From NCBI RefSeq assembly GCF_037076425.1, contig NZ_AP028127.1:402001-466000 (forward strand): DNA of 64,000 nucleotides, written 5' to 3'. The position numbers were made by a program, and so were the translations under genes. This document shows, in pieces, positions 1 to 64,000 of this stretch (position 1 is the first letter of the stretch; every line of letters begins with the position of its first letter). The stretch is from Turicibacter faecis. Lineage in GTDB: Bacteria; Bacillota_I; Bacilli_A; MOL361; Turicibacteraceae. The notes under the pieces are model-generated. The model was not told the origin of the DNA. It was given only the letters and a program-made list of their open reading frames with translations, and did not search any database.

Positions 1-644
1 AGATCAACCAGTGGAACAAAGTATTCCTTATTCGTATTTGCCTTTAATTTTTTTGTAATAGTTTCCTCACTAATATCGAGTAACTCAGAAATTTTAGCTA
101 TTTTTTCAGCTTCATTTTCTTGTTCGAATACGGCGGGGTGAATTCCAACGCTAATTAAGTCGCCATCAGTCGCTAAAGCTTCATTGTTTCGGTCGAGAAT
201 ACTTCCGCGATTCGCAGTTTTCGTACTAATTCGTACTTTATCGCCGCGTTTCATCGTTGGAAAAATTAAACTTTCACTCCAAAGAATTTTTAACTCCTTA
301 TTTTCTTTAACAAATGGAAGTGCAAAATCCTTAAGCTTTAATGTTCCTGCGATAGTATCCATTGTTAAATTGAAAGGGATAATGTCATTTTTATGATCAA
401 TTTCTCCCATTTCAAATGTAAAATGTGCGGCTTTAATTCCAGAATAAATACTTTTGTATTTTGTTACAAATTCCTCTTCTGTTATTCTTTGTTTTGATTC
501 TTCACTCAGTAGCTGATAAAGCGCGGCGTAATCTCCACCCGAAAGTGTTTCGGTAAAATTTTTAAAAAGCAGTTCATCAGCATTTGAGGAACAACCAGTT
601 AAGATAACGATGCAGAGTAAAAGAACGGATAGAATTCTTTTCAT
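1..644 (-). CDS. Class B penicillin-binding protein, N-terminal part (runs off the left edge)
   Basis: Only the first ~214 codons are present. The protein starts with a lipoprotein-type signal (MKRILSVLLL...LTGCSS), so the enzyme is probably anchored by a lipidated Cys. Residues ~25-130 look like the NTF2-like MecA_N domain of PBP3/PBP2a-type transpeptidases. After it comes the class B dimerisation-domain hallmark RGSILDRNNEALA at ~150-162. The transpeptidase domain with its SxxK serine would lie outside the window. The role inferred from the family is cross-linking of peptidoglycan at the outer membrane face. The start is ATG at 644 with AAGGAGG seven bases upstream. Family assignment is firm; the exact PBP class name is not. 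Confidence 0.85.
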   Translation of the reverse strand, partial: MKRILSVLLLCIVILTGCSSNADELLFKNFTETLSGGDYAALYQLLSEESKQRITEEEFVTKYKSIYSGIKAAHFTFEMGEIDHKNDIIPFNLTMDTIAGTLKLKDFALPFVKENKELKILWSESLIFPTMKRGDKVRISTKTANRGSILDRNNEALATDGDLISVGIHPAVFEQENEAEKIAKISELLDISEETITKKLKANTNKEYFVPLVD

Positions 645-1200
645 TTGAAACCTCCTTTTGATGTTTAATGGTTATAAATTGACAACAGCTAAGTAGACTA
701 GAAAGAATATAGTTCTTTTGTCAATTATACTCGATTTAGTGAATGAAGTATACGTTCCTCCTTTTGAGAAGAGGCGAAGGATTCACATTTTCTCATTTGT
801 TATAAATTATTGAAATGGAGCGGGGATTATTCCGCTTTTATTTTCTTTTATTGTGGGATGACTTGAAAACGTTTAAACGAAAAAAACAAAATATATCAAA
901 AGTTTGTATCATAGAATGAGGGAGTGTCCATAATGACCTTAGTAGCCTAGAAGTTAGGCTGACTTTTAAATCGTGGAGTGCTAAACATAAATAGACGAAG
1001 AAGAGATAGATAAAGTATTTGTCGTAGAAAAATAAACTTGATCTTTAGACCCAATGGCAGGGGTAATTTATTATGTGCGACGGTTTTATTAGGGCGCTTT
1101 AGATGAAAGATAGATATGTTGTAAGGTTTTTTTAGTTGGAGAGTTTATTTTGAGTTTATTTAAAGGTGGTAAAATCCAGGCTTAAAAGAGGAGGAGAGAA
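645..1200. other. Divergent intergenic region, 556 bp, no gene seen
   Basis: This region lies between the divergent PBP and ABC transporter genes. It holds two small hairpins: AGCGG-N8-CCGCT followed by T-rich sequence near 820-845, and AGCCTA-N5-TAGGCT near 941-957. A TTGACA lies on the minus strand near 715-720, but I see no good -10 at the right distance. No reading frame of note is present. Confidence 0.5.
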
Positions 1201-3804
1201 ATGTTACAGTTAAAAAATATTGTTAAAGATTATATGATTGGTGATTCGACCCAAAAAGTGTTAAAAGGAGTATCCATTAATTTTAGAGCGAATGAATTTG
1301 TTTCTATTTTAGGACCAAGTGGTTCCGGGAAGACAACCCTCCTTAATATTATTGGGGGGCTTGATCAATATACAACCGGTGATTTAATTATTAATGGGGT
1401 ATCAACACAAAAATATAAAGATTCAGATTGGGACCTTTATCGAAATAAGTCGATTGGTTTTGTTTTTCAAAGTTATAATTTAATTCCACATCAAACAGTA
1501 TTGGCTAATGTTGAATTAGCGCTCACTCTTGCGGGGGTGTCTAAATCGGAACGAAGACGGCGTGCTACTGAGGTTTTAACTAAAGTAGGTTTGGCGGATC
1601 ATTTACATAAGAAGCCGAATCAGATGTCAGGGGGACAAATGCAGCGGGTAGCTATTGCTCGGGCCTTAATTAATAACCCTGAAATTTTATTAGCCGATGA
1701 ACCGACAGGTGCATTAGACACTGAAACGAGTGTTCAAATTATGGAATTATTAAAAGAAATCGCCCGCGATAAATTGGTTATCATGGTCACACATAATCCG
1801 GAATTAGCAGAACAGTATTCAACACGGATTATTCGGCTATTGGACGGAAGAATCCAAGATGATACGAGTCCATTAGAGATTGTGCAGACACCATCTTCGG
1901 AAAAGGAAGAAAAAGGTCGACATGTTTCAATGTCTTTTTTAACAGCCTTATCTTTAAGCTTTAACAACTTAAAAACTAAAAAAGGACGAACGATTTTAAC
2001 GGCTTTTGCTGGGAGTATCGGAATTATTGGAATTGCAATGATTTTATCGCTCTCAAGTGGAATGCGGGAGTATATTAATCAAGTTCAAGAAGATACGTTA
2101 TCATCATATCCCATTACGATTGCGCAACAGGGAATTGATTTACTCTCAACTCGCCAACAACATATCGATACTTTATTAAATATGAGTGGAGAAGAGGAGC
2201 ATGAAACAGATAAAATTTATCAGGGTGGTTATGCAGCAGATATATTACAATTAGCATCGGTTAAACTTTCAGATAATAATTTAGCTCAGTTTAAATCGTT
2301 TTTAGAGAGCAAGGATGGACAGGTAATTAAAGATCAAACAAATGCGATTCAATATGGGTACGATCTAGATTTACAAATTTATAAATCTGATACACAGGAT
2401 GGAATGATTAAAGTTAATCCTAGTCCACTACTTGAAACAGAGCAATCACAGATGATGAATGAAGAGTTAGGAAGTGCCGTGGGAATGTCATCGACGGGAA
2501 TCTGGACCGAGATGATAGATAACCAAGAGTTACTTTTTGGGCAATATGATTTAATTGCAGGAGCTTGGCCTCAGAACTTTAATGAGGTGGTTGTGGTTGT
2601 CGATGACTCGAATGAAATTTCGGATATGACACTTTATGCGTTAGGATTAAAAGATGTTGAGGAATATAAAGAAATCCAAGCAGCGGTTGAAGAGGGAGTG
2701 GCGATTGATTATGACAAGTATCCAAAGCAATCGTATACCTATGATGACATTTTAAAGCAAGAATTCAAACTTGTCTTAAATTCTGATTATTATGAAAAAG
2801 TTGGAGATACCTGGGTCGATCGTACAGCGGATGAGACTTATCTTTCAACCTTAATCAGTGAAAAATCTATTCCAATTCAGGTGGTTGGAATCATTCGACC
2901 AAATAAAGAGGCAGTTGCAACAACCATTTCGGGAACTGTGGCCTATCGTCGTGATTTAATCGATTACGTGATTGAAAAGATCAATCAGAGTGAGATTGTC
3001 CAAGAACAAAAGGCAAATGCAACAATCAATGTATTCACAAATCAGCCGTTTGCCACAGGAGAATTTACAACACAGGAGGAGCTATTATCACAGTTAACAG
3101 ACGAACAAAAAATGATGTTAGCTGCCCTTCCAGAGAGTGAGCAGGTTAATTATTTGAAAGCTTATGCAGATACATTATCAGCAAGTTATGATAATAATTT
3201 ACAACTATTGGGTGCCCGTGATTTAAATAAGCCAGCGACGATTTCCCTATATTTAAAGGATTTTAGCTCGCGAGAGACTGTAACTCAAGCTATTGAACAA
3301 TATAATGAGGACCAACAAAAAGCGGGGCATGATAGTAATACAATTGAATATACAGATATGGTCGGTCTTATGACTTCCTCTATGACCTCTATTATTGATA
3401 TGATTACATATTTACTTATTGGGTTTGTGTCCATTTCATTGGTTGTTTCATCAATTATGATTGGGATTATTACGTATATTTCTGTTCTTGAACGAACAAA
3501 GGAGATTGGAATTTTAAGAAGTATGGGTGCCTCTAAGCGCGATATTTCACGTGTCTTCAACGCGGAGACGGTGATTGTTGGTTTTGCAGCTGGAATGATT
3601 GGAATCGGTGTAACGTATTTATTGAATATCCCGATTAATTCGATTATTTCTCATTTATCAGGTGTTAATAATCTAGCAGCTTTACCATTAGGTGGTGCCA
3701 TTGTGTTAGTCGTTATTAGCGTTATCCTAACGATGATAGCAGGCTTAATTCCTTCGCGATTAGCGTCTAAAAAGGACCCGGTGATTGCACTTCGAGCAGA
3801 ATAA
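1201..3804 (+). CDS. ABC transporter, ATP-binding domain fused to FtsX-like permease
   Basis: An 867-residue MacB-type fusion. The N-terminal ~225 residues are an ATPase: Walker A GPSGSGKTT (~39-47), signature MSGGQMQR (~141), Walker B LLADEPTGALD (~162). One membrane segment follows near 257-280 (RTILTAFAGSIGIIGIAMIL). Then comes a long extracytoplasmic domain to ~715 and three C-terminal membrane helices with the conserved ERTKEIGILRSMGAS motif of FtsX permeases. Proteins of this type usually drive lipoprotein or peptide efflux or envelope mechanotransmission rather than solute uptake; the substrate is unknown. The gene is monocistronic: good GAGGAGGAG ribosome site, strong terminator after the stop. 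Confidence 0.9.
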   Translation: MLQLKNIVKDYMIGDSTQKVLKGVSINFRANEFVSILGPSGSGKTTLLNIIGGLDQYTTGDLIINGVSTQKYKDSDWDLYRNKSIGFVFQSYNLIPHQTVLANVELALTLAGVSKSERRRRATEVLTKVGLADHLHKKPNQMSGGQMQRVAIARALINNPEILLADEPTGALDTETSVQIMELLKEIARDKLVIMVTHNPELAEQYSTRIIRLLDGRIQDDTSPLEIVQTPSSEKEEKGRHVSMSFLTALSLSFNNLKTKKGRTILTAFAGSIGIIGIAMILSLSSGMREYINQVQEDTLSSYPITIAQQGIDLLSTRQQHIDTLLNMSGEEEHETDKIYQGGYAADILQLASVKLSDNNLAQFKSFLESKDGQVIKDQTNAIQYGYDLDLQIYKSDTQDGMIKVNPSPLLETEQSQMMNEELGSAVGMSSTGIWTEMIDNQELLFGQYDLIAGAWPQNFNEVVVVVDDSNEISDMTLYALGLKDVEEYKEIQAAVEEGVAIDYDKYPKQSYTYDDILKQEFKLVLNSDYYEKVGDTWVDRTADETYLSTLISEKSIPIQVVGIIRPNKEAVATTISGTVAYRRDLIDYVIEKINQSEIVQEQKANATINVFTNQPFATGEFTTQEELLSQLTDEQKMMLAALPESEQVNYLKAYADTLSASYDNNLQLLGARDLNKPATISLYLKDFSSRETVTQAIEQYNEDQQKAGHDSNTIEYTDMVGLMTSSMTSIIDMITYLLIGFVSISLVVSSIMIGIITYISVLERTKEIGILRSMGASKRDISRVFNAETVIVGFAAGMIGIGVTYLLNIPINSIISHLSGVNNLAALPLGGAIVLVVISVILTMIAGLIPSRLASKKDPVIALRAE

Positions 3805-3808
3805 GATT

Positions 3809-3851
3809 AAAAAAGATTGGTACGGGGAGATACTCCACGCCAATCTTTTTT
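3809..3851 (+). terminator. Rho-independent terminator after ABC gene
   Basis: Stem AAAGATTGG/CCAATCTTT with a ~19-base loop and flanking A and T runs, so it could act in both directions. Confidence 0.85.
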
Positions 3852-3941
3852 GTTGATGATCTTTCGGTGTAGTGCTATGATAAAAGATACAAATCAAGTA
3901 AAATGATGACTTGTTTGATATAAATTAGGAGGTAATTTTTG

Positions 3942-4808
3942 ATGAGTATTCGTCATTTACGTATTTTTATTACGGTCGCATCACTACAAAATATGAGTGC
4001 AGCAGCCGAACAACTTTTTATTACCCAACCGTCGGTTAGTCAGGCTATTAAAGAGTTAGAACAATATTATGGTGTAAGATTGTTCGAACGTTTGTCAAAA
4101 AAATTGTATCTCACGCAAAGTGGAGAGGCCCTATTAAAGTACGCGACGCACCTTATTCAATCATTTGATGAAATGGAAACGATGATGAAAAATAAGTCGG
4201 ATGTTATTTCTTTACGAATTGGTGCCTCTATTACTGTCGGGGGGTCATTAATAAACCGTATTTTAAATGAGTTTAACGAGCAGCATCCGAAGATTAAAAC
4301 ACAGGTTATGATTCGTAATACAAGAAAGATTGAAAGACTTTTATTATCGAGTAAGTTAGATGTTGCCTTAGTTGAAGGAAAGGTATCGAGTAAAGATTTA
4401 ATCTCTAAATCGGTCTATGAAGATCAATTAATTTTGGTTGTTGGAAAGCAACATCCTTTTTACGGATGTGATAAATTAAGCATCTACGATCTCCAAGGGC
4501 AAGATATTATTGCCCGCGAAGAGGGAAGTGGGACGAAGATTATTTTTGATAATATCTTAAAGGAATATCGAGTTGATGTTTTTGAAAGATGGAGTAGCTC
4601 CGATACATTATCTATAAAACAGGCAGCGATTCAATCACGGGGGATTGCAATTTTATCGAGTTTAGTTGTCGAAGAAGATTTAAAAAAAGGCACACTACAT
4701 AAGATTGCCCTTGAAGAAGTTTCATTATCAAGAGAAATTTATGTTGTGTACCATAAAAATAAATTTTTATCAGATTCATTAAAGTATTTTTTAGACTGTC
4801 TGCATTAA
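3942..4808 (+). CDS. LysR family transcriptional regulator
   Basis: 288 residues, the normal LysR length. The N-terminal winged helix-turn-helix is clear (MSIRHLRIFITVASLQNMSA... then LFITQPSVSQAIKELE). A periplasmic-binding-like effector domain follows from ~90, with the typical GSGTKIIFD loop. I chose ATG 3942 because AGGAGG sits nine bases upstream; the TTG three bases before it is less likely. The gene converges on a pair of chromate-type transporter genes and their ends overlap by four bases. LysR proteins often control a neighbouring transporter, so it may sense a substrate or stress linked to that pair; this is inference. Confidence 0.9.
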   Translation: MSIRHLRIFITVASLQNMSAAAEQLFITQPSVSQAIKELEQYYGVRLFERLSKKLYLTQSGEALLKYATHLIQSFDEMETMMKNKSDVISLRIGASITVGGSLINRILNEFNEQHPKIKTQVMIRNTRKIERLLLSSKLDVALVEGKVSSKDLISKSVYEDQLILVVGKQHPFYGCDKLSIYDLQGQDIIAREEGSGTKIIFDNILKEYRVDVFERWSSSDTLSIKQAAIQSRGIAILSSLVVEEDLKKGTLHKIALEEVSLSREIYVVYHKNKFLSDSLKYFLDCLH

Positions 4809-5380
4809 AATAACGTTGGAAGTAAGTAAATAAGTGTCCCAATAAATCCCGAACCAAAAATAACTGGGATAGGTCCAACTTTGAATTTACGGATGGCCAC
4901 TAATCCTACAACGAACAATAAGAATTCAACAATTCGAAAGTTTGATAATACAATATCTTGTTTTTCAGCTTGGAAAATCGCAAGTGTTAAAATTGATAAT
5001 CCAGCTGATGAAATAAGGGCCACAACCGCTGGTCTTAAACTTGCTAAAATGGTTTGGACACCAGAAAAATTACGATATTTGTAGTAAAAATGAGCCAATG
5101 TTAAACAAATGATGAATGATGGAATAATAACACCAATTGTACAGATTAAAGCACCAGGTAATCCACTTAATTTTGTTCCAACAAAAGTTGCCGCATTAAT
5201 TGAAATAGGTCCCGGTGTCATCTCTGCAATAGTTACGAGATCCGCAAATTCGGCTAATGTCATTAATTCACGAATATTAACAATTTGATTTTGAATAAGA
5301 GGAAGTGCGGCGTAGCCACCCCCAACGCTAAATAATCCAACTTGAATAAAACTTAAAAATAAACTCCAAATGATACTCAT
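4805..5380 (-). CDS. Chromate transporter family protein, second half-size subunit
   Basis: 191 residues, one CHR domain with about six hydrophobic segments. The conserved N-terminal motif GLFSVGGGYAALPLIQ and the EMTPGPISINAATFVG signature are both present. Half-size CHR proteins normally work as a pair; here the partner gene ends four bases upstream of this start. The family exports chromate in characterised members, but in many gut Firmicutes the true substrate is unknown. ATG 5380 has AAGGAGGG upstream. The stop codon overlaps the convergent lysR stop. Confidence 0.85.
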   Translation of the reverse strand: MSIIWSLFLSFIQVGLFSVGGGYAALPLIQNQIVNIRELMTLAEFADLVTIAEMTPGPISINAATFVGTKLSGLPGALICTIGVIIPSFIICLTLAHFYYKYRNFSGVQTILASLRPAVVALISSAGLSILTLAIFQAEKQDIVLSNFRIVEFLLFVVGLVAIRKFKVGPIPVIFGSGFIGTLIYLLPTLF

Positions 5381-5384
5381 TGTT

Positions 5385-5978
5385 TTAGCCCTCCTTTACC
5401 ACTTGCTGTTTTGATTTCACAATTTCCATAAATAAAGTAACAAAACCGATGCCTAGGCATAGGAAGATAACTGTCATAGCACTAATGCCAAAAACATATG
5501 TCATGATGAAAGTAATAAACATGAGCGATGTATAAAGAACACTTTTTGTTTTAATGATATTTTGTGCAAGTTTAATGACAACATCACAAATAACAGCGGC
5601 AACCCCAGCACGCATAACCATAAGGGCAGTCGCAATCACTGTACTTTCTCTAAATTGCTTATAAAATAAAGAGATGACCGAAATAATAAAAATAGGAGGA
5701 ATTGATGTCCCTAAAATCGCGACTAATGATCCGATAATCCCTTGCATACGATAACCTAGAATAACTGATGCATTGATTGGGATAGGTCCTGGAGAAGATT
5801 GCGCAATAGCCGTAATATCAAGCATTTCACTTTCCTCTAACCATCCTAGTTCTTCTACAAATTTCTTTTTCATCAGAGAAACAATAACGAATCCACCCCC
5901 AAAAGTCGAAGCACTTAAAATAAAAGTGGACCTAAATAACTCCCATAAAATCTTTGAATCTAATGTTTTCTTTTCCAT
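5385..5978 (-). CDS. Chromate transporter family protein, first half-size subunit
   Basis: About 197 residues, CHR domain with the paired glycine motif TFGGGFVIVSLMKKKF and the AQSSPGPIPINASVILGYR signature. I use the ATG at 5978 (MEKKTLDSK), seven bases after AAGGAGCG, rather than the longer reading that runs through the ribosome site. It forms an operon with the CHR gene behind it. A TATAAT-like -10 on this strand lies at ~6053-6058. An ISL3 element begins only ~25 bp further upstream, so the insertion may have replaced or altered the native -35 region. Confidence 0.85.
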   Translation of the reverse strand: MEKKTLDSKILWELFRSTFILSASTFGGGFVIVSLMKKKFVEELGWLEESEMLDITAIAQSSPGPIPINASVILGYRMQGIIGSLVAILGTSIPPIFIISVISLFYKQFRESTVIATALMVMRAGVAAVICDVVIKLAQNIIKTKSVLYTSLMFITFIMTYVFGISAMTVIFLCLGIGFVTLFMEIVKSKQQVVKEG

Positions 5979-6082
5979 AACAACGCTCCTTTTTAAAAAA
6001 ACACTCACAGTGCAACAAATTACCTTAACATGAATATTTTACATGCTTTTTCATTATATAGTATGAATGCTAACATAAATGT

Positions 6083-7820
6083 GATTCTTCCGCTATTTTG
6101 GTGAAAAGCCCTTTCTAGGAATAGAGCACTTTAATACGTAGAAGTTCAAAACTTGCTCGTCCATACATTTGGCGTTTAATCATTTTAATTCGGTTGACAT
6201 TCCCTTCACAAATCGCATTAGTGTATGGATAAACTAATGCGTTACTGATCGATTGCTCATCACGTTTCATTCGAAGACAAAACTCACGCAGTAATTTAAT
6301 CTCATGAGTAGCGTAACGTTCTAGCCATTGAGATAATTTGAATACTTGCCCCATCGTGACCAAATCTCTAAATACTTGGATGGCTGTATATAGTTCACTT
6401 AAGTCTGCATGAGCTTGAAAGAGTTCATTTAATAAATTTAATTCTGGTTGAGTTAAAGACGTTGGTTTTCGCCAAATGAATGAGGTGAGTTGAAACTTCG
6501 TTGCTTTCAATAATTTACTAGATTTTTTTGATATTTTTTCTGTTGCCTTCTCACTTGTTTTTACGGGGAGATTTGCTTTAATTTCTTGAACTTTTCGACG
6601 AGTTGAAGAAGCTCCTCCTTTAAACCCTTGGTGGATGAGTTGTTCATGAATCCAACGAGCAGTTTTTCCCTCCTGACACCATTGTGTGATTTGATTTAAA
6701 TAGGGGACAAATTGATTAACACGGGGCTTTCGTATTTGCTTGGGAGGTTCAGATAACTGAATATACTTCGCTACGGTTGTCCGACTTAACTTAAGTTGTC
6801 TGGCTGTTTGACGAATAGAGCCTACTTGTTGGTAGACCTTTTGAATCTCCAAAATGAGTGCCCATTTTGCTTGTTCCTTTTCAGATAATGATTCATGACT
6901 GGATATTGAGTTCACGTTAGTAATCGTTATATCTGTCGCTGGATCTGTTTTTTTAGTGATTGAAGATTCAGGCATGATAAACCATCCTTTAGGAAAACGA
7001 GAACTAATGGTTTCTTTAACAACCGTTAATAGGTTTTTAAGAAAGTGCCACTTGTCGGCAACCTGAATAATGTTAGGATTCGTTAAATGAATGGCTTTAG
7101 TATAAGTTGTTGCACGATCACGTGTCACTAATTCAACTGAGGGATGTTTTTCCAACCATTCTTTAAACGCTTGAGTCGAACGAGAGGCCAGAATTTCAAC
7201 CGGACGATGCGTTTCTAAATCACAAATAACCGTTCCAAAGTCGACCCCTCGACGAAAAGAAAAGTCATCAACCCCAATGTGGGTTAATGACTGATTTTTT
7301 ATATCTTTTTCAGTAGAATCGATACGTCGTAATAAATCTAATAGTGCATCTCCACTTCGTTTATATCCAAGTTTAAAAAGAAAGCGTGATAAAGCTTCCG
7401 CACTCATCGATAATGATAATTGAAGAAAAACCTCTTCAAGACGAATGGTTAAACGCCGATAGGCATTTAAAAAGCCAGTAAATCTTTCAGTAAAAATTTG
7501 ACGTTTACAGTTAGGATTTAAACAAAAAAACTTTTTAGCTTGTATCCTTAATTGAACAGGTTTATTAAGGATAGACGCATCTAATGGTTTTCTAAGATAC
7601 GTACTGTGTACCTGGTGACTTTTCATCCCACATAAGGGACAGTGGTTAAATTTTGATTCAGATTTTAAACAAATCAAGATTATATGCTCATTATTTTCAA
7701 TGGATTGAATCATAAGATTTTCAGGGAAAAAGACATTAAGATTCATGATGATATACCTCTCTACGATGTCTTTTCATTATATCAGGTAAAGCGTTTTATC
7801 ACCAAAAGTCAGGAAGAACC
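6083..7820 (-). mobile_element. ISL3 family insertion sequence, apparently intact
   Basis: About 1.74 kb with imperfect terminal inverted repeats: GATTCTTCCGCTATTTTGGTGA at the left end and, read inward from the right, GGTTCTTCCTGACTTTTGGT. One full-length transposase gene lies between them. The eight bases outside each end do not match, so no target duplication remains; either the element is old or a rearrangement followed. It lies just upstream of the chromate transporter promoter. Confidence 0.85.
6115..7746 (-). CDS. ISL3 family transposase
   Basis: 543 residues, unbroken. An N-terminal zinc-binding region (CPLCGMKSHQVHS and CLNPNCKRQIF, ~37-85) is followed by the DDE transposase core. 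Core motifs are GVDDFSFRRG, VTRDRATTYTKAI, ADKWHFLKNL and, near the C-terminus, the glutamate in NAICEGNVNRIKMIKRQMYG. A helix-turn-helix (RQTARQLKLSRTTVAKYI) is inserted in the middle, which explains the length above the ~430 residues of short ISL3 enzymes. A good AGAGAGG ribosome site precedes ATG 7746. Confidence 0.93.
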   Translation of the reverse strand: MNLNVFFPENLMIQSIENNEHIILICLKSESKFNHCPLCGMKSHQVHSTYLRKPLDASILNKPVQLRIQAKKFFCLNPNCKRQIFTERFTGFLNAYRRLTIRLEEVFLQLSLSMSAEALSRFLFKLGYKRSGDALLDLLRRIDSTEKDIKNQSLTHIGVDDFSFRRGVDFGTVICDLETHRPVEILASRSTQAFKEWLEKHPSVELVTRDRATTYTKAIHLTNPNIIQVADKWHFLKNLLTVVKETISSRFPKGWFIMPESSITKKTDPATDITITNVNSISSHESLSEKEQAKWALILEIQKVYQQVGSIRQTARQLKLSRTTVAKYIQLSEPPKQIRKPRVNQFVPYLNQITQWCQEGKTARWIHEQLIHQGFKGGASSTRRKVQEIKANLPVKTSEKATEKISKKSSKLLKATKFQLTSFIWRKPTSLTQPELNLLNELFQAHADLSELYTAIQVFRDLVTMGQVFKLSQWLERYATHEIKLLREFCLRMKRDEQSISNALVYPYTNAICEGNVNRIKMIKRQMYGRASFELLRIKVLYS

Positions 7821-7920
7821 ACTTTTTTATTGACATTTATAATATAGGAAATAAGTATATTTTATCAAACACATAGGTAAATACCTATACATCGTAAAGA
7901 GTCTTAATATAATAAGGATA

Positions 7921-7949
7921 AAAAAAAGTCATCGAAAGATGACTTTTTT
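7921..7949. terminator. Bidirectional terminator at the 3' end of the broken XRE gene
   Basis: AAAAAAGTCATC-GAAA-GATGACTTTTTT, a perfect stem with a four-base loop. It lies 23 bp beyond the stop codon of the interrupted XRE gene on the minus strand. Confidence 0.8.
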
Positions 7950-8026
7950 AATGAGTGTAGGGGGAAAGACCCTAGTTTTGATTTTCGATACTAATAATAT
8001 CTCGAATATCTTCAATATCTAGGGCA

Positions 8027-8034
8027 TCTGCAAT
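8027..8034. repeat. Target site duplication of IS66, left copy
   Basis: TCTGCAAT, identical to bases 10378-10385 at the other end of the element. Confidence 0.93.
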
Positions 8035-8110
8035 GTAAGCGGGTAATTATAATACGGATAGAAAAAAAGCAAGGTTCGTTGTACACTAAAGGCACACTGA
8101 ATCTTGCTTT

Positions 8111-9694
8111 TTATTTACAATTTTCTTGAATTATTTTTGACCAGGGTAAAAAGTCCCCCAATAGCTGTGGATTTACTAAGAATTCGCAATTTGGAAGTTT
8201 TTCAAAAAGGTAGGTTAAATAACGATAGACATTTAATCCGTTGGCTTTGGCTGTTTCAATTAAGGTATATGCCATGGCGTTTGCTTGGGCCCCTTTGACA
8301 CTCGTTGAAAAGAGGTAATTCTTACGTCCAACGACAACGGGTCTAATAGCTTGTTCGGCTAAATTATTAGAGATCTCTAAACGTCCATTTGACAAGAATT
8401 CTGTGAGTGCTCGTCTTTGGTTCTGGGCATAAACAATCGCTGTTTGTAACTTACCTTTAACCGTACGAATCCCTTCAATAAATTGATAAAAGGATTCAAT
8501 GATTGGCCGAATTTTTGATTCTCTTTGGATTTGACGTTCCTCAGGGGAAAGGTGTATCAACTCTCGTTCTAACCGAAAGATTTGATTACAGAAGTGAACG
8601 GCTTGTTTGGCTTTCCCATGTTCCGTTGAAACCTCTTGAAATTTCCGGCGTGCATGTGCCCAACACCCCACGGTGGTCACATTTGGCAAATCTTTGTAAG
8701 CTATATAGCCATCACAATGAAGCCATCCTTTAAACGACCGAAGTAGTTCTAAAATAACAGACTTCGCGCGTGTTAAATCGGCGTGATAAAAAACAATGGG
8801 ATGGGACACATCTTTGATGGTACGAATCAACCAAATTCGAGCCTCTGATGTAGCAGGTTTTCCATCCGAACGATTTAAAATCTGATAATATGTTTCATCC
8901 GCATGTAGGACCTCTTGTTGGCGTAATTTATCTAGAAATAGTTTATATAAAGGTTCTAGCCAATCAAAAGAGGCACGGATAATCCAATTAGAGAGAGTTT
9001 TCCGACTTACTTCTAATCCATAAGACGACCATTCTTTCTCTTGGCGATAAGTTGGTAATCCGAGTTCAAATTTTTGATGAAAAAGCCAAGCCAATGTTGT
9101 TGGTCCTGCTAAGCTACGTTGGATAGGTCCCTTAGGAACCTCGGCACAACGAATGGATTTAGCTTCAAGATTAGGATCATGACAATCACATTCGTAGGCA
9201 TGTGAAATATAAACTTTCTTATATAATCGTGCAGGTACAAAACAGACTTCTTCACGAACAACCTTTTTCCCCATTGGTTTCATGGCATGACCGCAATGGT
9301 CACATGTACAATCCTCTCCATGAAGTTCACAATGAACTTCTTCAATAGGTAAATCTTTCGTTAATTCTGCTTTACGACCAGATGTCTTACGACGGCGATA
9401 CGTAATTTCCTCTGTCGGTTCATCCTTTGTCAGAGGTTCTTCTAATACAGGATCCCCAAAAAGGGTAAGCTGACCTGGATCAACCTTAGTTTTCTCGCTT
9501 GAGGATCCAAAAAGCTTTTTTGAAAGAAACTCAACCTGTTCAATAAGCGTATCAATTTTGTCGGTCTGCTCCATCATTTTTAATTGGAGCTTATTAATTT
9601 TTTCCTCTTTTTGGGCGAGTAGTTGAGCTTGTTGATCCAGTTTCTTTAATAGTTTCTGATTTTCTTCGATTAGTTTTGATTCAAACGTGTTCAA
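8111..9694 (-). CDS. tnpC: IS66 family transposase TnpC
   Basis: 527 residues, full length. An N-terminal coiled coil (~1-60, rich in K, Q and E) precedes a zinc-finger region (CELHGEDCTCDHCGHAM) and the IS66 DDE core (LHADETYYQIL, the HCDGYIAYKDLP block, and EISNNLAEQAIRPVVVGRKN near the end). It starts with TTG at 9694, seven bases after AGAGGTGAG; no ATG in that area fits. Function in transposition is established for the family. Confidence 0.93.
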   Translation of the reverse strand: MNTFESKLIEENQKLLKKLDQQAQLLAQKEEKINKLQLKMMEQTDKIDTLIEQVEFLSKKLFGSSSEKTKVDPGQLTLFGDPVLEEPLTKDEPTEEITYRRRKTSGRKAELTKDLPIEEVHCELHGEDCTCDHCGHAMKPMGKKVVREEVCFVPARLYKKVYISHAYECDCHDPNLEAKSIRCAEVPKGPIQRSLAGPTTLAWLFHQKFELGLPTYRQEKEWSSYGLEVSRKTLSNWIIRASFDWLEPLYKLFLDKLRQQEVLHADETYYQILNRSDGKPATSEARIWLIRTIKDVSHPIVFYHADLTRAKSVILELLRSFKGWLHCDGYIAYKDLPNVTTVGCWAHARRKFQEVSTEHGKAKQAVHFCNQIFRLERELIHLSPEERQIQRESKIRPIIESFYQFIEGIRTVKGKLQTAIVYAQNQRRALTEFLSNGRLEISNNLAEQAIRPVVVGRKNYLFSTSVKGAQANAMAYTLIETAKANGLNVYRYLTYLFEKLPNCEFLVNPQLLGDFLPWSKIIQENCK

Positions 9695-9777
9695 CTTGGC
9701 TCACCTCTTTTCTAAATGATTTTATTAGTCTTAGTATGTCCAACTTTATATAGAAAATACAGGATTTATTACCATTT

Positions 9778-10134
9778 TTAATTAATGCATCCTTTGCGGG
9801 CGGGTTTGATAGCTTTAGGCTGTTGGATAGAGAGTCCCTCAAGTAACCAGCGAAGCTCCTGACTCGTTAACTTTTTGACTTCTTCTTGGTTTCGTGGCCA
9901 TTGAAGGTTCCCATTCTCTAGCCTTTTATATAAGAGGATAAAGCCATCCGTATCCCAATAAAGTGCTTTAAATCGATCCTTTTTTAGACCACAGAAAAGA
10001 AATAAGGCATCATCAAATAAATCTAAATTATATTTATCCGTAATAATTCCCGCGAGACGATCAATCCCACAACGCATATCCGTCCGACCACAAACGACAA
10101 AAATATTTTTAACATGAGTGAAATCAACTAACAT
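9778..10134 (-). CDS. tnpB: IS66 accessory protein TnpB (Orf2)
   Basis: 118 residues with the diagnostic TnpB sequence GRTDMRCGIDRLAGII near the N-terminus and the FCGLKKDRFKALYWDTDGF block. It is required for transposition of IS66 elements, role not well defined. Its start overlaps the end of the upstream accessory gene by 11 bases, suggesting translational coupling. Confidence 0.92.
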   Translation of the reverse strand: MLVDFTHVKNIFVVCGRTDMRCGIDRLAGIITDKYNLDLFDDALFLFCGLKKDRFKALYWDTDGFILLYKRLENGNLQWPRNQEEVKKLTSQELRWLLEGLSIQQPKAIKPARKGCIN

Positions 10135-10294
10135 TTTTCATCAACTCCGTCAGAACTCTCCTTAAAAGATCGTCATTAATCCCAGGATAAAAAGTTATTT
10201 CACTTCCATTCAGTTGAACACAACAGATGGGAGTTCTTTTTTTAGTGGAATCTGTTTCAAGTTGAATCGGAACAATTAATGGACTTTCCTTCAT
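10124..10294 (-). CDS. IS66 accessory protein, Orf1 position
   Basis: 56 residues (MKESPLIVPIQLE...ELMKNVS). The AAAGGAGGTC ribosome site eight bases upstream supports ATG 10294 rather than the longer frame. It occupies the orf1 slot of IS66 but is shorter than proteobacterial TnpA, so homology to TnpA is not obvious from sequence alone. A close homologue with the same start lies in the IS66 remnant at 52996. Confidence 0.8.
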   Translation of the reverse strand: MKESPLIVPIQLETDSTKKRTPICCVQLNGSEITFYPGINDDLLRRVLTELMKNVS

Positions 10295-10541
10295 AAAAAT
10301 GACCTCCTTTTCTTTGATAGCTAAAGTATAGCTCAAAGTTGGAGGTCAAAATAGACATGTTTATATTACGCGCTTACTCTGCAATCCTCTCAATATGATT
10401 AAAATTAATGTTTTTTCTCTTTTGATTAGCTAGTTCACTCAAAGCAGCATGACGGATATCAGTTAGTCGAGATAACTCTCTTAATGATAAACCTTCTTGC
10501 TGAAGTAGTTCATTAAGATTCACAATAACTTTTTTAGACAT

Positions 10542-11291
10542 TTATGAAGTACCTACCTTTGAAAAGAATTGCTCCCTCAAGAAAAATATCATATAATGTA
10601 AAATGACGTGGTACGCGTAAACGTACCGAAGGGGGAAATAGGGAATGATTTTAGTAAACTACTAAAAGATAAGTACTAAATTGTCGATAATATCATGTTT
10701 TTCTAGGTATTTTGTCGATATTTGATGGATAATTGAAGAGGGAAGATATCACTAATTTTAAGAAATAAATTAGGCCCATACTAGTATGAATAATAATGGA
10801 TTATCTCATTGATAGTAATTATTGGGAAAAGGAATAAGGCGCTTTTTTGATCGCCGGGGAGGATCAAAAAGGAAGTGAATGTTTAGTATTGTTATCTAAA
10901 CCCTTCTCTTTAAAATGTACTGTAAAATTTTATTCTCAGACAAAAATCACTAAAATTTAATTAAAAATTTAAAAAGTAGATATCAGGTACGCGATCAAAT
11001 TAACTAGAAAGCATGGATTATTTATCGAAATTTCGACGCGTAACCGGTTATAATATGAAAAAAATATCGACAAATTCAGACATTTTGGATGAATTTTAGT
11101 TTATTTATTCTTATCTATCTAAGAAGAGGAAAAGTGTTAAAGCCCTTGATTTAAAGGCTTTTTTTGTTGATTTATCTCCTTTTAATAACTCTAATATTGG
11201 AATTATTTGTGGAATTTTACAAGGAAAAACTGCAATGATAATTTTGGATAAAAACTTTATGATTGAGAGAGTCTATTGAAGGAGGTGAATC
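10542..11291. other. 750-bp region without a protein gene; palindromes and a terminator
   Basis: It contains GGTACG-N6-CGTACC (10600-10617), two direct copies of TTGTCGATA (10681, 10712) with an inverted relative ATATCGACAA (~11064), the hairpin TTTTTGATC-N9-GATCAAAAA (~10846-10872), TCGAAATTTCGA (~11025-11036), and TAACCGGTTA (11041-11050) overlapping a TATAAT. A terminator at 11140-11167 shows that something ending there is transcribed rightward. I find no frame longer than a few dozen codons. Confidence 0.5.
11140..11167 (+). terminator. Rho-independent terminator of an unassigned transcript
   Basis: AAAGCC-N11-GGCTTT followed by a T run; no gene precedes it on the plus strand within 700 bp. 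Confidence 0.7.
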
Positions 11292-11561
11292 ATGAAAGGT
11301 AAGGCACAGGACTATAACGGAATCTATAGTGACATGGTAGAGGTATTAGGCGAGGAAATGACTCATAAGATTTATCAGTATTATAGGGGACAACAGGTGT
11401 CTTTCCCAATGAGATTATATAGTAAAACATACACCGAGAAGTATTTAAAACAACATTATAATGGAAAGAATTTAAGAGATTTAGCGAGAACATTAGGGTA
11501 TTCTGAACGTTGGATTAAGCAATTAATTGATCAGTTTGGAATCGAATCGAAAGAGACCTAA
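11292..11561 (+). CDS. Mor/helix-turn-helix family small regulator
   Basis: 89 residues. The C-terminal half has a helix-turn-helix shape (NLRDLARTLGYSERWIKQLI), and the N-terminal half (MVEVLGEEMTHKIYQYYRGQQVSFPMRLYS) resembles the dimerisation region of Mor transcription activators of Mu-like phages, which are also found as free-standing regulators in Firmicutes. GAAGGAGGTGAATC is an excellent ribosome site. It probably forms an operon with the small gene 44 bp downstream. Whether it is a phage relic or a domesticated regulator cannot be told here. Confidence 0.7.
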   Translation: MKGKAQDYNGIYSDMVEVLGEEMTHKIYQYYRGQQVSFPMRLYSKTYTEKYLKQHYNGKNLRDLARTLGYSERWIKQLIDQFGIESKET

Positions 11562-11605
11562 TGTCCGTTTAATATAGAACTTAGTAATAAGATAGGGTGA
11601 TATGT

Positions 11606-11839
11606 GTGGAGGAGTTGCGATTAGGAAAAGCCTTAAGAGAGTTATACAATCAGGCTGCGCAGGCACAAGATCGCGTTATTATGTTATATTTATTTGGGGT
11701 TAAACACGGAAAGATGATTGTAGAGAAGCAATTATCCCTTAGTTATATTTTATGTTATGCGCAATTGCCGGAGTCGTATAGGAGTGAGATTGAAAAAGGG
11801 ATTAAATTGGGTCAATACGTGAAAGCCATAGAGAGATAA
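11606..11839 (+). CDS. Hypothetical protein, 77 residues
   Basis: I do not recognise it. It is amphipathic and mostly helical in appearance (VEELRLGKALRELYNQAAQAQDR...), without a signal peptide or membrane segment. The GTG at 11606 follows AGGGTG by five bases and is preferred over the earlier in-frame GTG at 11597. Downstream of the Mor-like gene, it may be its partner. Confidence 0.5.
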   Translation: MEELRLGKALRELYNQAAQAQDRVIMLYLFGVKHGKMIVEKQLSLSYILCYAQLPESYRSEIEKGIKLGQYVKAIER

Positions 11840-12335
11840 AAGCTAAATCTAAATTTATGATGAACCGTTCAACCTATATGAATCTCAAAGGCTCATTGCT
11901 AGATTCGCCCTTAAGAGAATATCGTTTGAAAAAGATTTTTACAAATCTTAATCGCTCAAAACAATGAGTGGATAACAGGGTGATTAAAATAGAGGTAGAG
12001 TGAATACTCGTCGAATACTACTCTTTTTTTATGCTCACGTCTAGGAAGGTAGGAGAAGAAATAGCTCCGAGTTATAAGTTTTTAACAAAAAAAATAACCT
12101 AATTTCCCAAGTGGATTAGGTTATTTTTTTGTTTATTTATATAATAATCGGATAAATTATAGTAAAAATGTCCACAATTAATTAAAGATACGGTAGATTT
12201 GTATGAAAACATTCCAAAGGGGTCAACCGATTAAAATTTATGCTATAATAAATAAACTAAAAGACAACTGGATGGGAGGATGTTCATCCATTTTTCGTTG
12301 AGTGTAAAGTAGACTTTTAGAAATAGGGGGATTTT
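11840..12335. other. Intergenic region with terminator, possible tiny frame and promoter
   Basis: A 36-codon frame (11857-11967, MMNRSTYMNLKGSLL...) has no ribosome site and may be a gene fossil. A bidirectional terminator follows at 12087. A TATAAT at ~12243 and a hairpin TGGATG-N10-CATCCA followed by TTTTT (~12269-12296) form a leader-like segment ahead of the GH73 gene. Confidence 0.45.
12087..12131. terminator. Bidirectional terminator
   Basis: AATAACCTAAT-N11-ATTAGGTTATT, flanked by A and T runs. Confidence 0.85.
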
Positions 12336-13226
12336 ATGAAGAAAAGTTTTGTATCAGTCCTTTTTATTCCAATATTGGTGCTTAGTTATTTTGGTTTTTT
12401 TTCAGGGGAAAATTTTAATCATTCATTAAAAAGGGAACAATTAGACCTTCCCTTTATTATTAATTATGTCGATGAGCAAGGGGGAGACCAGTTTCAATTA
12501 AATTGGCAGGAGCTTATCGCTTTAATTGCCGTCGATGATACGAAAGACTTATCGCAAATTTCCGCTACAGATTTAGAAGAGGTAGGTTCTTATTTTATTC
12601 AAGATGGCGTTTTACAGTCTTTTGAGCAAGTTTTAGACTCAAGGGCATATAGCGAAACTGAAAGGGAGAAAGCCTATGAACATTTAAATATGCTTGCCGA
12701 TTATGGGTATGTTCCTCATAAATTAAAATCAGATTCATTTGAAATGATGTTTATTAACTCTTTAAAGGAAGGTGCCATTGAAAACTATCGACTTTATGGA
12801 ATATTACCGTCGATTACAATTGCGCAAGCTATTTTAGAATCTAACTTTGGCCAATCAGAATTATCTTTACAAGCTAATAACTTGTTTGGAATTAAAGTTG
12901 GAGTTAACTGGGATGGCGAGGCGATCACGGTTGCAACAACAGAGGGGTATAATACTGAAGTGATGGATACTTTTCGAAGTTATGGATCATTCAAAGAATC
13001 TCTTATTGACCATGGCGAATTTTTAGTTAACAATCCAAGATATAAAAATCACGGTGTCTTTGAGGCTAAAACCTATCGCTCCCAAGCACAGGCTTTAGAG
13101 GATGCTGGGTATAGTACGGTCATGGATGAACAGGGAAATAAAATATACGCCCAAAGAATTGGTGAATTAATTCGGCAATATAATTTGCAGTTAATTGATC
13201 ATTCATTACATGTAAGTGAGAACTGA
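12336..13226 (+). CDS. GH73 glucosaminidase-domain peptidoglycan hydrolase
   Basis: 296 residues. An N-terminal hydrophobic segment (SVLFIPILVLSYFGFF) acts as signal or membrane anchor. The C-terminal ~150 residues are a GH73 domain: PSITIAQAILESNFGQSELS carries the catalytic Glu (~168), then NNLFGIKV and the YGSFKESLIDHGEFL block. The family cleaves the N-acetylglucosaminyl bond in peptidoglycan during cell separation or turnover. The ~140-residue N-terminal part is not a known repeat or binding module that I recognise. Monocistronic, with a terminator right after the stop. Confidence 0.88.
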   Translation: MKKSFVSVLFIPILVLSYFGFFSGENFNHSLKREQLDLPFIINYVDEQGGDQFQLNWQELIALIAVDDTKDLSQISATDLEEVGSYFIQDGVLQSFEQVLDSRAYSETEREKAYEHLNMLADYGYVPHKLKSDSFEMMFINSLKEGAIENYRLYGILPSITIAQAILESNFGQSELSLQANNLFGIKVGVNWDGEAITVATTEGYNTEVMDTFRSYGSFKESLIDHGEFLVNNPRYKNHGVFEAKTYRSQAQALEDAGYSTVMDEQGNKIYAQRIGELIRQYNLQLIDHSLHVSEN

Positions 13227-13272
13227 AAAAACATAAGACACCTTGTCAAATTGGAAGGTGTCTTATGTTTTA
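13226..13272 (+). terminator. Terminator of the GH73 gene
   Basis: AAAACATAAGACACCTT-N11-AAGGTGTCTTATGTTTT, a 17-bp stem. Confidence 0.9.
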
Positions 13273-13286
13273 AAAAGGGTAAAAAT

Positions 13287-13317
13287 AAAAGTGGACACAT
13301 TTATGGTCCACTTTTAT
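13287..13317 (-). terminator. Terminator of the manganese catalase gene
   Basis: AAAAGTGGAC-N9-GTCCACTTTT, 30 bp downstream of the minus-strand catalase stop. Confidence 0.8.
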
Positions 13318-13346
13318 TGTGAGGATGAATATTTTTAAATGGAATC

Positions 13347-14018
13347 TTATTTATTTGGGTTTTCAAATGATGGAGGTGTTGGATTTGGCGATTCATGTTT
13401 AGGTCCTGGACTTGATAAGTCAAAGTAGAGTTTAGAATCTTCAGTTACCCCAAAGTCACGATTAGAACCCGTATTTTTTACTTTATTGAGGGCCTCTCGG
13501 AAGAGAGCATTGTGGGCTTCTTCACGATTGAGTAGAAAGTCGATTGTCTCTCTTACATATTTATCATCAATTTGACGGTATAAATATTCATAAACAACTT
13601 TTGCCCGTTGTTCAGATGCGATGTTTGAGAGAAGGTCAGCTACTAAATCACCGGTAACATTGACATAAGTCGCTGTCCAAGGAAATCCTGATGAATTAAC
13701 CAGTTCTGGATTTAGACCATGCACAACATGTGCTTCTACTTCCCCCGCAACTGCTGCTTGGTAATTTAAATCATGACCATTTAACAGGTTAATCGTTTGA
13801 GCAACAATTTCCATATGGCTTAATTCTTCAGCAGCGATGTCTAAAAAGAGGTCTTTAATCTCAGGGTCTTTAATGCGAAAGCTTTGTGACATATATTGTA
13901 ATGCTGCTTTTAACTCTCCATTTTCACCACCTAATTGTTCTTGTAAGAGGATGGCATATTGTGGGTTTGGACGTTCAACCCGAACAGGGTGCAAATATTG
14001 TTTTTCATGTTTAAACAT
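13347..14018 (-). CDS. Manganese catalase family protein (CotJC-like)
   Basis: 223 residues of the ferritin-like Mn catalase fold. Metal-ligand motifs are visible: GENGELKAALQY, AAEELSHMEIV, ASEQRAKVVYEY and NREEAHNALF. Characterised members dismutate hydrogen peroxide with a dinuclear Mn centre; the spore-coat CotJC proteins belong to the same family, so a spore or oxidative-stress role are both possible. The C-terminus ends in a Pro-rich tail (PGPKHESPNPTPPS). I place the start at ATG 14018 after AGGAGG; the longer frame would translate the ribosome site. Confidence 0.88.
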   Translation of the reverse strand: MFKHEKQYLHPVRVERPNPQYAILLQEQLGGENGELKAALQYMSQSFRIKDPEIKDLFLDIAAEELSHMEIVAQTINLLNGHDLNYQAAVAGEVEAHVVHGLNPELVNSSGFPWTATYVNVTGDLVADLLSNIASEQRAKVVYEYLYRQIDDKYVRETIDFLLNREEAHNALFREALNKVKNTGSNRDFGVTEDSKLYFDLSSPGPKHESPNPTPPSFENPNK

Positions 14019-14212
14019 AGAGGAACCTCCTGATAGTAATTTCAACCTTAGGGTGGACCTTTTTTTTTCCCTATACCCTTTTTTAAAAAAGAGCAGACGT
14101 TAGTTGATAGGTAATGGTAAAATAGAGACATCTAGTCAGAATAGATTTTAAATCGCTATATTTAATAAGAGTAAGATTAAAATAATTATGAAGATAGGAG
14201 TTTTGTAAACGG

Positions 14213-14515
14213 ATGAGCCCATTAGAACAAAAGCTACAACAAGAAGTAATAAAAAATTGTCAACATATTGAAACGGTGTACGGTTGTAAAATGACGCGTC
14301 TTGTTCAAACGATTGAACGATTCGGCATTGTTAAAACAGCACGCGAAATTTTTCGTAAGCGTCGAACTTCTGATAATTTTAATCGTCTCGTCGAACTTGG
14401 ACAAACGAAGTTAACGATGGAAGCAGTCATTGTGAAGGGAGAGTATGCCCAGTTATTTACGGACGAAGAAGTCAATTTATGTTATGAATTATTATGTGAG
14501 AATGGATATTACTAG
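14213..14515 (+). CDS. Conserved hypothetical protein, 100 residues
   Basis: A soluble, charged protein, predicted mostly helical, with the C-terminal pattern LTMEAVIVKGEYAQLFTDEEVNLCYELL. I have the impression that this pattern is widespread in Firmicutes as a small stand-alone protein or as a tail of larger DNA-related proteins, but I cannot name a function. It lies 18 bp upstream of a lipoprotein gene and is probably cotranscribed with it. Confidence 0.6.
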   Translation: MSPLEQKLQQEVIKNCQHIETVYGCKMTRLVQTIERFGIVKTAREIFRKRRTSDNFNRLVELGQTKLTMEAVIVKGEYAQLFTDEEVNLCYELLCENGYY

Positions 14516-14533
14516 AAAAATAGGGGGAAGGTC

Positions 14534-15682
14534 ATGAAGACAAAAATCGGGTTTTTACTTGCAATGATGATGCTTGCGGGGTGTCAGTCGCCAAAAGATC
14601 AGAAGATTGAGGAGCAACCAGTCGAAGAGGTGTCAAAGAAAAGAGAAGAAATAACGACAAATTTAACAAATCAGGACTTAACTCATCTTAATGAATATTT
14701 AAGTGAGTTAAGTCAAGCGGGTTTTTTATCGTATGATAGCCAATCTCCAGATCAGACCCAGCTATTAGATTTAGGTTTTATGCTCTATGCGTTTGAAGGA
14801 AAAATTCCTGATAGAGTGGAGGTTGACGGTGCGTCTTACAACCCATTTCCGTATGAGGAATTTAACAAAAAACTGAATTTTTATTTTGATTGTCAGTTAG
14901 AGAAGGAAGGAAACGATGAGTGGTTATTTCAAGAGGATACATTTTATCATCCCTTACTTGAAACCGGATTTTCGAAAAATAAGGTGACCCAAGTTGACCG
15001 AGTATTTGATAATGGGGATGGAAGCTTTTTAGTAGAGGGAACCCTATATCGTTTCAAGTCAAGTATGGAAGAAGATCTTTATCCTCAATATGTTCAACCT
15101 AAATCAACGTGGACATCTTCAATGGAGGCTCAACTTATCGGAAATGTGACGGTGACATTTGTTCAATCAGAAAAGCTTTTACATGATGTGATTGATCAGT
15201 ATCAAGCGAATTATTTTGAGGGGGTCGAAGAAGAGGCTTCTGATGAGAGTCAAGAAGTGAATGCAGATCGTACCGAATATGAAGAGCCTCAGAGTGAAAC
15301 AGTAGAGGAGGAAGATCATTTAGAAATCCCAGATGAACGAACATATTCTCCGACTGACTATATCCCGGCTTATCAAACAGATATTTTTGATTATGAGCAA
15401 CAACCTATTCTAACAGCAGGGGTGGTTGATTATATTATGGAAGGAGACGGCGCACCGGGAAGTTATACAGCCATTTTAAATATTGTTCCATATAGCAACG
15501 ATTACCCGTATACTATTTCTTTAACTGTTTCGAATAAGTTCCCACAATTACAGGTAGGCGATCGATTAGAGGTCTACATCGTACCTGAGGTTCGAGATAT
15601 TGAAGAATCAGAGGGTGTTATTATAGCTGAGTTACAATACTTTAGATATTTAAGTGAAGAAGAGTTAGCTTCTAGATTTTAA
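14534..15682 (+). CDS. Lipoprotein of unknown function (paralogue A)
   Basis: 382 residues with a clear lipobox (LLAMMMLAGCQS), so it should be lipidated and membrane-anchored outside the cell. The central ~220 residues (ITTNLTNQDLTHLNEYLSEL... to QPKSTWTSSMEAQLIG) are clearly paralogous to the next gene: both share the patterns FNKKLNFYFD/FNEQISLYFD, TQVDRVF and LVEGTLYRF. An acidic linker follows, then a C-terminal beta-rich domain (~295-370) absent from the paralogue. GGGGGAAGG precedes the start. No function is known to me. Confidence 0.75.
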   Translation: MKTKIGFLLAMMMLAGCQSPKDQKIEEQPVEEVSKKREEITTNLTNQDLTHLNEYLSELSQAGFLSYDSQSPDQTQLLDLGFMLYAFEGKIPDRVEVDGASYNPFPYEEFNKKLNFYFDCQLEKEGNDEWLFQEDTFYHPLLETGFSKNKVTQVDRVFDNGDGSFLVEGTLYRFKSSMEEDLYPQYVQPKSTWTSSMEAQLIGNVTVTFVQSEKLLHDVIDQYQANYFEGVEEEASDESQEVNADRTEYEEPQSETVEEEDHLEIPDERTYSPTDYIPAYQTDIFDYEQQPILTAGVVDYIMEGDGAPGSYTAILNIVPYSNDYPYTISLTVSNKFPQLQVGDRLEVYIVPEVRDIEESEGVIIAELQYFRYLSEEELASRF

Positions 15683-15689
15683 ATGAAGG

Positions 15690-15726
15690 GAACCAAATTT
15701 CTAATATGAAATTTGATTCTTTTTTT
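15690..15726 (+). terminator. Terminator after lipoprotein A
   Basis: GAACCAAATTTC-N6-GAAATTTGATTC and a T run (one C/A mismatch in the stem). Confidence 0.8.
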
Positions 15727-15823
15727 AACAAAAAAAGGTAAACTCAAGATGGTCGCCGACGAAATTTGACGGAGATTATAGGTATAATAAGAGTAGCGTC
15801 AGGCAAGATGGGGGGAAACTGGG

Positions 15824-16630
15824 ATGAAAAAGTTAATTTGTTTAATCATAGGGACTCTTTTGTTATCGGGGTGTCAACCCGTGTTAAAAGGAATCGAGGA
15901 GGTAGTGGATTCAAAAATAAAAACTTCGCCAAAAACGGAGATAACCGAAGAAAAACCGGAGATAACCGAAGAAAAACCGGAGATAACCGAAGAAAAACCA
16001 ACGATACTTGAAGAGAAAAAAGAGATAACTGATCGGTTAACTAATGAGGATTTTTATCGTGCTAATCATTATTTTAGTAGATTAAATGAGACAGGGATGA
16101 GCACCTATCAAGAGGGGGTAACGACCCATGAAGAATTGTTAAATCTAGCGTATTGGTTATATGTTGGGGAGGGTGGGGAAGTCAATCATGAGCTATTGAA
16201 TGAGACGTATTACGATGTTATTCCTTATGATAATTTTAATGAACAAATTAGTCTTTATTTTGACCATGAGTTGGAGAAAAAGGGAAGTGCGACATGGGGA
16301 TTTCAGGAAGATAATTATTATCAACCCGCACTAGAATGTGGATTTTTATCCTCAAATTTTACTCAAGTGGATCGCGTGTTTGAAATCGAGGAGGATCGCT
16401 TTTTAGTCGAAGGAACGATTTATCGTTTTGATCCTGCAATGGTCGATTATTCCTACTTTGAATACCTTCAACCTAAATCAACGTGGCAGCCTGCAATGGA
16501 TAGTGAGTTGATTGGAAATATGGTCGCCGTTTTAAAACCAGCTGCTCAAGGGGAGCGTTTGGTGATAGAATCGTATGAGACCAATTACTTTGCTCCTGAA
16601 TATAGCGATGTTGTGTCGGATGTGGAATAG
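15824..16630 (+). CDS. Lipoprotein of unknown function (paralogue B)
   Basis: 268 residues, lipobox LLLSGCQP. After the Cys comes a short spacer made of three perfect heptapeptide repeats, ITEEKPE-type, encoded by exact 21-bp repeats. The body (~70-250) matches the central domain of the preceding lipoprotein; the C-terminal domain of that protein is missing. This looks like a gene duplication followed by loss of the distal domain. The repeat spacer probably lifts the domain from the membrane. Its own ribosome site (GGGGGGAAA) and the terminator before it suggest separate transcription. Confidence 0.75.
   Translation: MKKLICLIIGTLLLSGCQPVLKGIEEVVDSKIKTSPKTEITEEKPEITEEKPEITEEKPTILEEKKEITDRLTNEDFYRANHYFSRLNETGMSTYQEGVTTHEELLNLAYWLYVGEGGEVNHELLNETYYDVIPYDNFNEQISLYFDHELEKKGSATWGFQEDNYYQPALECGFLSSNFTQVDRVFEIEEDRFLVEGTIYRFDPAMVDYSYFEYLQPKSTWQPAMDSELIGNMVAVLKPAAQGERLVIESYETNYFAPEYSDVVSDVE
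15937..15999 (+). repeat. Three perfect tandem copies of a 21-bp unit
   Basis: Unit GGAGATAACCGAAGAAAAACC, repeated at 15937, 15958 and 15979, in frame inside lipoprotein B. A multiple of three, so copy-number change by slippage would alter spacer length without breaking the frame. Confidence 0.95.
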
Positions 16631-16757
16631 GATGAAGTTACTATCCCATAAGCAATGAGATGTTTGTGTTGTGTGAAGGTATAAAAAGATGGGACCCTTA
16701 TTAAATAGAAAAATAAGTAAATCGTGACCGCAGTCAAACTGCTTTTCAATCAGTTCT

Positions 16758-16798
16758 TAAAAAGGATGAACCTTAACTTAACAGGTCATCCTTTTTCT
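16758..16798 (+). terminator. Terminator downstream of lipoprotein B
   Basis: AAAAGGATGA-N16-TCATCCTTTT with a T run. Confidence 0.8.
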
Positions 16799-16830
16799 TT
16801 GAACAAATAATTTTTAACTATTTTTTTGTA

Positions 16831-16863
16831 CCGACAAATTGTGTCGGTATTGCTTAGTATAAT
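16831..16863 (+). promoter_or_regulatory. Promoter with CCGACA-N5-TGTCGG palindrome, before the WYL gene
   Basis: CCGACA (16831-16836), five bases, TGTCGG (16842-16847), then ten bases to TATAAT (16858-16863). No good -35 is visible, so the palindrome covers the place where -35 would be. The same arrangement occurs at 44369-44402 before the dynamin/HerA operon. Binding by the WYL protein encoded just downstream is inference. Confidence 0.7.
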
Positions 16864-16932
16864 GGTAGGAGATGAAGAATTACTTCCGATGTAGATGATA
16901 AGAGAATTTTTTTAGTAGTGGGTGATAATGAT

Positions 16933-17910
16933 ATGTATGATAAAAATACACGAATTTTATATATGCTAGAACGGTTATTAGAAAAGAGTGAATTCTCAAA
17001 GGAAGAAATTCAAGAAATGTTTAGGATTGATAGTCGGACGTTTGAACGAGATATTGCAACATTACGTACTTATTTTAGTCATCGAATGGGGTCGATGGGG
17101 GACCAATACATTGAATATGACTATCAAAAAAAGAAGTATTACTTAAAAAATCCCGTTAATCAACCGCTAGATGCCAAGCAAGTGTTAGTTTTGATTAAAC
17201 TCTTACTTGGTACACGTTCGTTAGCTGTTGAAGAACTTGACCAGATGATTGACTCCCTTTGTACGTTGTTAGACATGAATGATAAAAAAAGGATCCAAAA
17301 TTTTATTAGTAATGAACGGCTTCATTTTACGCCGCTTAAACATGAACAACAATTAATGGATCGCATATGGGACTTTAGTCAATTAATTGATAGTTCTCAT
17401 AAAATGATCATGGAATATAAAAAGGCGAATCATACGATATCGACTTATACAGTTGCCCCAGTTGGACTCCTGTTCTGTGATTTTTATTTCTATGTGGTGT
17501 GTTATGTGACCGACAGAGAAATCCCATATCCGATTTCCTTCCGTGTCGATCGAATTTTATCGTATCAAGTGTTGAAAGAAACATTTAAAATTCCGTATGC
17601 TCACCGATTTGAATCCGGTGATTTTCGTAACAAAATTAACATGATGTATCAGGGGGAGTTGATTAAGTTTACGTTTAAATTTACGGGTCATTCCGTTGAA
17701 GCAGTGCTTGATAAATTTCCTATCTCACGAGTGATTGAAGAGGGCGACGGATACTGTATTATTGAGGCAATGGCTTATGAACAAGGACTACTCATGTGGA
17801 TCTTTAGTCAAGGGGATTGGATCCACCTATTATCTCCACAAGATTTAATTGAAAAAGCAAAGGCACGTTTAAACCGCATGCAGCGTTACTATGAACCATT
17901 AGAAGCTTAA
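16933..17910 (+). CDS. WYL-domain transcriptional regulator
   Basis: About 325 residues. An N-terminal winged helix of the DeoR/HTH_11 type (~1-60, DSRTFERDIATLRTYF) is followed by a WYL domain (~135-300), including the pattern PVGLLFCDFYFYVVCYV and SFRVDRI. WYL proteins sense small ligands or nucleic acids; several (for example BrxR and CapW) repress phage-defence operons through palindromic operators. ATG 16933 is used; an in-frame GTG at 16918 is possible. The promoter palindrome upstream suggests autoregulation and a link to the operon at 44.7 kb. Monocistronic with a strong terminator. Confidence 0.85.
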   Translation: MYDKNTRILYMLERLLEKSEFSKEEIQEMFRIDSRTFERDIATLRTYFSHRMGSMGDQYIEYDYQKKKYYLKNPVNQPLDAKQVLVLIKLLLGTRSLAVEELDQMIDSLCTLLDMNDKKRIQNFISNERLHFTPLKHEQQLMDRIWDFSQLIDSSHKMIMEYKKANHTISTYTVAPVGLLFCDFYFYVVCYVTDREIPYPISFRVDRILSYQVLKETFKIPYAHRFESGDFRNKINMMYQGELIKFTFKFTGHSVEAVLDKFPISRVIEEGDGYCIIEAMAYEQGLLMWIFSQGDWIHLLSPQDLIEKAKARLNRMQRYYEPLEA

Positions 17911-17953
17911 AAAGGGTGAGTCTATCCGTTTGAGATAGGCTCACCCTTCTTTT
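17909..17953. terminator. Bidirectional terminator between WYL and SDR genes
   Basis: AAGGGTGAG(T)CTATC-N7-GATAG(G)CTCACCCTT, serving the convergent gene pair. Confidence 0.85.
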
Positions 17954-18016
17954 ATAGATGAGAGGTTCACAACTGATGAATGAGTTGAGGTGATTAACAT
18001 AGATCATGTTGAGTCA

Positions 18017-18925
18017 TTAACTCCCTGTAATCGTTCCTCCATTTGGATGAAGAATTTGTCCGGTCATATAACTTGAATCATCGCTTGCTAAGAAGACGTA
18101 AGATTCAGCTACTTCGAACGGTTGACCTGCCCGATTCATCGGAACTTTTGGTGTTTTTGTTCCGAATGTTTCAATGTGCTCCGCTGACCAAGAGGCAGGT
18201 TGGAGAGGGGTCCAAATAGGTCCAGGGGCGACTCCATTCACACGAATGCCACGATCGACTAAGGAACTAGAAAGCGATCGAGTGAACGCAACAATAGCCC
18301 CTTTAGTAGCACTATAATCGATCAATTGTTTTTCTCCCTCGTAAGCGGTGACGGAAGTCGTATTAATAATTGTACTTCCCGATTTTAGATGAGGAAGCGC
18401 AGCTTGGACAAGATAGAAAAAAGAATATATATTTGTCTTAAAAGTTAAATCTAATTGTTCGGCACTTATATCAAGAATACTATCGGCAGTATATTGGACG
18501 GCGTGATTATTAACAAGGATATCAAGTTTTTGAAAATGTTTCAGTGTCTTTTCGACGGCTTCTTTTGTGTGGTCGATGTCAGTTAAATCGCCCGAAATTA
18601 AGATACATTCCTGACCTAGTTCTAAAATATGTTGCTTTGTCTCCTTTGCGTCGATTTCTTCGTTTAAATAGGCAATGGCCACGTTGGCCCCTTCGCGTGC
18701 AAAGGCATAGGCAACTGCCCGGCCAATACCGGAATCTCCTCCTGTAATCAGGGCAACTTTGCCTTTCAATCGCCCACTTCCTTTAATATATGGATTTTCT
18801 GAGATGGGACGAGGGTTCATCAAATATTCCATCCCCGGTTGCTGATCCTGATGTTGCAAAGGAAACGCAACCTCAATCTCTTCACAGTTTTCAACAGTTC
18901 CAAGCTTTTTATAAACGGGATACAT
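18017..18925 (-). CDS. Short-chain dehydrogenase/reductase (general-stress type)
   Basis: 302 residues. Rossmann nucleotide motif TGGDSGIGRAVA (~61-72), NNHA in place of the usual NNAG, active-site YSATK (~208-212) and the C-terminal GQILHPNGG. The ~50-residue N-terminal extension (Y-x-K-L, PGMEYLMNPRP) is typical of the B. subtilis GsiB-regulon-like YhdF/YhxC group, which are NAD(P)-dependent oxidoreductases of unknown substrate. TAAGGAGGTG precedes ATG 18925. Monocistronic. Confidence 0.88.
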   Translation of the reverse strand: MYPVYKKLGTVENCEEIEVAFPLQHQDQQPGMEYLMNPRPISENPYIKGSGRLKGKVALITGGDSGIGRAVAYAFAREGANVAIAYLNEEIDAKETKQHILELGQECILISGDLTDIDHTKEAVEKTLKHFQKLDILVNNHAVQYTADSILDISAEQLDLTFKTNIYSFFYLVQAALPHLKSGSTIINTTSVTAYEGEKQLIDYSATKGAIVAFTRSLSSSLVDRGIRVNGVAPGPIWTPLQPASWSAEHIETFGTKTPKVPMNRAGQPFEVAESYVFLASDDSSYMTGQILHPNGGTITGS

Positions 18926-19161
18926 AGGACACCTCCTTAGTTTCTCTGTATTCCATGCATAACGTCATAGGATACGAGAGGTGACGATGAGGATGCAAAT
19001 CTTCTTAAAAGTAAAACATTTCTCGTCATTAATATATATGAAAAAAGCGTGATATTTATGATTTTAGTGGGGATTTTGGAAAAAATGACACGACCCTTTT
19101 GTTATAATAGCGGGAAAGAGACATATATTTGAGATGAAATGATAAATAAGGGGAGAATAAC

Positions 19162-19521
19162 ATGAAGGGCATGAATCAATTTGCAAAGACCCACTCGCAT
19201 GCACTTACGCTGCTAAAAGGGTCAATGGAGAAGAAGAAAGCCAATTTTTATGTTGAAAAAGGGTATCCTTCTTTAAACCATTTTTTAGATCAAAAACATC
19301 GGACACCATTTTATGGAGAGATTGAGATGGGGGTTAAAAAAATAAAGGGGAACATTCAACATCACGTTCATTGTTTTTTACGTGAAATCCATCCTCTTTT
19401 ACTCAAGCTCTTACTAAAGATGAATAATTACGTGTTAATGAACGATGGGAACCCTAAATTTAGAATTATTCACCAACATCTCAAATTAGTGATTACACTT
19501 ATCACGAAGCAACTCAACTAA
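19162..19521 (+). CDS. Hypothetical protein, 119 residues, basic
   Basis: Unrecognised. Very rich in Lys and His (NIQHHVHCFLREIHPLLLKLLLKMNN), no signal peptide; the C-terminal half is amphipathic and could associate with a membrane or a partner. A good GGGGAG ribosome site supports translation. Its neighbours are a dehydrogenase and an EAL protein, neither of which hints at its role. Confidence 0.5.
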   Translation: MKGMNQFAKTHSHALTLLKGSMEKKKANFYVEKGYPSLNHFLDQKHRTPFYGEIEMGVKKIKGNIQHHVHCFLREIHPLLLKLLLKMNNYVLMNDGNPKFRIIHQHLKLVITLITKQLN

Positions 19522-19726
19522 TACCGAAAACACGATTTGCCTAGATAAAAGGGGAGTTTTAAAAAATTTAATTAAAAATAATTGATGTCGAATGCACAAG
19601 AGTCTGATACACTAGAAAGAAGAAAATATTCTGATTTAGATTCGATGAGTGGCTTTCGTGAATGTGGGTACCTTGGAAGTCAGGAGAAAATGGTACAACC
19701 GGCTAAATTAGTAGTTGGAGGATAAG

Positions 19727-20800
19727 ATGATTAATAAAGTTTTGGGCAGTAATTTTACGACGAAGAAAATCTTAGCAACAGAAACATTAGGTGAATCATC
19801 TCATCTGAGGAAAAGTATTTTGGATTATTTCGGGTTACGATTTATACTTTTAGGTGGATTAGTGATGCCGCATCAGTCTGTTTTGGCAACACCTACAACG
19901 AATCAGTTGGAGTTTAGTGAGTATCAACGACAGATGGAGGCTTCAGTGATTGGACTAGTCTTCATTTTAATGGCGGTGGCAACCTTTTTTTCTCATCGTC
20001 TCTTAGCGGTTTGGGAAAAGCGAAAACAAAAGTATCGATTTATCCATAAGTTAGCTCATGATGAATTTATTCTTTATTACCAACCGATCGTTAATCCAGA
20101 TCAACATAAAGTGATGGCATGTGAGGCGTTATTAAGGATGAAAGACAACGATAACATTTTATCACCGTTTCATTTTCTAGAGACGGTTGAGGAACTTGGA
20201 TTAATGGAACGCATCACGCTGTGGGTTTTACAACGGGTGATTCAAGATTATCCAGAAATTAAAGCGCATAATCAACATCTTGATGACGAATTTTATATTT
20301 CTTTAAATGTTTCCTTTAAAGAGCTAGCTAGCCCTTCATTTATTGAACAGGTAAAGGAGATTTTAGCTCATGTGGATTTAACTGAAATTAAACTTTGTTT
20401 TGAGATTATCGAAAAGTATCACCTTGAGAATCAAAGCTTGACGAATCAGGTGATTCGTGAATTAAGATCGCTTGGGGTTAAAGTGGCGATCGATGACTTC
20501 GGTGTCGAGTATGCGAATTTAGATATGCTCGATAAAATTGATTATGACATTATTAAGCTAGATAAACATTTTATCGATGAAATCCAAACCTCTTTTATTC
20601 GCCAGGCATCCGTCTTATTTATAGGAAAAGTGATTGAATATTATCAAAAAAGAATGGTGATGGAAGGGTTAGAGTATCCTAAACAACTCGAAGTTTTGCA
20701 AGAATTATATCCAGGTGTTGTCTATATTCAAGGTTATTTGTATTCACCGCCGATTAGCTTAGAAGAATTCAAAGTATTTACGCTTAAATCGGTAGAGTGA
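19727..20800 (+). CDS. EAL-domain cyclic-di-GMP phosphodiesterase, membrane-anchored
   Basis: 357 residues. A hydrophobic stretch near 35-55 and a transmembrane helix near 78-95 (SVIGLVFILMAVATFF) precede a cytosolic EAL domain from ~110. Residues expected for hydrolysis of c-di-GMP are visible: EALLR, the Asn in SLNVSF, EIIEK, the DDFG pair, KLDKHF, EGLE and QGY. The enzyme is therefore probably active, giving pGpG. ATG 19727 follows GGAGGATAAG and is preferred over the TTG at 19715. No GGDEF domain is attached, and no c-di-GMP riboswitch is seen in this window. Confidence 0.85.
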   Translation: MINKVLGSNFTTKKILATETLGESSHLRKSILDYFGLRFILLGGLVMPHQSVLATPTTNQLEFSEYQRQMEASVIGLVFILMAVATFFSHRLLAVWEKRKQKYRFIHKLAHDEFILYYQPIVNPDQHKVMACEALLRMKDNDNILSPFHFLETVEELGLMERITLWVLQRVIQDYPEIKAHNQHLDDEFYISLNVSFKELASPSFIEQVKEILAHVDLTEIKLCFEIIEKYHLENQSLTNQVIRELRSLGVKVAIDDFGVEYANLDMLDKIDYDIIKLDKHFIDEIQTSFIRQASVLFIGKVIEYYQKRMVMEGLEYPKQLEVLQELYPGVVYIQGYLYSPPISLEEFKVFTLKSVE

Positions 20801-20859
20801 GCAAGTTAAATGTTTAGTCGAATCAATGAGGAATAGAGGGAATGATGCTCAAAGCATTT

Positions 20860-20893
20860 AAAAAGAGGTGTCCGAACTAGGGCACCTCTTTTT
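20860..20893 (+). terminator. Terminator downstream of the EAL gene
   Basis: AAAAAGAGGTG(T)CC-N6-GG(G)CACCTCTTTTT. Confidence 0.85.
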
Positions 20894-21102
20894 ATGACGG
20901 GTTGGATACTTTTAAGTAACCATTAATTTAAGCTATGAGGCCTGTTTTAGGAAGAGGACAGGTATTCTTATTTTAGTACACACTGTTTTGTTTGTTTAAC
21001 TTTTTGCGAAACAATGTTTTATTAACGCGTGACAACGTAACATTGTTAGGTTATATTAAAAGTAGAGTGTAACACTGTCGATAGGGAAAGGTGTTGAGAA
21101 AA

Positions 21103-22008
21103 ATGCGTCGTAACGATTGTTTATCTATTAGTGGAAAAGAGCAGGTGTTAGGTGGAAGTTATAAAGAGGTCCGTCTTTCGGGATATGGATCTATTCAAGG
21201 AGCGTTGACTGCTGAGCTTTTGAAAGTAAGTGGGCTAGGAATGTTTGATGAAGGTGTAACTGTGTCACAATTAGAAGTAAGTGGCCAAGCAACGTTCAAT
21301 CATCACCTAGAGGTACATGAGGCAAAGGTAAGTGGTTTGTTAACAGCGAAGAAGAACGTCAGTTGTCAGGAAAAGTTTGTAGTAAGTGGGAAGGTAAAAG
21401 GTGAGAGTCGGATGAATATCCGTGAGTTAACAATTTCTGGCCTTTTGACTGCCTTACAGGAACTTGAAGTTGGGATATTAAAGCTTTCAGGAAAATTAAG
21501 TGCGAACAGTTTAAAGGTAGAAAACGCAGAGATATCTGGGATGGTAACGATAACAGGGGAACTGTGTGCACATGTGTTAGAGATTCGAGGAATGATGACG
21601 GCCGATTCGGTTGAATCCGAAGTCTTAAAAGTGAAAGGACGGATAGATTGTAAGGACATGATTAATTCAGAAAAGGTTGAGATTTCATCAACGTCTGGAT
21701 CTTCATTTAATGAACTCGGAGCGAGCGACGTTAAAATTTGTGAGTTAGAACCGAAACATGGATTACTATCACGACTTTCAACACTGTGTCATTTATTTTC
21801 AGGCACAACCGTCGTCAAAGGGAACTTAATTGAAGCGGATTCTGTTTATGTTGAAAATGCGAGAATAAAAAAAATTCGTGGTCAGGATATCGTGATTGGA
21901 CCGCACTGTGAAATTGAGGCGATTGAATACAGTGGGACGTTAGTGGTTGATTCAACCTCAACAGTAAAACAAGCAACGATGCAGGAGGAGAAGCGATGTT
22001 TAATTTAG
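21103..22008 (+). CDS. Bactofilin-like polymer-forming protein 1 (YhbE/YhbF type)
   Basis: About 301 residues built of ~18-22 residue beta-helix repeats; the pattern VSG or ISG recurs at least ten times (VRLSGYGS, LKVSGLGMF, LEVSGQATF, AKVSGLLTA). Bactofilins polymerise into cytoskeletal filaments without nucleotide. The B. subtilis homologues YhbE and YhbF act in flagellar hook and basal-body assembly; no flagellar genes are seen here, so another envelope role is possible. ATG 21103 is chosen on a weak AAAGGTG site; a GTG at 21091 is an alternative. First of four overlapping or closely spaced genes. Confidence 0.82.
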   Translation: MRRNDCLSISGKEQVLGGSYKEVRLSGYGSIQGALTAELLKVSGLGMFDEGVTVSQLEVSGQATFNHHLEVHEAKVSGLLTAKKNVSCQEKFVVSGKVKGESRMNIRELTISGLLTALQELEVGILKLSGKLSANSLKVENAEISGMVTITGELCAHVLEIRGMMTADSVESEVLKVKGRIDCKDMINSEKVEISSTSGSSFNELGASDVKICELEPKHGLLSRLSTLCHLFSGTTVVKGNLIEADSVYVENARIKKIRGQDIVIGPHCEIEAIEYSGTLVVDSTSTVKQATMQEEKRCLI

Positions 22009-22661
22009 AGATAAACGGAATAGGTCAAAGTGGTGGAGGAACATTTGGCGATGTGAGTATTGAAGGGATCGGTCGTTTCACCGGACCTATTAAATGTCAG
22101 CAGTTTACGGTCTCAGGTGTTGGTTTTTCAAAAGAGGTTGAGTGTGAGCAGCAGCTCGTCATTGAAGGAACCTTAAAGTCTAAATCTCTTAAAGCGAAAG
22201 AGATTCATGTTTCTGGATTATGTAAAGTAGTAGGTGAGATGAAGGCACTTACTTTAAATGTGTTTGGCTATTTACATGTCGATCAATCCCTTAAGTTCGA
22301 ACAGGCCGTGATTGAAGGGAAAGCCAAATTAAAAGAATCACTTGAGGCGAATCATTTAGAGCTCTTGTTTGTTGAGGATTCTTTTTTTGAGGTCATCACG
22401 GCAACCACTATTCGGATGACACGCTCATTAGAAAGTACACGGTTATCACAAAATAAGTGGTTTTCTCTTAAAAAGCGAACGGGGTTAATAAGTGGTGAAT
22501 TAATCGAGGGAGAGGACATTCATTTAGAATATGCACAAGTCAAACAGGTTTACGGCGATCGTGTGTTTGTAGGGCCGGGATGTCACATCGATACGATTGA
22601 GTATAAAGAACAATTAGAAATTGCCCCTGGTTCAGTTGTTAAAACCATTAAACAAATTTAG
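21996..22661 (+). CDS. Bactofilin-like polymer-forming protein 2
   Basis: 221 residues, same repeat architecture as gene 1 but about four repeats shorter. The C-terminal block (ELIEGEDIHLEYAQVKQVYG...VGPGCHIDTIEY) matches the end of gene 1 (NLIEADSVYVENARIKKIRG...IGPHCEIEAIEY), showing duplication. It starts inside gene 1 (13-bp overlap) after GCAGGAGGAG, so translation is coupled. Confidence 0.82.
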   Translation: MFNLEINGIGQSGGGTFGDVSIEGIGRFTGPIKCQQFTVSGVGFSKEVECEQQLVIEGTLKSKSLKAKEIHVSGLCKVVGEMKALTLNVFGYLHVDQSLKFEQAVIEGKAKLKESLEANHLELLFVEDSFFEVITATTIRMTRSLESTRLSQNKWFSLKKRTGLISGELIEGEDIHLEYAQVKQVYGDRVFVGPGCHIDTIEYKEQLEIAPGSVVKTIKQI

Positions 22662-22676
22662 AAAGGAGAACCGGAA

Positions 22677-23471
22677 ATGGCTAGAAAAATAATGATTTAT
22701 GGGGATGGATCCGTTTCGGGTGGAGAAGTGTCGAAGGTACGCGTGTTTGGTGACGGAACGATTCAGACTGACGTTGTAGCTGATTCCATTAAAGTTTACG
22801 GCACGGCAATGTTTAATGGAAAGGTGGAAGCAGAAGAAATTAAAATTTTAGGTGAGGCACTGTTTAATGGACAGGTGAAAGCGAAGAAAATGAGTGTTTA
22901 TGGGACTGCTACCTTTGAACAGGAGGTCACCATGAACCGATTAAGTGTTTATGGAATGGTTCAATTATCGAAAGATGCGGTTATTGAGAAGCTAAAAAAT
23001 ATGGGCTATATTCAAATAAATGAGCGCTTAAAAGGGCGAAAAATAAAAAGTTACGGAAGTATAACTGGAAGGGGCCGATTACAGACGGAGACGCTATTAT
23101 CTAAAGGGGTATTACAACTTGAAGGTGATATTGAAGGAGAGGAGTTAATCTTCAAAGGTGGTGTGTGTCAGGCTGCACTCGTAAATGGTGAAAATGTTGT
23201 GATAGAAGTTGCTACTATTTGTCAGTGTCACAGTATTGGGGCTACGAATTTAACCATCAAAAAAGCCGCCTTTAAATCTAATCAACGGGCCCTTATGGTC
23301 GCAGAAGAAATTGAGGGTGACCAGTTAAATTTAAGATGTATTCGAGCGAAGGTCGTCCGCGGAGATGTGATTAAACTAGGGGATCATTCTACGATTGACC
23401 GGTTAGAATATCGGACGCTAGTAGCCAGTCCATCCAAAACCATTTCGGTTTCACAATCTGTTAGAAGTTAG
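22677..23471 (+). CDS. Bactofilin-like polymer-forming protein 3
   Basis: 264 residues, beta-helix repeats with VYG or VFG instead of VSG at the turns (VRVFGDGTI, IKVYGTAMF, MSVYGTATF, LSVYGMVQL). The different turn residue sets it apart from genes 1 and 2 and suggests a distinct filament face or polymer. The C-terminal block again contains IEGDQLNLRCIRAKVVRG and STIDRLEYR. GAAAGGAG precedes the ATG; the next gene starts within ten bases of its stop. Confidence 0.82.
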   Translation: MARKIMIYGDGSVSGGEVSKVRVFGDGTIQTDVVADSIKVYGTAMFNGKVEAEEIKILGEALFNGQVKAKKMSVYGTATFEQEVTMNRLSVYGMVQLSKDAVIEKLKNMGYIQINERLKGRKIKSYGSITGRGRLQTETLLSKGVLQLEGDIEGEELIFKGGVCQAALVNGENVVIEVATICQCHSIGATNLTIKKAAFKSNQRALMVAEEIEGDQLNLRCIRAKVVRGDVIKLGDHSTIDRLEYRTLVASPSKTISVSQSVRS

Positions 23472-23480
23472 GTGATAAAA

Positions 23481-24110
23481 GTGGAAACAGCATTAATCTC
23501 AAAAAAAGAGTTATTACAGACGATGAATATCTCATATGGACAACTTTATCGATGGAAGCGTAAAAAACTTATTCCGGAGGAATGGTTTATTAAAAAGTCC
23601 GTTTCAACTGGGCAGGAAACCTTTTTTCCCCGTGAACAGGTGCTCGAGAGAATCAGTAAGATTATCGAGTTAAAGGACCAAGTCTCGCTTGATGAATTGT
23701 CCGATGTCTTTTCACCAAAAGATGAAGAAATTTCTCTAGAACTAGAACGATTACTTGATAAACAGATTATTACGTTGCAGGGGGTGGCATTGTTTGAACG
23801 AATGTTAGAGGGGAGCGCCGATCTATCAGACTTGAAACAGGTGTTAATGGTGAAGATTGTCGATCACCAAGTCGTTAGCGGGAATCTTACGTTTGATGAG
23901 GGGAAGTTGCTTTGGCAATTTTTAGATAAGCATTATCAACGCTTAAATAGGGAAGAGTCATGCATATTGTTGATTCGCCATTTAGGATTACCCTTTGTGG
24001 TAGGGGCTTTAAATCGGGAGATGGTCATTATTGATGAAGGTGACAAAGTTGTTTTAGAGGTTGAGTTATTAAAAGAGATTGGGAAAATAAAATTAGCCTT
24101 ATTGGGTTAA
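23481..24110 (+). CDS. YhbD family (DUF4004) protein
   Basis: About 209 residues. The N-terminus (LISKKELLQTMNISYGQLYRWKRKKLIPEEWFI) is a MerR-like winged helix and matches the YhbD family, which in B. subtilis is encoded beside yhbE and yhbF. I use GTG 23481 after AGGTGAT; the reading VETALISKKELL aligns with the family start. The remainder is helical. Function unknown; the conserved neighbourhood points to a role with the bactofilins, perhaps as regulator. Confidence 0.8.
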   Translation: METALISKKELLQTMNISYGQLYRWKRKKLIPEEWFIKKSVSTGQETFFPREQVLERISKIIELKDQVSLDELSDVFSPKDEEISLELERLLDKQIITLQGVALFERMLEGSADLSDLKQVLMVKIVDHQVVSGNLTFDEGKLLWQFLDKHYQRLNREESCILLIRHLGLPFVVGALNREMVIIDEGDKVVLEVELLKEIGKIKLALLG

Positions 24111-24423
24111 ATGAATGGATTGAAAAAGGGAAAGAATAGAATTAAAATAGGGGGATTTGTCGATACTAGGATTGATTTTCATCGAAGGCGCCTGTTGATG
24201 AGGTGACCATTTGACACTAGTTTTTTTCTCGTATCCTTTTCAAAAGAACAATCACTGGTTTGAATCGGGTGGTCCAAGCCTCGTTCATCACGATGCGTTG
24301 AGGCGGTAGTTTGGCGAGTATCAATCCGTGTGCTAGGGTGATTTCCTAAGTTACACGAACACAATTAGAAATTATTCCTCCTAGATAAAATCTTTTTCGC
24401 CCTATATGTAGAAAGAAGGAATT
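24111..24423 (+). other. Structured leader region ahead of the sensor kinase
   Basis: Bases ~24160-24357 are noticeably GC-richer than the flanks and can fold. Long-range stem GGATTGAT (24169-24176) with ATCAATCC (24320-24327) encloses a hairpin TCATC-N12-GATGA (~24179-24200) and a two-part stem CCAA-GCCTC (24274-24282) with GAGGC-N6-TTGG (24300-24314). After it comes GTG..TAGG-N7-CCTA..ACAC. GATACT (24162) can instead pair with AGTATC (24317), competing with the long-range stem. Looks like a riboswitch or attenuator-type leader; no known class matches by eye. Confidence 0.45.
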
Positions 24424-25953
24424 TTGTTGAAAAGGTTATCTGTTATTAAAAATAGTATAAAAATGATTTTTATTTTCTTAATCGGTTTAGTTCTTTCGTT
24501 TCTGTTTGATTATCTTGGATTTAATGAGGCGAATATTATTCTTGTTTTTACCTTATCTGTTTTATTGACAGCGCAATTTACCGATTTTTTTATCTATAGT
24601 TTTATTTCTTCCCTGATCGTCGTGCCCTGTTTTAATTTCTTTTTTATTGAACCACGGTATTCGTTTAATGTTTATGATGCGGATTACCTCATTACTTTTT
24701 TCATTATGTTGATGGTGACCCTTATGGCCAGTATACTTACCAATCGTATTAAACGGATTGCAGCGGTGGCAAAGGTAAGAGAAAATCGAATGAAATTTTT
24801 ATATGAAAGTAATAAACACTTATTACTCGTTCAGGGTCAGGAACCAATTGTAAATGAAAGCGTGAAAAATTTAGCTCGTATTTTAAAAAGAGATGTGGCG
24901 ATTTCTCGCTGTGATGAAAATCATCAATTATTACCGCTTCAAAATTATAGTTATTCATTGAAAGAAGAGGCTTCCTTGTTTTTAAAGAGTCTCTCTACCG
25001 AAGAAATGGCAAAGGTAATTTCCTCCGATCATGATGGGTTAGATCCAAACTTACAAATTTACTACTATCCGATTCTGGGAAAAAATGATACACTCGGTGT
25101 GATTGCGATTTCACTTATAAATAAGGATAAACTTGATGAAAATGAAATGACATTACTTCAATCCTTGTCAACTCAAATCGCTTTTGCTCTTGAAAGAGAA
25201 CGATTATACGAGCAACATAAACAGGCTAATTTAGAGGCCGAACGCGAGCGCCTAAGAGGAAACTTACTTCGTTCAATTTCACACGATTTAAAAACACCGC
25301 TGACGAGTATTTTAGGGTCTACTTCAACTCTTATTCAAAACAATCACATCATTACCGAGGAAATTCGCTTAGAGTTGTTAAATAATATTTATGATGAGAC
25401 CACTTGGCTTCAACGGTCGATTGAAAATATTTTAAGTATGACAAAGATTGACGAGGGAAGATTAGAATTAGATAAACATCCGGAATTATTAGAGGAATTG
25501 ATTACCGAGGCAGTGACACGAATTCAACGCTTCCATCCGCAGGTTAAGATTGTGGTCGATATTGAAGAAGAGATGGTTTTCCTAAATGTTGATGCCGTAT
25601 TAATTGAAACGGTTCTTGTCAATTTACTCGATAATGCCGTCCATTTTTCAAAGGAGAATCCGGTTATTACTGTTAGAGCCTATCCAGTTGGGAAGGATGT
25701 CTGTTTTCAAGTAATTGATGAAGGAAGAGGAATTTCAGAAGAAGATCTTCCGTTTATTTTTGATCGATTTTATACAAAAGGGCAAGGGGGAGTATCGCAT
25801 AAAAAAGGAATTGGCTTAGGGCTTACGATTTGTAAATCAATTGTGCAAGCCCATCATGGGACAATAACGGTCTTTAATAATGTGCTTAATGGATGTACGT
25901 TTGAATTTTTGATTCCAATGGATTATGAGAATGGGGCACTATCGAGCGTATAA
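24424..25953 (+). CDS. KdpD-like sensor histidine kinase lacking the KdpD N-terminal domain
   Basis: 509 residues. Four membrane helices in the DUF4118 arrangement (~14-100), a GAF-like region (~125-260), then HisKA and HATPase domains: H-box SISHDLKTPLTS (~287), N-box LLDNAVHFSKEN, DEGRGIS, FDRFY and GIGLGLTICKSI. Typical KdpD has an additional ~370-residue cytosolic KdpD/USP region, absent here. Such truncated forms still sense potassium limitation in some bacteria. It starts with TTG (24424 or 24427) after AAGGA. The cognate regulator is the next gene, 290 bp on, and potassium transport genes follow. Confidence 0.87.
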   Translation: MLKRLSVIKNSIKMIFIFLIGLVLSFLFDYLGFNEANIILVFTLSVLLTAQFTDFFIYSFISSLIVVPCFNFFFIEPRYSFNVYDADYLITFFIMLMVTLMASILTNRIKRIAAVAKVRENRMKFLYESNKHLLLVQGQEPIVNESVKNLARILKRDVAISRCDENHQLLPLQNYSYSLKEEASLFLKSLSTEEMAKVISSDHDGLDPNLQIYYYPILGKNDTLGVIAISLINKDKLDENEMTLLQSLSTQIAFALERERLYEQHKQANLEAERERLRGNLLRSISHDLKTPLTSILGSTSTLIQNNHIITEEIRLELLNNIYDETTWLQRSIENILSMTKIDEGRLELDKHPELLEELITEAVTRIQRFHPQVKIVVDIEEEMVFLNVDAVLIETVLVNLLDNAVHFSKENPVITVRAYPVGKDVCFQVIDEGRGISEEDLPFIFDRFYTKGQGGVSHKKGIGLGLTICKSIVQAHHGTITVFNNVLNGCTFEFLIPMDYENGALSSV

Positions 25954-25963
25954 GGATAAAATC

Positions 25964-26028
25964 TTTACACTTTCTTTATGCTAGTAATAAATTATTTAAT
26001 ACAATCTTTATATCAGATTTGATAAACT
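25964..26028 (+). promoter_or_regulatory. KdpE-like operator and promoter 1, before the response regulator
   Basis: Direct repeat TTTACA-N5-TTTATG (25964-25980), then TTAATACAATCTTTATA (25996-26012), then ten bases to TAAACT (26023-26028) as -10. The same elements with the same 32-bp offset and 10-bp final spacing occur at 27022-27086. TTTAYA direct repeats with five-base spacing resemble E. coli KdpE sites (known from that system). Binding by the encoded regulator is inference. Confidence 0.65.
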
Positions 26029-26245
26029 AAAGGTAAAAACATAAAGAAGTTTGTCATTTAAGTCGGAGCTAACGATTTGAATGTCGATTGTATGAATAAG
26101 CCCTTAGGGGTTAGTTTTGTAAAGTGGACGTTAGGACGAGGCGTTAGAATAAAATAAAGGGATTGGTGTCGAATATGTCCCCTTCATATGAATTTAAGGG
26201 GAGAAGACGAGCTCTAATCAATGATTAAGAATGGAAGTGATGATG

Positions 26246-26962
26246 ATGGAGATTAAGCCGTTGATTTTAATCGTAGAAGATGATAAATCAATTGCTAAGT
26301 TTGTGAAGGTGTCGATGGAGGCACAGGGATATAAATGTATTGAAACAACAACGGGTCAAGGTGCATTGGCCTTAGTCTTTTCAAGTAATCCTGATGTCAT
26401 CATTTTAGATTTAGGACTACCGGATATGGATGGGCTTGAAATTATTGAAAAGATTCGTCCGCTCACTCATGCGAAGATTATTGTCGTTTCGGCACATGGA
26501 CATGAACGAATTAAAGTTGAAGCGTTGGATACAGGGGCAGATGATTATTTAACAAAACCGTTTAATGTTTCAGAATTATTAGCCCGTGTTCGTGTTGCTT
26601 TACGCCAATTAAAACAAGTTCACGTATTAGGTCAGATGGCCCAAATGCAGGAGGAAGCCACTTCTTTTAAAGTGGGCGATTTGTTAATCGACTTTGATAA
26701 ACGCAAAGTGGTGATTCGTGAGGAAGAGGTCCATTTAACCCCTATTGAATTTAAACTGATTGAATTAATGGCGAAGCATGCTGGCCGCGTATTAACTCAT
26801 CGATTTATGATTCATGAGATATGGGGTGGTTATGGAGAGAATGAAACACAGTCTTTACGCGTATTTATGGCAAATATCAGAAGAAAAATTGAACTAGAGC
26901 CGACGCATCCGCGTTATATCATTACGGAAGTTGGGGTTGGTTATCGTTTAGTGGATGAATAA
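26246..26962 (+). CDS. KdpE-like OmpR family response regulator
   Basis: About 238 residues. Receiver domain with acidic pocket VEDD near the start, phosphoacceptor Asp in VIILDLGLPD (~55) and Lys in LTKPF. A C-terminal winged helix (LTPIEFKLIELMAKHAGRVLTHRFM, TEVGVGYRLVD) binds DNA. Of several in-frame ATGs (26231, 26240, 26243, 26246) the last has the best spacing to GGAAGTGAT. No kdpFABC pump is present; its targets are more likely the Trk genes downstream, which share its promoter architecture. Confidence 0.88.
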   Translation: MEIKPLILIVEDDKSIAKFVKVSMEAQGYKCIETTTGQGALALVFSSNPDVIILDLGLPDMDGLEIIEKIRPLTHAKIIVVSAHGHERIKVEALDTGADDYLTKPFNVSELLARVRVALRQLKQVHVLGQMAQMQEEATSFKVGDLLIDFDKRKVVIREEEVHLTPIEFKLIELMAKHAGRVLTHRFMIHEIWGGYGENETQSLRVFMANIRRKIELEPTHPRYIITEVGVGYRLVDE

Positions 26963-27000
26963 AAAAGGAGTTATCACTTTGAGTTGATAGCTCCTTTTTT
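26961..27000 (+). terminator. Terminator of the response regulator gene
   Basis: AAAAAAGGAG(T)TATCA-N7-TGATA(G)CTCCTTTTTT. It separates the regulator from the transport operon, which has its own promoter. Confidence 0.88.
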
Positions 27001-27021
27001 CGTTAAGGAAATGTTCAAATC

Positions 27022-27086
27022 TTTATAAGACTCTTATACGGGATATGGTTATCTTAATACAATCTTTATACTAATTTTGTTACACT
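27022..27086 (+). promoter_or_regulatory. KdpE-like operator and promoter 2, before the TPR-trk operon
   Basis: TTTATA-N5-CTTATA (27022-27038), TTAATACAATCTTTATA (27054-27070), then ten bases to TACACT (27081-27086). A duplicate of the block at 25964-26028. Confidence 0.65.
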
Positions 27087-27120
27087 TGTAGATGCCATTA
27101 GTTAAGAAGAGGTGAGCAAA

Positions 27121-27447
27121 ATGGGACAAATAAAGGGAGATGCCCTGTTTGAGGAATGTGTTATTTGTTCGGTTAATTATTTAAAGAGTTATCAATACAA
27201 AGAAGCGTTGGCGATGATTCATGAGGCCATGCAGGCAGATGATACATCGGCACTCGTTTATAACCTACTTGGTATCTACTATGAAATGAAGGGGGATTAT
27301 GTTCGAGCAAGAAAGCTTTATTTGGTGGCTAGTGCATTAGATGCTTCGTTTTTACCAGCGATGAATAATTTAAATCGCCTAACGTCTTATATGGCGGAGA
27401 GAACGCAAGTATCCATCGATTTTGGAAATTATGAGCGACATAAATAA
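27121..27447 (+). CDS. Small tetratricopeptide-repeat protein
   Basis: 108 residues with about two TPR units (LKSYQYKEALAMIHEAMQADD and YNLLGIYYEMKGDYVRARKLYLVASALD). No signal or membrane segment. ATG 27121 follows AGAGGTGAG. It is the first gene of the potassium uptake operon; TPR proteins are adaptors, so it may tether or regulate the Trk complex, but I know of no direct precedent. The gap to the next gene is 37 bp. Confidence 0.72.
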   Translation: MGQIKGDALFEECVICSVNYLKSYQYKEALAMIHEAMQADDTSALVYNLLGIYYEMKGDYVRARKLYLVASALDASFLPAMNNLNRLTSYMAERTQVSIDFGNYERHK

Positions 27448-27484
27448 GAGAAGATGAACAATAATCTGAAAGGATGTTTATGAG

Positions 27485-27919
27485 ATGAGATTAAAGAAAA
27501 AGAATTATATTGTTATTGTGGGGTGTAGCCAGTTCGGTGCAACGATTGCCTCTACCTTTTCACAACAAGGCTGTGATGTTGTGGTGATTGATCAAAATGA
27601 CATGGCGTTTCGAAAACTAGAGTATGGATTTAGTGGCTATAAAGTGATAAAAGATGGGACAGATGTTGAAGTTTTAATTCAGGCTGGCATTGAACAAGCT
27701 TCCCTAGTCGTAGCGGCGACAGATGATGATAATGCTAATCTGATGATTTCCCAAATGGCTAAAGAGATTTTTAATGTCGAGGAGGTTGTTTCTCGATTAT
27801 ATGATGTCGATAAACAAATTTTATATCGCGATTTAAATATCAAAATGATTCGTCCAACCCGATTGACGATGGATGAGTTTGATAAACTAGTGATGAAACG
27901 CGAGGGAGGAAAATTCTAA
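27485..27919 (+). CDS. TrkA/KtrA-type RCK-N protein, half length
   Basis: 144 residues, a single Rossmann RCK_N domain: nucleotide loop VGCSQFGATIASTFSQQG (~13-30), acidic VVIDQN at the end of beta 2, and AATDDDNANL. The RCK_C domain of full KtrA/TrkA is absent. RCK proteins gate TrkH/KtrB channels in response to nucleotides or c-di-AMP. It overlaps the next gene's start by one base, and a second, full-length RCK protein follows, so the two may form a hetero-octameric gating ring. Confidence 0.85.
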   Translation: MRLKKKNYIVIVGCSQFGATIASTFSQQGCDVVVIDQNDMAFRKLEYGFSGYKVIKDGTDVEVLIQAGIEQASLVVAATDDDNANLMISQMAKEIFNVEEVVSRLYDVDKQILYRDLNIKMIRPTRLTMDEFDKLVMKREGGKF

Positions 27920-28593
27920 TGAAGGTTTTAATTGTTGGAGGACGTGGGAAAGCCGATTTTTTAATGAACTCATTACTTGATAAAAAAAATAGCGTGACGT
28001 TAATACACGATGATGAGGAATATTGTAGACAATTAGCCCGTAAATATGACACGACGATCATTTGCGGGGACGGAACAAAACGTTATATATTAGAAGAAGC
28101 TGAGATTGAAAATCAAGATATCGTAATTGCATTAACACCGAAAGATTGTGCGAATTTCGTCATTTGTCAATTAGCGAAGAAAGTTTATGGGATAAAGAGA
28201 GCTTTTGCGACTGTCAATAATCCTAAAAATGTTGACGTGTTTAAAAAATTAGGGATTGATTCGGCGATTAGTGCGACTTACGTAGTGTCAAATATGATTG
28301 AACAACTTGCGACGATTAATGATTTATCTCATTTAACGGTGATGGAATCGGGCCATATTCATTTAATGGAGTTGCTTGTGAAGGAGCAAGATCCGATCGT
28401 AAATCAACAGATTAAAGACATTGATATTTCTGAAGAAATGATTATTAGTTGCATCATTCGAAGTAATCAGGCCCTAATTCCAAAAGGAGATACATTTATT
28501 TTATCGGGTGATAAACTTATCATTTTATCAACCAGCACGCAACCTCAATCATTTATCGGACAGTTAGTAGGTGATTCCTATGAAACGCGTTAA
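27919..28593 (+). CDS. TrkA family potassium uptake regulator, full length
   Basis: 224 residues with both RCK_N (VGGRGKADFLMNSLL, GDGTKRYILEEAEIENQDIVIALTPKD) and RCK_C (~145-220, including EQDPIVNQQIKDIDISEEMIISCIIR). Overlap of one base with the gene before and 14 bases with the gene after (ATG 28580) shows translational coupling to the channel subunit. Confidence 0.87.
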   Translation: MKVLIVGGRGKADFLMNSLLDKKNSVTLIHDDEEYCRQLARKYDTTIICGDGTKRYILEEAEIENQDIVIALTPKDCANFVICQLAKKVYGIKRAFATVNNPKNVDVFKKLGIDSAISATYVVSNMIEQLATINDLSHLTVMESGHIHLMELLVKEQDPIVNQQIKDIDISEEMIISCIIRSNQALIPKGDTFILSGDKLIILSTSTQPQSFIGQLVGDSYETR

Positions 28594-30040
28594 ACAAAAA
28601 TATTTAATCATGGCCTATTTATCACGCTTTATGATGATTATTGGCCTCATTTTATTCATTCCTTTATTGGTGCTCCCTTTTTATCCGCAAGAGGTGATTT
28701 ATTGCAAGGATTTCATTATTCCTGCCCTTATCGCTATCTTATTAGGAGGGGGATTAACGAAGGTACTTCCTTTTGAGCGGTCACAACGACTCTCGGTGGG
28801 GGATGATGCGGTGATTGTGGTAGGGGCTTGGATCCTTGCGATTGTATTTTCGGCCATGCCATTTGTTTTCTCTCATCAATTAAATGTAACACAAGCCATT
28901 TTTGAATCGGTAAGTGGTTGGACGACGACGGGATTATCGGTTGTTAATACGGAACAAACGGCGCACATTTTTTTAATTCATCGAAGTGTTACTCAATTTT
29001 TTGGAGGGGTAGGAATCGTTCTAGTGTTATTGTCGGCCCTTTCAAGTACATTTGGATTGCAACTTTATCAATCAGAGGGGCATAATGACTATTTGCTTCC
29101 TAACTTGATTAAATCTTCACGCCTTATTTTAGGAATTTATTTTGGCTATATTATGATTGGCGTGCTACTCTACACCTTATTTGGGATGCCGTTATTTGAC
29201 GCGATTAACCATTCAATTGGTGCCCTTTCTACAGGTGGTTTCTCCGTTAAAACATTAAGCATTGAGGCTTATGATTCTGTGGCAATCGAGGTGATTACCA
29301 TTGTTCTGATGTTATTAGGAACAACGAATTTTGCTGCCCATCTTCTGCTGCTTAGGGGAAGATTAAAATCGTTTTTTAAACTAGGTGAAATTAAGTTTAT
29401 GGCTCTTTTGATTGGAATTGGGGTGGCACTTTTGACCGTTTCATTAGCCGGAACGGTATTGGGGTCATTAGGTGACTCGTTCCGAGTGGCTATTTTCCAA
29501 GTTATTTCGGCGTTGTCTACAACGGGATATGCGACAACAAGTTATACAACGTTCACTTCATCCGCACTGTTTATCATGATTGTTTTGATGATTATCGGGG
29601 GAGGGGCCGGTTCAACATCAGGTGGGATTAAGCTCTATCGTTTCCTTCTATTAGTCAAACAGAGTATTTGGAACGTGTATCTTCAATTTAAACCTGAACA
29701 TTTGATTAAGGAACCATTTGTATTAAAGCCCGAGGGAAAAGTTTATTTAACGAATGATGACTTTAAAGAGGCTTCAAATTATGCTTTTATTTATATGGTC
29801 TTGCTGGGGATTGGGACGTTTATATTTTTAGTGATGGGTTATCCTCTTCAGGAGTCGCTATTTGAGTTTGCGTCGTCATTAGGAACGGTCGGTCTTTCGA
29901 TTGGAATAACTGCTCCTGATCTTCATCCACTTTTATTGTGGACGGAAATAGTGGGGATGCTGTTTGGGCGCTTAGAAATTTGGGTTATCTTTATTTCACT
30001 GATTAAAATTTGTACGAGACGTAAAAGAGGTCGCAACTAA
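28580..30040 (+). CDS. TrkH/KtrB family potassium transporter
   Basis: About 486 residues, an integral membrane protein. Four pore-loop repeats with the selectivity glycine can be seen: FESVSGWTTTGLS, HSIGALSTGGFSV, ISALSTTGYATTS and FASSLGTVGLSIG. The long hydrophobic helices between them match the TrkH fold. ATG 28580 after AGGTGAT is preferred to the GTG at 28571. Together with the two RCK proteins it forms a Trk-type potassium (or sodium-coupled) uptake system. Confidence 0.9.
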   Translation: MKRVKQKYLIMAYLSRFMMIIGLILFIPLLVLPFYPQEVIYCKDFIIPALIAILLGGGLTKVLPFERSQRLSVGDDAVIVVGAWILAIVFSAMPFVFSHQLNVTQAIFESVSGWTTTGLSVVNTEQTAHIFLIHRSVTQFFGGVGIVLVLLSALSSTFGLQLYQSEGHNDYLLPNLIKSSRLILGIYFGYIMIGVLLYTLFGMPLFDAINHSIGALSTGGFSVKTLSIEAYDSVAIEVITIVLMLLGTTNFAAHLLLLRGRLKSFFKLGEIKFMALLIGIGVALLTVSLAGTVLGSLGDSFRVAIFQVISALSTTGYATTSYTTFTSSALFIMIVLMIIGGGAGSTSGGIKLYRFLLLVKQSIWNVYLQFKPEHLIKEPFVLKPEGKVYLTNDDFKEASNYAFIYMVLLGIGTFIFLVMGYPLQESLFEFASSLGTVGLSIGITAPDLHPLLLWTEIVGMLFGRLEIWVIFISLIKICTRRKRGRN

Positions 30041-30473
30041 GAAAACAACCCTTGTTGTTAATCTGATTCAAAAGCATCGCGATTCTTTTTAACACTTCCT
30101 AATTAAGAGAAAAAAGAGGAAGGATCGTTCATAAATATCAAATGGATACGGTATGAGTTCATAAAGGGTCTCATACCGTATTTATTTAGGATGCGGTTGT
30201 GATCAGAATCATTAATGTCGGTTGATAGGGGTAACTTTCTCTAGCGTTTGTGGTAAACTAAAGAGTAGCAGCCTCTCATTAGGGTGAGGGGTGAAATTGG
30301 TGATACCGTTTTCTAGTAGTTACTTCAACGGGGCATTGTCAGTGTGAGACTTATAGTCGTTACTTTCTTTGTTAGCTTACAAAAAATTTAATCCAATTCG
30401 TTTGTAAAATCGCCAGACAGTAATAAGATAGGGAGCGTTGGGCAATTTGAATTTAAGGGATAGAGGTGTGAGA
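30041..30473. other. 433-bp intergenic region with terminator and leader-like hairpin
   Basis: A terminator at 30147-30187 closes the trk operon. Further on is a 7-bp hairpin CCTCTCA-N6-TGAGGGG (~30271-30290) and a TAAACT (-10-like, ~30254). I tested this stretch for T-box or amino-sugar riboswitch signatures and saw none. Confidence 0.4.
30147..30187 (+). terminator. Terminator of the trk operon
   Basis: TACGGTATGAG-N12-CTCATACCGTA followed by TTTATTT. Confidence 0.88.
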
Positions 30474-31607
30474 ATGAAGGCAATTAAGAATGGGAAAATC
30501 ATAATGCCCCAAGGTATTCTTGAAAATCAGGTGCTTGTATTTGACGAAGTGATTAGATCGATTCAAGTAGAGGTTCCCGAAGATTGTGAAGTCATCGATG
30601 CCCGTGGCATGTATGTGTCTCCAGGATTAATTGATGTACACGTGCATGGAAGTTGTGGTGCTGATACGATGGATCAATCGGTTGAGGCCATCGAGACCAT
30701 TAGTCAAGGAATTGCTCAAAATGGGGTGACGGCTTTCTTACCGACAACGATGACCATGAGCCAAGAAGATATTTATGGAGCTTTAAGCGTCATTCGGGAA
30801 TGTATGAGACGGTCATTAGTTGGGGCTAAAGTTTTGGGTGCCCATATGGAGGGACCGTTCATTAATGAGTTGTATAAGGGGGCGCAGTCGAGTCAATATA
30901 TTGTAAAACCAAATTTTTTATTTATAGAACCATATACCGATGTTATTAAATTGGTTTCCTATGCACCAGAGTTGGATGAAAGTTACGCGTTTACCAAAGC
31001 GGTGAAGGAAAGAACAGAGATAACCTTATCTATTGGCCATACGAATGCCACCTATCAACAAGCTAAAGAGGCCTTTGCCTGCGGATGTAGTCATGTCACG
31101 CACTTATTTAATGCAATGACGCCACTTAATCATCGGGAGCCTGGCGTGGTTGGGGCTGCATTAAGTAGTGATGTTTTTACAGAATTAATTGCGGATACGA
31201 TTCATATTCATAAAGATTTATTCCCGTTTGTGTTGGCGAATAAGGGAAAAGAGAAAATTGTGTTGATCACAGATAGTATGCGCGCCGGATGTATGAAAGA
31301 TGGAACGTACGATTTAGGTGGGCAAGCCGTGTTTGTTAAAGACGGAGCCGCCCGACTTGCTAGTGGAAATTTAGCTGGAAGTGTGTTGACCTTAAATCAG
31401 GCCGTCTATAATTTTTATAAGTATACAGACGTCACGTTGTGGGAGGCGATTCATATGGCTTCTTTAAATCCAGCGACATCCATCGGTATCCATCATCAAA
31501 AGGGAAGTCTGGATGTATCAAAAGATGCAGACATTGTTATTTTTGATGAGGAACTCAATTGTTATTTAGCGTTCGTTGAAGGACGCGAAGTAGTTAATAA
31601 ATTTTGA
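30474..31607 (+). CDS. nagA: N-acetylglucosamine-6-phosphate deacetylase
   Basis: 377 residues, an amidohydrolase. Metal-binding motif GLIDVHVHG (~57-65), the conserved HMEGPF (Glu ligand), SIGHTNATY, and HLFNAM are present, followed by VLITDSMRAGCMKDG and LAGSVLTL. The enzyme removes acetate from GlcNAc-6-phosphate in amino-sugar catabolism and cell-wall recycling. ATG 30474 after AGAGGTG is preferred to an upstream TTG. No nagB lies beside it here; the gene is monocistronic. Confidence 0.93.
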   Translation: MKAIKNGKIIMPQGILENQVLVFDEVIRSIQVEVPEDCEVIDARGMYVSPGLIDVHVHGSCGADTMDQSVEAIETISQGIAQNGVTAFLPTTMTMSQEDIYGALSVIRECMRRSLVGAKVLGAHMEGPFINELYKGAQSSQYIVKPNFLFIEPYTDVIKLVSYAPELDESYAFTKAVKERTEITLSIGHTNATYQQAKEAFACGCSHVTHLFNAMTPLNHREPGVVGAALSSDVFTELIADTIHIHKDLFPFVLANKGKEKIVLITDSMRAGCMKDGTYDLGGQAVFVKDGAARLASGNLAGSVLTLNQAVYNFYKYTDVTLWEAIHMASLNPATSIGIHHQKGSLDVSKDADIVIFDEELNCYLAFVEGREVVNKF

Positions 31608-31694
31608 AAAAGTGGGTTATTAATAACTGATTAAATGGGGTACTATCCCGCTAAAATGCTTATTTTAGACGAGTAGAGGATGGGATTTTCATTA

Positions 31695-31739
31695 TAAAAA
31701 GAAGCCATTAAGGGATTATGCTTAATGGCTTCTTTTTAT
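31695..31739. terminator. Terminator downstream of nagA
   Basis: AAAAGAAGCCATTAAG-N8-CTTAATGGCTTCTTTT. Confidence 0.9.
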
Positions 31740-31829
31740 AAGTCTTTACTTTTTAGGAAGGGATCTTTATAAGATAATTGAATGTTTCGTGGGGGGAAGG
31801 TGCTGAGCTGCCTAAGAGGAATCTTAAGT

Positions 31830-33369
31830 GGTTCTATAATTTTTGGTGTGGGTGGGATTACTCACACCTTTTTGATTGCCATAAATATTGAGACAAAAAA
31901 AAGAGACATAGTCCCCAAAATCCTATACAATGTAATCGGCTAAAACAACACGAAAGGATTGGTTTTATGTCTCATACTAATTGTATCTCAACTTTACTTG
32001 ATTTAAAAGATAAAAATATTACTTTTTCAGAAAATTGTATCCAGGAAACTCAGATTAAGAATGTTCGTTCTAAACTTATTTTAGGGACTCTTTCTTTTCA
32101 ACCGACTCATTGCTACCACTGTGGTCATTCTTTTGACTCAAATATCATTAAACACGGCTTCAAAACTTCACGTATTAAGCTAGTCAAAATTTCCGGATTT
32201 GATGCTTATCTAGACTTAAAAAACAACGTTATAAATGCCGTCATTGTGACCGAACATTTACCCTAGAAACATCTCTTGTTAACCCTAATTGTTTTATTTC
32301 CACTCCCGTAAAACAAGCCATCTTTTTAGAAGCTAGTCATAAGAAATCCGAAACAGATATTGCACGTGAGCTTAACGTTTCTCATTCAACCGTTAACCGC
32401 GTCATTCATTCTTCCTATGAAGAACAGCCGCTTCCCTTTAATTCTCTCCCAAAAGTTCTTTGTTTTGACGAGTTTAAGTCGGTTAAATCGGCCGAGGGTC
32501 ACCTGCCATGCGAAGCATGTATCCTCCATTGGTAGGGAACGGAGCAATGTCCTTCATTTTTTGTGATGCGTCCAATGGAAAGCTAATTGATATCGTTGAA
32601 GACCGTCGCTTAAGTACACTAAGGACTTATTTTATGCGATTTTCTAAAGCAGCTCGTGAAGGTGTAACCCACGTCGTCATTGACATGTACGCCCCTTATA
32701 TGACACTCATTAAAGAGGTATTCCCTAAGGCTAAGATTGTTTTAGATAAATTTCATATCGTTCAACTAGTCTCTCGTGCTCTTAATAAAACACGCATTCG
32801 TTTCATGAATCAAAATAAAGAGTTTTATAATAAATTCAAACATTATTGGCGACTTCTCTTAAAAGCCCAAGAAGATCTTAATGCCACTCATTACTTCTAT
32901 TCCAACTGCTTCAAAAAGATGATCTCTCAACAAGAAATTATTGACTTTTTATTAGCCCTAGACCCTGAACTAAAGGAGACTTATGATTTCTACCAAACTG
33001 TCCAACAGGCTATTAAACTTCGTAACCTTGAAATATTTCATCATGCCATTCAACACCCCTCTGACCTGCTTTCACACGAAATGAAAACAGCTTTAAAAAC
33101 ACTCACTCATTATCAAGATTATGTCAAAAATACTATCGAAACTCCTTATACAAATGGAGTACTTGAAGGAATTAACAACAATATCAAAGTCATTAAGCGA
33201 ATCGCTTTTGGATACCGTAGTTTCTACCATTTCAAAGCAAGAATTTTGATTATTCATAAATACACTTTTGAACAAAAAAAGAAGAGGAATCAAACCATCT
33301 AAAGAATAGCCTAATTCCTCCCGATTATATGTATAGATTTTATTCACCCACACTATTTGATAAAGAACC
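31830..33369 (+). mobile_element. ISL3 family insertion sequence with target duplication
   Basis: 1,540 bp. Ends read GGTTCTATAATTTTTGGTG at the left and, inward from the right, GGTTCTTTATCAAATAGTG; the match resumes in GTGTGGGTG. The perfect 8-bp duplication TCTTAAGT flanks it (31822-31829 and 33370-33377). The transposase frame is interrupted twice. This is a different ISL3 lineage from the element at 6083. Confidence 0.93.
31967..33302 (+). pseudogene. ISL3 transposase with a -1 shift and a 44-bp insert
   Basis: The parts together give a full-length ISL3 transposase of ~430 residues: zinc finger (CYHCGHSF and CRHCDRTF), HTH (TDIARELNVSHSTVNRVI), DDE parts (CFDEFKSVKS, VTHVVIDMYAPY, VLDKFHIVQLV) and the C-terminal NGVLEGINNNIKVIKRIAFGYRSF. 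Break 1 is at ~32213-32221, where the frame moves -1 at A AAA AAC. Break 2 is a 44-bp insert (32497-32540) with a stop codon (TGG TAG). Either the copy is dead or one or both sites are recoded; a dead copy is the simpler reading. Confidence 0.85.
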
Positions 33370-33423
33370 TCTTAAGTTCGTCATCAGCAGGACCCGTGGA
33401 TTAACATTTCTTTCAAAAGAGAC

Positions 33424-33452
33424 AAAAACGGAGTGAATACTTTCACTCCGTC
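33424..33452 (-). terminator. Terminator of the MFS transporter gene
   Basis: On the minus strand ACGGAGTGAA-AGTA-TTCACTCCGT and TTTT, ~25 bp after the MFS stop. Confidence 0.88.
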
Positions 33453-33475
33453 GTTGAATGTTGAATAAAGAATAA

Positions 33476-34720
33476 TTATTTTTGTAATAATTTTTTAGCT
33501 TGGATTTGCCCCATTAAGTTTAAGATGTAACCGACTACCCCAACGGCAATGAATAACATACAAGCAGAAGTTAATCCAATTTTATTTGAAAGGGTTGTAA
33601 ATAATAAGGCTGAAATCGAACTACCTAAGGCGAATGACATACCGACTTTTGCTAACTTCATTGTTCCATCACGTTGTCCAAAAACATCTGACGGCATAAA
33701 GGCTGGTGCTGATGTGATTGTAAAGACAGTTAATCCAGATAAGATAGGAACAAGGAATCCAACAAAGCTTCCGGTTGGCATAAAGGCCATGATAATTAAA
33801 GCTAATACGTTAGCGATTCCTGATAAAACCATTGGAACGAATGATCCTAATTTATCGAATAATTTACCACCGGCAACGTTACCGATTAAACATGAAACAC
33901 CAAAGATTGAACCAGCAACACCTAATTGACTTGCTTCAAATCCTTTTTTAGCTAAAACTGGAATAGCCTGTGTTGATACAGCTACAACGGCGAAACAGAT
34001 TAATGCACAACCACACCAGAATGTCCAGAAAGCAGATGTTTTACTTGTTTCTTTATCTGATAATCCATCAAATTTTTGACGTACAGGTTTTGCTGATGTT
34101 TCAGTTGAAACTTTTTCTTCAGGAAGCTCACCTTGTTTTGGATATCTAATAAATAATAAGGCTAATGGCACACCAATTGCAATCATCGCTAAACCTAAGA
34201 TGATGTATGTTCCACGCCATCCAACGTTCGCTAATAAATTAACGGTAATAGGTTGTAAGAAGACGTTACCAATTGATCCACCTGCTAAGGCGATTCCTAA
34301 TGCAGTCCCGCGTCCTTCACCTGGGAACCAGTGTCCCATCATAACTGGTAATGATAATCCTGTGAATAAAATTGTACCGATTTGTGTACAGAAAGCACTC
34401 GCGTTAAACATAATTGCATTTTGTGCTAAACCGTATGACGCGAAGGCTAAACCACCAATAATTAACCCGGCAACATAAATATATTTAATTTTGAATTTAT
34501 CATAAAATTTAGCGAAGAATGGGTTAAATAAAGCAGGGATTGTTCCTGATAAATACAATAAAGTAAATCCAACTTCAGTTACGACCCCTGATTCAGAAAC
34601 CGGTGTTTGCATTTGACTTTGTAAGTTTTGAGAAATACAGTATGGTAATGCTTGGATTAACATACAAATGAACACGATAAAATATCTTTTACCATTGCTA
34701 GCTTTTACAGTCTGATCCAT
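33476..34720 (-). CDS. MFS transporter, oxalate/formate antiporter (OFA) group
   Basis: 414 residues with about 12 membrane helices and a Lys/Glu-rich central loop (~195-225). The N-terminal half has the OFA-like pattern GRGTALGIALAGGSIGN. Members exchange small carboxylates, and several are coupled to bile-acid or taurine/glycine genes in gut bacteria. It lies 145 bp downstream of the bile salt hydrolase on the same strand, so transport of a conjugated bile acid or a released product is a reasonable inference, not proven. TAGGAGGAC precedes ATG 34720. Confidence 0.85.
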   Translation of the reverse strand: MDQTVKASNGKRYFIVFICMLIQALPYCISQNLQSQMQTPVSESGVVTEVGFTLLYLSGTIPALFNPFFAKFYDKFKIKYIYVAGLIIGGLAFASYGLAQNAIMFNASAFCTQIGTILFTGLSLPVMMGHWFPGEGRGTALGIALAGGSIGNVFLQPITVNLLANVGWRGTYIILGLAMIAIGVPLALLFIRYPKQGELPEEKVSTETSAKPVRQKFDGLSDKETSKTSAFWTFWCGCALICFAVVAVSTQAIPVLAKKGFEASQLGVAGSIFGVSCLIGNVAGGKLFDKLGSFVPMVLSGIANVLALIIMAFMPTGSFVGFLVPILSGLTVFTITSAPAFMPSDVFGQRDGTMKLAKVGMSFALGSSISALLFTTLSNKIGLTSACMLFIAVGVVGYILNLMGQIQAKKLLQK

Positions 34721-34774
34721 ATCAGAGTCCTCCTATATCATTTTCCGTATTTAGTTTTCGTTATAAATGGGCGA

Positions 34775-34856
34775 TTTTTAAGAAACAATTTCTAGGACTA
34801 ATCGGTTAATCAATGATAAGGAGTTAATAGCTCCCGAAAAGATTGTTTCTTAAAAA
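34775..34856. repeat. 15-bp perfect inverted repeat between the hydrolase and MFS genes
   Basis: TTTTTAAGAAACAAT (34775-34789) and ATTGTTTCTTAAAAA (34842-34856), separated by 52 bp containing AGGAGTTAATAGCTCC. It is not a normal terminator: AT-rich and with a long loop. Possible RNA processing or operator site. Confidence 0.85.
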
Positions 34857-34865
34857 TAAGAATCT

Positions 34866-35855
34866 TTAATTTTGTTGCGTAACAGTAAACTCGTCATTAA
34901 ATGTAAACAACTTCACTTCTTTGGCATCTAAATCTTCGTGATGCATATTGATCGCGGAAATACTATGGTTCGTATAAGTTTTATAATAGTAGATTCCTTT
35001 TTCTTGATCGATACATGACGTATACAAAGTGATGTCATTTAAATGCTGAGGCGTTACAACCGATCCGCGTACCATGGCGACCCCGTTTAAAATATGGAAA
35101 AACTCGCTCATTCCAGAATAATTGACATCTGCATAATCAATATGATTACGTAAGAAGGCAGCTTTTACGAAGCGTGAAGGTGAAGAGTAGTCACCAGGTA
35201 ATCCAAAGGCACCAAGCCCTTGACCTAATGGTTTTAGATTCTGTTCACCACATGCGGTATCTTGAGGTTGGGTAGCAGTAAGTCCCATATACTGTGTTAA
35301 ATTTGTAAGGTGCCAATCAAATGTTGGCGCATTCGTCAAAACACCGACCTTATTATCCATCACTTTTAATCCATTTACGGTTTTTTCAACGACAATACTT
35401 TCACCTGTTTTATCACAGATCATCCAATGGAGTGGAGAAATCGGTACTTGTTCATTTAATGGAACCCCAACTAGTACAACATTTTTTAAAGCTTCTTTTA
35501 CCTCTTTAACCGTTTCAAAATTAGCGGCAACCCATAAGAGTAAATCATAAGGTGCAATATTTGTTTTACCCTCTACGGATTTGTCGTCCCAGTGTGCGTA
35601 TTTCGGAAAATTTAATCCCGCTGCAGCTAATCCCTTCTCATTACAAACATCTGCATAAGAAGGATGTTCATCAATTAGTGTTCCCATTCCGATAATCGCA
35701 TATTTCGTTTGTTCTACTTCTCCAGTTGCACGATTTTTATAACCAAAATGTCTTGGAGTTAAGAGAACGGATTGATTGAACGAATACTCAATATCCATGT
35801 TGCGACCAAATAAATGAGAACCGTCTTTAGCTGTTAGTGATAGTGCAGTACACAT
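34866..35855 (-). CDS. bsh: Choloylglycine hydrolase (bile salt hydrolase)
   Basis: 329 residues of the Ntn-hydrolase family. The catalytic set is complete and at canonical positions: Cys2 (exposed after removal of Met1), Arg18, Asp21, Asn82, Asn175 and Arg228. It cleaves glycine or taurine from conjugated bile acids in the gut, releasing free bile acids; the preference between the two cannot be read with confidence. No signal peptide, so cytosolic as in other BSHs. GAAAGGGG precedes ATG 35855. The OFA transporter follows on the same strand. Confidence 0.95.
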   Translation of the reverse strand: MCTALSLTAKDGSHLFGRNMDIEYSFNQSVLLTPRHFGYKNRATGEVEQTKYAIIGMGTLIDEHPSYADVCNEKGLAAAGLNFPKYAHWDDKSVEGKTNIAPYDLLLWVAANFETVKEVKEALKNVVLVGVPLNEQVPISPLHWMICDKTGESIVVEKTVNGLKVMDNKVGVLTNAPTFDWHLTNLTQYMGLTATQPQDTACGEQNLKPLGQGLGAFGLPGDYSSPSRFVKAAFLRNHIDYADVNYSGMSEFFHILNGVAMVRGSVVTPQHLNDITLYTSCIDQEKGIYYYKTYTNHSISAINMHHEDLDAKEVKLFTFNDEFTVTQQN

Positions 35856-36506
35856 CGGTGATTTCCCCTTTCTAGTACATCAACGTTCATTTAATCTGAC
35901 ATTGTTTTAAGAAATCTTACCTTGTTGAATGTAAGATTAAGATTTATATTTTATACAATATATCTACATTTATGAGTGATAAGCTCTACCATTTTGGAGC
36001 AAAATACTCATCGAAAAACAAGGTCTACTCTTATAATGCCAAATTATTGATGTATTAAACGCATAATTTAAGGATATTGCTAATAATTTTTAAATTAAAG
36101 AGGGTCCATTGATAACGTTAAAATGGATGTTTTTTTGTAAACATGAGGCTTAATTCATCATGAAAAACCTCTTAATCAACGTTACTGATATAGTTTAATC
36201 CCATTTTGAAAATAAGTAAAATAGATTATTTTTATATAGATTATAAGTAAAATTTATGTAAGGGGAATCACGTGGATGAAGAAGGATCCTAGTCTTCTAA
36301 TAAAAAGAAATTCAACTTTGATTCGCATAAAAGGATTTTATATTTGATGAAACAGATTCTTGTGTTCGAAAAGAGAATTATCTTAAAGTTAAAGGTCTTA
36401 AAGAATTTTTTTTTAGATGTTCATCTAGGGGAGGCCGAATAATTCCTTTCAGAGAGTAAATCATAACTAGTTGTCATTAAATTTATCAAAGGAGAAGGTG
36501 GAAAAG
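35856..36506. other. 650-bp divergent region between bsh and the esterase
   Basis: It is AT-rich. A terminator-like hairpin TCCATT-N11-AATGGA with a T7 run (36105-36136, plus strand) has no gene before it, and a second hairpin GAGG(C)TT...AACCTC lies at ~36147-36173. On the minus strand TATATTGTATAAAAT (~35948-35965) may be the bsh promoter. No protein frame of note. Confidence 0.4.
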
Positions 36507-37358
36507 GTGATTAAATCGATTTTAATGTTAGGACAATCCAATATGGCTGGAAGAGGGTTTATTAGCGATGTTCCTCCTATTTATAATGAACGAATTCAAA
36601 TGTTGCGTAATGGAAGGTGGCAACTCATGACTGAACCCATCAATGTTGATCGACCGGTTTCAGGGATTAGCTTAGCAGGTTCATTCGCAGAGGCGTGGTG
36701 TCATGAAAATCCAAGTGAAACGTTAGGGTTAATTCCGTGTGCTGAAGGAGGAAGCGCATTAGATGATTGGGCAATTGATCAATCATTATTTAAGCATGCA
36801 CTTAGTGAGGCTAAATTTGCGATGCAAAGCAGTGAATTAATTGGTATTCTCTGGCATCAAGGAGAAAGCGATAGTTTTAATGGAAATTATAAAGTCTACT
36901 ATAAAAAATTACTTCTAATTATAGAAACGCTTCGTGAAGAGCTCGGTGCTCCAAATATCCCATTAATTATCGGAGGATTACCAGACTTTTTGGGCAAGCA
37001 AGGATTCGGGCAAAATTGTAAGGAATATGAGTTCATTAATAAAGAATTAGAGAGATTTGCGTTTAATCAAGAAAATTGTTATTTTGTAACGGCGAAGGGG
37101 TTAACTTCTAACCCGGATGGGATTCATATAGATGCTATTTCTCAAAGAAAGTTTGGAATAAGGTATTTTCAAGCCTTTTCGAAGCAGGAACATGTCCTAA
37201 CCCCACTCATTAATGAGGAAAAATTAGTAGGGCAATTAGCCGCACGCAAAAATACAAAAACCGAAAAAATTTACATAAAAACATTGGATTTTTCACTTGG
37301 GAAAATATCGTACGATGACTATCTATCCGCAGTAATGAAAATTAACTCAGAGGAATAA
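36507..37358 (+). CDS. SASA-domain carbohydrate esterase (sialate O-acetylesterase-like)
   Basis: 283 residues. The N-terminus MIKSILMLGQSNMAGRG carries the nucleophile Ser in GQSNM; WHQGESD (~130) and DGIHIDAISQ (Asp/His) complete the SGNH-like catalytic set. The family removes acetyl groups from sialic acid or xylan; no signal peptide is seen, so it probably acts on imported sugars. I chose GTG 36507 (AGGTGG upstream) because the conserved domain begins there. The ~50-residue C-terminal tail is unusual for the family. Confidence 0.8.
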   Translation: MIKSILMLGQSNMAGRGFISDVPPIYNERIQMLRNGRWQLMTEPINVDRPVSGISLAGSFAEAWCHENPSETLGLIPCAEGGSALDDWAIDQSLFKHALSEAKFAMQSSELIGILWHQGESDSFNGNYKVYYKKLLLIIETLREELGAPNIPLIIGGLPDFLGKQGFGQNCKEYEFINKELERFAFNQENCYFVTAKGLTSNPDGIHIDAISQRKFGIRYFQAFSKQEHVLTPLINEEKLVGQLAARKNTKTEKIYIKTLDFSLGKISYDDYLSAVMKINSEE

Positions 37359-37707
37359 AATCTTAAATTAAAGGAGGAAGGGATTACTTTTGATCCCTAG
37401 TCATAACATTTTAATAATCGTTAGAATGTGTGAGGAGTATGATAAATAAAGGGTGTACTGTATGAGCAATAAGAATAAAAAATAACGAAGGATTTGAATC
37501 AATCGATGGTTTAAAAATAATGATTGATAACAGACTCGCTCTAATTTCAATGGTTGTTATAGGTAGGAATATATCGAAAAAAGGTGCGATTTTATCATAT
37601 GAGGACAGTTATTTACATATGATTTGATGTAATGTCCACTTAGATGATAAATGTGTCGTTTATAGAATGGAGTGTCCAGTGGGGATCAAGTCTGGGGGGA
37701 TTTGTTG
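37359..37707. other. 349-bp intergenic region, nothing recognised
   Basis: It contains only short frames (for example an ATG at ~37461 with ten codons) and no clear terminator or hairpin. Confidence 0.4.
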
Positions 37708-38088
37708 ATGAAAAAAAATGAGAATATGATTAGTTTCGTTTTGGGAATTATTTCAGCGGTTCTATCAGGGTTAACATTTTTAATTGTCCTTTTCTTTGCA
37801 GGGCTAACTGAAGATGGGGGATTAGGATTTCAATCGATGTTAGTCATATTAGGTTTAGTTTTTAACATCCTGTCCTTAGTTTGGGCAAATTCGAACACAA
37901 AAAAAATGCGATTTGGACTCATTGTATCAGGGATATTGTACCTTTTTGGAGGAGGGTTCTTCGCTATTATTAATGCCATTTTAGCAATTATTGCGGGATG
38001 CGTTGTTAAAGTAAATAAAAAAGATGAACTAAAATTTAATGTTATGGATAAAACAATAGATTTAGGATCCATTGTTAAAGGAAAATAA
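37708..38088 (+). CDS. DUF4064-like small membrane protein
   Basis: About 126 residues with three to four membrane helices (ISFVLGIISAVLSGLTFLIVLFFAG, SMLVILGLVFNILSLVWAN, FGLIVSGILYLFGGGFFAIINAILAIIAGCVV). This pattern matches DUF4064 proteins of Firmicutes, which have no established function. ATG 37708 follows GGGGGGATTT; the frame continues upstream but without a better start. Terminator directly after. Confidence 0.7.
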   Translation: MKKNENMISFVLGIISAVLSGLTFLIVLFFAGLTEDGGLGFQSMLVILGLVFNILSLVWANSNTKKMRFGLIVSGILYLFGGGFFAIINAILAIIAGCVVKVNKKDELKFNVMDKTIDLGSIVKGK

Positions 38089-38101
38089 GCGACAGTGTGA
38101 T

Positions 38102-38136
38102 AAAAAGGGCAAAGACGTTAATCTTTGCTCTTTTTA
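38102..38136 (+). terminator. Terminator of the DUF4064-like gene
   Basis: AAAAAGGGCAAAGA-N6-TCTTTGCTCTTTTT. Confidence 0.85.
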
Positions 38137-38215
38137 GACGTTATAGGGAGATTTTTCAGTAGGATAGGCGGTCTCTCTGTTTAATAATTAGCGTCTTAAT
38201 AACATAGGAAATGAT

Positions 38216-38244
38216 TTGTTGCTTAACTTTAAAGGTGGTATAAT
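38216..38244 (+). promoter_or_regulatory. Sigma-A-type promoter of the aldo/keto reductase gene
   Basis: TTGTTG (38216-38221), 17-bp spacer, TATAAT (38239-38244). Confidence 0.75.
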
Positions 38245-38281
38245 AAGGAAATAAATAATCAGTTGAGGAAGGATGAAGAAT

Positions 38282-39100
38282 GTGTTAGCGAAGATGATTA
38301 CATTAAATAATGGTGTCAAGATGCCGATCATTGGATTTGGAACTTTCAAGGTTGAAGATGGACAGCAAACGATTGATGCGGTGAAGTGTGCACTTAGTAT
38401 GGGATATCGTCATATTGATACGGCCGCCGTGTATCAAAATGAAGAGGGTGTCGGGCAGGCTATTAAAGAGAGTGGTGTGCCACGAGAAGAAATTTTTTTA
38501 ACGAGCAAAGTGTGGAATAGTGATCAAGGATATGAATCAACCTTAAAGGCATTTGAAACGTCATTAAAAAAATTACAGACGGATTATTTAGACCTATATC
38601 TTATCCATTGGCCTAAAGCTTTAAACCGTGAAACATGGCGCGCTCTAGAAGAATTATACCGCCAAGGACGTATTCGTGCGATTGGTGTTTCGAATTTTAA
38701 AGAGCACCATCTTGAGGATTTATTAGAGGTAGCTACGGTTGTGCCAGCTGTTAATCAAGTGGAATATCATCCACGGATGATGCAAACTTCACTTGCAAAC
38801 TATTGTAAGGAAAAAGGAATCCAATTAGAAGCATGGGGACCTTTAATGCAAGGACAGGTGTTTGAGATTGATGTCTTACAACAATTAGCAAAGAAATACA
38901 ATAAAACAGTTGCTCAAATTGTGTTACGTTGGGATATTCAAAACGGTGTGGTCACGATTCCAAAATCGGTTAATGCCAGTCGAATTCAAGGAAATGCCGA
39001 TATCTTTGATTTCGAACTAACAGCGGAAGACATGGCACAAATTAACGCGCTCAATAAAGAGGAGCGTATCGGTCCAGATCCAGACCATATTACTTTTTAA
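38282..39100 (+). CDS. Aldo/keto reductase
   Basis: About 272 residues, AKR superfamily. Catalytic tetrad visible: Asp and Tyr in HIDTAAVYQNEEGVG, Lys in FLTSKVW, His in LYLIHWPK. NADPH-binding IPKSVNASRIQGN near the C-terminus. These enzymes reduce aldehydes and ketones such as methylglyoxal or sugar aldehydes; the substrate is not deducible. GTG 38282 has the better spacing to GAGGAAGG; ATG 38273 is possible. Monocistronic. Confidence 0.9.
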   Translation: MLAKMITLNNGVKMPIIGFGTFKVEDGQQTIDAVKCALSMGYRHIDTAAVYQNEEGVGQAIKESGVPREEIFLTSKVWNSDQGYESTLKAFETSLKKLQTDYLDLYLIHWPKALNRETWRALEELYRQGRIRAIGVSNFKEHHLEDLLEVATVVPAVNQVEYHPRMMQTSLANYCKEKGIQLEAWGPLMQGQVFEIDVLQQLAKKYNKTVAQIVLRWDIQNGVVTIPKSVNASRIQGNADIFDFELTAEDMAQINALNKEERIGPDPDHITF

Positions 39101-39111
39101 TTGATGAGGGC

Positions 39112-39146
39112 TAACCATTATCCGAGTGTGGGTAATGGTTTTTTTA
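39112..39146 (+). terminator. Terminator of the aldo/keto reductase gene
   Basis: AACCATTA-N12-TAATGGTT and a T run. Confidence 0.85.
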
Positions 39147-39342
39147 ATTAGTAAAGATAAATAGGCGGAGGATGAGGCGATAGACTAAGCATGTTTTAGG
39201 TCCAATTAGGTGAATTAATTGGGCAGAGGGTACAAATGATAACGGTTATAAAAAAAGGCTTACTTTTATAGAACTTCGTGCCAAAATATGATAGTATGAT
39301 ACCAGGAGTATAAAAAATAAAAGTGCATAAAGAGGAAGTTTT

Positions 39343-40059
39343 ATGTTTAATCATGAACAAATAAAAAAATTTACGGATGTCGAGATGTTAATTTACAACT
39401 ACATCTTGCAAAATGCTCAGCAAATTCGATTTATGACCATCAGAGAGTTAGCCGATGCGACACATGTATCAACATCGGCCATTATGCGATTTTGTAAAAA
39501 GTTAGATTGTGAAGGCTATGCTGAATTTAAAGTACAGTTTAAAATGTATTTAGAGGAGAAGAAGGAAAAACAACCTCTCAATGATATTTCTGAAATTACG
39601 CATTACTTTGAAACCATTCATCATGGGGAATTCGAGGAAAAGATAAATCAGGTTGCCGATATTGTGAGTGCCTCGGAACAAATTGTTTTTATTGGTGTTG
39701 GAACATCTGGAATCTTAGGTAAGTATGGAGCTCGTTATTTCTCTAATATCGGAAAGTTCAGTTATGTGATTGATGATCCCTTTTATCCGAATATAGGACA
39801 CGTGAGTGAAAGAGCAGTCGCCATTGTTTTATCCGTTTCAGGAGAAACAGAGCAAACGATAAATTTAGCGAGACATTTTTTACAGCAACGTTGCACGATT
39901 GTAAGCATTACGAATAGTACAAGTTCAACGTTGGCTAAAATGTCACACTATAACTTGTCTTACTATATGACGAGTCAAAAAAACAATAAGGAATATGATA
40001 TCACCACACAAGTTCCTGTTGTCTTTATTTTAGAGTCAATCGGTAGACGGATTAAGTAG
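39343..40059 (+). CDS. MurR/RpiR family regulator
   Basis: 238 residues. N-terminal HTH (TIRELADATHVSTSAIMRFCKKLDCEGYAEFK) and C-terminal SIS sugar-phosphate-binding domain (IVFIGVGTSGILGKYGARYF, VLSVSGETEQTINLARHF). RpiR proteins respond to phosphosugars. Directly upstream of the beta-glucoside PTS and 6-phospho-beta-glucosidase genes in the same direction, it probably controls them. AGAGGAAG precedes the ATG; a terminator separates it from the PTS gene. Confidence 0.9.
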   Translation: MFNHEQIKKFTDVEMLIYNYILQNAQQIRFMTIRELADATHVSTSAIMRFCKKLDCEGYAEFKVQFKMYLEEKKEKQPLNDISEITHYFETIHHGEFEEKINQVADIVSASEQIVFIGVGTSGILGKYGARYFSNIGKFSYVIDDPFYPNIGHVSERAVAIVLSVSGETEQTINLARHFLQQRCTIVSITNSTSSTLAKMSHYNLSYYMTSQKNNKEYDITTQVPVVFILESIGRRIK

Positions 40060-40094
40060 GTGCATACACACAGTTAGTGTCTATGCACTTTTTT
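40060..40094 (+). terminator. Terminator between the RpiR and PTS genes
   Basis: GTGCATA-N15-TATGCAC and a T6 run. Confidence 0.82.
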
Positions 40095-40127
40095 GTTGTC
40101 ACAAATTGTTTCGCATTTGGCACAAAT

Positions 40128-40142
40128 ATCAAAGCGCTGTCA
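40128..40142 (+). promoter_or_regulatory. Possible cre site before the PTS operon
   Basis: ATCAAAGCGCTGTCA fits the Bacillus CcpA consensus WTGNAANCGNWNNCW with one mismatch (C for G at position 3). Catabolite repression of a beta-glucoside operon would be expected; the call rests on this match only. Confidence 0.45.
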
Positions 40143-40240
40143 CATATGCTTATATCCCGAAATACTAATGACAGAAAGGGCTTTATTATTTAAAATATGT
40201 ATGAAACAAAGTTAGAGAATGATGTGGAGGTATATTAAAA

Positions 40241-41599
40241 ATGGCGATTGATTATGGTCAAACAGCAAAAGAGTTAATTGTTGCCCTAGGTGGGAATGAG
40301 AACATCAATAATGTAACGCACTGTGCTACACGATTACGTTTTATTTTAAATGATCACTCACATGTGAATAAAGAGACAGTTGGTAAGATTAAAGGAGTTA
40401 TTACAACGGTAGAAGCGGGGGGACAATTCCAAGTTGTGATTGGAAATCACGTGAAGGATGCCTATGAACACGTGTTAAAGTTAGTGGATATTAGTGAAGA
40501 GAATGTTTCAACATCGACTGAAAAAGTTGGAATTTTCAGCCGTATCATTGACGTGATTTCAAGTATTTTTGCCCCATTCTTATACACGTTGGCAGCGTGT
40601 GGGATTTTACAAGGAATTTTAGGCGTTTTAGTGGCTTTAGGCTGGATAGATACGGAAGGTGGAACTTATCAAGTTTTAAACTTTATTTCTTGGACAGCCT
40701 TTACCTTTTTACCTGTATTGATTTCGGTTACAGCCGCTAAAAAGTTTAAGGTAAATCAATTTATTGCGATTGTTATCGCGTGTGCACTTATTTCGCCTGA
40801 TTATAATGCCATGGTCGATAATGGAACGCAGTTAAGTTTCTTAGGCATTCAAATTCAAATGTTAAGCTATACTTCATCAGTTATCCCAGTTATTTTAGCC
40901 GTATGGGTAGCTGCATATGTTGCACGATTCTTTGAAAAAGTATTACCAACCGTGATTCGAAACTTATTTACACCAATGTTTACGATTGCTATCATGGTTC
41001 CATTTACTTTATTAGTGTTTGGACCATTTGGAGCGACAATTGGTGGAGCTATTGGAGATACTTATAACTACTTATATAATTTAAGTCCGATTGTAGCTGG
41101 AATCATTGTTGGAGGACTTTGGCAAGTACTTGTTATTTTCGGAGTTCACTGGGGAATTACACCTGTTACGGTAGGAAACTACGCCTCACTTGGTTTTGAT
41201 ACGTTTACCGCTTTACAAGCATCAGCTGTGTTTTCACAAGCAGGGGCAGCGTTTGGAGTCTTCTTTAAGTCTAAAAATAAAGAATTAAAAGAGGTTTCTT
41301 TACCAGCCGCTGTGACAGCCGTTTTTGGAATTACTGAACCTGTTGTTTACGGAGTTAACTTACGACTTAAAAAACCAATGATCTGTGGATGTATCGCGGG
41401 TGCTGTGGGTGGAGCAATTGCCGGAGCCTTCAATGCTGTATCATGGAGCTACAATATGCCGGGTATTGCAACAATTCCAGCCTTCTTTAAATCAGGTCAT
41501 ATGACGCCGTTCATTGGATTCATCATTTCAATTGTCGTTTCATTTGTACTTGGAATGGTATTAACAATGATTGTCGGATTTGATGACGAAACAAACTAA
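40241..41599 (+). CDS. PTS beta-glucoside transporter subunit IIBC
   Basis: 452 residues. The N-terminal IIB domain has the phosphocysteine at Cys28 in NVTHCATRLRF; the IIC domain (~110-450) spans the membrane and has the GITEPVVYGVNL motif. The IIA domain common in BglP is absent, so a IIA from elsewhere must phosphorylate it. It imports and phosphorylates a beta-glucoside such as cellobiose, salicin or arbutin. The 6-phospho-beta-glucosidase follows 55 bp later. Confidence 0.92.
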   Translation: MAIDYGQTAKELIVALGGNENINNVTHCATRLRFILNDHSHVNKETVGKIKGVITTVEAGGQFQVVIGNHVKDAYEHVLKLVDISEENVSTSTEKVGIFSRIIDVISSIFAPFLYTLAACGILQGILGVLVALGWIDTEGGTYQVLNFISWTAFTFLPVLISVTAAKKFKVNQFIAIVIACALISPDYNAMVDNGTQLSFLGIQIQMLSYTSSVIPVILAVWVAAYVARFFEKVLPTVIRNLFTPMFTIAIMVPFTLLVFGPFGATIGGAIGDTYNYLYNLSPIVAGIIVGGLWQVLVIFGVHWGITPVTVGNYASLGFDTFTALQASAVFSQAGAAFGVFFKSKNKELKEVSLPAAVTAVFGITEPVVYGVNLRLKKPMICGCIAGAVGGAIAGAFNAVSWSYNMPGIATIPAFFKSGHMTPFIGFIISIVVSFVLGMVLTMIVGFDDETN

Positions 41600-41642
41600 T
41601 TAAACTGATAAATAAACGATAAAGGATGACGCTAATAGATAA

Positions 41643-43085
<1,443 letters not shown>

Positions 43086-43118
43086 TATAGTTTACAAATG
43101 ATAGTTATTCAATCAGTG

Positions 43119-43152
43119 AAAAAAGGTGTTGTCAACGGACAACGCCTTTTTT
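43119..43152 (+). terminator. Terminator of the beta-glucoside operon
   Basis: AAAAAAGG(T)GTTGTC-N4-GACAAC(G)CCTTTTTT. Confidence 0.9.
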
Positions 43153-43319
43153 GTGTATTCGAAGGGGGGGATTAACCATTGAGGGGAGGAACCAGGTGCT
43201 AGTCAAACGAGGGGGGATGTGATATAATCGTGCTCATATAAAAAGCATGGGAGTATAATGGATAAAAAAGTAAGAATGAGTCGATGGTAAGTCTAGGTTG
43301 AGGGAGAGGGGAATTTCAT

Positions 43320-44078
43320 ATGAAAAAAAAGTGGGCGGTTTTTGGAATCGTCATTACCTTAATGATAGGGTATTGTCAAGTTGTTGCACAAGCAGACGTC
43401 GGGGGTTCCTTTTCAGGTGGAAGTTCGAGTAGAGGAGGCGGTGGAAGCCGTGGAGGAACAACGACCTATCACTCTTCCTCTTCAAGTTCGGCTTATGGGA
43501 GACGCTACGGTTCACAAACTTCACCGGTCGTCCTCTTTATCATCGCTGGGTTAATGGCAAGAGGGTTTTATGACCGTCCAAGAAATCGTAGAAATTTGAA
43601 AAAGGAAGGCCGGATTGCATTAGCACAGCTACGAGATGCGGATCCAACGTTTAAAGAAAGAGACTTAGTCAATACCGTACAAGAGATTTTTATCAATGTC
43701 CAAGAAGCCTGGTCGGCAAAAGATATGCGTCTGGTTGAAGACATGGAAACACCTGAGCTTTTTAGGCTTCATCAATCACAACTGGAACGCTATCGCCAAA
43801 AAAAGTGGACCCCACATGTTAAAACGAAACGAATTACCGCCGTACGCCTCGTCTCTTTTTCAGAAACAGCTAACGAATTCTCAATTGTCATTTGCTTATC
43901 AGCTCGCGTTGTTGACTATACATTAAGTCGAGACGGACTAGTGGTCGAAGGTGAAAAAAGAAAGGTTCATCGCCGAGATTACCGCTTACGCTTTAACCGC
44001 TCGAAAAAAGGGAATCAAGGTTGGCGTCTCGACGATTACCGCGAATGGATGGAAAACGAATTTATGCGCTATGATTAA
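43320..44078 (+). CDS. TIM44-like domain membrane protein
   Basis: 252 residues. A signal peptide (1-25) leads to a Gly/Ser-rich stretch (~28-62, GGSFSGGSSSRGGGGSRGG) and a membrane helix (SPVVLFIIAGLMARGF, ~68-84). The C-terminal ~150 residues are a TIM44-like domain (DPTFKERDLVNTVQEIFINVQEAWSAKDM...). Bacterial proteins of this shape are common, with unknown function; the domain may sit inside the cell after the helix. GAGAGGGG precedes the ATG. Monocistronic. Confidence 0.78.
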   Translation: MKKKWAVFGIVITLMIGYCQVVAQADVGGSFSGGSSSRGGGGSRGGTTTYHSSSSSSAYGRRYGSQTSPVVLFIIAGLMARGFYDRPRNRRNLKKEGRIALAQLRDADPTFKERDLVNTVQEIFINVQEAWSAKDMRLVEDMETPELFRLHQSQLERYRQKKWTPHVKTKRITAVRLVSFSETANEFSIVICLSARVVDYTLSRDGLVVEGEKRKVHRRDYRLRFNRSKKGNQGWRLDDYREWMENEFMRYD

Positions 44079-44187
44079 AAAGACATAAATTCCTCAGTCA
44101 TTCTCAAGTCGTTATCTAATAGAGAGGACTTGATCGAATAAAAATCACCGATATAAAACATTAAAAATAGAATAACCTGATCGATAC

Positions 44188-44231
44188 AAAAAAAGCCAGC
44201 GAGATTAAGAATAAACTCGCTGGCTTTTTTG
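44188..44231. terminator. Terminator after the TIM44-like gene
   Basis: AAAAAAGCCAGCGAG-N12-CTCGCTGGCTTTTTT, a strong symmetric stem. Confidence 0.92.
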
Positions 44232-44368
44232 CATGTAAATGAGAACTTTCTTAATGATAAAACATAGCTATTGATAACTTTTTATATAAGACATCTAATC
44301 CCATTTTCTTTCAAATATCTCTTAAAATTGTGAAAGTTTTCTTGTTTATTGTTGTTGATTGGTTAATA

Positions 44369-44402
44369 CCGACAATAATTGTCGGATGGTGAGTGTTATA
44401 AT
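44369..44402 (+). promoter_or_regulatory. Promoter with CCGACA-N5-TGTCGG palindrome, before the dynamin gene
   Basis: CCGACA (44369-44374), five bases, TGTCGG (44380-44385), eleven bases, TATAAT (44397-44402). The inner bases extend the symmetry to CCGACAAT-A-ATTGTCGG, a 17-bp perfect palindrome. Same half-sites, spacing and relation to the -10 box as before the WYL regulator at 16831. Confidence 0.75.
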
Positions 44403-44670
44403 AAAAAAGCCTATTTTTCCAAATATGATAATAATATGGCAGATAATATTATGGATATATTTTGTTATTAGAATATAAAGCAATAGGATTAAACAGAAAT
44501 TCGTCAAAGCAATAATGTAAGTTTAAAGGTGACTTATAGTAACAAATAATAGAGTGAATTTCGAATGATTATCGATATAATAGGAATTTATTAGTTTAAT
44601 CCAAAATTATATCTTTTTAATTATCATTTCCGGGCGATAAAGATCATCGCACTGATATAGAGGAGGATTT

Positions 44671-47130
44671 ATGAGTAAACAAGTATTAAAATTGAAATAT
44701 CATCCTGCAAAGAAGGAAATTGAGTTTAAACGTTTTCAATCTGGGAAAGAAAATTTTATAGCAAGAAATAGTAGATTACAGAAATACATGAATCAAAAAG
44801 GAAATTTTATTATTCAAAATCAAGGAGATAATTTTTTTAATGATATTGCTAAGGCCTTTGATGGAGAGAAAAGTGTAAAAATTGAGGTAACAACAACGGA
44901 GATAGACTATAATGACTTTGGAAAAATGGTTGAAAACTATAATAATTCGGAAAATTGCCTATGTCATTTTACCCATGAATTATCCTCAATGCTTCCTGAT
45001 ATGTCCAAAACATTTGAAAGTATTGAACGGTATGGAAAGGATTCGATTGGTATATTAAGTGACTTTAGGGACTCACTAACGTTATTCAAATTTAAGACTG
45101 ATGATGTTCAGAAGAGCGTATTAAAGTTAGATAGAGAAATAAAATCTCGAATAGATGAAGTTAAATGTAAAATTAAAAATTTAAATGATAATAAGGTCAA
45201 TTTATGTTTTACAGGCGTATACAGTTCTGGGAAATCGACGCTCATTAATGCTTTATTAGGTTATAAGATATTACCAGAAAGCATTAAATCTGAAACCGCT
45301 AAGATGATTGAAATTTCTAGTCCTGTAGCTGGTGAAAATGTCAGTCTTAAGTTTAAGATAGCCGAAGAGTTTTCACGTCTAGAATGGAATGAAAACGAAA
45401 GATGCTTTGAATTTGTTAATGGTCCTCAAGAGTGTGACATCCGAACGCAATTACAAAGCCTTTTAAATGATTTACAGAGTGAAGGTATCGAACAATATAC
45501 TCAAATTTATGAAATTTTAAAGGTTTTAAACTCGGGTAAAGAGATTTCAAAATATATTTCGTCAACTATTGAGGTGTTTTTTCCAATTTCTTTAGATAAT
45601 GAGAATATACAATTTAAAATCTTTGATACCCCAGGCTCAGACAGCAATTGTCCTGAACATAAAGTCGCATTGAGAAAGGCTTTAGAGGAACAAACCCAAT
45701 CTATTTTGATTTTTGTAACAACTCCAGATAGATTAGAGGGTACGGGAAATAACAGCTTATTAATGGATTTAATGGAAGTAGACCAAAGTAGTACGACAAG
45801 TATTGATATGGCACGTTCGTTATTTATTATAAATAAGGCTGAAACAATTGACTCAGTAGAGCGTGAAATGCTTCAAAATGAGGAGATTAAAAGTCAAAGT
45901 AAAACAATTAAACTTAGCGAAAGTAAACTATTCTTTTTATCCGCTAAAAATGCGTATGCAGCAAAGAGTAAAATAAATGGTACAGCTGATAAAAGAGAAA
46001 TTCAAATTATCAAGAAAAATATCCCTGATGATGAAGAAGATCTACTATATCGCCAAAATAGGTCAGCTCATTCACAGTTTGCAACGAATAAATTAATAGA
46101 ACTGTGTGACGGCGCACTTCGAATGGCGGAGGAGATGGATAAAGGTGAGAATATTGTTTTTGTAAGTTCAGGAATGTATGCACTTGAAAATGAAATTCAT
46201 CAATTCGCAGAAAGACATGCGTCATCTGTTAGAGCTTTTGCTATTATAGATTGTATGGATAAAGTAGTGACGAATTTATCACAAAAATCAGAAAGTTTAA
46301 GAAAAGCTAACCAACAATCTATTGATAATATCGATGATCTGATTAAGAATTTTAATGATTTTTTAATTTGTGCTATTGAGAGCAAGAAAAACGAGGCTTT
46401 ACGACAATTAGATGAAGAAAAAAATAGTGGTGGAAGATTAGCTATTTCTTTAGGAATTACTGCTGAAAACTTTGAGACCAGTGTAGTCAATCCGGTAAGA
46501 CAAGAAATAAAAAAGAAATTATCACGCTGGCTTCCCGTATCTGGAAAAATAAAAATGAAAGGAGGGGACGGTGAAGAAATAAGGGAAACGATTAATCCAT
46601 TAATAGAGGAATTTTATAACAGATGTATTTTAAATCACAACAGATTAATAGAAGAAAAACAAACAGAGTTTATCGAGGCGATTAAAGATATTATTCGTCA
46701 AAACGGTGATATTGATGAAGAAGTAAAGCGCTATATGTTAGATACCTCTGTTCCACATATTGATATAAATAACCTAACTAATTGGAATGAAGTATATGAG
46801 CGTAATGTTATGGAGCGTAAGAGATTTTTTATTAAAACTAAGCGCCTAGATAAGGAAAGCTTATTAAACGATATTGAACAGGAGCTATCTCAAAAATTAG
46901 AAAATTTATTTGACTGTTTTATAGAAAACTATTCGAATAACTTGGAAAGTATAATGGATCATCTAAAGTTACATTTTTCTAATAACCTTGATAGATATTC
47001 ATTGAAGTTAAAATCAATGAATGTAATTAAGGATGAAAGAAAGCAGTTAGGTGAAGAAATGTATAAAATAGTAGGCCGATTAAAACAATGTGAGAAAGAA
47101 ATAGATGGACTGATTTGGGAGGCACAGTAG
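44671..47130 (+). CDS. Dynamin-like GTPase
   Basis: 819 residues. GTPase motifs in order: G1 GVYSSGKST (182-190), G3 DTPG (319-322), G4 NKAE (388-391, in place of NKxD). G2 would be the conserved Thr in SETAKMIEI (~209-216). Helical regions before (~100-175) and after (~500-819, coiled-coil rich) suit a dynamin-like stalk. No transmembrane segment is seen, so membrane binding would need a partner; the next gene encodes a tail-anchored protein. Bacterial dynamins remodel membranes or act in phage resistance. First gene of a tight five-gene operon; AGGAGGATTT before the ATG. Confidence 0.88.
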   Translation: MSKQVLKLKYHPAKKEIEFKRFQSGKENFIARNSRLQKYMNQKGNFIIQNQGDNFFNDIAKAFDGEKSVKIEVTTTEIDYNDFGKMVENYNNSENCLCHFTHELSSMLPDMSKTFESIERYGKDSIGILSDFRDSLTLFKFKTDDVQKSVLKLDREIKSRIDEVKCKIKNLNDNKVNLCFTGVYSSGKSTLINALLGYKILPESIKSETAKMIEISSPVAGENVSLKFKIAEEFSRLEWNENERCFEFVNGPQECDIRTQLQSLLNDLQSEGIEQYTQIYEILKVLNSGKEISKYISSTIEVFFPISLDNENIQFKIFDTPGSDSNCPEHKVALRKALEEQTQSILIFVTTPDRLEGTGNNSLLMDLMEVDQSSTTSIDMARSLFIINKAETIDSVEREMLQNEEIKSQSKTIKLSESKLFFLSAKNAYAAKSKINGTADKREIQIIKKNIPDDEEDLLYRQNRSAHSQFATNKLIELCDGALRMAEEMDKGENIVFVSSGMYALENEIHQFAERHASSVRAFAIIDCMDKVVTNLSQKSESLRKANQQSIDNIDDLIKNFNDFLICAIESKKNEALRQLDEEKNSGGRLAISLGITAENFETSVVNPVRQEIKKKLSRWLPVSGKIKMKGGDGEEIRETINPLIEEFYNRCILNHNRLIEEKQTEFIEAIKDIIRQNGDIDEEVKRYMLDTSVPHIDINNLTNWNEVYERNVMERKRFFIKTKRLDKESLLNDIEQELSQKLENLFDCFIENYSNNLESIMDHLKLHFSNNLDRYSLKLKSMNVIKDERKQLGEEMYKIVGRLKQCEKEIDGLIWEAQ

Positions 47131-47131
47131 A

Positions 47132-47497
47132 ATGTATAATATTAAAGAGTATTTAACGGGTAATAATAAAATTTCTAGGGTAAAAATTGTTAATGATATA
47201 AAGTCTCGTAAATTAACGAGGAGAGATTTAGAAAAATTAGTTAGAGAATACGAGGTACAGTCCGCTTTTATAGGAAAGGTATATAATAATAAGTTAGACA
47301 AAAGAAGGTGGAATCAGGATTATTTAGATCAATTAACCCATAGGGCGATTGCTGAGAGCTTTAATCAAGATTTCCTATTTTATTTAGATGATGTAGCGGA
47401 ATATGTAAGTTTAAAGAAACGTAATCATCAGACGTTCTATATTTGTTGTGGAATAGCAGCTGTTGGACTATTTCTATATGTCACATATTTAAAATAG
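47132..47497 (+). CDS. Small tail-anchored membrane protein of the dynamin/HerA operon
   Basis: 121 residues; the first ~100 are charged and helical (KIVNDIKSRKLTRRDLEKLVREYEVQ), and the last 20 form one membrane helix (FYICCGIAAVGLFLYVTYL) ending in a Lys. It begins one base after the dynamin stop, and the next start is 14 bp beyond its end. I do not recognise the family. Its position suggests it anchors the GTPase or the ATPase at the membrane; that is inference. Confidence 0.7.
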   Translation: MYNIKEYLTGNNKISRVKIVNDIKSRKLTRRDLEKLVREYEVQSAFIGKVYNNKLDKRRWNQDYLDQLTHRAIAESFNQDFLFYLDDVAEYVSLKKRNHQTFYICCGIAAVGLFLYVTYLK

Positions 47498-47511
47498 AGT
47501 GGGTGAACCAA

Positions 47512-50500
47512 ATGAAGCCAGATGAAAAAAAACTTTTAGATAATCTAGGGAAAATAGCGTATACAGTAGATAAGGCGTATCTTTCTAAACTAAATTCGGA
47601 TTACGGAGTACTTTATTTTGATGAGGGATATAATAAAAAGGAAGAAATATCATATTCATCTAATATTCGAGCATTACGAGTTGAACGGTGGACTCTTGAT
47701 AAAAATCATTCTCCGGGGGAGTGCTTCAAAAATGTATTAAACCTTTTTGCAGATGGTGATCATACGGTTGCGATGGTTGTTAAAAGGAAGCCTACCCAAA
47801 CAGAAATGTATTTTGTAATCAAAAATGAGGGAAGTGGGAGAAATGAAGATAGTCGAGATAATATTGAATTACTAGATTATTCATTAAAGGGAAACTTTCC
47901 GGGAACGAAGACTCAACGAGTCGATAATCCAGAAAAAGTATTTAATTTTATCGAAGAGACCTCTATTTCAGTACTTGTTAATAATCCCTCGCATAAAACT
48001 AAAGATTATATTACTCAAGGGCTAGATAAATTGTTAAATGGTATTGTTCCTCAAGCGGAGGAGGATAGTTATTCAATTGTCTTTTTAGCTGAATCGCTTA
48101 AACAATCTGATATTAGAGAAATATTATCAGGTTATGAAGAAATGGCGACGGCTCTTATTCCGTTTTTACAATATCAATTCCAAGCTGGCGAGTCCGAAAT
48201 GGATACGATGGGAGAAATGAAATCACTTACCAAAAGTGATAGTATCAGTAATTCTATTTTTAAAACCCATTCCTTAAACATTGGTGGGAATCGAAGCTCT
48301 AGTGCCGGAACGACAAAAACCCTTTCAGAATCAAAAACAAAAGGGGCCTCATACGGGGGTTCAGGGGGAATTGATTTAGGGGTTCTGTCTTTTGGGGCAA
48401 ATGCAAGTGTTAATTTGAGCCGCACTATAGGAGGGAGCATAGCTAAGGCGATTACAAATACATTAGGGGTCTCTTCTGGATATGGATATAGTTGGGGGAA
48501 GTCGAAAACTATTACAACTGGTGAAAGCGAGACAAGTGGAACGAGTAGTAGTCTTTCTATCGGAACAACGAAAAATACGAGTTATACTTATAAATCTTAT
48601 ATGGTTCAAAACCTTCTAAAAAAACTAGAGAAAACTATGGATAGAATTGATGAAAGCCAGGCCACCGGATTGTGGAAATTTGCTACTTATGTATTGGCGA
48701 AAGATTCTAAAGTGAGTGAGAATGTTGCTAACTATTTGAGATCGATTACTCAAGGGGATGAGTCTCATATTGATCCTTCAGTAATACAAGAGTGGTCTTA
48801 TGAGGAAAGTAATGGATATACTTCTTTTGAGGAAATTAAAAAGTATGTGAAACATTTTACGCATCCAGTATTTATTTCTAATAGCGATGATAGAGGTAAT
48901 GTCATGCCGGTTACTTCGACTGCTTATGTAGGAACCAATGAGCTATCATATGTTATTTCATTCTCACGTAACTCTCTTCAAGGGCTTTCCATTCTAGAAT
49001 GTGTGCAATTTGGTCGTGAGCCTCATTGTTTGCTAAATATGGATTTCGACTTCGAGATGGGATGCGCCTACCATATGCATCAAGTAATAAGGAATCAGAG
49101 AATTTCTTTGTCTAGTCAAGAGTTAACGAAGCATACCTTTATTACTGGATCAACAGGTTCTGGGAAGTCTAATACGATATATCGAATCCTAGATGAGGCT
49201 AATAAAAAGGGGATTAAGTTTTTAGTCATTGAACCAGCCAAGGGGGAATATCGTCAAGTATTTGGTGGAAGAACTGATGTGAGTGTCTATGGAACAAATA
49301 TAAGGTATAGTAAACTCCTAAAAATCAATCCATTTAAATTTCCAGGGGATATTCATGTCTTAGAACACATTGACCGATTAATTGAAATTTTTAATGCCTG
49401 TTGGCCGATGTATGCTGCTATGCCGGCTGTTTTAAAAGAGGCAATTGAGATGGCATATGAGTTAAAAGGGTGGGACTTGAACTATTCTCTGAATTATAAT
49501 GAAGAATCACAGTATCCTACGTTTAAAGATTTGTTGAAGACTTTAAAGATTGTAATTGACCATTCGGGTTATGCTGAAGAGTTAAAGAGTAATTATACCG
49601 GAGCTTTGGTCACCCGTGTAAAATCATTAACAAACGGATTACTCGGGCAAATCTTTGCAGAAGAGGATTTGGCAGATAAACTGTTATTTGATGAAAATGT
49701 AATTGTTGACTTAAGCCGTGTGAGTTCGGTGGAAACTAAAGCATTGATTATGGGGATGTTGTTTATCAAACTACAAGAGTATCGTATGTGTGAAAAGACA
49801 CAGGCTAATTCTCAATTGAAGCACTTAACTGTTCTTGAAGAGGCTCATAATTTATTAAAGCGCTGTAGTACTACCCAATCACAAGAAGATTCTAACTTAC
49901 AAGGTAAGTCGGTTGAGATGATTTCCAATTCGATTGCAGAAATGCGAACTTACGGTGAAGGATTTATTATTGCAGATCAAGCACCTAATTTATTGGATGA
50001 GTCGGTTATTCGCAATACAAATACTAAAATTATCCTTCGATTACCTCAATATGAGGATCGTCAATCAGTGGGAAGGTCGGCTAGTTTAACTGATGATCAA
50101 ATTAATGAGATTCCTAAACTCGAAACAGGAGTCGCTATTATGTATCAGAATAATTGGTTGGAGCCTGTGCTTTGTAAGGTAGACGAATTTCATGACTTTA
50201 AACCTTTGAAATACGAATTTAATTTAATGGAGCATTTAAACTTAAATCGCTTAAACAATAGTCAGTTGCTTCATTTATTAATGAGGGGAAGAGTGAATGA
50301 ATCTCGCTTATTTGGGGAAGAAGAAATAGATAAGTTAATTGATTGGTTGCCGATTTCAACCTTGAATGGTAAGCATAAAAAGATAGTTTTAAAAAATCTT
50401 TCCGATTATAAGGAAAATTCTCAAATGGCTTTATGGGAGCAAGAAAATTTTGAAACATTATGCGATATTATTTGTTCTATTATTGATAAAAATAAAATGA

Positions 50501-50712
50501 CCTTCTATGCCATGAACTCTAATAACCTGGAGAATTGGACACAACGTTGCAAAGAATTTATAAAAACACAAATAAAATGTGAAAATCAGGAAGTTGAATA
50601 TGCGATTATACAGTGCCTATTATCTAGCAAAGCAAAAGAAGACCCAAATTTTGAACCATTTTATTTTCAATGGGTAGACGATATAAAAAATAAGAGAGGT
50701 TTAATCGCATGA
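47512..50712 (+). CDS. HerA/FtsK-superfamily ATPase with Gly/Ser-rich insert
   Basis: 1,066 residues. The C-terminal half is a HerA-type (DUF87) ATPase: Walker A TGSTGSGKSN (~545), PAKGEYR after beta 2, Walker B LTVLEEAHNLL (~772), and the IIADQAPNLLDESVIRNTNTKIILRL block typical of HerA/VirB4 pumps. An N-terminal ~230-residue domain is unknown. Between them, residues ~257-360 are extraordinarily rich in Gly, Ser and Thr with an alternating polar pattern. Hexameric HerA ATPases translocate DNA or protein. ATG 47512 (GGGTGA upstream) is used. Its stop overlaps the toxin start (ATGA). Confidence 0.85.
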   Translation: MKPDEKKLLDNLGKIAYTVDKAYLSKLNSDYGVLYFDEGYNKKEEISYSSNIRALRVERWTLDKNHSPGECFKNVLNLFADGDHTVAMVVKRKPTQTEMYFVIKNEGSGRNEDSRDNIELLDYSLKGNFPGTKTQRVDNPEKVFNFIEETSISVLVNNPSHKTKDYITQGLDKLLNGIVPQAEEDSYSIVFLAESLKQSDIREILSGYEEMATALIPFLQYQFQAGESEMDTMGEMKSLTKSDSISNSIFKTHSLNIGGNRSSSAGTTKTLSESKTKGASYGGSGGIDLGVLSFGANASVNLSRTIGGSIAKAITNTLGVSSGYGYSWGKSKTITTGESETSGTSSSLSIGTTKNTSYTYKSYMVQNLLKKLEKTMDRIDESQATGLWKFATYVLAKDSKVSENVANYLRSITQGDESHIDPSVIQEWSYEESNGYTSFEEIKKYVKHFTHPVFISNSDDRGNVMPVTSTAYVGTNELSYVISFSRNSLQGLSILECVQFGREPHCLLNMDFDFEMGCAYHMHQVIRNQRISLSSQELTKHTFITGSTGSGKSNTIYRILDEANKKGIKFLVIEPAKGEYRQVFGGRTDVSVYGTNIRYSKLLKINPFKFPGDIHVLEHIDRLIEIFNACWPMYAAMPAVLKEAIEMAYELKGWDLNYSLNYNEESQYPTFKDLLKTLKIVIDHSGYAEELKSNYTGALVTRVKSLTNGLLGQIFAEEDLADKLLFDENVIVDLSRVSSVETKALIMGMLFIKLQEYRMCEKTQANSQLKHLTVLEEAHNLLKRCSTTQSQEDSNLQGKSVEMISNSIAEMRTYGEGFIIADQAPNLLDESVIRNTNTKIILRLPQYEDRQSVGRSASLTDDQINEIPKLETGVAIMYQNNWLEPVLCKVDEFHDFKPLKYEFNLMEHLNLNRLNNSQLLHLLMRGRVNESRLFGEEEIDKLIDWLPISTLNGKHKKIVLKNLSDYKENSQMALWEQENFETLCDIICSIIDKNKMTFYAMNSNNLENWTQRCKEFIKTQIKCENQEVEYAIIQCLLSSKAKEDPNFEPFYFQWVDDIKNKRGLIA

Positions 50713-51374
50713 TTGAAACAATGATGTCCAAAGTTTTTGAACAATCGACAGAGAGTCTAAAAAAGAGTTTTGATTTACCTAACTTTTTTAACAACGATTG
50801 CTCAACCACGAGTATAAGTAATTTTAAAGAGGCTGATAAGCCACTATTATCGGAAGGAACATCGTTAGAATCTAATTCAATTTATCGTGAAAACGGTCAA
50901 TCACTCGAAACAGATGATAATGGAAATGTTTTTAAAAATAACGGAGAAATTATGCCGGATACAGTATTTAAAGTAAATGGTTATGAATATGAGACTGATT
51001 ATTTAGGGAGAACGATTAGAGCTGAAGGTCGTTTGGAATTAAACGAATCTCCTAGAAAGACTATTAACGAGGATAATGTTGGTGGAGAAGATCGCCAAGA
51101 TACAGATGACCGGGGACATTTAATTGCCGATAGATTTGGAGGATCAAATAAAATAGAAAATTTAGTTCCTATGGACTCAAATTTAAACCGTGGGGAATAT
51201 AAAAAGATAGAAAATTTTTTGGCAGATGCAGTTTCAGATGGGAAAAATGTAGATGTTAAAGTAGAGCCGATTTATGAGGGAGACTCAAGACGTCCAAGCT
51301 CCTTCGATATTAGTTATTCTATAAATGGGGAAGAAAGGGTAACTTCATTACTTAATGAAAGGAGTACCGGTTAA
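50709..51374 (+). CDS. DRGH-type nuclease toxin (Endonuclease_NS_2/YeeF C-terminal-like)
   Basis: 221 residues. The C-terminal half (~100-210) is a non-specific nuclease domain: DDRGHLIADRFGGS contains the DRGH metal/active-site motif (134-137), followed by NLVPMDSNLNRGEYKKIENF, as in the toxin part of B. subtilis YeeF. The N-terminal ~90 residues include a short NGYEYETDYLGR-type module seen before toxin domains; no LXG domain or signal peptide is present. It is translationally coupled to the ATPase and followed by an immunity-type gene, so it is probably a toxin handled by this operon. Confidence 0.83.
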   Translation: MIETMMSKVFEQSTESLKKSFDLPNFFNNDCSTTSISNFKEADKPLLSEGTSLESNSIYRENGQSLETDDNGNVFKNNGEIMPDTVFKVNGYEYETDYLGRTIRAEGRLELNESPRKTINEDNVGGEDRQDTDDRGHLIADRFGGSNKIENLVPMDSNLNRGEYKKIENFLADAVSDGKNVDVKVEPIYEGDSRRPSSFDISYSINGEERVTSLLNERSTG

Positions 51375-51376
51375 AT

Positions 51377-51754
51377 ATGGATAGAAAAGTATATGGATTA
51401 ATAACTAACGAATTATTAACGGTCTTACCTCAGGAATGGAAACAAGTAATTTTTTATGGAGAATTGACAGAGGGAGGTTTTTCCTTCGACTATTATGTAA
51501 ATATAGAGGGGGATTTATTTACCCAATGTTTTAAATTAGAGGAAGTGGATCGTGGGGATATTCTTAATACATTTAGAAAGATATATTGTATTATACTTCC
51601 ATTATGGAAATCATTGGATAAAGGTAAGCAATGGAGTAATTTTACTTTTATATTAAATAGAAGTGGGGTCTTTAAAGCAGAATTTGATTATACGAATTTA
51701 CAAGAAAATGCTTATGCATATTATCAAAAGTGGAGAGAAAGGTATTTAAAATAA
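51377..51754 (+). CDS. YezG-family (DUF600) immunity protein
   Basis: 125 residues matching the YezG antitoxin/immunity family in length and pattern (start MDRKVYGLITNELLTVLPQEWKQV, middle GGFSFDYYV, end WSNFTFILNRSGVFKAEFDYTNL then YYQKWRERYL). YezG neutralises the YeeF nuclease in B. subtilis. It lies two bases after the nuclease gene, exactly where a cognate immunity protein is expected. It ends the operon; no clear terminator follows. Confidence 0.85.
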   Translation: MDRKVYGLITNELLTVLPQEWKQVIFYGELTEGGFSFDYYVNIEGDLFTQCFKLEEVDRGDILNTFRKIYCIILPLWKSLDKGKQWSNFTFILNRSGVFKAEFDYTNLQENAYAYYQKWRERYLK

Positions 51755-52196
51755 ATATTGTTAAATTTATTTTTAGGGGTAGTATTATAACAGTTTAAAT
51801 TAAATGGGAACTTACTTACTCTGATTTGATATAGTACCTTCATTGTAGACCAAAAATAAAGGTGATACCATCTCTTAAGACAGAATTTCTTTAGAGTCTA
51901 TGATGGAGGGAGTTTTTTTAGTTTTTGGTAATAGCAGTAAGAAAGAAAGATATTAACATTTTTTGCTCATAAAGGTTATTGGTATTGACGAGATTGCCAA
52001 CCTTATCAAAAAAATGAGTGAAAATTTTTGAGAGTATTCTCTTTACCTTTTATAGGAGAGCCACAAGGTCGGTTCTTAAACCGAATTTTCAATAGATTGG
52101 AATAATTGTGGATTTCGGGAGAAGATATAAGTAACACTTGGATACTCCCCTTGAAGTTGGCCATGGGGATAGGAGCTAATCTGAAGAGGGAGAAAG
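51755..52196. other. 442-bp region after the toxin-immunity pair
   Basis: AT-rich, short frames only, no convincing hairpin terminator. It may hold remains of duplicated immunity genes, common behind polymorphic toxins, but I see none clearly. Confidence 0.35.
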
Positions 52197-52367
52197 ATGG
52201 GAGGAGTTAACAAGGGATTTAAAAAAAAGATGGGCATGATTAGATGGCTGTTACTGACGATATGTTTATATCTTCTTTTTAATTCTGATGCGAGGATTGG
52301 CCAATCGGCCTTAAAAGGTGTTGATCAAAAATCCGATGAATTTTGTTTAAGGGGGCAATATGCATAG
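52197..52367 (+). CDS. Hypothetical small membrane peptide, 56 residues
   Basis: Starts MGGVNKGFKKKMGMIRW, then one membrane segment LLLTICLYLLF (~18-28) after a positively charged N-terminus, then a polar tail. GAGGGAGAAAG gives a good ribosome site. It lies 42 bp before the HEPN gene and may be cotranscribed with it. The short hydrophobic segment with basic flank is reminiscent of small membrane toxins, but nothing more can be said. Confidence 0.4.
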   Translation: MGGVNKGFKKKMGMIRWLLLTICLYLLFNSDARIGQSALKGVDQKSDEFCLRGQYA

Positions 52368-52409
52368 TACAACATATTCAATTTAAATTTAATTTAGGGA
52401 GAGTTTTAA

Positions 52410-52910
52410 ATGAAGTATATCGGAACAAGAAAGTATATTAACGATGGTATTGATATGGCATCAATCTATGAGCAAAAAGCAATAAAGGATGAACAGGCGG
52501 CGCATTTACTAGCTTCTCAGGGCTTATATAGCGAAGCTATTTACTTATATATTCAGTCAATGGAGAAAAGTATTAAATCGCATATCTGTCAAAAACTTGA
52601 TATTACTCAGCCTTATTATGCCGATCGATTACGTCAAATGGGGCACTCATTAGATAGTTCAATCCATTTTTTAATCGAAATTTTATCTGGAAATAATGAG
52701 ATTATTCGAGAACAAATTAGTAAACAGATATTATCAGGGGTATTTCAAGGTATTCAATTTTCATCTCTCCATAATAATATTCGCTATCCCCTTTATCATC
52801 CTCAAACCAAAAGTTATAGTATGCTTGAAGTAAGTGGAAATGATTGCTATCGAATTCAGGAAATTAATGAGTGTCTTAAAAGATTCTTGAAGGATTTATA
52901 TAAAATTTAA
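52410..52910 (+). CDS. HEPN-domain protein with RX4H motif
   Basis: 166 residues, all helical. The N-terminal part (IYEQKAIKDEQAAHLLASQGLYSEAIYLYIQSMEKSIKSHI) has the usual HEPN helix pair. RYPLYH (~124-129) is the RX4H signature of HEPN ribonucleases. HEPN proteins often form toxins with MNT antitoxins or act in abortive infection; no MNT gene is adjacent. The AGGGAGAG ribosome site supports the start. Twelve bases after the stop an IS66 remnant begins, so a downstream partner may have been lost. Confidence 0.72.
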   Translation: MKYIGTRKYINDGIDMASIYEQKAIKDEQAAHLLASQGLYSEAIYLYIQSMEKSIKSHICQKLDITQPYYADRLRQMGHSLDSSIHFLIEILSGNNEIIREQISKQILSGVFQGIQFSSLHNNIRYPLYHPQTKSYSMLEVSGNDCYRIQEINECLKRFLKDLYKI

Positions 52911-52922
52911 TCATAAGTGCGT

Positions 52923-53316
52923 AATATAAATATGTCTATTTTGACCTCCAACTTTGAGCTATACTTTAGCTATCAAAGAAAAGGAGGTCATTTATATGAA
53001 GGAAAGTCCATTAATTGTTCCGATTCAACTTGAATCAGATGCTTATAAAACAGTCCCTCCTATTTGTTGTATTCAAATCGACAGGAATGAAATCAAGTTC
53101 TATACTGAGGTCGATAATGATGTTTTAAAGACGATACTAATGGAGATTATGAAAAATGCTGGTTGATTTCACTCACTTTAAAAAGATTTTAAAGTCCTAG
53201 GAATAGAAGATTAGACTATCTCCGATAATTGCTATTGTGTTCGGCCGGGGATATGTGTTGTGGGATTGATTGCCTAGCAGGAATTATTACGTGGAAATAT
53301 AATTTAAATTTATTTG
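52923..53316 (+). mobile_element. IS66 remnant
   Basis: It begins with GTGCGTAATATAAATATG, matching the right end of the complete IS66 at 10377 read inward, and continues through orf1 into a decayed tnpB. The tnpB part keeps CGIDCLAGIITWKYNLNLF but has frameshifts and stops before that. Homology ends near 53316, where MATE sequence begins; tnpC and the other terminus are gone. Confidence 0.88.
52996..53166 (+). CDS. IS66 Orf1-type protein in the remnant
   Basis: 56 residues, MKESPLIVPIQLE... with ~60% identity by eye to the orf1 protein of the complete IS66. Its frame and AAAGGAGGTC ribosome site are intact although the rest of the element is broken. Confidence 0.7.
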   Translation: MKESPLIVPIQLESDAYKTVPPICCIQIDRNEIKFYTEVDNDVLKTILMEIMKNAG

Positions 53317-53999
53317 ATAAAGAAAAATTGATTAATATTCATCTGGGTAAATGGGATTTAACGACGGTTTTACCTGTTTTATATAATGGATCTTCTGAAG
53401 GAATTATTTCGCTTTCCGTAGCGATTAGCGCCTATATTTTTAATATGGCTTTTATGAGTATAGCGGGTGAAAATGGCGTGGCGGCATTCACTGCTATTAA
53501 TTACGTGGGGCAATTTGGGATTTGTATTTTATTTGGAATATCCGATGGAATCGGCCCTATTGTTAGTTGTAGTCACGGAAGTGAACGCTATGATCGGGTG
53601 AAACAAATTTTAAAGTTGGCCCATGTTGTAGGTATCGCGATTGGAACGTTAATATTTATCGTTTTATTTTTATTCGGAGAAAATTTAATTAAACTCTTTA
53701 TGAGCGTTGATCAACAGATTGTTGATTTGGCTGCTCAAGGGGCAAAAATATACGCTATCGCCTTTTTTATGAATGGATTTAATATCATCACGTCTGGATA
53801 CTTTACGTTTATTGGGGAAGCCCTGAATTCAGTTATCATTGCGGCGAGTAGAGGGCTATTATTTATTATCCTAGGAATCATCCTTTTACCCCAAATTCTA
53901 GGTATTAATGGCGTATGGGCAACCATCCCCTTTGCTGAATTTCTAACCATCATTCTCGGAATCACGCTCATCGAGATGAATAATAGACGATGCCTTTAA
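53317..53999 (+). pseudogene. 5'-truncated MATE family efflux gene
   Basis: About 225 codons matching the C-terminal half of a MATE (NorM/DinF-type) transporter: YNGSSEGIISLSVAISAY, a membrane helix series, FGISDGIGPIVSCSHGSERYDRV, and GEALNSVIIAASRGLLFIILGIILLPQILG. The N-terminal half and start codon are missing; the frame is joined to tnpB sequence at ~53316, so the IS66 remnant removed it. A full MATE would have ~450 residues. Not expected to transport. Confidence 0.83.
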
Positions 54000-54518
54000 A
54001 TAAAGAATAGAAAAAAAGACAAAGATGAGTCTCGTATTGGAAGTAAACCAGTACCGTAAGATTGATCTTTGTCTTTTTGTTATAAATATTTCCAAGTTAT
54101 CTTACCTATCAATTATAAGATAGGAATAGGAGTTCTTGTTATCGACTAGATTTAAGTCAACAAATTAACATCATTTAAGTTGATCTACTATCTTTCAAAT
54201 GAGTTAAACGGTGATTACTATTGGAGGAATTGGGTTAATCCATTTAGACGGGTGATTTCGATTCACTGTTTGTTCACAAAGACCAAGGAATCACCGTGAT
54301 AGTCTGGAATTGGCTTTTTTGTAATGGAAAGGCGATTATGACGGGGAATATGGATTAGTTGATTGAACTTATTGCATAGGTAATCGTTAGAAGCTTCGCT
54401 CCCTATTTATTTTTAATTGAATAAAAATTCAAATTAGATTCGGTATGTTATAAACATAGCTATTTAGTTCGTGATAAAATAGAGTTAGTTTTAGTAATAA
54501 TAAATATATGGAGGTTAT
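54000..54518. other. 519-bp intergenic region
   Basis: Holds the terminator at 54011-54079; from there to the LacI start I see only AT-rich sequence and no frame of note. Confidence 0.4.
54011..54079. terminator. Bidirectional terminator after the MATE remnant
   Basis: AAAAAGACAAAGAT and ATCTTTGTCTTTTT, a 14-bp stem enclosing ~39 bases that can fold further. Confidence 0.8.
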
Positions 54519-55499
54519 ATGGCGAACATTAAAGATGTAGCTAAACGTGCTAATGTAGCACCAAGTACGGTATCTCTTGTTTTAAATAATACGGGCTACG
54601 TTTCCCAAAAGACGAGAGAGAAGGTAGAGGAGGCGATGAGAGAGCTAGATTATAAACCTAATGAGTTAGCACGAAATTTATCTAGAAATAAAACTAATAT
54701 TATTGGCATTATTGTTCCAAGTTTAAATCATCCCTTTTTTAGTACCTTTATTAGGTATGCCGAGAGACATTTATACCAGTTAGGTTACAAAACGATGGTT
54801 TGTGGAACGGCTAATAGAGATCGAGTAGAACATGAGTTTCTTGATTTATTAAGAAGTCAGGTTATGGATGGAATTATTATGGGGGCCCATTCGCTAGATG
54901 TTGAAGATTATAAGAGGGTTAATCGTCCATTAGTAGCGATTGACCGGTATATTGACGAAAAGATACCGATTGTTTCTTCTAATCATCAAAAAGGCGGTGA
55001 AATGGCGGCACTAAAATTAATTGATAATAATTGTAAGAATGTCGTACACATTAAAGGGGCCTCAATTGTAAAAACCCCTGCTCATCAATACCACGAGTCC
55101 TTCAAAGAGTTACTAGAGAAAAATAATATCAACGTATTTGAAGTTGAAATGGATGTTAATTGTTTCGATTCTCAAGATTTTTTAAAAGTTGCACGAGAGC
55201 TATTTGAATGTTATCCAAATGTGGATGCGATTTTTGGTTCAGATTTAGCTATGTTGGCGTGTTTACAACAGGCTAGAGAATATGGATATAATATTCCAAA
55301 ACAATTAAAACTTATTGCTTATGATGGAACGTATATTACCTCTATGAGTGAGAAACGGCTAACTTCGATTGTTCAACCTATTGAACAGTTAGCGATTAAG
55401 GCTGCAACTACTATTGTAGATTTAATAGAAGGAAAAGAATTGAAGAGTAGCAGGATAATGTTAGATGTACAGTTATGTGAAGGGGAAACAACTCTATAA
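54519..55499 (+). CDS. LacI family transcriptional regulator
   Basis: 326 residues. N-terminal LacI HTH (MANIKDVAKRANVAPSTVSLVLNNTGYVSQKT) with the hinge helix LARNLSRNKT, then a sugar-binding domain (IIGIIVPSLNHPFFSTFIRYAE, KLIAYDGTYITS). It precedes a GH32 gene and a sugar symporter and probably represses them, binding the palindrome at 55595. GGAGGTTAT precedes the ATG; a terminator follows. Confidence 0.9.
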   Translation: MANIKDVAKRANVAPSTVSLVLNNTGYVSQKTREKVEEAMRELDYKPNELARNLSRNKTNIIGIIVPSLNHPFFSTFIRYAERHLYQLGYKTMVCGTANRDRVEHEFLDLLRSQVMDGIIMGAHSLDVEDYKRVNRPLVAIDRYIDEKIPIVSSNHQKGGEMAALKLIDNNCKNVVHIKGASIVKTPAHQYHESFKELLEKNNINVFEVEMDVNCFDSQDFLKVARELFECYPNVDAIFGSDLAMLACLQQAREYGYNIPKQLKLIAYDGTYITSMSEKRLTSIVQPIEQLAIKAATTIVDLIEGKELKSSRIMLDVQLCEGETTL

Positions 55500-55537
55500 A
55501 AAAAAGAAGCTATCTTATACCGGATAGCTTCTTTTTT
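55499..55537 (+). terminator. Terminator of the lacI-type gene
   Basis: AAAGAAGCTATC-N7-GGATAGCTTCTTT with a T run. Confidence 0.88.
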
Positions 55538-55594
55538 ACCATTTTCAGGTTTAAAAACGCTTGCAAACGGAAGGTGAATAATGTATGATAAAAA

Positions 55595-55612
55595 TATCGA
55601 ACCGGTTTGATA
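55595..55612 (+). promoter_or_regulatory. LacI-type operator before the GH32 gene
   Basis: TATCGAACCGGTTTGATA, an 18-bp palindrome with one mismatch pair, 78 bp before the GH32 start. Position and symmetry fit the LacI regulator just upstream; binding is inferred. Two more imperfect copies of GAAATCG lie at ~55630-55650. Confidence 0.6.
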
Positions 55613-55689
55613 CTTTTTATATCACATTAATGGAAATCGTTTTTGAAATCGTTATTGCATTGATGTTACATTAATTAAGGAGGGGTATA

Positions 55690-57354
55690 GTGAATTTTTA
55701 TTCAGGAAATTATTGTTGTCTTGAGATATTTGCTAGGTGTAAGAGTGGAACTCAAGGTGGGATTAAATTAGTAAATAAGATAACTAATGAAAGTCAGGAA
55801 AGCATAGCAGGGAAATATAATTACATTTTGTTAAAATTTCCTTTAATAAAAAAGCAAGAGTATCAATTGATATTAGAAAATGTTGATATTTCTATTGCAT
55901 ATTTAAGTCAATGTGATGACATATTGGATAAGGGAGTTAAATTTATTGAGATAAGTGATAACTATTCGTTGACTACACAAGATGATTTATCTGATTGGTA
56001 TGATACCCCGTATCGCGAACAATACCATTTTGGGCCATATAAAAATTGGATTAATGATCCAAATGGTCTTTGTTATTATAAAGGATACTATCATATGTTC
56101 TACCAGGCGAATCCTCATGAACAAAAGTGGGGACATATGTATTGGGGGCATGCAGTCAGTCGGGATTTGGTGCACTGGATACATTTACCGTATGTCTTGT
56201 TTCCGCAAGAAGAAATATTAAATGCCAAAGATTTAAAAGGGGGGGCATTTTCCGGATGTGCGGTAGCATTAGATGATCGTATTCAATTTTATTTAACACG
56301 CCATCTTGGACCGTCGGAGGACTGTGATGAAACAGTACAGTATCAAACAATGGTTTCCTCGAGGGATGGGATTAATTTTGGAAAAGAGGAGATTATCATT
56401 GAAAAACCGGGAAAACCATTCTCGTTTAATTTTCGTGATCCAAAAGTTTTCTATCATAATGAGAAATGGAAAATGGTTCTGGGAACCCAGCTAAATAATA
56501 TCCCCGCAATTGTCTTGTATGAATCAAAAGATATGAAAAATTTTGAATATTCGGGGGAGGTAATACTAGAAAGTCAAAAAGGTGTATATACAATAGAGTG
56601 TCCAGATTTATTTGAGTTAGATGGGAAATTTGTGGCCATTGCAGCGTATATGTTTTATACAGATGACCAAGGTCGTATTCAGCCGACGATGTATTATATA
56701 GGTGAATTAGAGGGACATCGTTTAAACGTTGAAAAGAGAGGCTTGTTCGACTTTGGAAGCAATTATTATGCCGTTCAAACGTTTGAATATGCTGGTAGAA
56801 GAATTGCTATTGGATGGATTTCAGATTTTTATGAGGAGCACGTGGTAGAAAAAAATGGTGCTTATGGTAGTATGGCATTACCTCGTGAGCTTTCATTGAA
56901 AAATAATCATTTATATATGAAACCCGTTAAGGAGGTATACTCTTTAATTGATAAGGAATTATGCAGAATTTCGAAACAAAATATTAGAATCGATAAAATC
57001 AAGGGGAACTGTTACTATAGTAAATTGATATTTAAAGGAAACAGTGATTTTGATTTATTGCTTGGAAAAAATGAGGAAAGTAGTATTCGATTAAAATGTA
57101 ATAATAATGAGGTATCCATTCAAACAAATGGAGTCAAATCGAGTCATGTTCAATTTATTGCACCTATAAAAGAGGTTCGTACCGTTGAAATCTTTGTTGA
57201 TCGTCGAGTCGTTGAAGTTTTCCTTAATGATGGCGAAGCAGCGGGAACAAAGCTTTTTTATACAGAATCCAAAGAGGGGATTTTTGAATTATCTTGTACG
57301 GATACAGATGTAATCGATGAGGTAAGTGTATATACAGTTAAAACAATCTGGTAG
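55690..57354 (+). CDS. GH32 fructosidase (sucrose/fructan hydrolase)
   Basis: 554 residues. The catalytic set of GH32 is complete: nucleophile Asp in NWINDPNG (~119-126), Asp in FRDPK (~248), Glu in TIECPDLFEL (~301). A beta-sandwich C-terminal domain ends near VEIFVDRRVVEVFLNDGE. There is an N-terminal extension of ~105 residues before the catalytic domain with no signal peptide, so it is cytosolic and probably acts on imported sucrose or fructo-oligosaccharides. GTG start after AAGGAGGGG. The start of the MFS gene follows 14 bp after its stop. Confidence 0.9.
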   Translation: MNFYSGNYCCLEIFARCKSGTQGGIKLVNKITNESQESIAGKYNYILLKFPLIKKQEYQLILENVDISIAYLSQCDDILDKGVKFIEISDNYSLTTQDDLSDWYDTPYREQYHFGPYKNWINDPNGLCYYKGYYHMFYQANPHEQKWGHMYWGHAVSRDLVHWIHLPYVLFPQEEILNAKDLKGGAFSGCAVALDDRIQFYLTRHLGPSEDCDETVQYQTMVSSRDGINFGKEEIIIEKPGKPFSFNFRDPKVFYHNEKWKMVLGTQLNNIPAIVLYESKDMKNFEYSGEVILESQKGVYTIECPDLFELDGKFVAIAAYMFYTDDQGRIQPTMYYIGELEGHRLNVEKRGLFDFGSNYYAVQTFEYAGRRIAIGWISDFYEEHVVEKNGAYGSMALPRELSLKNNHLYMKPVKEVYSLIDKELCRISKQNIRIDKIKGNCYYSKLIFKGNSDFDLLLGKNEESSIRLKCNNNEVSIQTNGVKSSHVQFIAPIKEVRTVEIFVDRRVVEVFLNDGEAAGTKLFYTESKEGIFELSCTDTDVIDEVSVYTVKTIW

Positions 57355-57367
57355 AGGGGGATTTTCA

Positions 57368-58750
57368 ATGAGTATAGCTTTAAAAATGAAAAATTGTAAA
57401 GCAGTAACAAACGGATTAAGTTTGAGTTCTAAGGTAGCTTATGGTTGTGGGGACGCAGCTTGTAATGTAGTTTGGGGGGCAATGAGTGCGTGGTTAATGT
57501 ATTATTATACAAATGTCGCTCATGTAAGCGCATTATCGATAGGGACTATTATGTTGCTCTCTCGTATTATTGATGGATTTACTGATATTATTATGGGAAT
57601 TATTGTTGATAAGACAAAATCGAAACATGGGAAGGCGCGACCATGGCTATTGCGTATGGCTATTCCGTTTGCTATTGCTACGGTAGCCATGTTCTCAGTT
57701 CCTGAATCGGATAACACAATAAAGTTAATTTATATTTTTGTAACCTATAATTTGGTCAATACCTTTTATACTGGAATTAATGTACCTTATGGAGCTTTAA
57801 GTTCATTAATGACACAGGACCAATATGAACGCTCTCTTTTAAATATTTATCGTATTGTATTTGCACAAATTGCTAATTTTATTGTAGCTTCGATGACGAT
57901 GCCATTAATTCAGGCTCTGGGTGGGACAAGATATTCTTGGTCACTAGCGTATGCAATTTTTACAGCTGTTGCAGTTGGATTATTTGTGATTAATTTTATT
58001 GGAACGAAAGAAGTTGTTGGGGAAGATGCATCAAAACGTGAGGATGTTCCAGTTAAGGTTGGTTTAAAGGCGTTGATTACTAATAAATACTGGATTATTG
58101 TTACAGTATTAGGAGCATTTACTAGCATTTTTAATGCCTTAATGATAAGTGTTAATACATACTATAGTGAGTATATTTTAAATGATGTAAATATTGCTTC
58201 TATTTTGAATTCAGCATACATGGTTCCAATGGTGATAACATTATTATGCATTGCACCACTTGTTAAAAGGATTGGAAAGAGGTATACAAATGTTCTAGGA
58301 TGGATAGTAATTTTAATTAGTTATTTAGTTTTATTAATCAATCCGTCTAATACGATGTTAGTTATTGGGACATCATTGTTGCGCGGAGCAGGATTTGCCT
58401 GTGTAATGGGGGTACAATTTGCGTTTATTGCAGATACGGTAGAGTATGGACAATGGAAGTCAAACGTACGTACAGAGGGGTTAATTTTTAGCGCTCAAAG
58501 CTTTGGAGGAAAATTTGGAGCGGGATTAGGAAGTGCCTTAGTAGGTGGTGTTTTAGCAATGGGTGCGTATGATGGAGCATTAAGTGTCCAACCGGATACA
58601 GCGCTTATGGCAATTAAAGTTTTATATTTAATCCTACCAATTGCCGTTGCCTTAATTCAACTTTTATTAATGATTCCATATAAACTTGATAAAGAGTATC
58701 CTCAAATTATTAAGGACTTAAAAGAAAGAGAGTTACGTAGGGAATTATAA
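57368..58750 (+). CDS. GPH family sugar:cation symporter
   Basis: About 460 residues, 12 membrane helices. The GPH signature is present: IDGFTDIIMGIIVDKTKSKHGKARPWLLR (loop 2-3) and, in the second half, the block DTVEYGQWKSNVRTEG. The family (MelB, XylP types) imports glycosides with sodium or protons. Next to GH32 and LacI it probably takes up sucrose or a fructoside without phosphorylation. ATG 57368 after GAGGGGGAT. Confidence 0.9.
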   Translation: MSIALKMKNCKAVTNGLSLSSKVAYGCGDAACNVVWGAMSAWLMYYYTNVAHVSALSIGTIMLLSRIIDGFTDIIMGIIVDKTKSKHGKARPWLLRMAIPFAIATVAMFSVPESDNTIKLIYIFVTYNLVNTFYTGINVPYGALSSLMTQDQYERSLLNIYRIVFAQIANFIVASMTMPLIQALGGTRYSWSLAYAIFTAVAVGLFVINFIGTKEVVGEDASKREDVPVKVGLKALITNKYWIIVTVLGAFTSIFNALMISVNTYYSEYILNDVNIASILNSAYMVPMVITLLCIAPLVKRIGKRYTNVLGWIVILISYLVLLINPSNTMLVIGTSLLRGAGFACVMGVQFAFIADTVEYGQWKSNVRTEGLIFSAQSFGGKFGAGLGSALVGGVLAMGAYDGALSVQPDTALMAIKVLYLILPIAVALIQLLLMIPYKLDKEYPQIIKDLKERELRREL

Positions 58751-58999
58751 ATTTTAGTTAAATTAGACAGGATATTAAAAACGAGGTATAGTCTATAAGA
58801 GATGGGACTTTTAGTAAGGTTAAAAAAACAAATTTACCTTAATTCTCTAAATCTGATTAGATTAATCAGCGACGGGGTAGACTAAAGGAAACTCAATTAA
58901 AGATAGAATTGAATAAACTGGGTCATATTTATTATCCGGAAAGGATATATAATTTAGATCTATCTTTCCACGTTTCATTCCTCTAATTATTATGGATAA

Positions 59000-59041
59000 C
59001 GAAGTCATCGAGGTCTATTGTAGCCTCGGTGACTTTTTTTA
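59000..59041 (+). terminator. Terminator copy (paralogue of 62777)
   Basis: AAGTCATCGAGG-N10-CCTCGGTGACTT and a T run; nearly the same as the Fic-gene terminator at 62777-62817. Confidence 0.85.
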
Positions 59042-59249
59042 TAAATGAACATCTTCCGTTATACGGGTGTTTCCGTAAAGCCTTTAACGAGGTATTAGAA
59101 AAATATTAAAGGAATGACGCGAAGGAGGGGAGAAATAACAGAGGGGAATGCATTTCCTGATTATATTTCCATGCGAGTGGAGATGTTGCCGACCCCTTTT
59201 AAAGGACCTTTGGATCCTGAACGGTAATAGAGGCTTTTAGCCGCAGTTG

Positions 59250-59277
59250 AAAACACTAGTTAAACTAGTGTTTTTTT
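59250..59277. terminator. Short strong terminator
   Basis: AAACACTAGTT-AA-AACTAGTGTTT-like stem with T7. Confidence 0.82.
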
Positions 59278-59738
59278 ATGAATTTAATTGAATCAGCTCT
59301 ATTTAACTGGTTCGAAATCAACGGTTAGAAATAGGGGGTGAGTTGATTCGTTAATAAGCTATATAAGGATTACAGATAAAAAAGATTTAGCTTGCTTTTT
59401 ACGGGCAGTGAAGCGATATGTAGGATAATTGTCTGCTTATGTTTAAGTAGAAAGGTGTGTGTAGAATGAAAGCGTTGAACGGAAAATGGCTTTAGGTAGA
59501 ATCTCTTATGGATATTACGTTAAGCAACGGGATTAAGCGCCCAAAAGGTTATTGAGAATGTGTCTAGATGATGTGAAATGATAATTAGTTAGAAATATTA
59601 TGTGAGTGGTAATGAAATTCAAATAGGTTTCATATTAGGCTTTGTCGAATCATAAATTATAATATATAACGTTGCAAAAAAGAGTGTTTAAATTCACATG
59701 ATTTGATTATAAAATTCCTAAAATTGGGGGCATGTGGT

Positions 59739-60458
59739 ATGGAGAGTTTATTTGGTGAATGCAATAATAGATTTACTGTAGAATTATTATCTGAACTCTT
59801 CCTGTTGAACCAGTCGGAAATTATTCGTATCCTTAAAAAGAATATTTCTAATTTTGAATTTAGTTATTGTAGCCAATCAGCAATTTCTGAAATGGATTTG
59901 GACGGACAATGTATAGTCGATAATTTTTCTGATAACGAGCTTAAATATACTTTTATACTCTCTATGCGTGGACTGAAAAAATTCACCAATATTTTAATGA
60001 ACGAATTTAAAGGATTTTTTGTAAGATTTTTAACAGAGAAAGAGATAAATGAGTTATTAAAAATAGTCTATGAAAATGACAGCGTAAAGGATTATAAAAA
60101 AGGTTTGGTCGCACCTCGGGGAGAGATTGGAAGAGAATTTAGGAAAATACATATTAATCCCTTTTGGGATAAGGTCAATGAGGAATTAAAAATGTTTATA
60201 ATTGATTGGCTTGGGGTCGATGATGTGAATCATATCCCCTGGATCGCGTATCAACAAACGTTAATGATTATAAAATTTGGCTATAGTCTTTCACCCGAAT
60301 TACGAAATGAGGCCAATATTATTTGGCATAAACTAGTGGATCTTCGCTGTCAAGTTAATGATGGAAAAAGGAAGTTGCATGAGGGATGGTTATTAGATTA
60401 CGATAGACAGGAATTAAAAAGTATAAGAAAGTTTTTAAAGTTCTTAAAGGATAGTTAA
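59739..60458 (+). CDS. Hypothetical protein, 239 residues
   Basis: Unrecognised. Soluble and charged, mostly helical in appearance; Trp-rich in the second half (NPFWDKVNEEL, DWLGVDDVNHIPWIAYQQTL, NIIWHKL). ATG 59739 has GGGGG eight bases upstream and is preferred to the TTG at 59703. It lies between old copies of ssrA-flanking sequence, so it is probably island cargo. A terminator follows. Confidence 0.6.
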   Translation: MESLFGECNNRFTVELLSELFLLNQSEIIRILKKNISNFEFSYCSQSAISEMDLDGQCIVDNFSDNELKYTFILSMRGLKKFTNILMNEFKGFFVRFLTEKEINELLKIVYENDSVKDYKKGLVAPRGEIGREFRKIHINPFWDKVNEELKMFIIDWLGVDDVNHIPWIAYQQTLMIIKFGYSLSPELRNEANIIWHKLVDLRCQVNDGKRKLHEGWLLDYDRQELKSIRKFLKFLKDS

Positions 60459-60461
60459 TAT

Positions 60462-60513
60462 AAAAAACCATTATCTCAACTCAGATTCGTTCTGAACTCA
60501 GATAATGGTTTTT
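60462..60513. terminator. Terminator, duplicated ssrA-downstream copy
   Basis: AAACCATTATCT(C)...(A)GATAATGGTTT with inner AACTCAG/CTGAACT; the same core (ATTATCTCAACTCAG...CTGAACTCAGATAAT) occurs at 62925-62960 behind ssrA. Confidence 0.85.
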
Positions 60514-60522
60514 GTTTACGTT

Positions 60523-60546
60523 GTGTATTTTTTGGTGGAGATGGGG
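60523..60546. repeat. Distal att-like copy of the ssrA 3' end
   Basis: GTGTATTTTTTGGTGGAGAT plus GGGG; the last 14 bases equal the terminal 14 nucleotides of tmRNA (complement). One mismatch over 24 bp against 62986-63009. Confidence 0.85.
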
Positions 60547-60808
60547 CGTTCCGGTTAGTATCCACGTCCAGATATCTATCGAATAGGATAGTAAATAGTC
60601 TTTTATATGATAAGTAGATAGTCACATTTATGATATAATAGTCTTAGTATTGCTATTTAAAGTAATTAATGTTAGACAGGGATATTAGATCATTGGAATA
60701 AATGACTTTAACAGTCCATAATGGAATAAATGAATTGGTGCTAGTATAGTTTTATGGACACACTTAAGTTAAGTCGTTACAATAGACTTAATAAAAGGAT
60801 GTGTCTGT

Positions 60809-61069
60809 ATGAAAAAATATAATAATGAATTTAAATCAATGATTGTTGAACTTTATAAAAATGGACGTTCAGTTAAAGATCTAAGTCGTGAATATGGTGT
60901 TTCAGAAGTAACAATTTACAAATGGATTAAACAAATTTCTCCGATTGCCTCGGTAGATGATACAGAAATTACCCTAGAGGATATTAAACGCATGAAGCAA
61001 GAAATGTTACGTCTGCAAGAGGAGAATGAAATATTAAAAAAGGCTATGACCATATTCGCGAGAAAGTAA
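60809..61069 (+). CDS. IS3 family OrfA
   Basis: 86 residues: HTH (KDLSREYGVSEVTIYKWI) and a leucine-zipper-like end (MKQEMLRLQEENEILKKA). The slippery heptamer A AAA AAG at 61036-61042 precedes the stop by 24 bases, the usual IS3 arrangement for making OrfAB. Confidence 0.93.
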   Translation: MKKYNNEFKSMIVELYKNGRSVKDLSREYGVSEVTIYKWIKQISPIASVDDTEITLEDIKRMKQEMLRLQEENEILKKAMTIFARK

Positions 61070-61947
61070 GTCAATCTGAATTATGTCAGTTTATTAATCA
61101 ACACCATCAGGAACACGATATTAAGCAACTTTGTGAGGTCTTAAGTGTTCCAAGAAGTACTTATTATCAATCGAAGCATCAAACTGAATCAAAATGGGAA
61201 CGTGAAAATCAGAAACTACTTGAACGTATTAAAGAAATTTATTTTGAAAGTAAGTGTCGGTATGGTGCTATTAAGGTACACCATCAATTGATTAAAGAGG
61301 GATTCACTGTTAGCTTGAAACGTGTTCAACGGTTAATGAAATCAAGCGGTTTAGCTTCGATTATTCAAAGAAAATATACTCCTTATAGACAGTCTAAGGA
61401 ACTTGTTTTAGAACGTAATAACATTCTAGAACAGGATTTTTCGACGACTTCAATTAATCAAAAATGGGTATCCGATATTACTTATATTTACGTTCAAAAA
61501 GAAGGTTGGTGCTACTTAGCTTCAGTGATGGATTTACATTCAAAGAAAATTATTGGTTATCATTTTTCAAAACAAATGACCACAGATATTATCGTAAAAG
61601 CTTTAAAGAATGCCTATGTTTCTCAAAAACCTAAAGATGAGATTATTCTCCACACTGATTTAGGATCACAGTATACTAGCCAAGAGTTTAAAGACTTAAC
61701 TTCAGACTTTAAGATGATCCAGTCTTTCAGTCGTAAAGGATGTCCTTATGATAATGCTTGTATCGAATCTTTCCATGCCACTCTAAAGAAAGAAGAAGTG
61801 TATCAAACTACATATGTGACATTTGAACAGGCTAGAATGGCCCTATTTCAATATATTGAAGGCTGGTATAATCGCAAAAGGATTCATGGTTCCATTAATT
61901 ATTTAACGCCAGAAGAATGTGAGCAACTTGCACGACAAATTGCTTAA
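61036..61947 (+). CDS. IS3 family OrfB, made by -1 frameshift as OrfAB
   Basis: After the -1 slip the frame is open from GYDHIREKVSQSE... to QLARQIA (~302 codons). DDE catalytic residues: Asp in WVSDITYI, Asp in LHTDLGSQYTS, Glu in NACIESFHATLKKEEVY. The HTH-like region (IKQLCEVLSVPRSTYYQ) and the KCRYGAIKVHHQL block are typical of the IS150/IS3 group. Frame unbroken, so transposition competence is likely. Confidence 0.92.
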   Translation, partial: KKGYDHIREKVSQSELCQFINQHHQEHDIKQLCEVLSVPRSTYYQSKHQTESKWERENQKLLERIKEIYFESKCRYGAIKVHHQLIKEGFTVSLKRVQRLMKSSGLASIIQRKYTPYRQSKELVLERNNILEQDFSTTSINQKWVSDITYIYVQKEGWCYLASVMDLHSKKIIGYHFSKQMTTDIIVKALKNAYVSQKPKDEIILHTDLGSQYTSQEFKDLTSDFKMIQSFSRKGCPYDNACIESFHATLKKEEVYQTTYVTFEQARMALFQYIEGWYNRKRIHGSINYLTPEECEQLARQIA

Positions 61948-62014
61948 AAACTTAACTTTTTTGTGTCCAAAATATTGACCTAGATCCAGAATTTATAAAG
62001 AGAGGAGAGTTTTT

Positions 62015-62749
62015 ATGTTTACGTTATTAGATGAAAAGAAACAATTGTTAGATAATAAGCGTCCTTTAAGTAGAGAGGTTCTAACGAATTTAAAGAAATA
62101 TTTTGATGTTGAATTTACCTATAATTCAAATGCCATTGAAGGAAATACATTAACGATTACTGAAACAAAAGTAATCTTAGAAGATGGTCTAACAATAGGT
62201 GGAGGCAAAAGTTTAAGAGAACATCTCGAAGTTTTAAACCATAAAGAAGCTATTGATTATATACAAGATGTCGTTAGTAAAGAGTTTGATTTATCAGAAA
62301 GAGTCTTTCGAGATCTTCATCATATTATTTTAAAGAGCATTGATAATTCAAATGCTGGTGTTTATCGAAAAGCAAATGTATTAATCAGTGGTAGTATGCA
62401 TCGACCACCAGAATATTTTCTTGTAGAAGATAAAATGAGAGAGCTATTAGATTGGTATGATGAAAATAAAGAAACAATGCATCCCGTAAAATTAGCAGCA
62501 TTATTCCATTTTAAATATGTTTATATCCATCCTTTTATAGATGGAAACGGCAGATCAGCGAGATTATTAATGAATTTAATTCTACTAAGAAATGGATATC
62601 CACTAACTGTTATTAGAAATACTGACCGTGTAGATTATATGAGTGCATTAGAAAAAGCGAGTACGACTGGTAATACGGATGATTTTGTTGAATTTATTGC
62701 ACAAGCAGTAGATAGAAGTTTTGATACTTATTTATATTTAATAGGGTAA
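62015..62749 (+). CDS. Fic domain protein with N-terminal inhibitory helix
   Basis: 244 residues. Fic active-site motif HPFIDGNGRSARLL (~173-186) is complete, so AMP transfer onto target proteins is expected. The N-terminal helix TYNSNAIEGNTLT (~34-46) carries the S/TxxxE(G/N) inhibitory motif of class II Fic proteins, which self-limit activity. The flap RPPEYFLVEDKM is also present. The IS3 right end lies 45 bp upstream and may supply or have replaced its promoter. Part of the segment inserted at ssrA. Confidence 0.92.
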   Translation: MFTLLDEKKQLLDNKRPLSREVLTNLKKYFDVEFTYNSNAIEGNTLTITETKVILEDGLTIGGGKSLREHLEVLNHKEAIDYIQDVVSKEFDLSERVFRDLHHIILKSIDNSNAGVYRKANVLISGSMHRPPEYFLVEDKMRELLDWYDENKETMHPVKLAALFHFKYVYIHPFIDGNGRSARLLMNLILLRNGYPLTVIRNTDRVDYMSALEKASTTGNTDDFVEFIAQAVDRSFDTYLYLIG

Positions 62750-62776
62750 GAAAAGGTCGATTTGTCCTTATTCATA

Positions 62777-62817
62777 ACGAAGCCATCGAGGTCCATTATA
62801 ACCTCGGTGGCTTTTTT
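62777..62817 (+). terminator. Terminator of the fic gene
   Basis: AAGCCATCGAGG-N10-CCTCGGTGGCTT and a T run. Confidence 0.88.
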
Positions 62818-62912
62818 CATGACTTCAAACAGGTCCTCCTCATTTACTCAGTTCGTTATCAACGATTAGAAATCGAGGTTGGTATCAATCATCAAAAAGT
62901 AGTATAAGAGTA

Positions 62913-62966
62913 CAAAAAAAGAATTATCTCAACTCAGTTTCAACTGAACTCAGATAATTCTTTTTT
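62913..62966. terminator. Terminator downstream of ssrA
   Basis: AAAAAAGAATTATCT(C)A...(AG)ATAATTCTTTTTT with the inner pair AACTCAG/CTGAACT. It serves tmRNA on the minus strand and can act on the plus strand as well. Confidence 0.85.
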
Positions 62967-62985
62967 CTTCATCAATATTTCGGAC

Positions 62986-63009
62986 GTGTATTTTATGGTG
63001 GAGATGGGG
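62986..63009. repeat. Proximal att-like repeat at the ssrA 3' end
   Basis: GTGTATTTTATGGTGGAGAT plus GGGG, overlapping the last 14 nucleotides of tmRNA; pairs with 60523-60546. Confidence 0.85.
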
Positions 63010-63341
63010 GGAGTCGAACCCCCGTCCTAAAACACCGACCACTTAACTTTCTACAAGTTTAGTCTCCTATTAAATTTAACGGGTGACTGGTCAGGCGACA
63101 CACCTGTCAGACCGCGAGTTTGATCATCTCTTCTAGGCTATTCAAACGGCACAGACTAGCGTATCCCACTTCAGTGAGCCTAGTCATTCAACATGGGCGA
63201 TTGAATGGTAGGCAGCTACGTTATATTAAGCAGCTAATTGTAAGTTTGTTTTTCCGGTTATTATAACCTCGACCTTTTAACGTGGGCTAACACGACTTGC
63301 TTATTAAGCTCAAATGCCCCAGTCGAATCCGTAACATCCCC
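62996..63341 (-). ncRNA. ssrA: Transfer-messenger RNA (tmRNA)
   Basis: 346 nt. The 5' end GGGGATGTTACGGATTCGAC and 3' end GACTCCCCCCATCTCCACCA form the tRNA-like domain with an encoded CCA and the GGTTCGACTCC T-arm. The tag frame ends GKTNLQLAA then TAA (stop at 63226-63228), with the LAA end recognised by ClpXP; the resume codon lies a few codons before. Pseudoknot-rich sequence in between. tmRNA rescues stalled ribosomes. Its 3' end is a common integration site. Confidence 0.97.
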
Positions 63342-63364
63342 AGGTTAATTTGATTACATGACTC

Positions 63365-63393
63365 ATTATACTTCATTTTAACCACTTTGACAA
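63365..63393 (-). promoter_or_regulatory. Promoter of ssrA
   Basis: On the minus strand TTGTCA (63393-63388), 17-bp spacer, TATAAT (63370-63365), ~24 bp before the mature 5' end, leaving room for RNase P processing. Confidence 0.82.
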
Positions 63394-63550
63394 GCCATCG
63401 ACCCTGTCAATTGTAGCTAATCCATCCAATAGTATGGGCATTTAACATCCAAATTATGAATCCAATCACTAAAAAAGGTCAGAAACGTGTAAAAAATAAA
63501 AAATTGGTCATAATATACATGTGCAAAAACCATTTAAATTGAGGTGGAAT

Positions 63551-64000
63551 ATGTTAAATCTAATGGTAAATTTCATGGTTGTCCTAGGCTTTATTTTCCC
63601 ACAGCCAATAGCGCCAGAAAGTACGACGGCGGTGGAAGAAGATAGGACACAGCTTTTAGATAAAGAACCAACGTCTGAAGTTGAAATGCCCACCGAATCG
63701 GAATCACAGGAAGTGAAGACTGAGGTCGCGACCTTGAATTCCGAGGAATCTGAAAGTGAGGGGCAACAACAAAAAGAATTGGCACTCAAACAATTAAGCA
63801 CGGCCTTGATGGCCGTTCAACAAGAGGCCGATTCAGAAGTAGAGATGAACGTCGTGACGGTAAATGGGCAAGAAAATGACTCACAGTCAGATGCAGTGGT
63901 GAATCCTGAAAATGAGGCCACTGATGCTGTAGAAAATGAGACAAATGATGACATGGACGAGCCTGCGATGGATTCGGATGAAGAAGAGGGCGCTCCTCCT
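63551..64000 (+). CDS. Secreted acidic protein, N-terminal part (runs off the right edge)
   Basis: 150 codons are present, open to the edge. A hydrophobic N-terminus (MLNLMVNFMVVLGFIFPQPIAP) looks like a signal peptide, although it lacks basic residues. The rest is low-complexity and extremely acidic (runs of E, D, S, T: ESESEGQQQKE, NDDMDEPAMDSDEEEG), a linker-like sequence typical before a cell-wall or enzymatic domain. The catalytic or binding part would be outside the window. GAGGTGGAAT precedes the ATG. Confidence 0.7.
   Translation, partial: MLNLMVNFMVVLGFIFPQPIAPESTTAVEEDRTQLLDKEPTSEVEMPTESESQEVKTEVATLNSEESESEGQQQKELALKQLSTALMAVQQEADSEVEMNVVTVNGQENDSQSDAVVNPENEATDAVENETNDDMDEPAMDSDEEEGAPP

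Follow-up and report, generated by a model that had tools for sequence, protein, structure and literature searches.

In the analyzed window (i.e., the whole 64,000-nucleotide stretch of the Turicibacter faecis genome), two blocks, A (25964-26028) and B (27022-27086), both located on the forward strand, like all genes and promoter elements of this locus described below, are predicted to be KdpE-dependent promoters of a response regulator gene and of an operon encoding a Trk-type potassium uptake system, respectively. The probability of this reading was estimated at about 0.86. The duplicated composite block and its identical geometry had been proposed in a sequence-only reading of this DNA, and both the coordinates and the spacings were confirmed.

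Block A begins 10 bp past the stop codon of a sensor kinase gene, and block B sits between the regulator gene and a gene encoding a small TPR protein. In each block, a distal repeat (TTTACA-CTTTC-TTTATG, 25964-25980, in promoter A; TTTATA-AGACT-CTTATA, 27022-27038, in promoter B) is followed, at a start-to-start distance of 32 bp, by the 17-mer TTAATACAATCTTTATA (25996-26012, at the usual place of a -35 element, and 27054-27070, respectively) and then, exactly 10 bp further, by a putative -10 hexamer (TAAACT, 26023-26028, and TACACT, 27081-27086), recognized by its sequence and by the conserved geometry. The KdpE site was previously described as a direct repeat of TTTA(T/C)A with a 5-bp spacer (PMC3264566). 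In a scan with the consensus TTTAYA-N5-TTTAYA, which is derived from E. coli and thus independent of the T. faecis genome, each of the four repeats of blocks A and B scored 11/12, and these four were among the 7 sites scoring at least 11/12 on both strands of the 64-kb window. The 17-mer is not a separate element: it reads TTAATA-CAATC-TTTATA and thus represents another direct repeat of the KdpE type, with a period of 11 bp, and therefore each promoter consists of a distal repeat, a proximal repeat and a -10. A third half-site (TTTGAT/TTTGTT), 11 bp past the proximal repeat, is not claimed, as it overlaps the -10.

The genome scan for the composite motif, which the earlier reading had suggested as a check, located it with at most 1 mismatch exclusively in blocks A and B of the 2.43-Mb genome, while the next four places had 3 mismatches (the reversed control has 2). 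The exact 17-mer TTAATACAATCTTTATA also occurs in 2 copies only, i.e., in the two blocks, and composite scores (including the -10) of at least 27 were reached by 2 matches in the window vs 0 in 150 dinucleotide shuffles. The pattern TTTAYA-N5-YTTATR alone was not above chance (21 matches in the genome vs 16 in the reversed control; a count comparable to shuffles in the window), and the distal repeat by itself was dropped as evidence for this reason. An identical 17-bp proximal box in two blocks lying about 1 kb apart in one genome could also mean that promoter B is a recent local copy of promoter A (or the reverse), functionless and kept by chance. This is hardly credible, since the sequence around and between the repeats differs between the blocks, whereas the geometry has been kept, and since independent loci show the same geometry (see below).

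The promoter scan found no -35 partner for either TAAACT or TACACT, and both hexamers are weaker than the -10 elements of most relatives. Since the proximal repeat lies over the -35 region, it may be argued that the blocks repress transcription, with the bound regulator stopping the polymerase when potassium is sufficient. We consider this very unlikely, because there is no recognizable -35 that would serve factor-independent transcription, the fixed 10-bp spacing to the -10 fits the requirement of a class II activator, and KdpE is a positive regulator of kdpFABC in both E. coli and M. smegmatis (PMC3264566, PMC5401905).

The gene following block A (26231-26962) encodes a response regulator of the OmpR/PhoB family, composed of a receiver and a winged-helix domain, which among OmpR-family regulators is closest to KdpE. 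Its top PDB matches are the E. coli KdpE structures (E about 1e-55), its top NCBIfam model is KdpE (213 bits, which is under the equivalog cut-off of 325), and a tree of 31 regulators placed it inside the KdpE clade, apart from the OmpR-family paralogues, with 100/100 support. Moreover, it keeps all three DNA-contact residues of KdpE, R193, R200, and T215, reported as essential for DNA binding, of which R193 is said to be KdpE-specific (PMC3264566); R193 and T215 are missing from the aligned paralogues of the T. faecis genome and its genus. Judged by its sequence, the regulator is KdpE, and it is predicted to bind the repeats of both blocks. The gene is preceded by an mRNA leader of about 200 nt (26029-26230), which folds better than shuffled sequences (z -2.85), matched no Rfam family and contains no ORF of more than 26 aa ahead of the regulator start. 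Riboswitch control was rejected, as no Rfam family was found at the operon or at related loci besides an unrelated T-box and tRNAs. Downstream, an intrinsic terminator with a 16-bp stem and T6 (26961-27000; folding z -5.8) closes the regulator unit right before block B, so that the trk operon must be transcribed from a promoter of its own.

Domain searches corroborated the suggested composition of this operon, i.e., a Trk system with two RCK subunits and a TPR protein. It encodes the small TPR protein (27112-27447, with the ATG at 27121 as a possible alternative start), RCK1 with the TrkA_N domain only (27485-27919), RCK2 with TrkA_N and TrkA_C (27919-28593), and a TrkH-family K+ channel subunit (28571-30040; also matched by NCBIfam); thus both the TrkH-family membrane subunit and the RCK/TrkA subunits of a Trk/Ktr uptake system are present. 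No composite is present near the other TrkH/KtrB gene of the genome (G000:C1, about 150.6-151.8 kb), which was therefore rejected as a further K+ operon with shared control. Counterparts of the TPR protein were found in loci L139 and L145, and, as a fusion of a receiver and TPR, in L099 of another genome, where the trk operon (5606-9236) opens with a kinase, a single receiver protein and this fusion; the TPR likeness suggests a role of the TPR protein in signalling or in transporter control. In the kdp locus L145, a 123-residue TPR protein is encoded immediately 3' of kdpE (16915-17286), which is a further sign that the TPR family belongs to KdpDE systems. The same-genus genomes lack the regulator, and one of them alone, G003, keeps a broken trkH remnant (L108, 7798-8472; 56-60% identical to the TrkH-family protein of the window), the rest of the operon being missing.

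Apart from this locus, the window contains a c-di-GMP-II riboswitch (19629-19713) just 5' of the ORF 19715-20800, which looks like an EAL-type protein. Several related ORFs come next, including one that matches bactofilin. A transposase-like gene in two reading frames, apparently broken, was found at 31967-33302.

The sensor histidine kinase encoded upstream of block A (24424-25953) corresponds to the C-terminal half of KdpD. The Pfam search indicated the DUF4118 four-helix membrane domain, a GAF-like domain (scoring just below the curated cut-off), HisKA, and HATPase, and the NCBIfam KdpD model aligned to the protein only from position 408 of 895. Neither Pfam nor NCBIfam revealed the KdpD domain (PF02702) or the USP domain, and therefore the kinase is KdpD-like rather than a full KdpD. 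The possibility that the KdpD domain is encoded elsewhere in the genome was discarded, as the sole PF02702 match above the cut-off was RadA. KdpA was also absent from the T. faecis genome (it was detected in all 5 positive control genomes), and by this measure the genome has no Kdp system proper, i.e., kdpFABC under KdpDE.

KdpE orthologues were identified in 23 of the 392 sampled genomes (T. faecis included), in the neighbourhood of kdpFABC, ktrB-like genes, or RCK1-RCK2-TrkH (L137, L141, L150, and L153). The alignment of the upstream regions revealed a common layout, composed of a distal repeat (consensus across relatives TTtATA-caATc-TTaATa), 31-33 bp, a proximal repeat, 10 bp, and TANNNT, which was found in about 20 further loci, upstream of kdpFABC, kdpD, ktrB, or trk genes. 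With spacing and -10 rules partly learned from the very loci scanned, composites scoring at least 27 were found 19 times in the operon direction, once on the opposite strand, and never in two reversed-sequence controls, and the spacing grid had a sharp peak at a gap of 10 and a distance of 31-32. These composites precede kdpFABC, kdpD, ktrB, TPR or RCK genes, or an ORF ahead of ktrB, and the distance from the -10 to the next reading frame is 4-34 nt, the exceptions being kdpA genes (240-255 nt) and the regulator of the window (202 nt). As the scanned regions had helped to define the rule, the parameters were fixed and then tested on the KdpA loci of 14 further genomes, i.e., on kdp and not trk promoters, where 5/14 loci scored at least 26 and 7/14 at least 25 in the operon direction, compared with 0 in three controls. 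No clear composite was present near the operon in the KdpE-linked loci L148, L153, L155, and L157, and the score of L137 and L150 was 25, below that of other loci.

The degenerate 17-bp motif TTWAYACAATCTTWATA, representing the strong half, was found in 8 of the 23 KdpE-positive genomes vs 12 of the 369 others (Fisher 3e-6), and it was located at K+ genes in all 7 motif-bearing KdpE-positive genomes besides T. faecis vs 0 of the 12 in the other group. An 11-bp period of direct repeats is a general feature of OmpR/PhoB regulators, and the T. faecis genome encodes other OmpR-family regulators as well as three further KdpE-like matches; the paired operators might thus be real and yet serve another regulator of this family, or the operon might not respond to potassium. 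This seems unlikely to us, as the motif specifically fits the KdpE half-site, its distribution among genomes follows that of KdpE orthologues and it lies next to K+ genes, while the three paralogues share 33-35% identity with the regulator of the window and the aligned one (L051) lacks R193 and T215. The earlier proposal of one KdpE-type activator acting on both promoters has therefore gained support from the KdpE protein, the KdpE half-sites and the recurrence of the composite at K+ genes, and it is refined by the two predicted KdpE sites per promoter and by the wide spread of this design.

The predicted KdpE-Trk link is well supported by these comparisons, and it is not restricted to the T. 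faecis genome. Loci L139, L137, L141, and L150 share with the window a truncated KdpD, KdpE, and a composite before TPR or RCK genes. L139, originating from another family, has the same gene order (HK-RR-[composite]-TPR-RCK), but its contig ends early, and the order in L137, L141, and L150 is RCK1-RCK2-TrkH-HK-RR, unlike in the window. Furthermore, in L141 and L150 a conserved protein of 63-70 residues (MEELIGQ...), encoded on the reverse strand, is the first after the composite and before RCK1, where the TPR protein would be; judged by eye, its fold is perhaps Sm or SH3-like. In the ktrB-linked KdpDE loci of Bacilli (L147, L149, and L151), KdpE is orthologous and the composite lies 6-28 nt upstream of the ktrB frame, but the transporter is of the KtrB type.

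The kinases of these systems differ in length. The whole N-terminal part is missing from the kinases of six Trk-linked loci (the window being one of them), whereas the KtrB-linked kinases of L146, L147, L149, and L151 keep about 160-190 N-terminal residues (which in L147, L149, and L151 match the USP part), those of L143 and L144 do not, and the kdp-linked ones are mostly full length. Proteins with the KdpD N-terminal domain and without a full kinase are encoded divergently from kdpA in L145 (5997-7907) and L156 (412-1380), where KdpD is apparently split and the kinase half is a separate gene. The USP domain of S. aureus KdpD binds c-di-AMP (PMC4686210), and the Trk-linked kinases should therefore be devoid of this input.

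Taken together, upon potassium limitation, a signal adopted here from known KdpDE systems, the shortened KdpD-type kinase would phosphorylate the KdpE-type regulator. One KdpE dimer would then occupy the proximal repeat, in place of a -35 and exactly 10 bp from the -10, and a second one the distal repeat, 32 bp (about three helical turns) upstream. In PhoB class II promoters, the activator site substitutes for the -35 and sigma region 4 is contacted; by analogy, the proximal dimer may recruit RNA polymerase via sigma region 4. PhoB is also alike in binding as an OmpR/PhoB-family dimer to 11-bp direct repeats, the Pho box (PMC4415409), but its half-site is TGTCAY, compared with TTTAYA of KdpE (PMC3264566). 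Promoter A would provide positive autoregulation of the regulator gene, and promoter B, insulated by the terminator, would drive the TPR-RCK1-RCK2-TrkH operon. As the genome is devoid of kdpFABC, the KdpE dependence of both blocks would mean that KdpDE controls a Trk-type uptake system.

No description of KdpE control of a Trk operon was found in the literature searched, and, according to the discussion in PMC5401905, identification of the KdpE site of the kdpF promoter had been limited to four species. Upstream of kdpF of E. coli MG1655, TTTATACTTTTTTTACA (TTTATA-N5-TTTACA) resembles the distal repeat of blocks A and B and is the published KdpE site, footprinted at -72 to -50 (PMC3264566). 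At +32 from it, TTTGCGAAATCTTTGCA (TTTGCG-AAATC-TTTGCA) is placed as the T. faecis proximal repeat and is followed, after 10 bp, by TACCCT. This second sequence is near-perfect as a repeat, yet it scores 9/12, and further scores of 9 arise there by chance. Apparently, the two-site layout is thus also present at E. coli kdpFABC, with a weak second repeat, for which no description was found in the literature searched, the coverage of which was partial. E. coli differs in its target, which is a P-type ATPase, and in its kinase, in which the KdpD and USP domains are complete.

The sequence-only reading had further suggested that the KdpDE-type pair was rewired from kdpFABC to Trk. The Trk link itself is supported, and KdpA is absent, but the direction of the change is not established, because the KdpE tree needs several changes of transporter link: the transporter association is patchy on this tree, and the Trk-linked KdpEs are split over more than one clade.

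KdpDE is commonly presented as controlling a single pump, KdpFABC. From the presented data, it is predicted to switch Ktr or Trk uptake instead in many Bacillota, via a fixed two-site promoter, the consensus of which would allow K+ regulons to be read from sequence; in E. coli, the -35 of kdpFABC is predicted to be covered by a second KdpE site. The loss of the c-di-AMP-binding USP domain correlates with the change of transporter. We would give about even odds to the broader generalization, namely that tandem KdpE promoters are general from Bacillota to E. coli (with the E. coli proximal site overlooked), and that KdpE has been repeatedly attached to the available K+ transporter, the KdpD and USP input domains being lost step by step where Ktr or Trk is the target.
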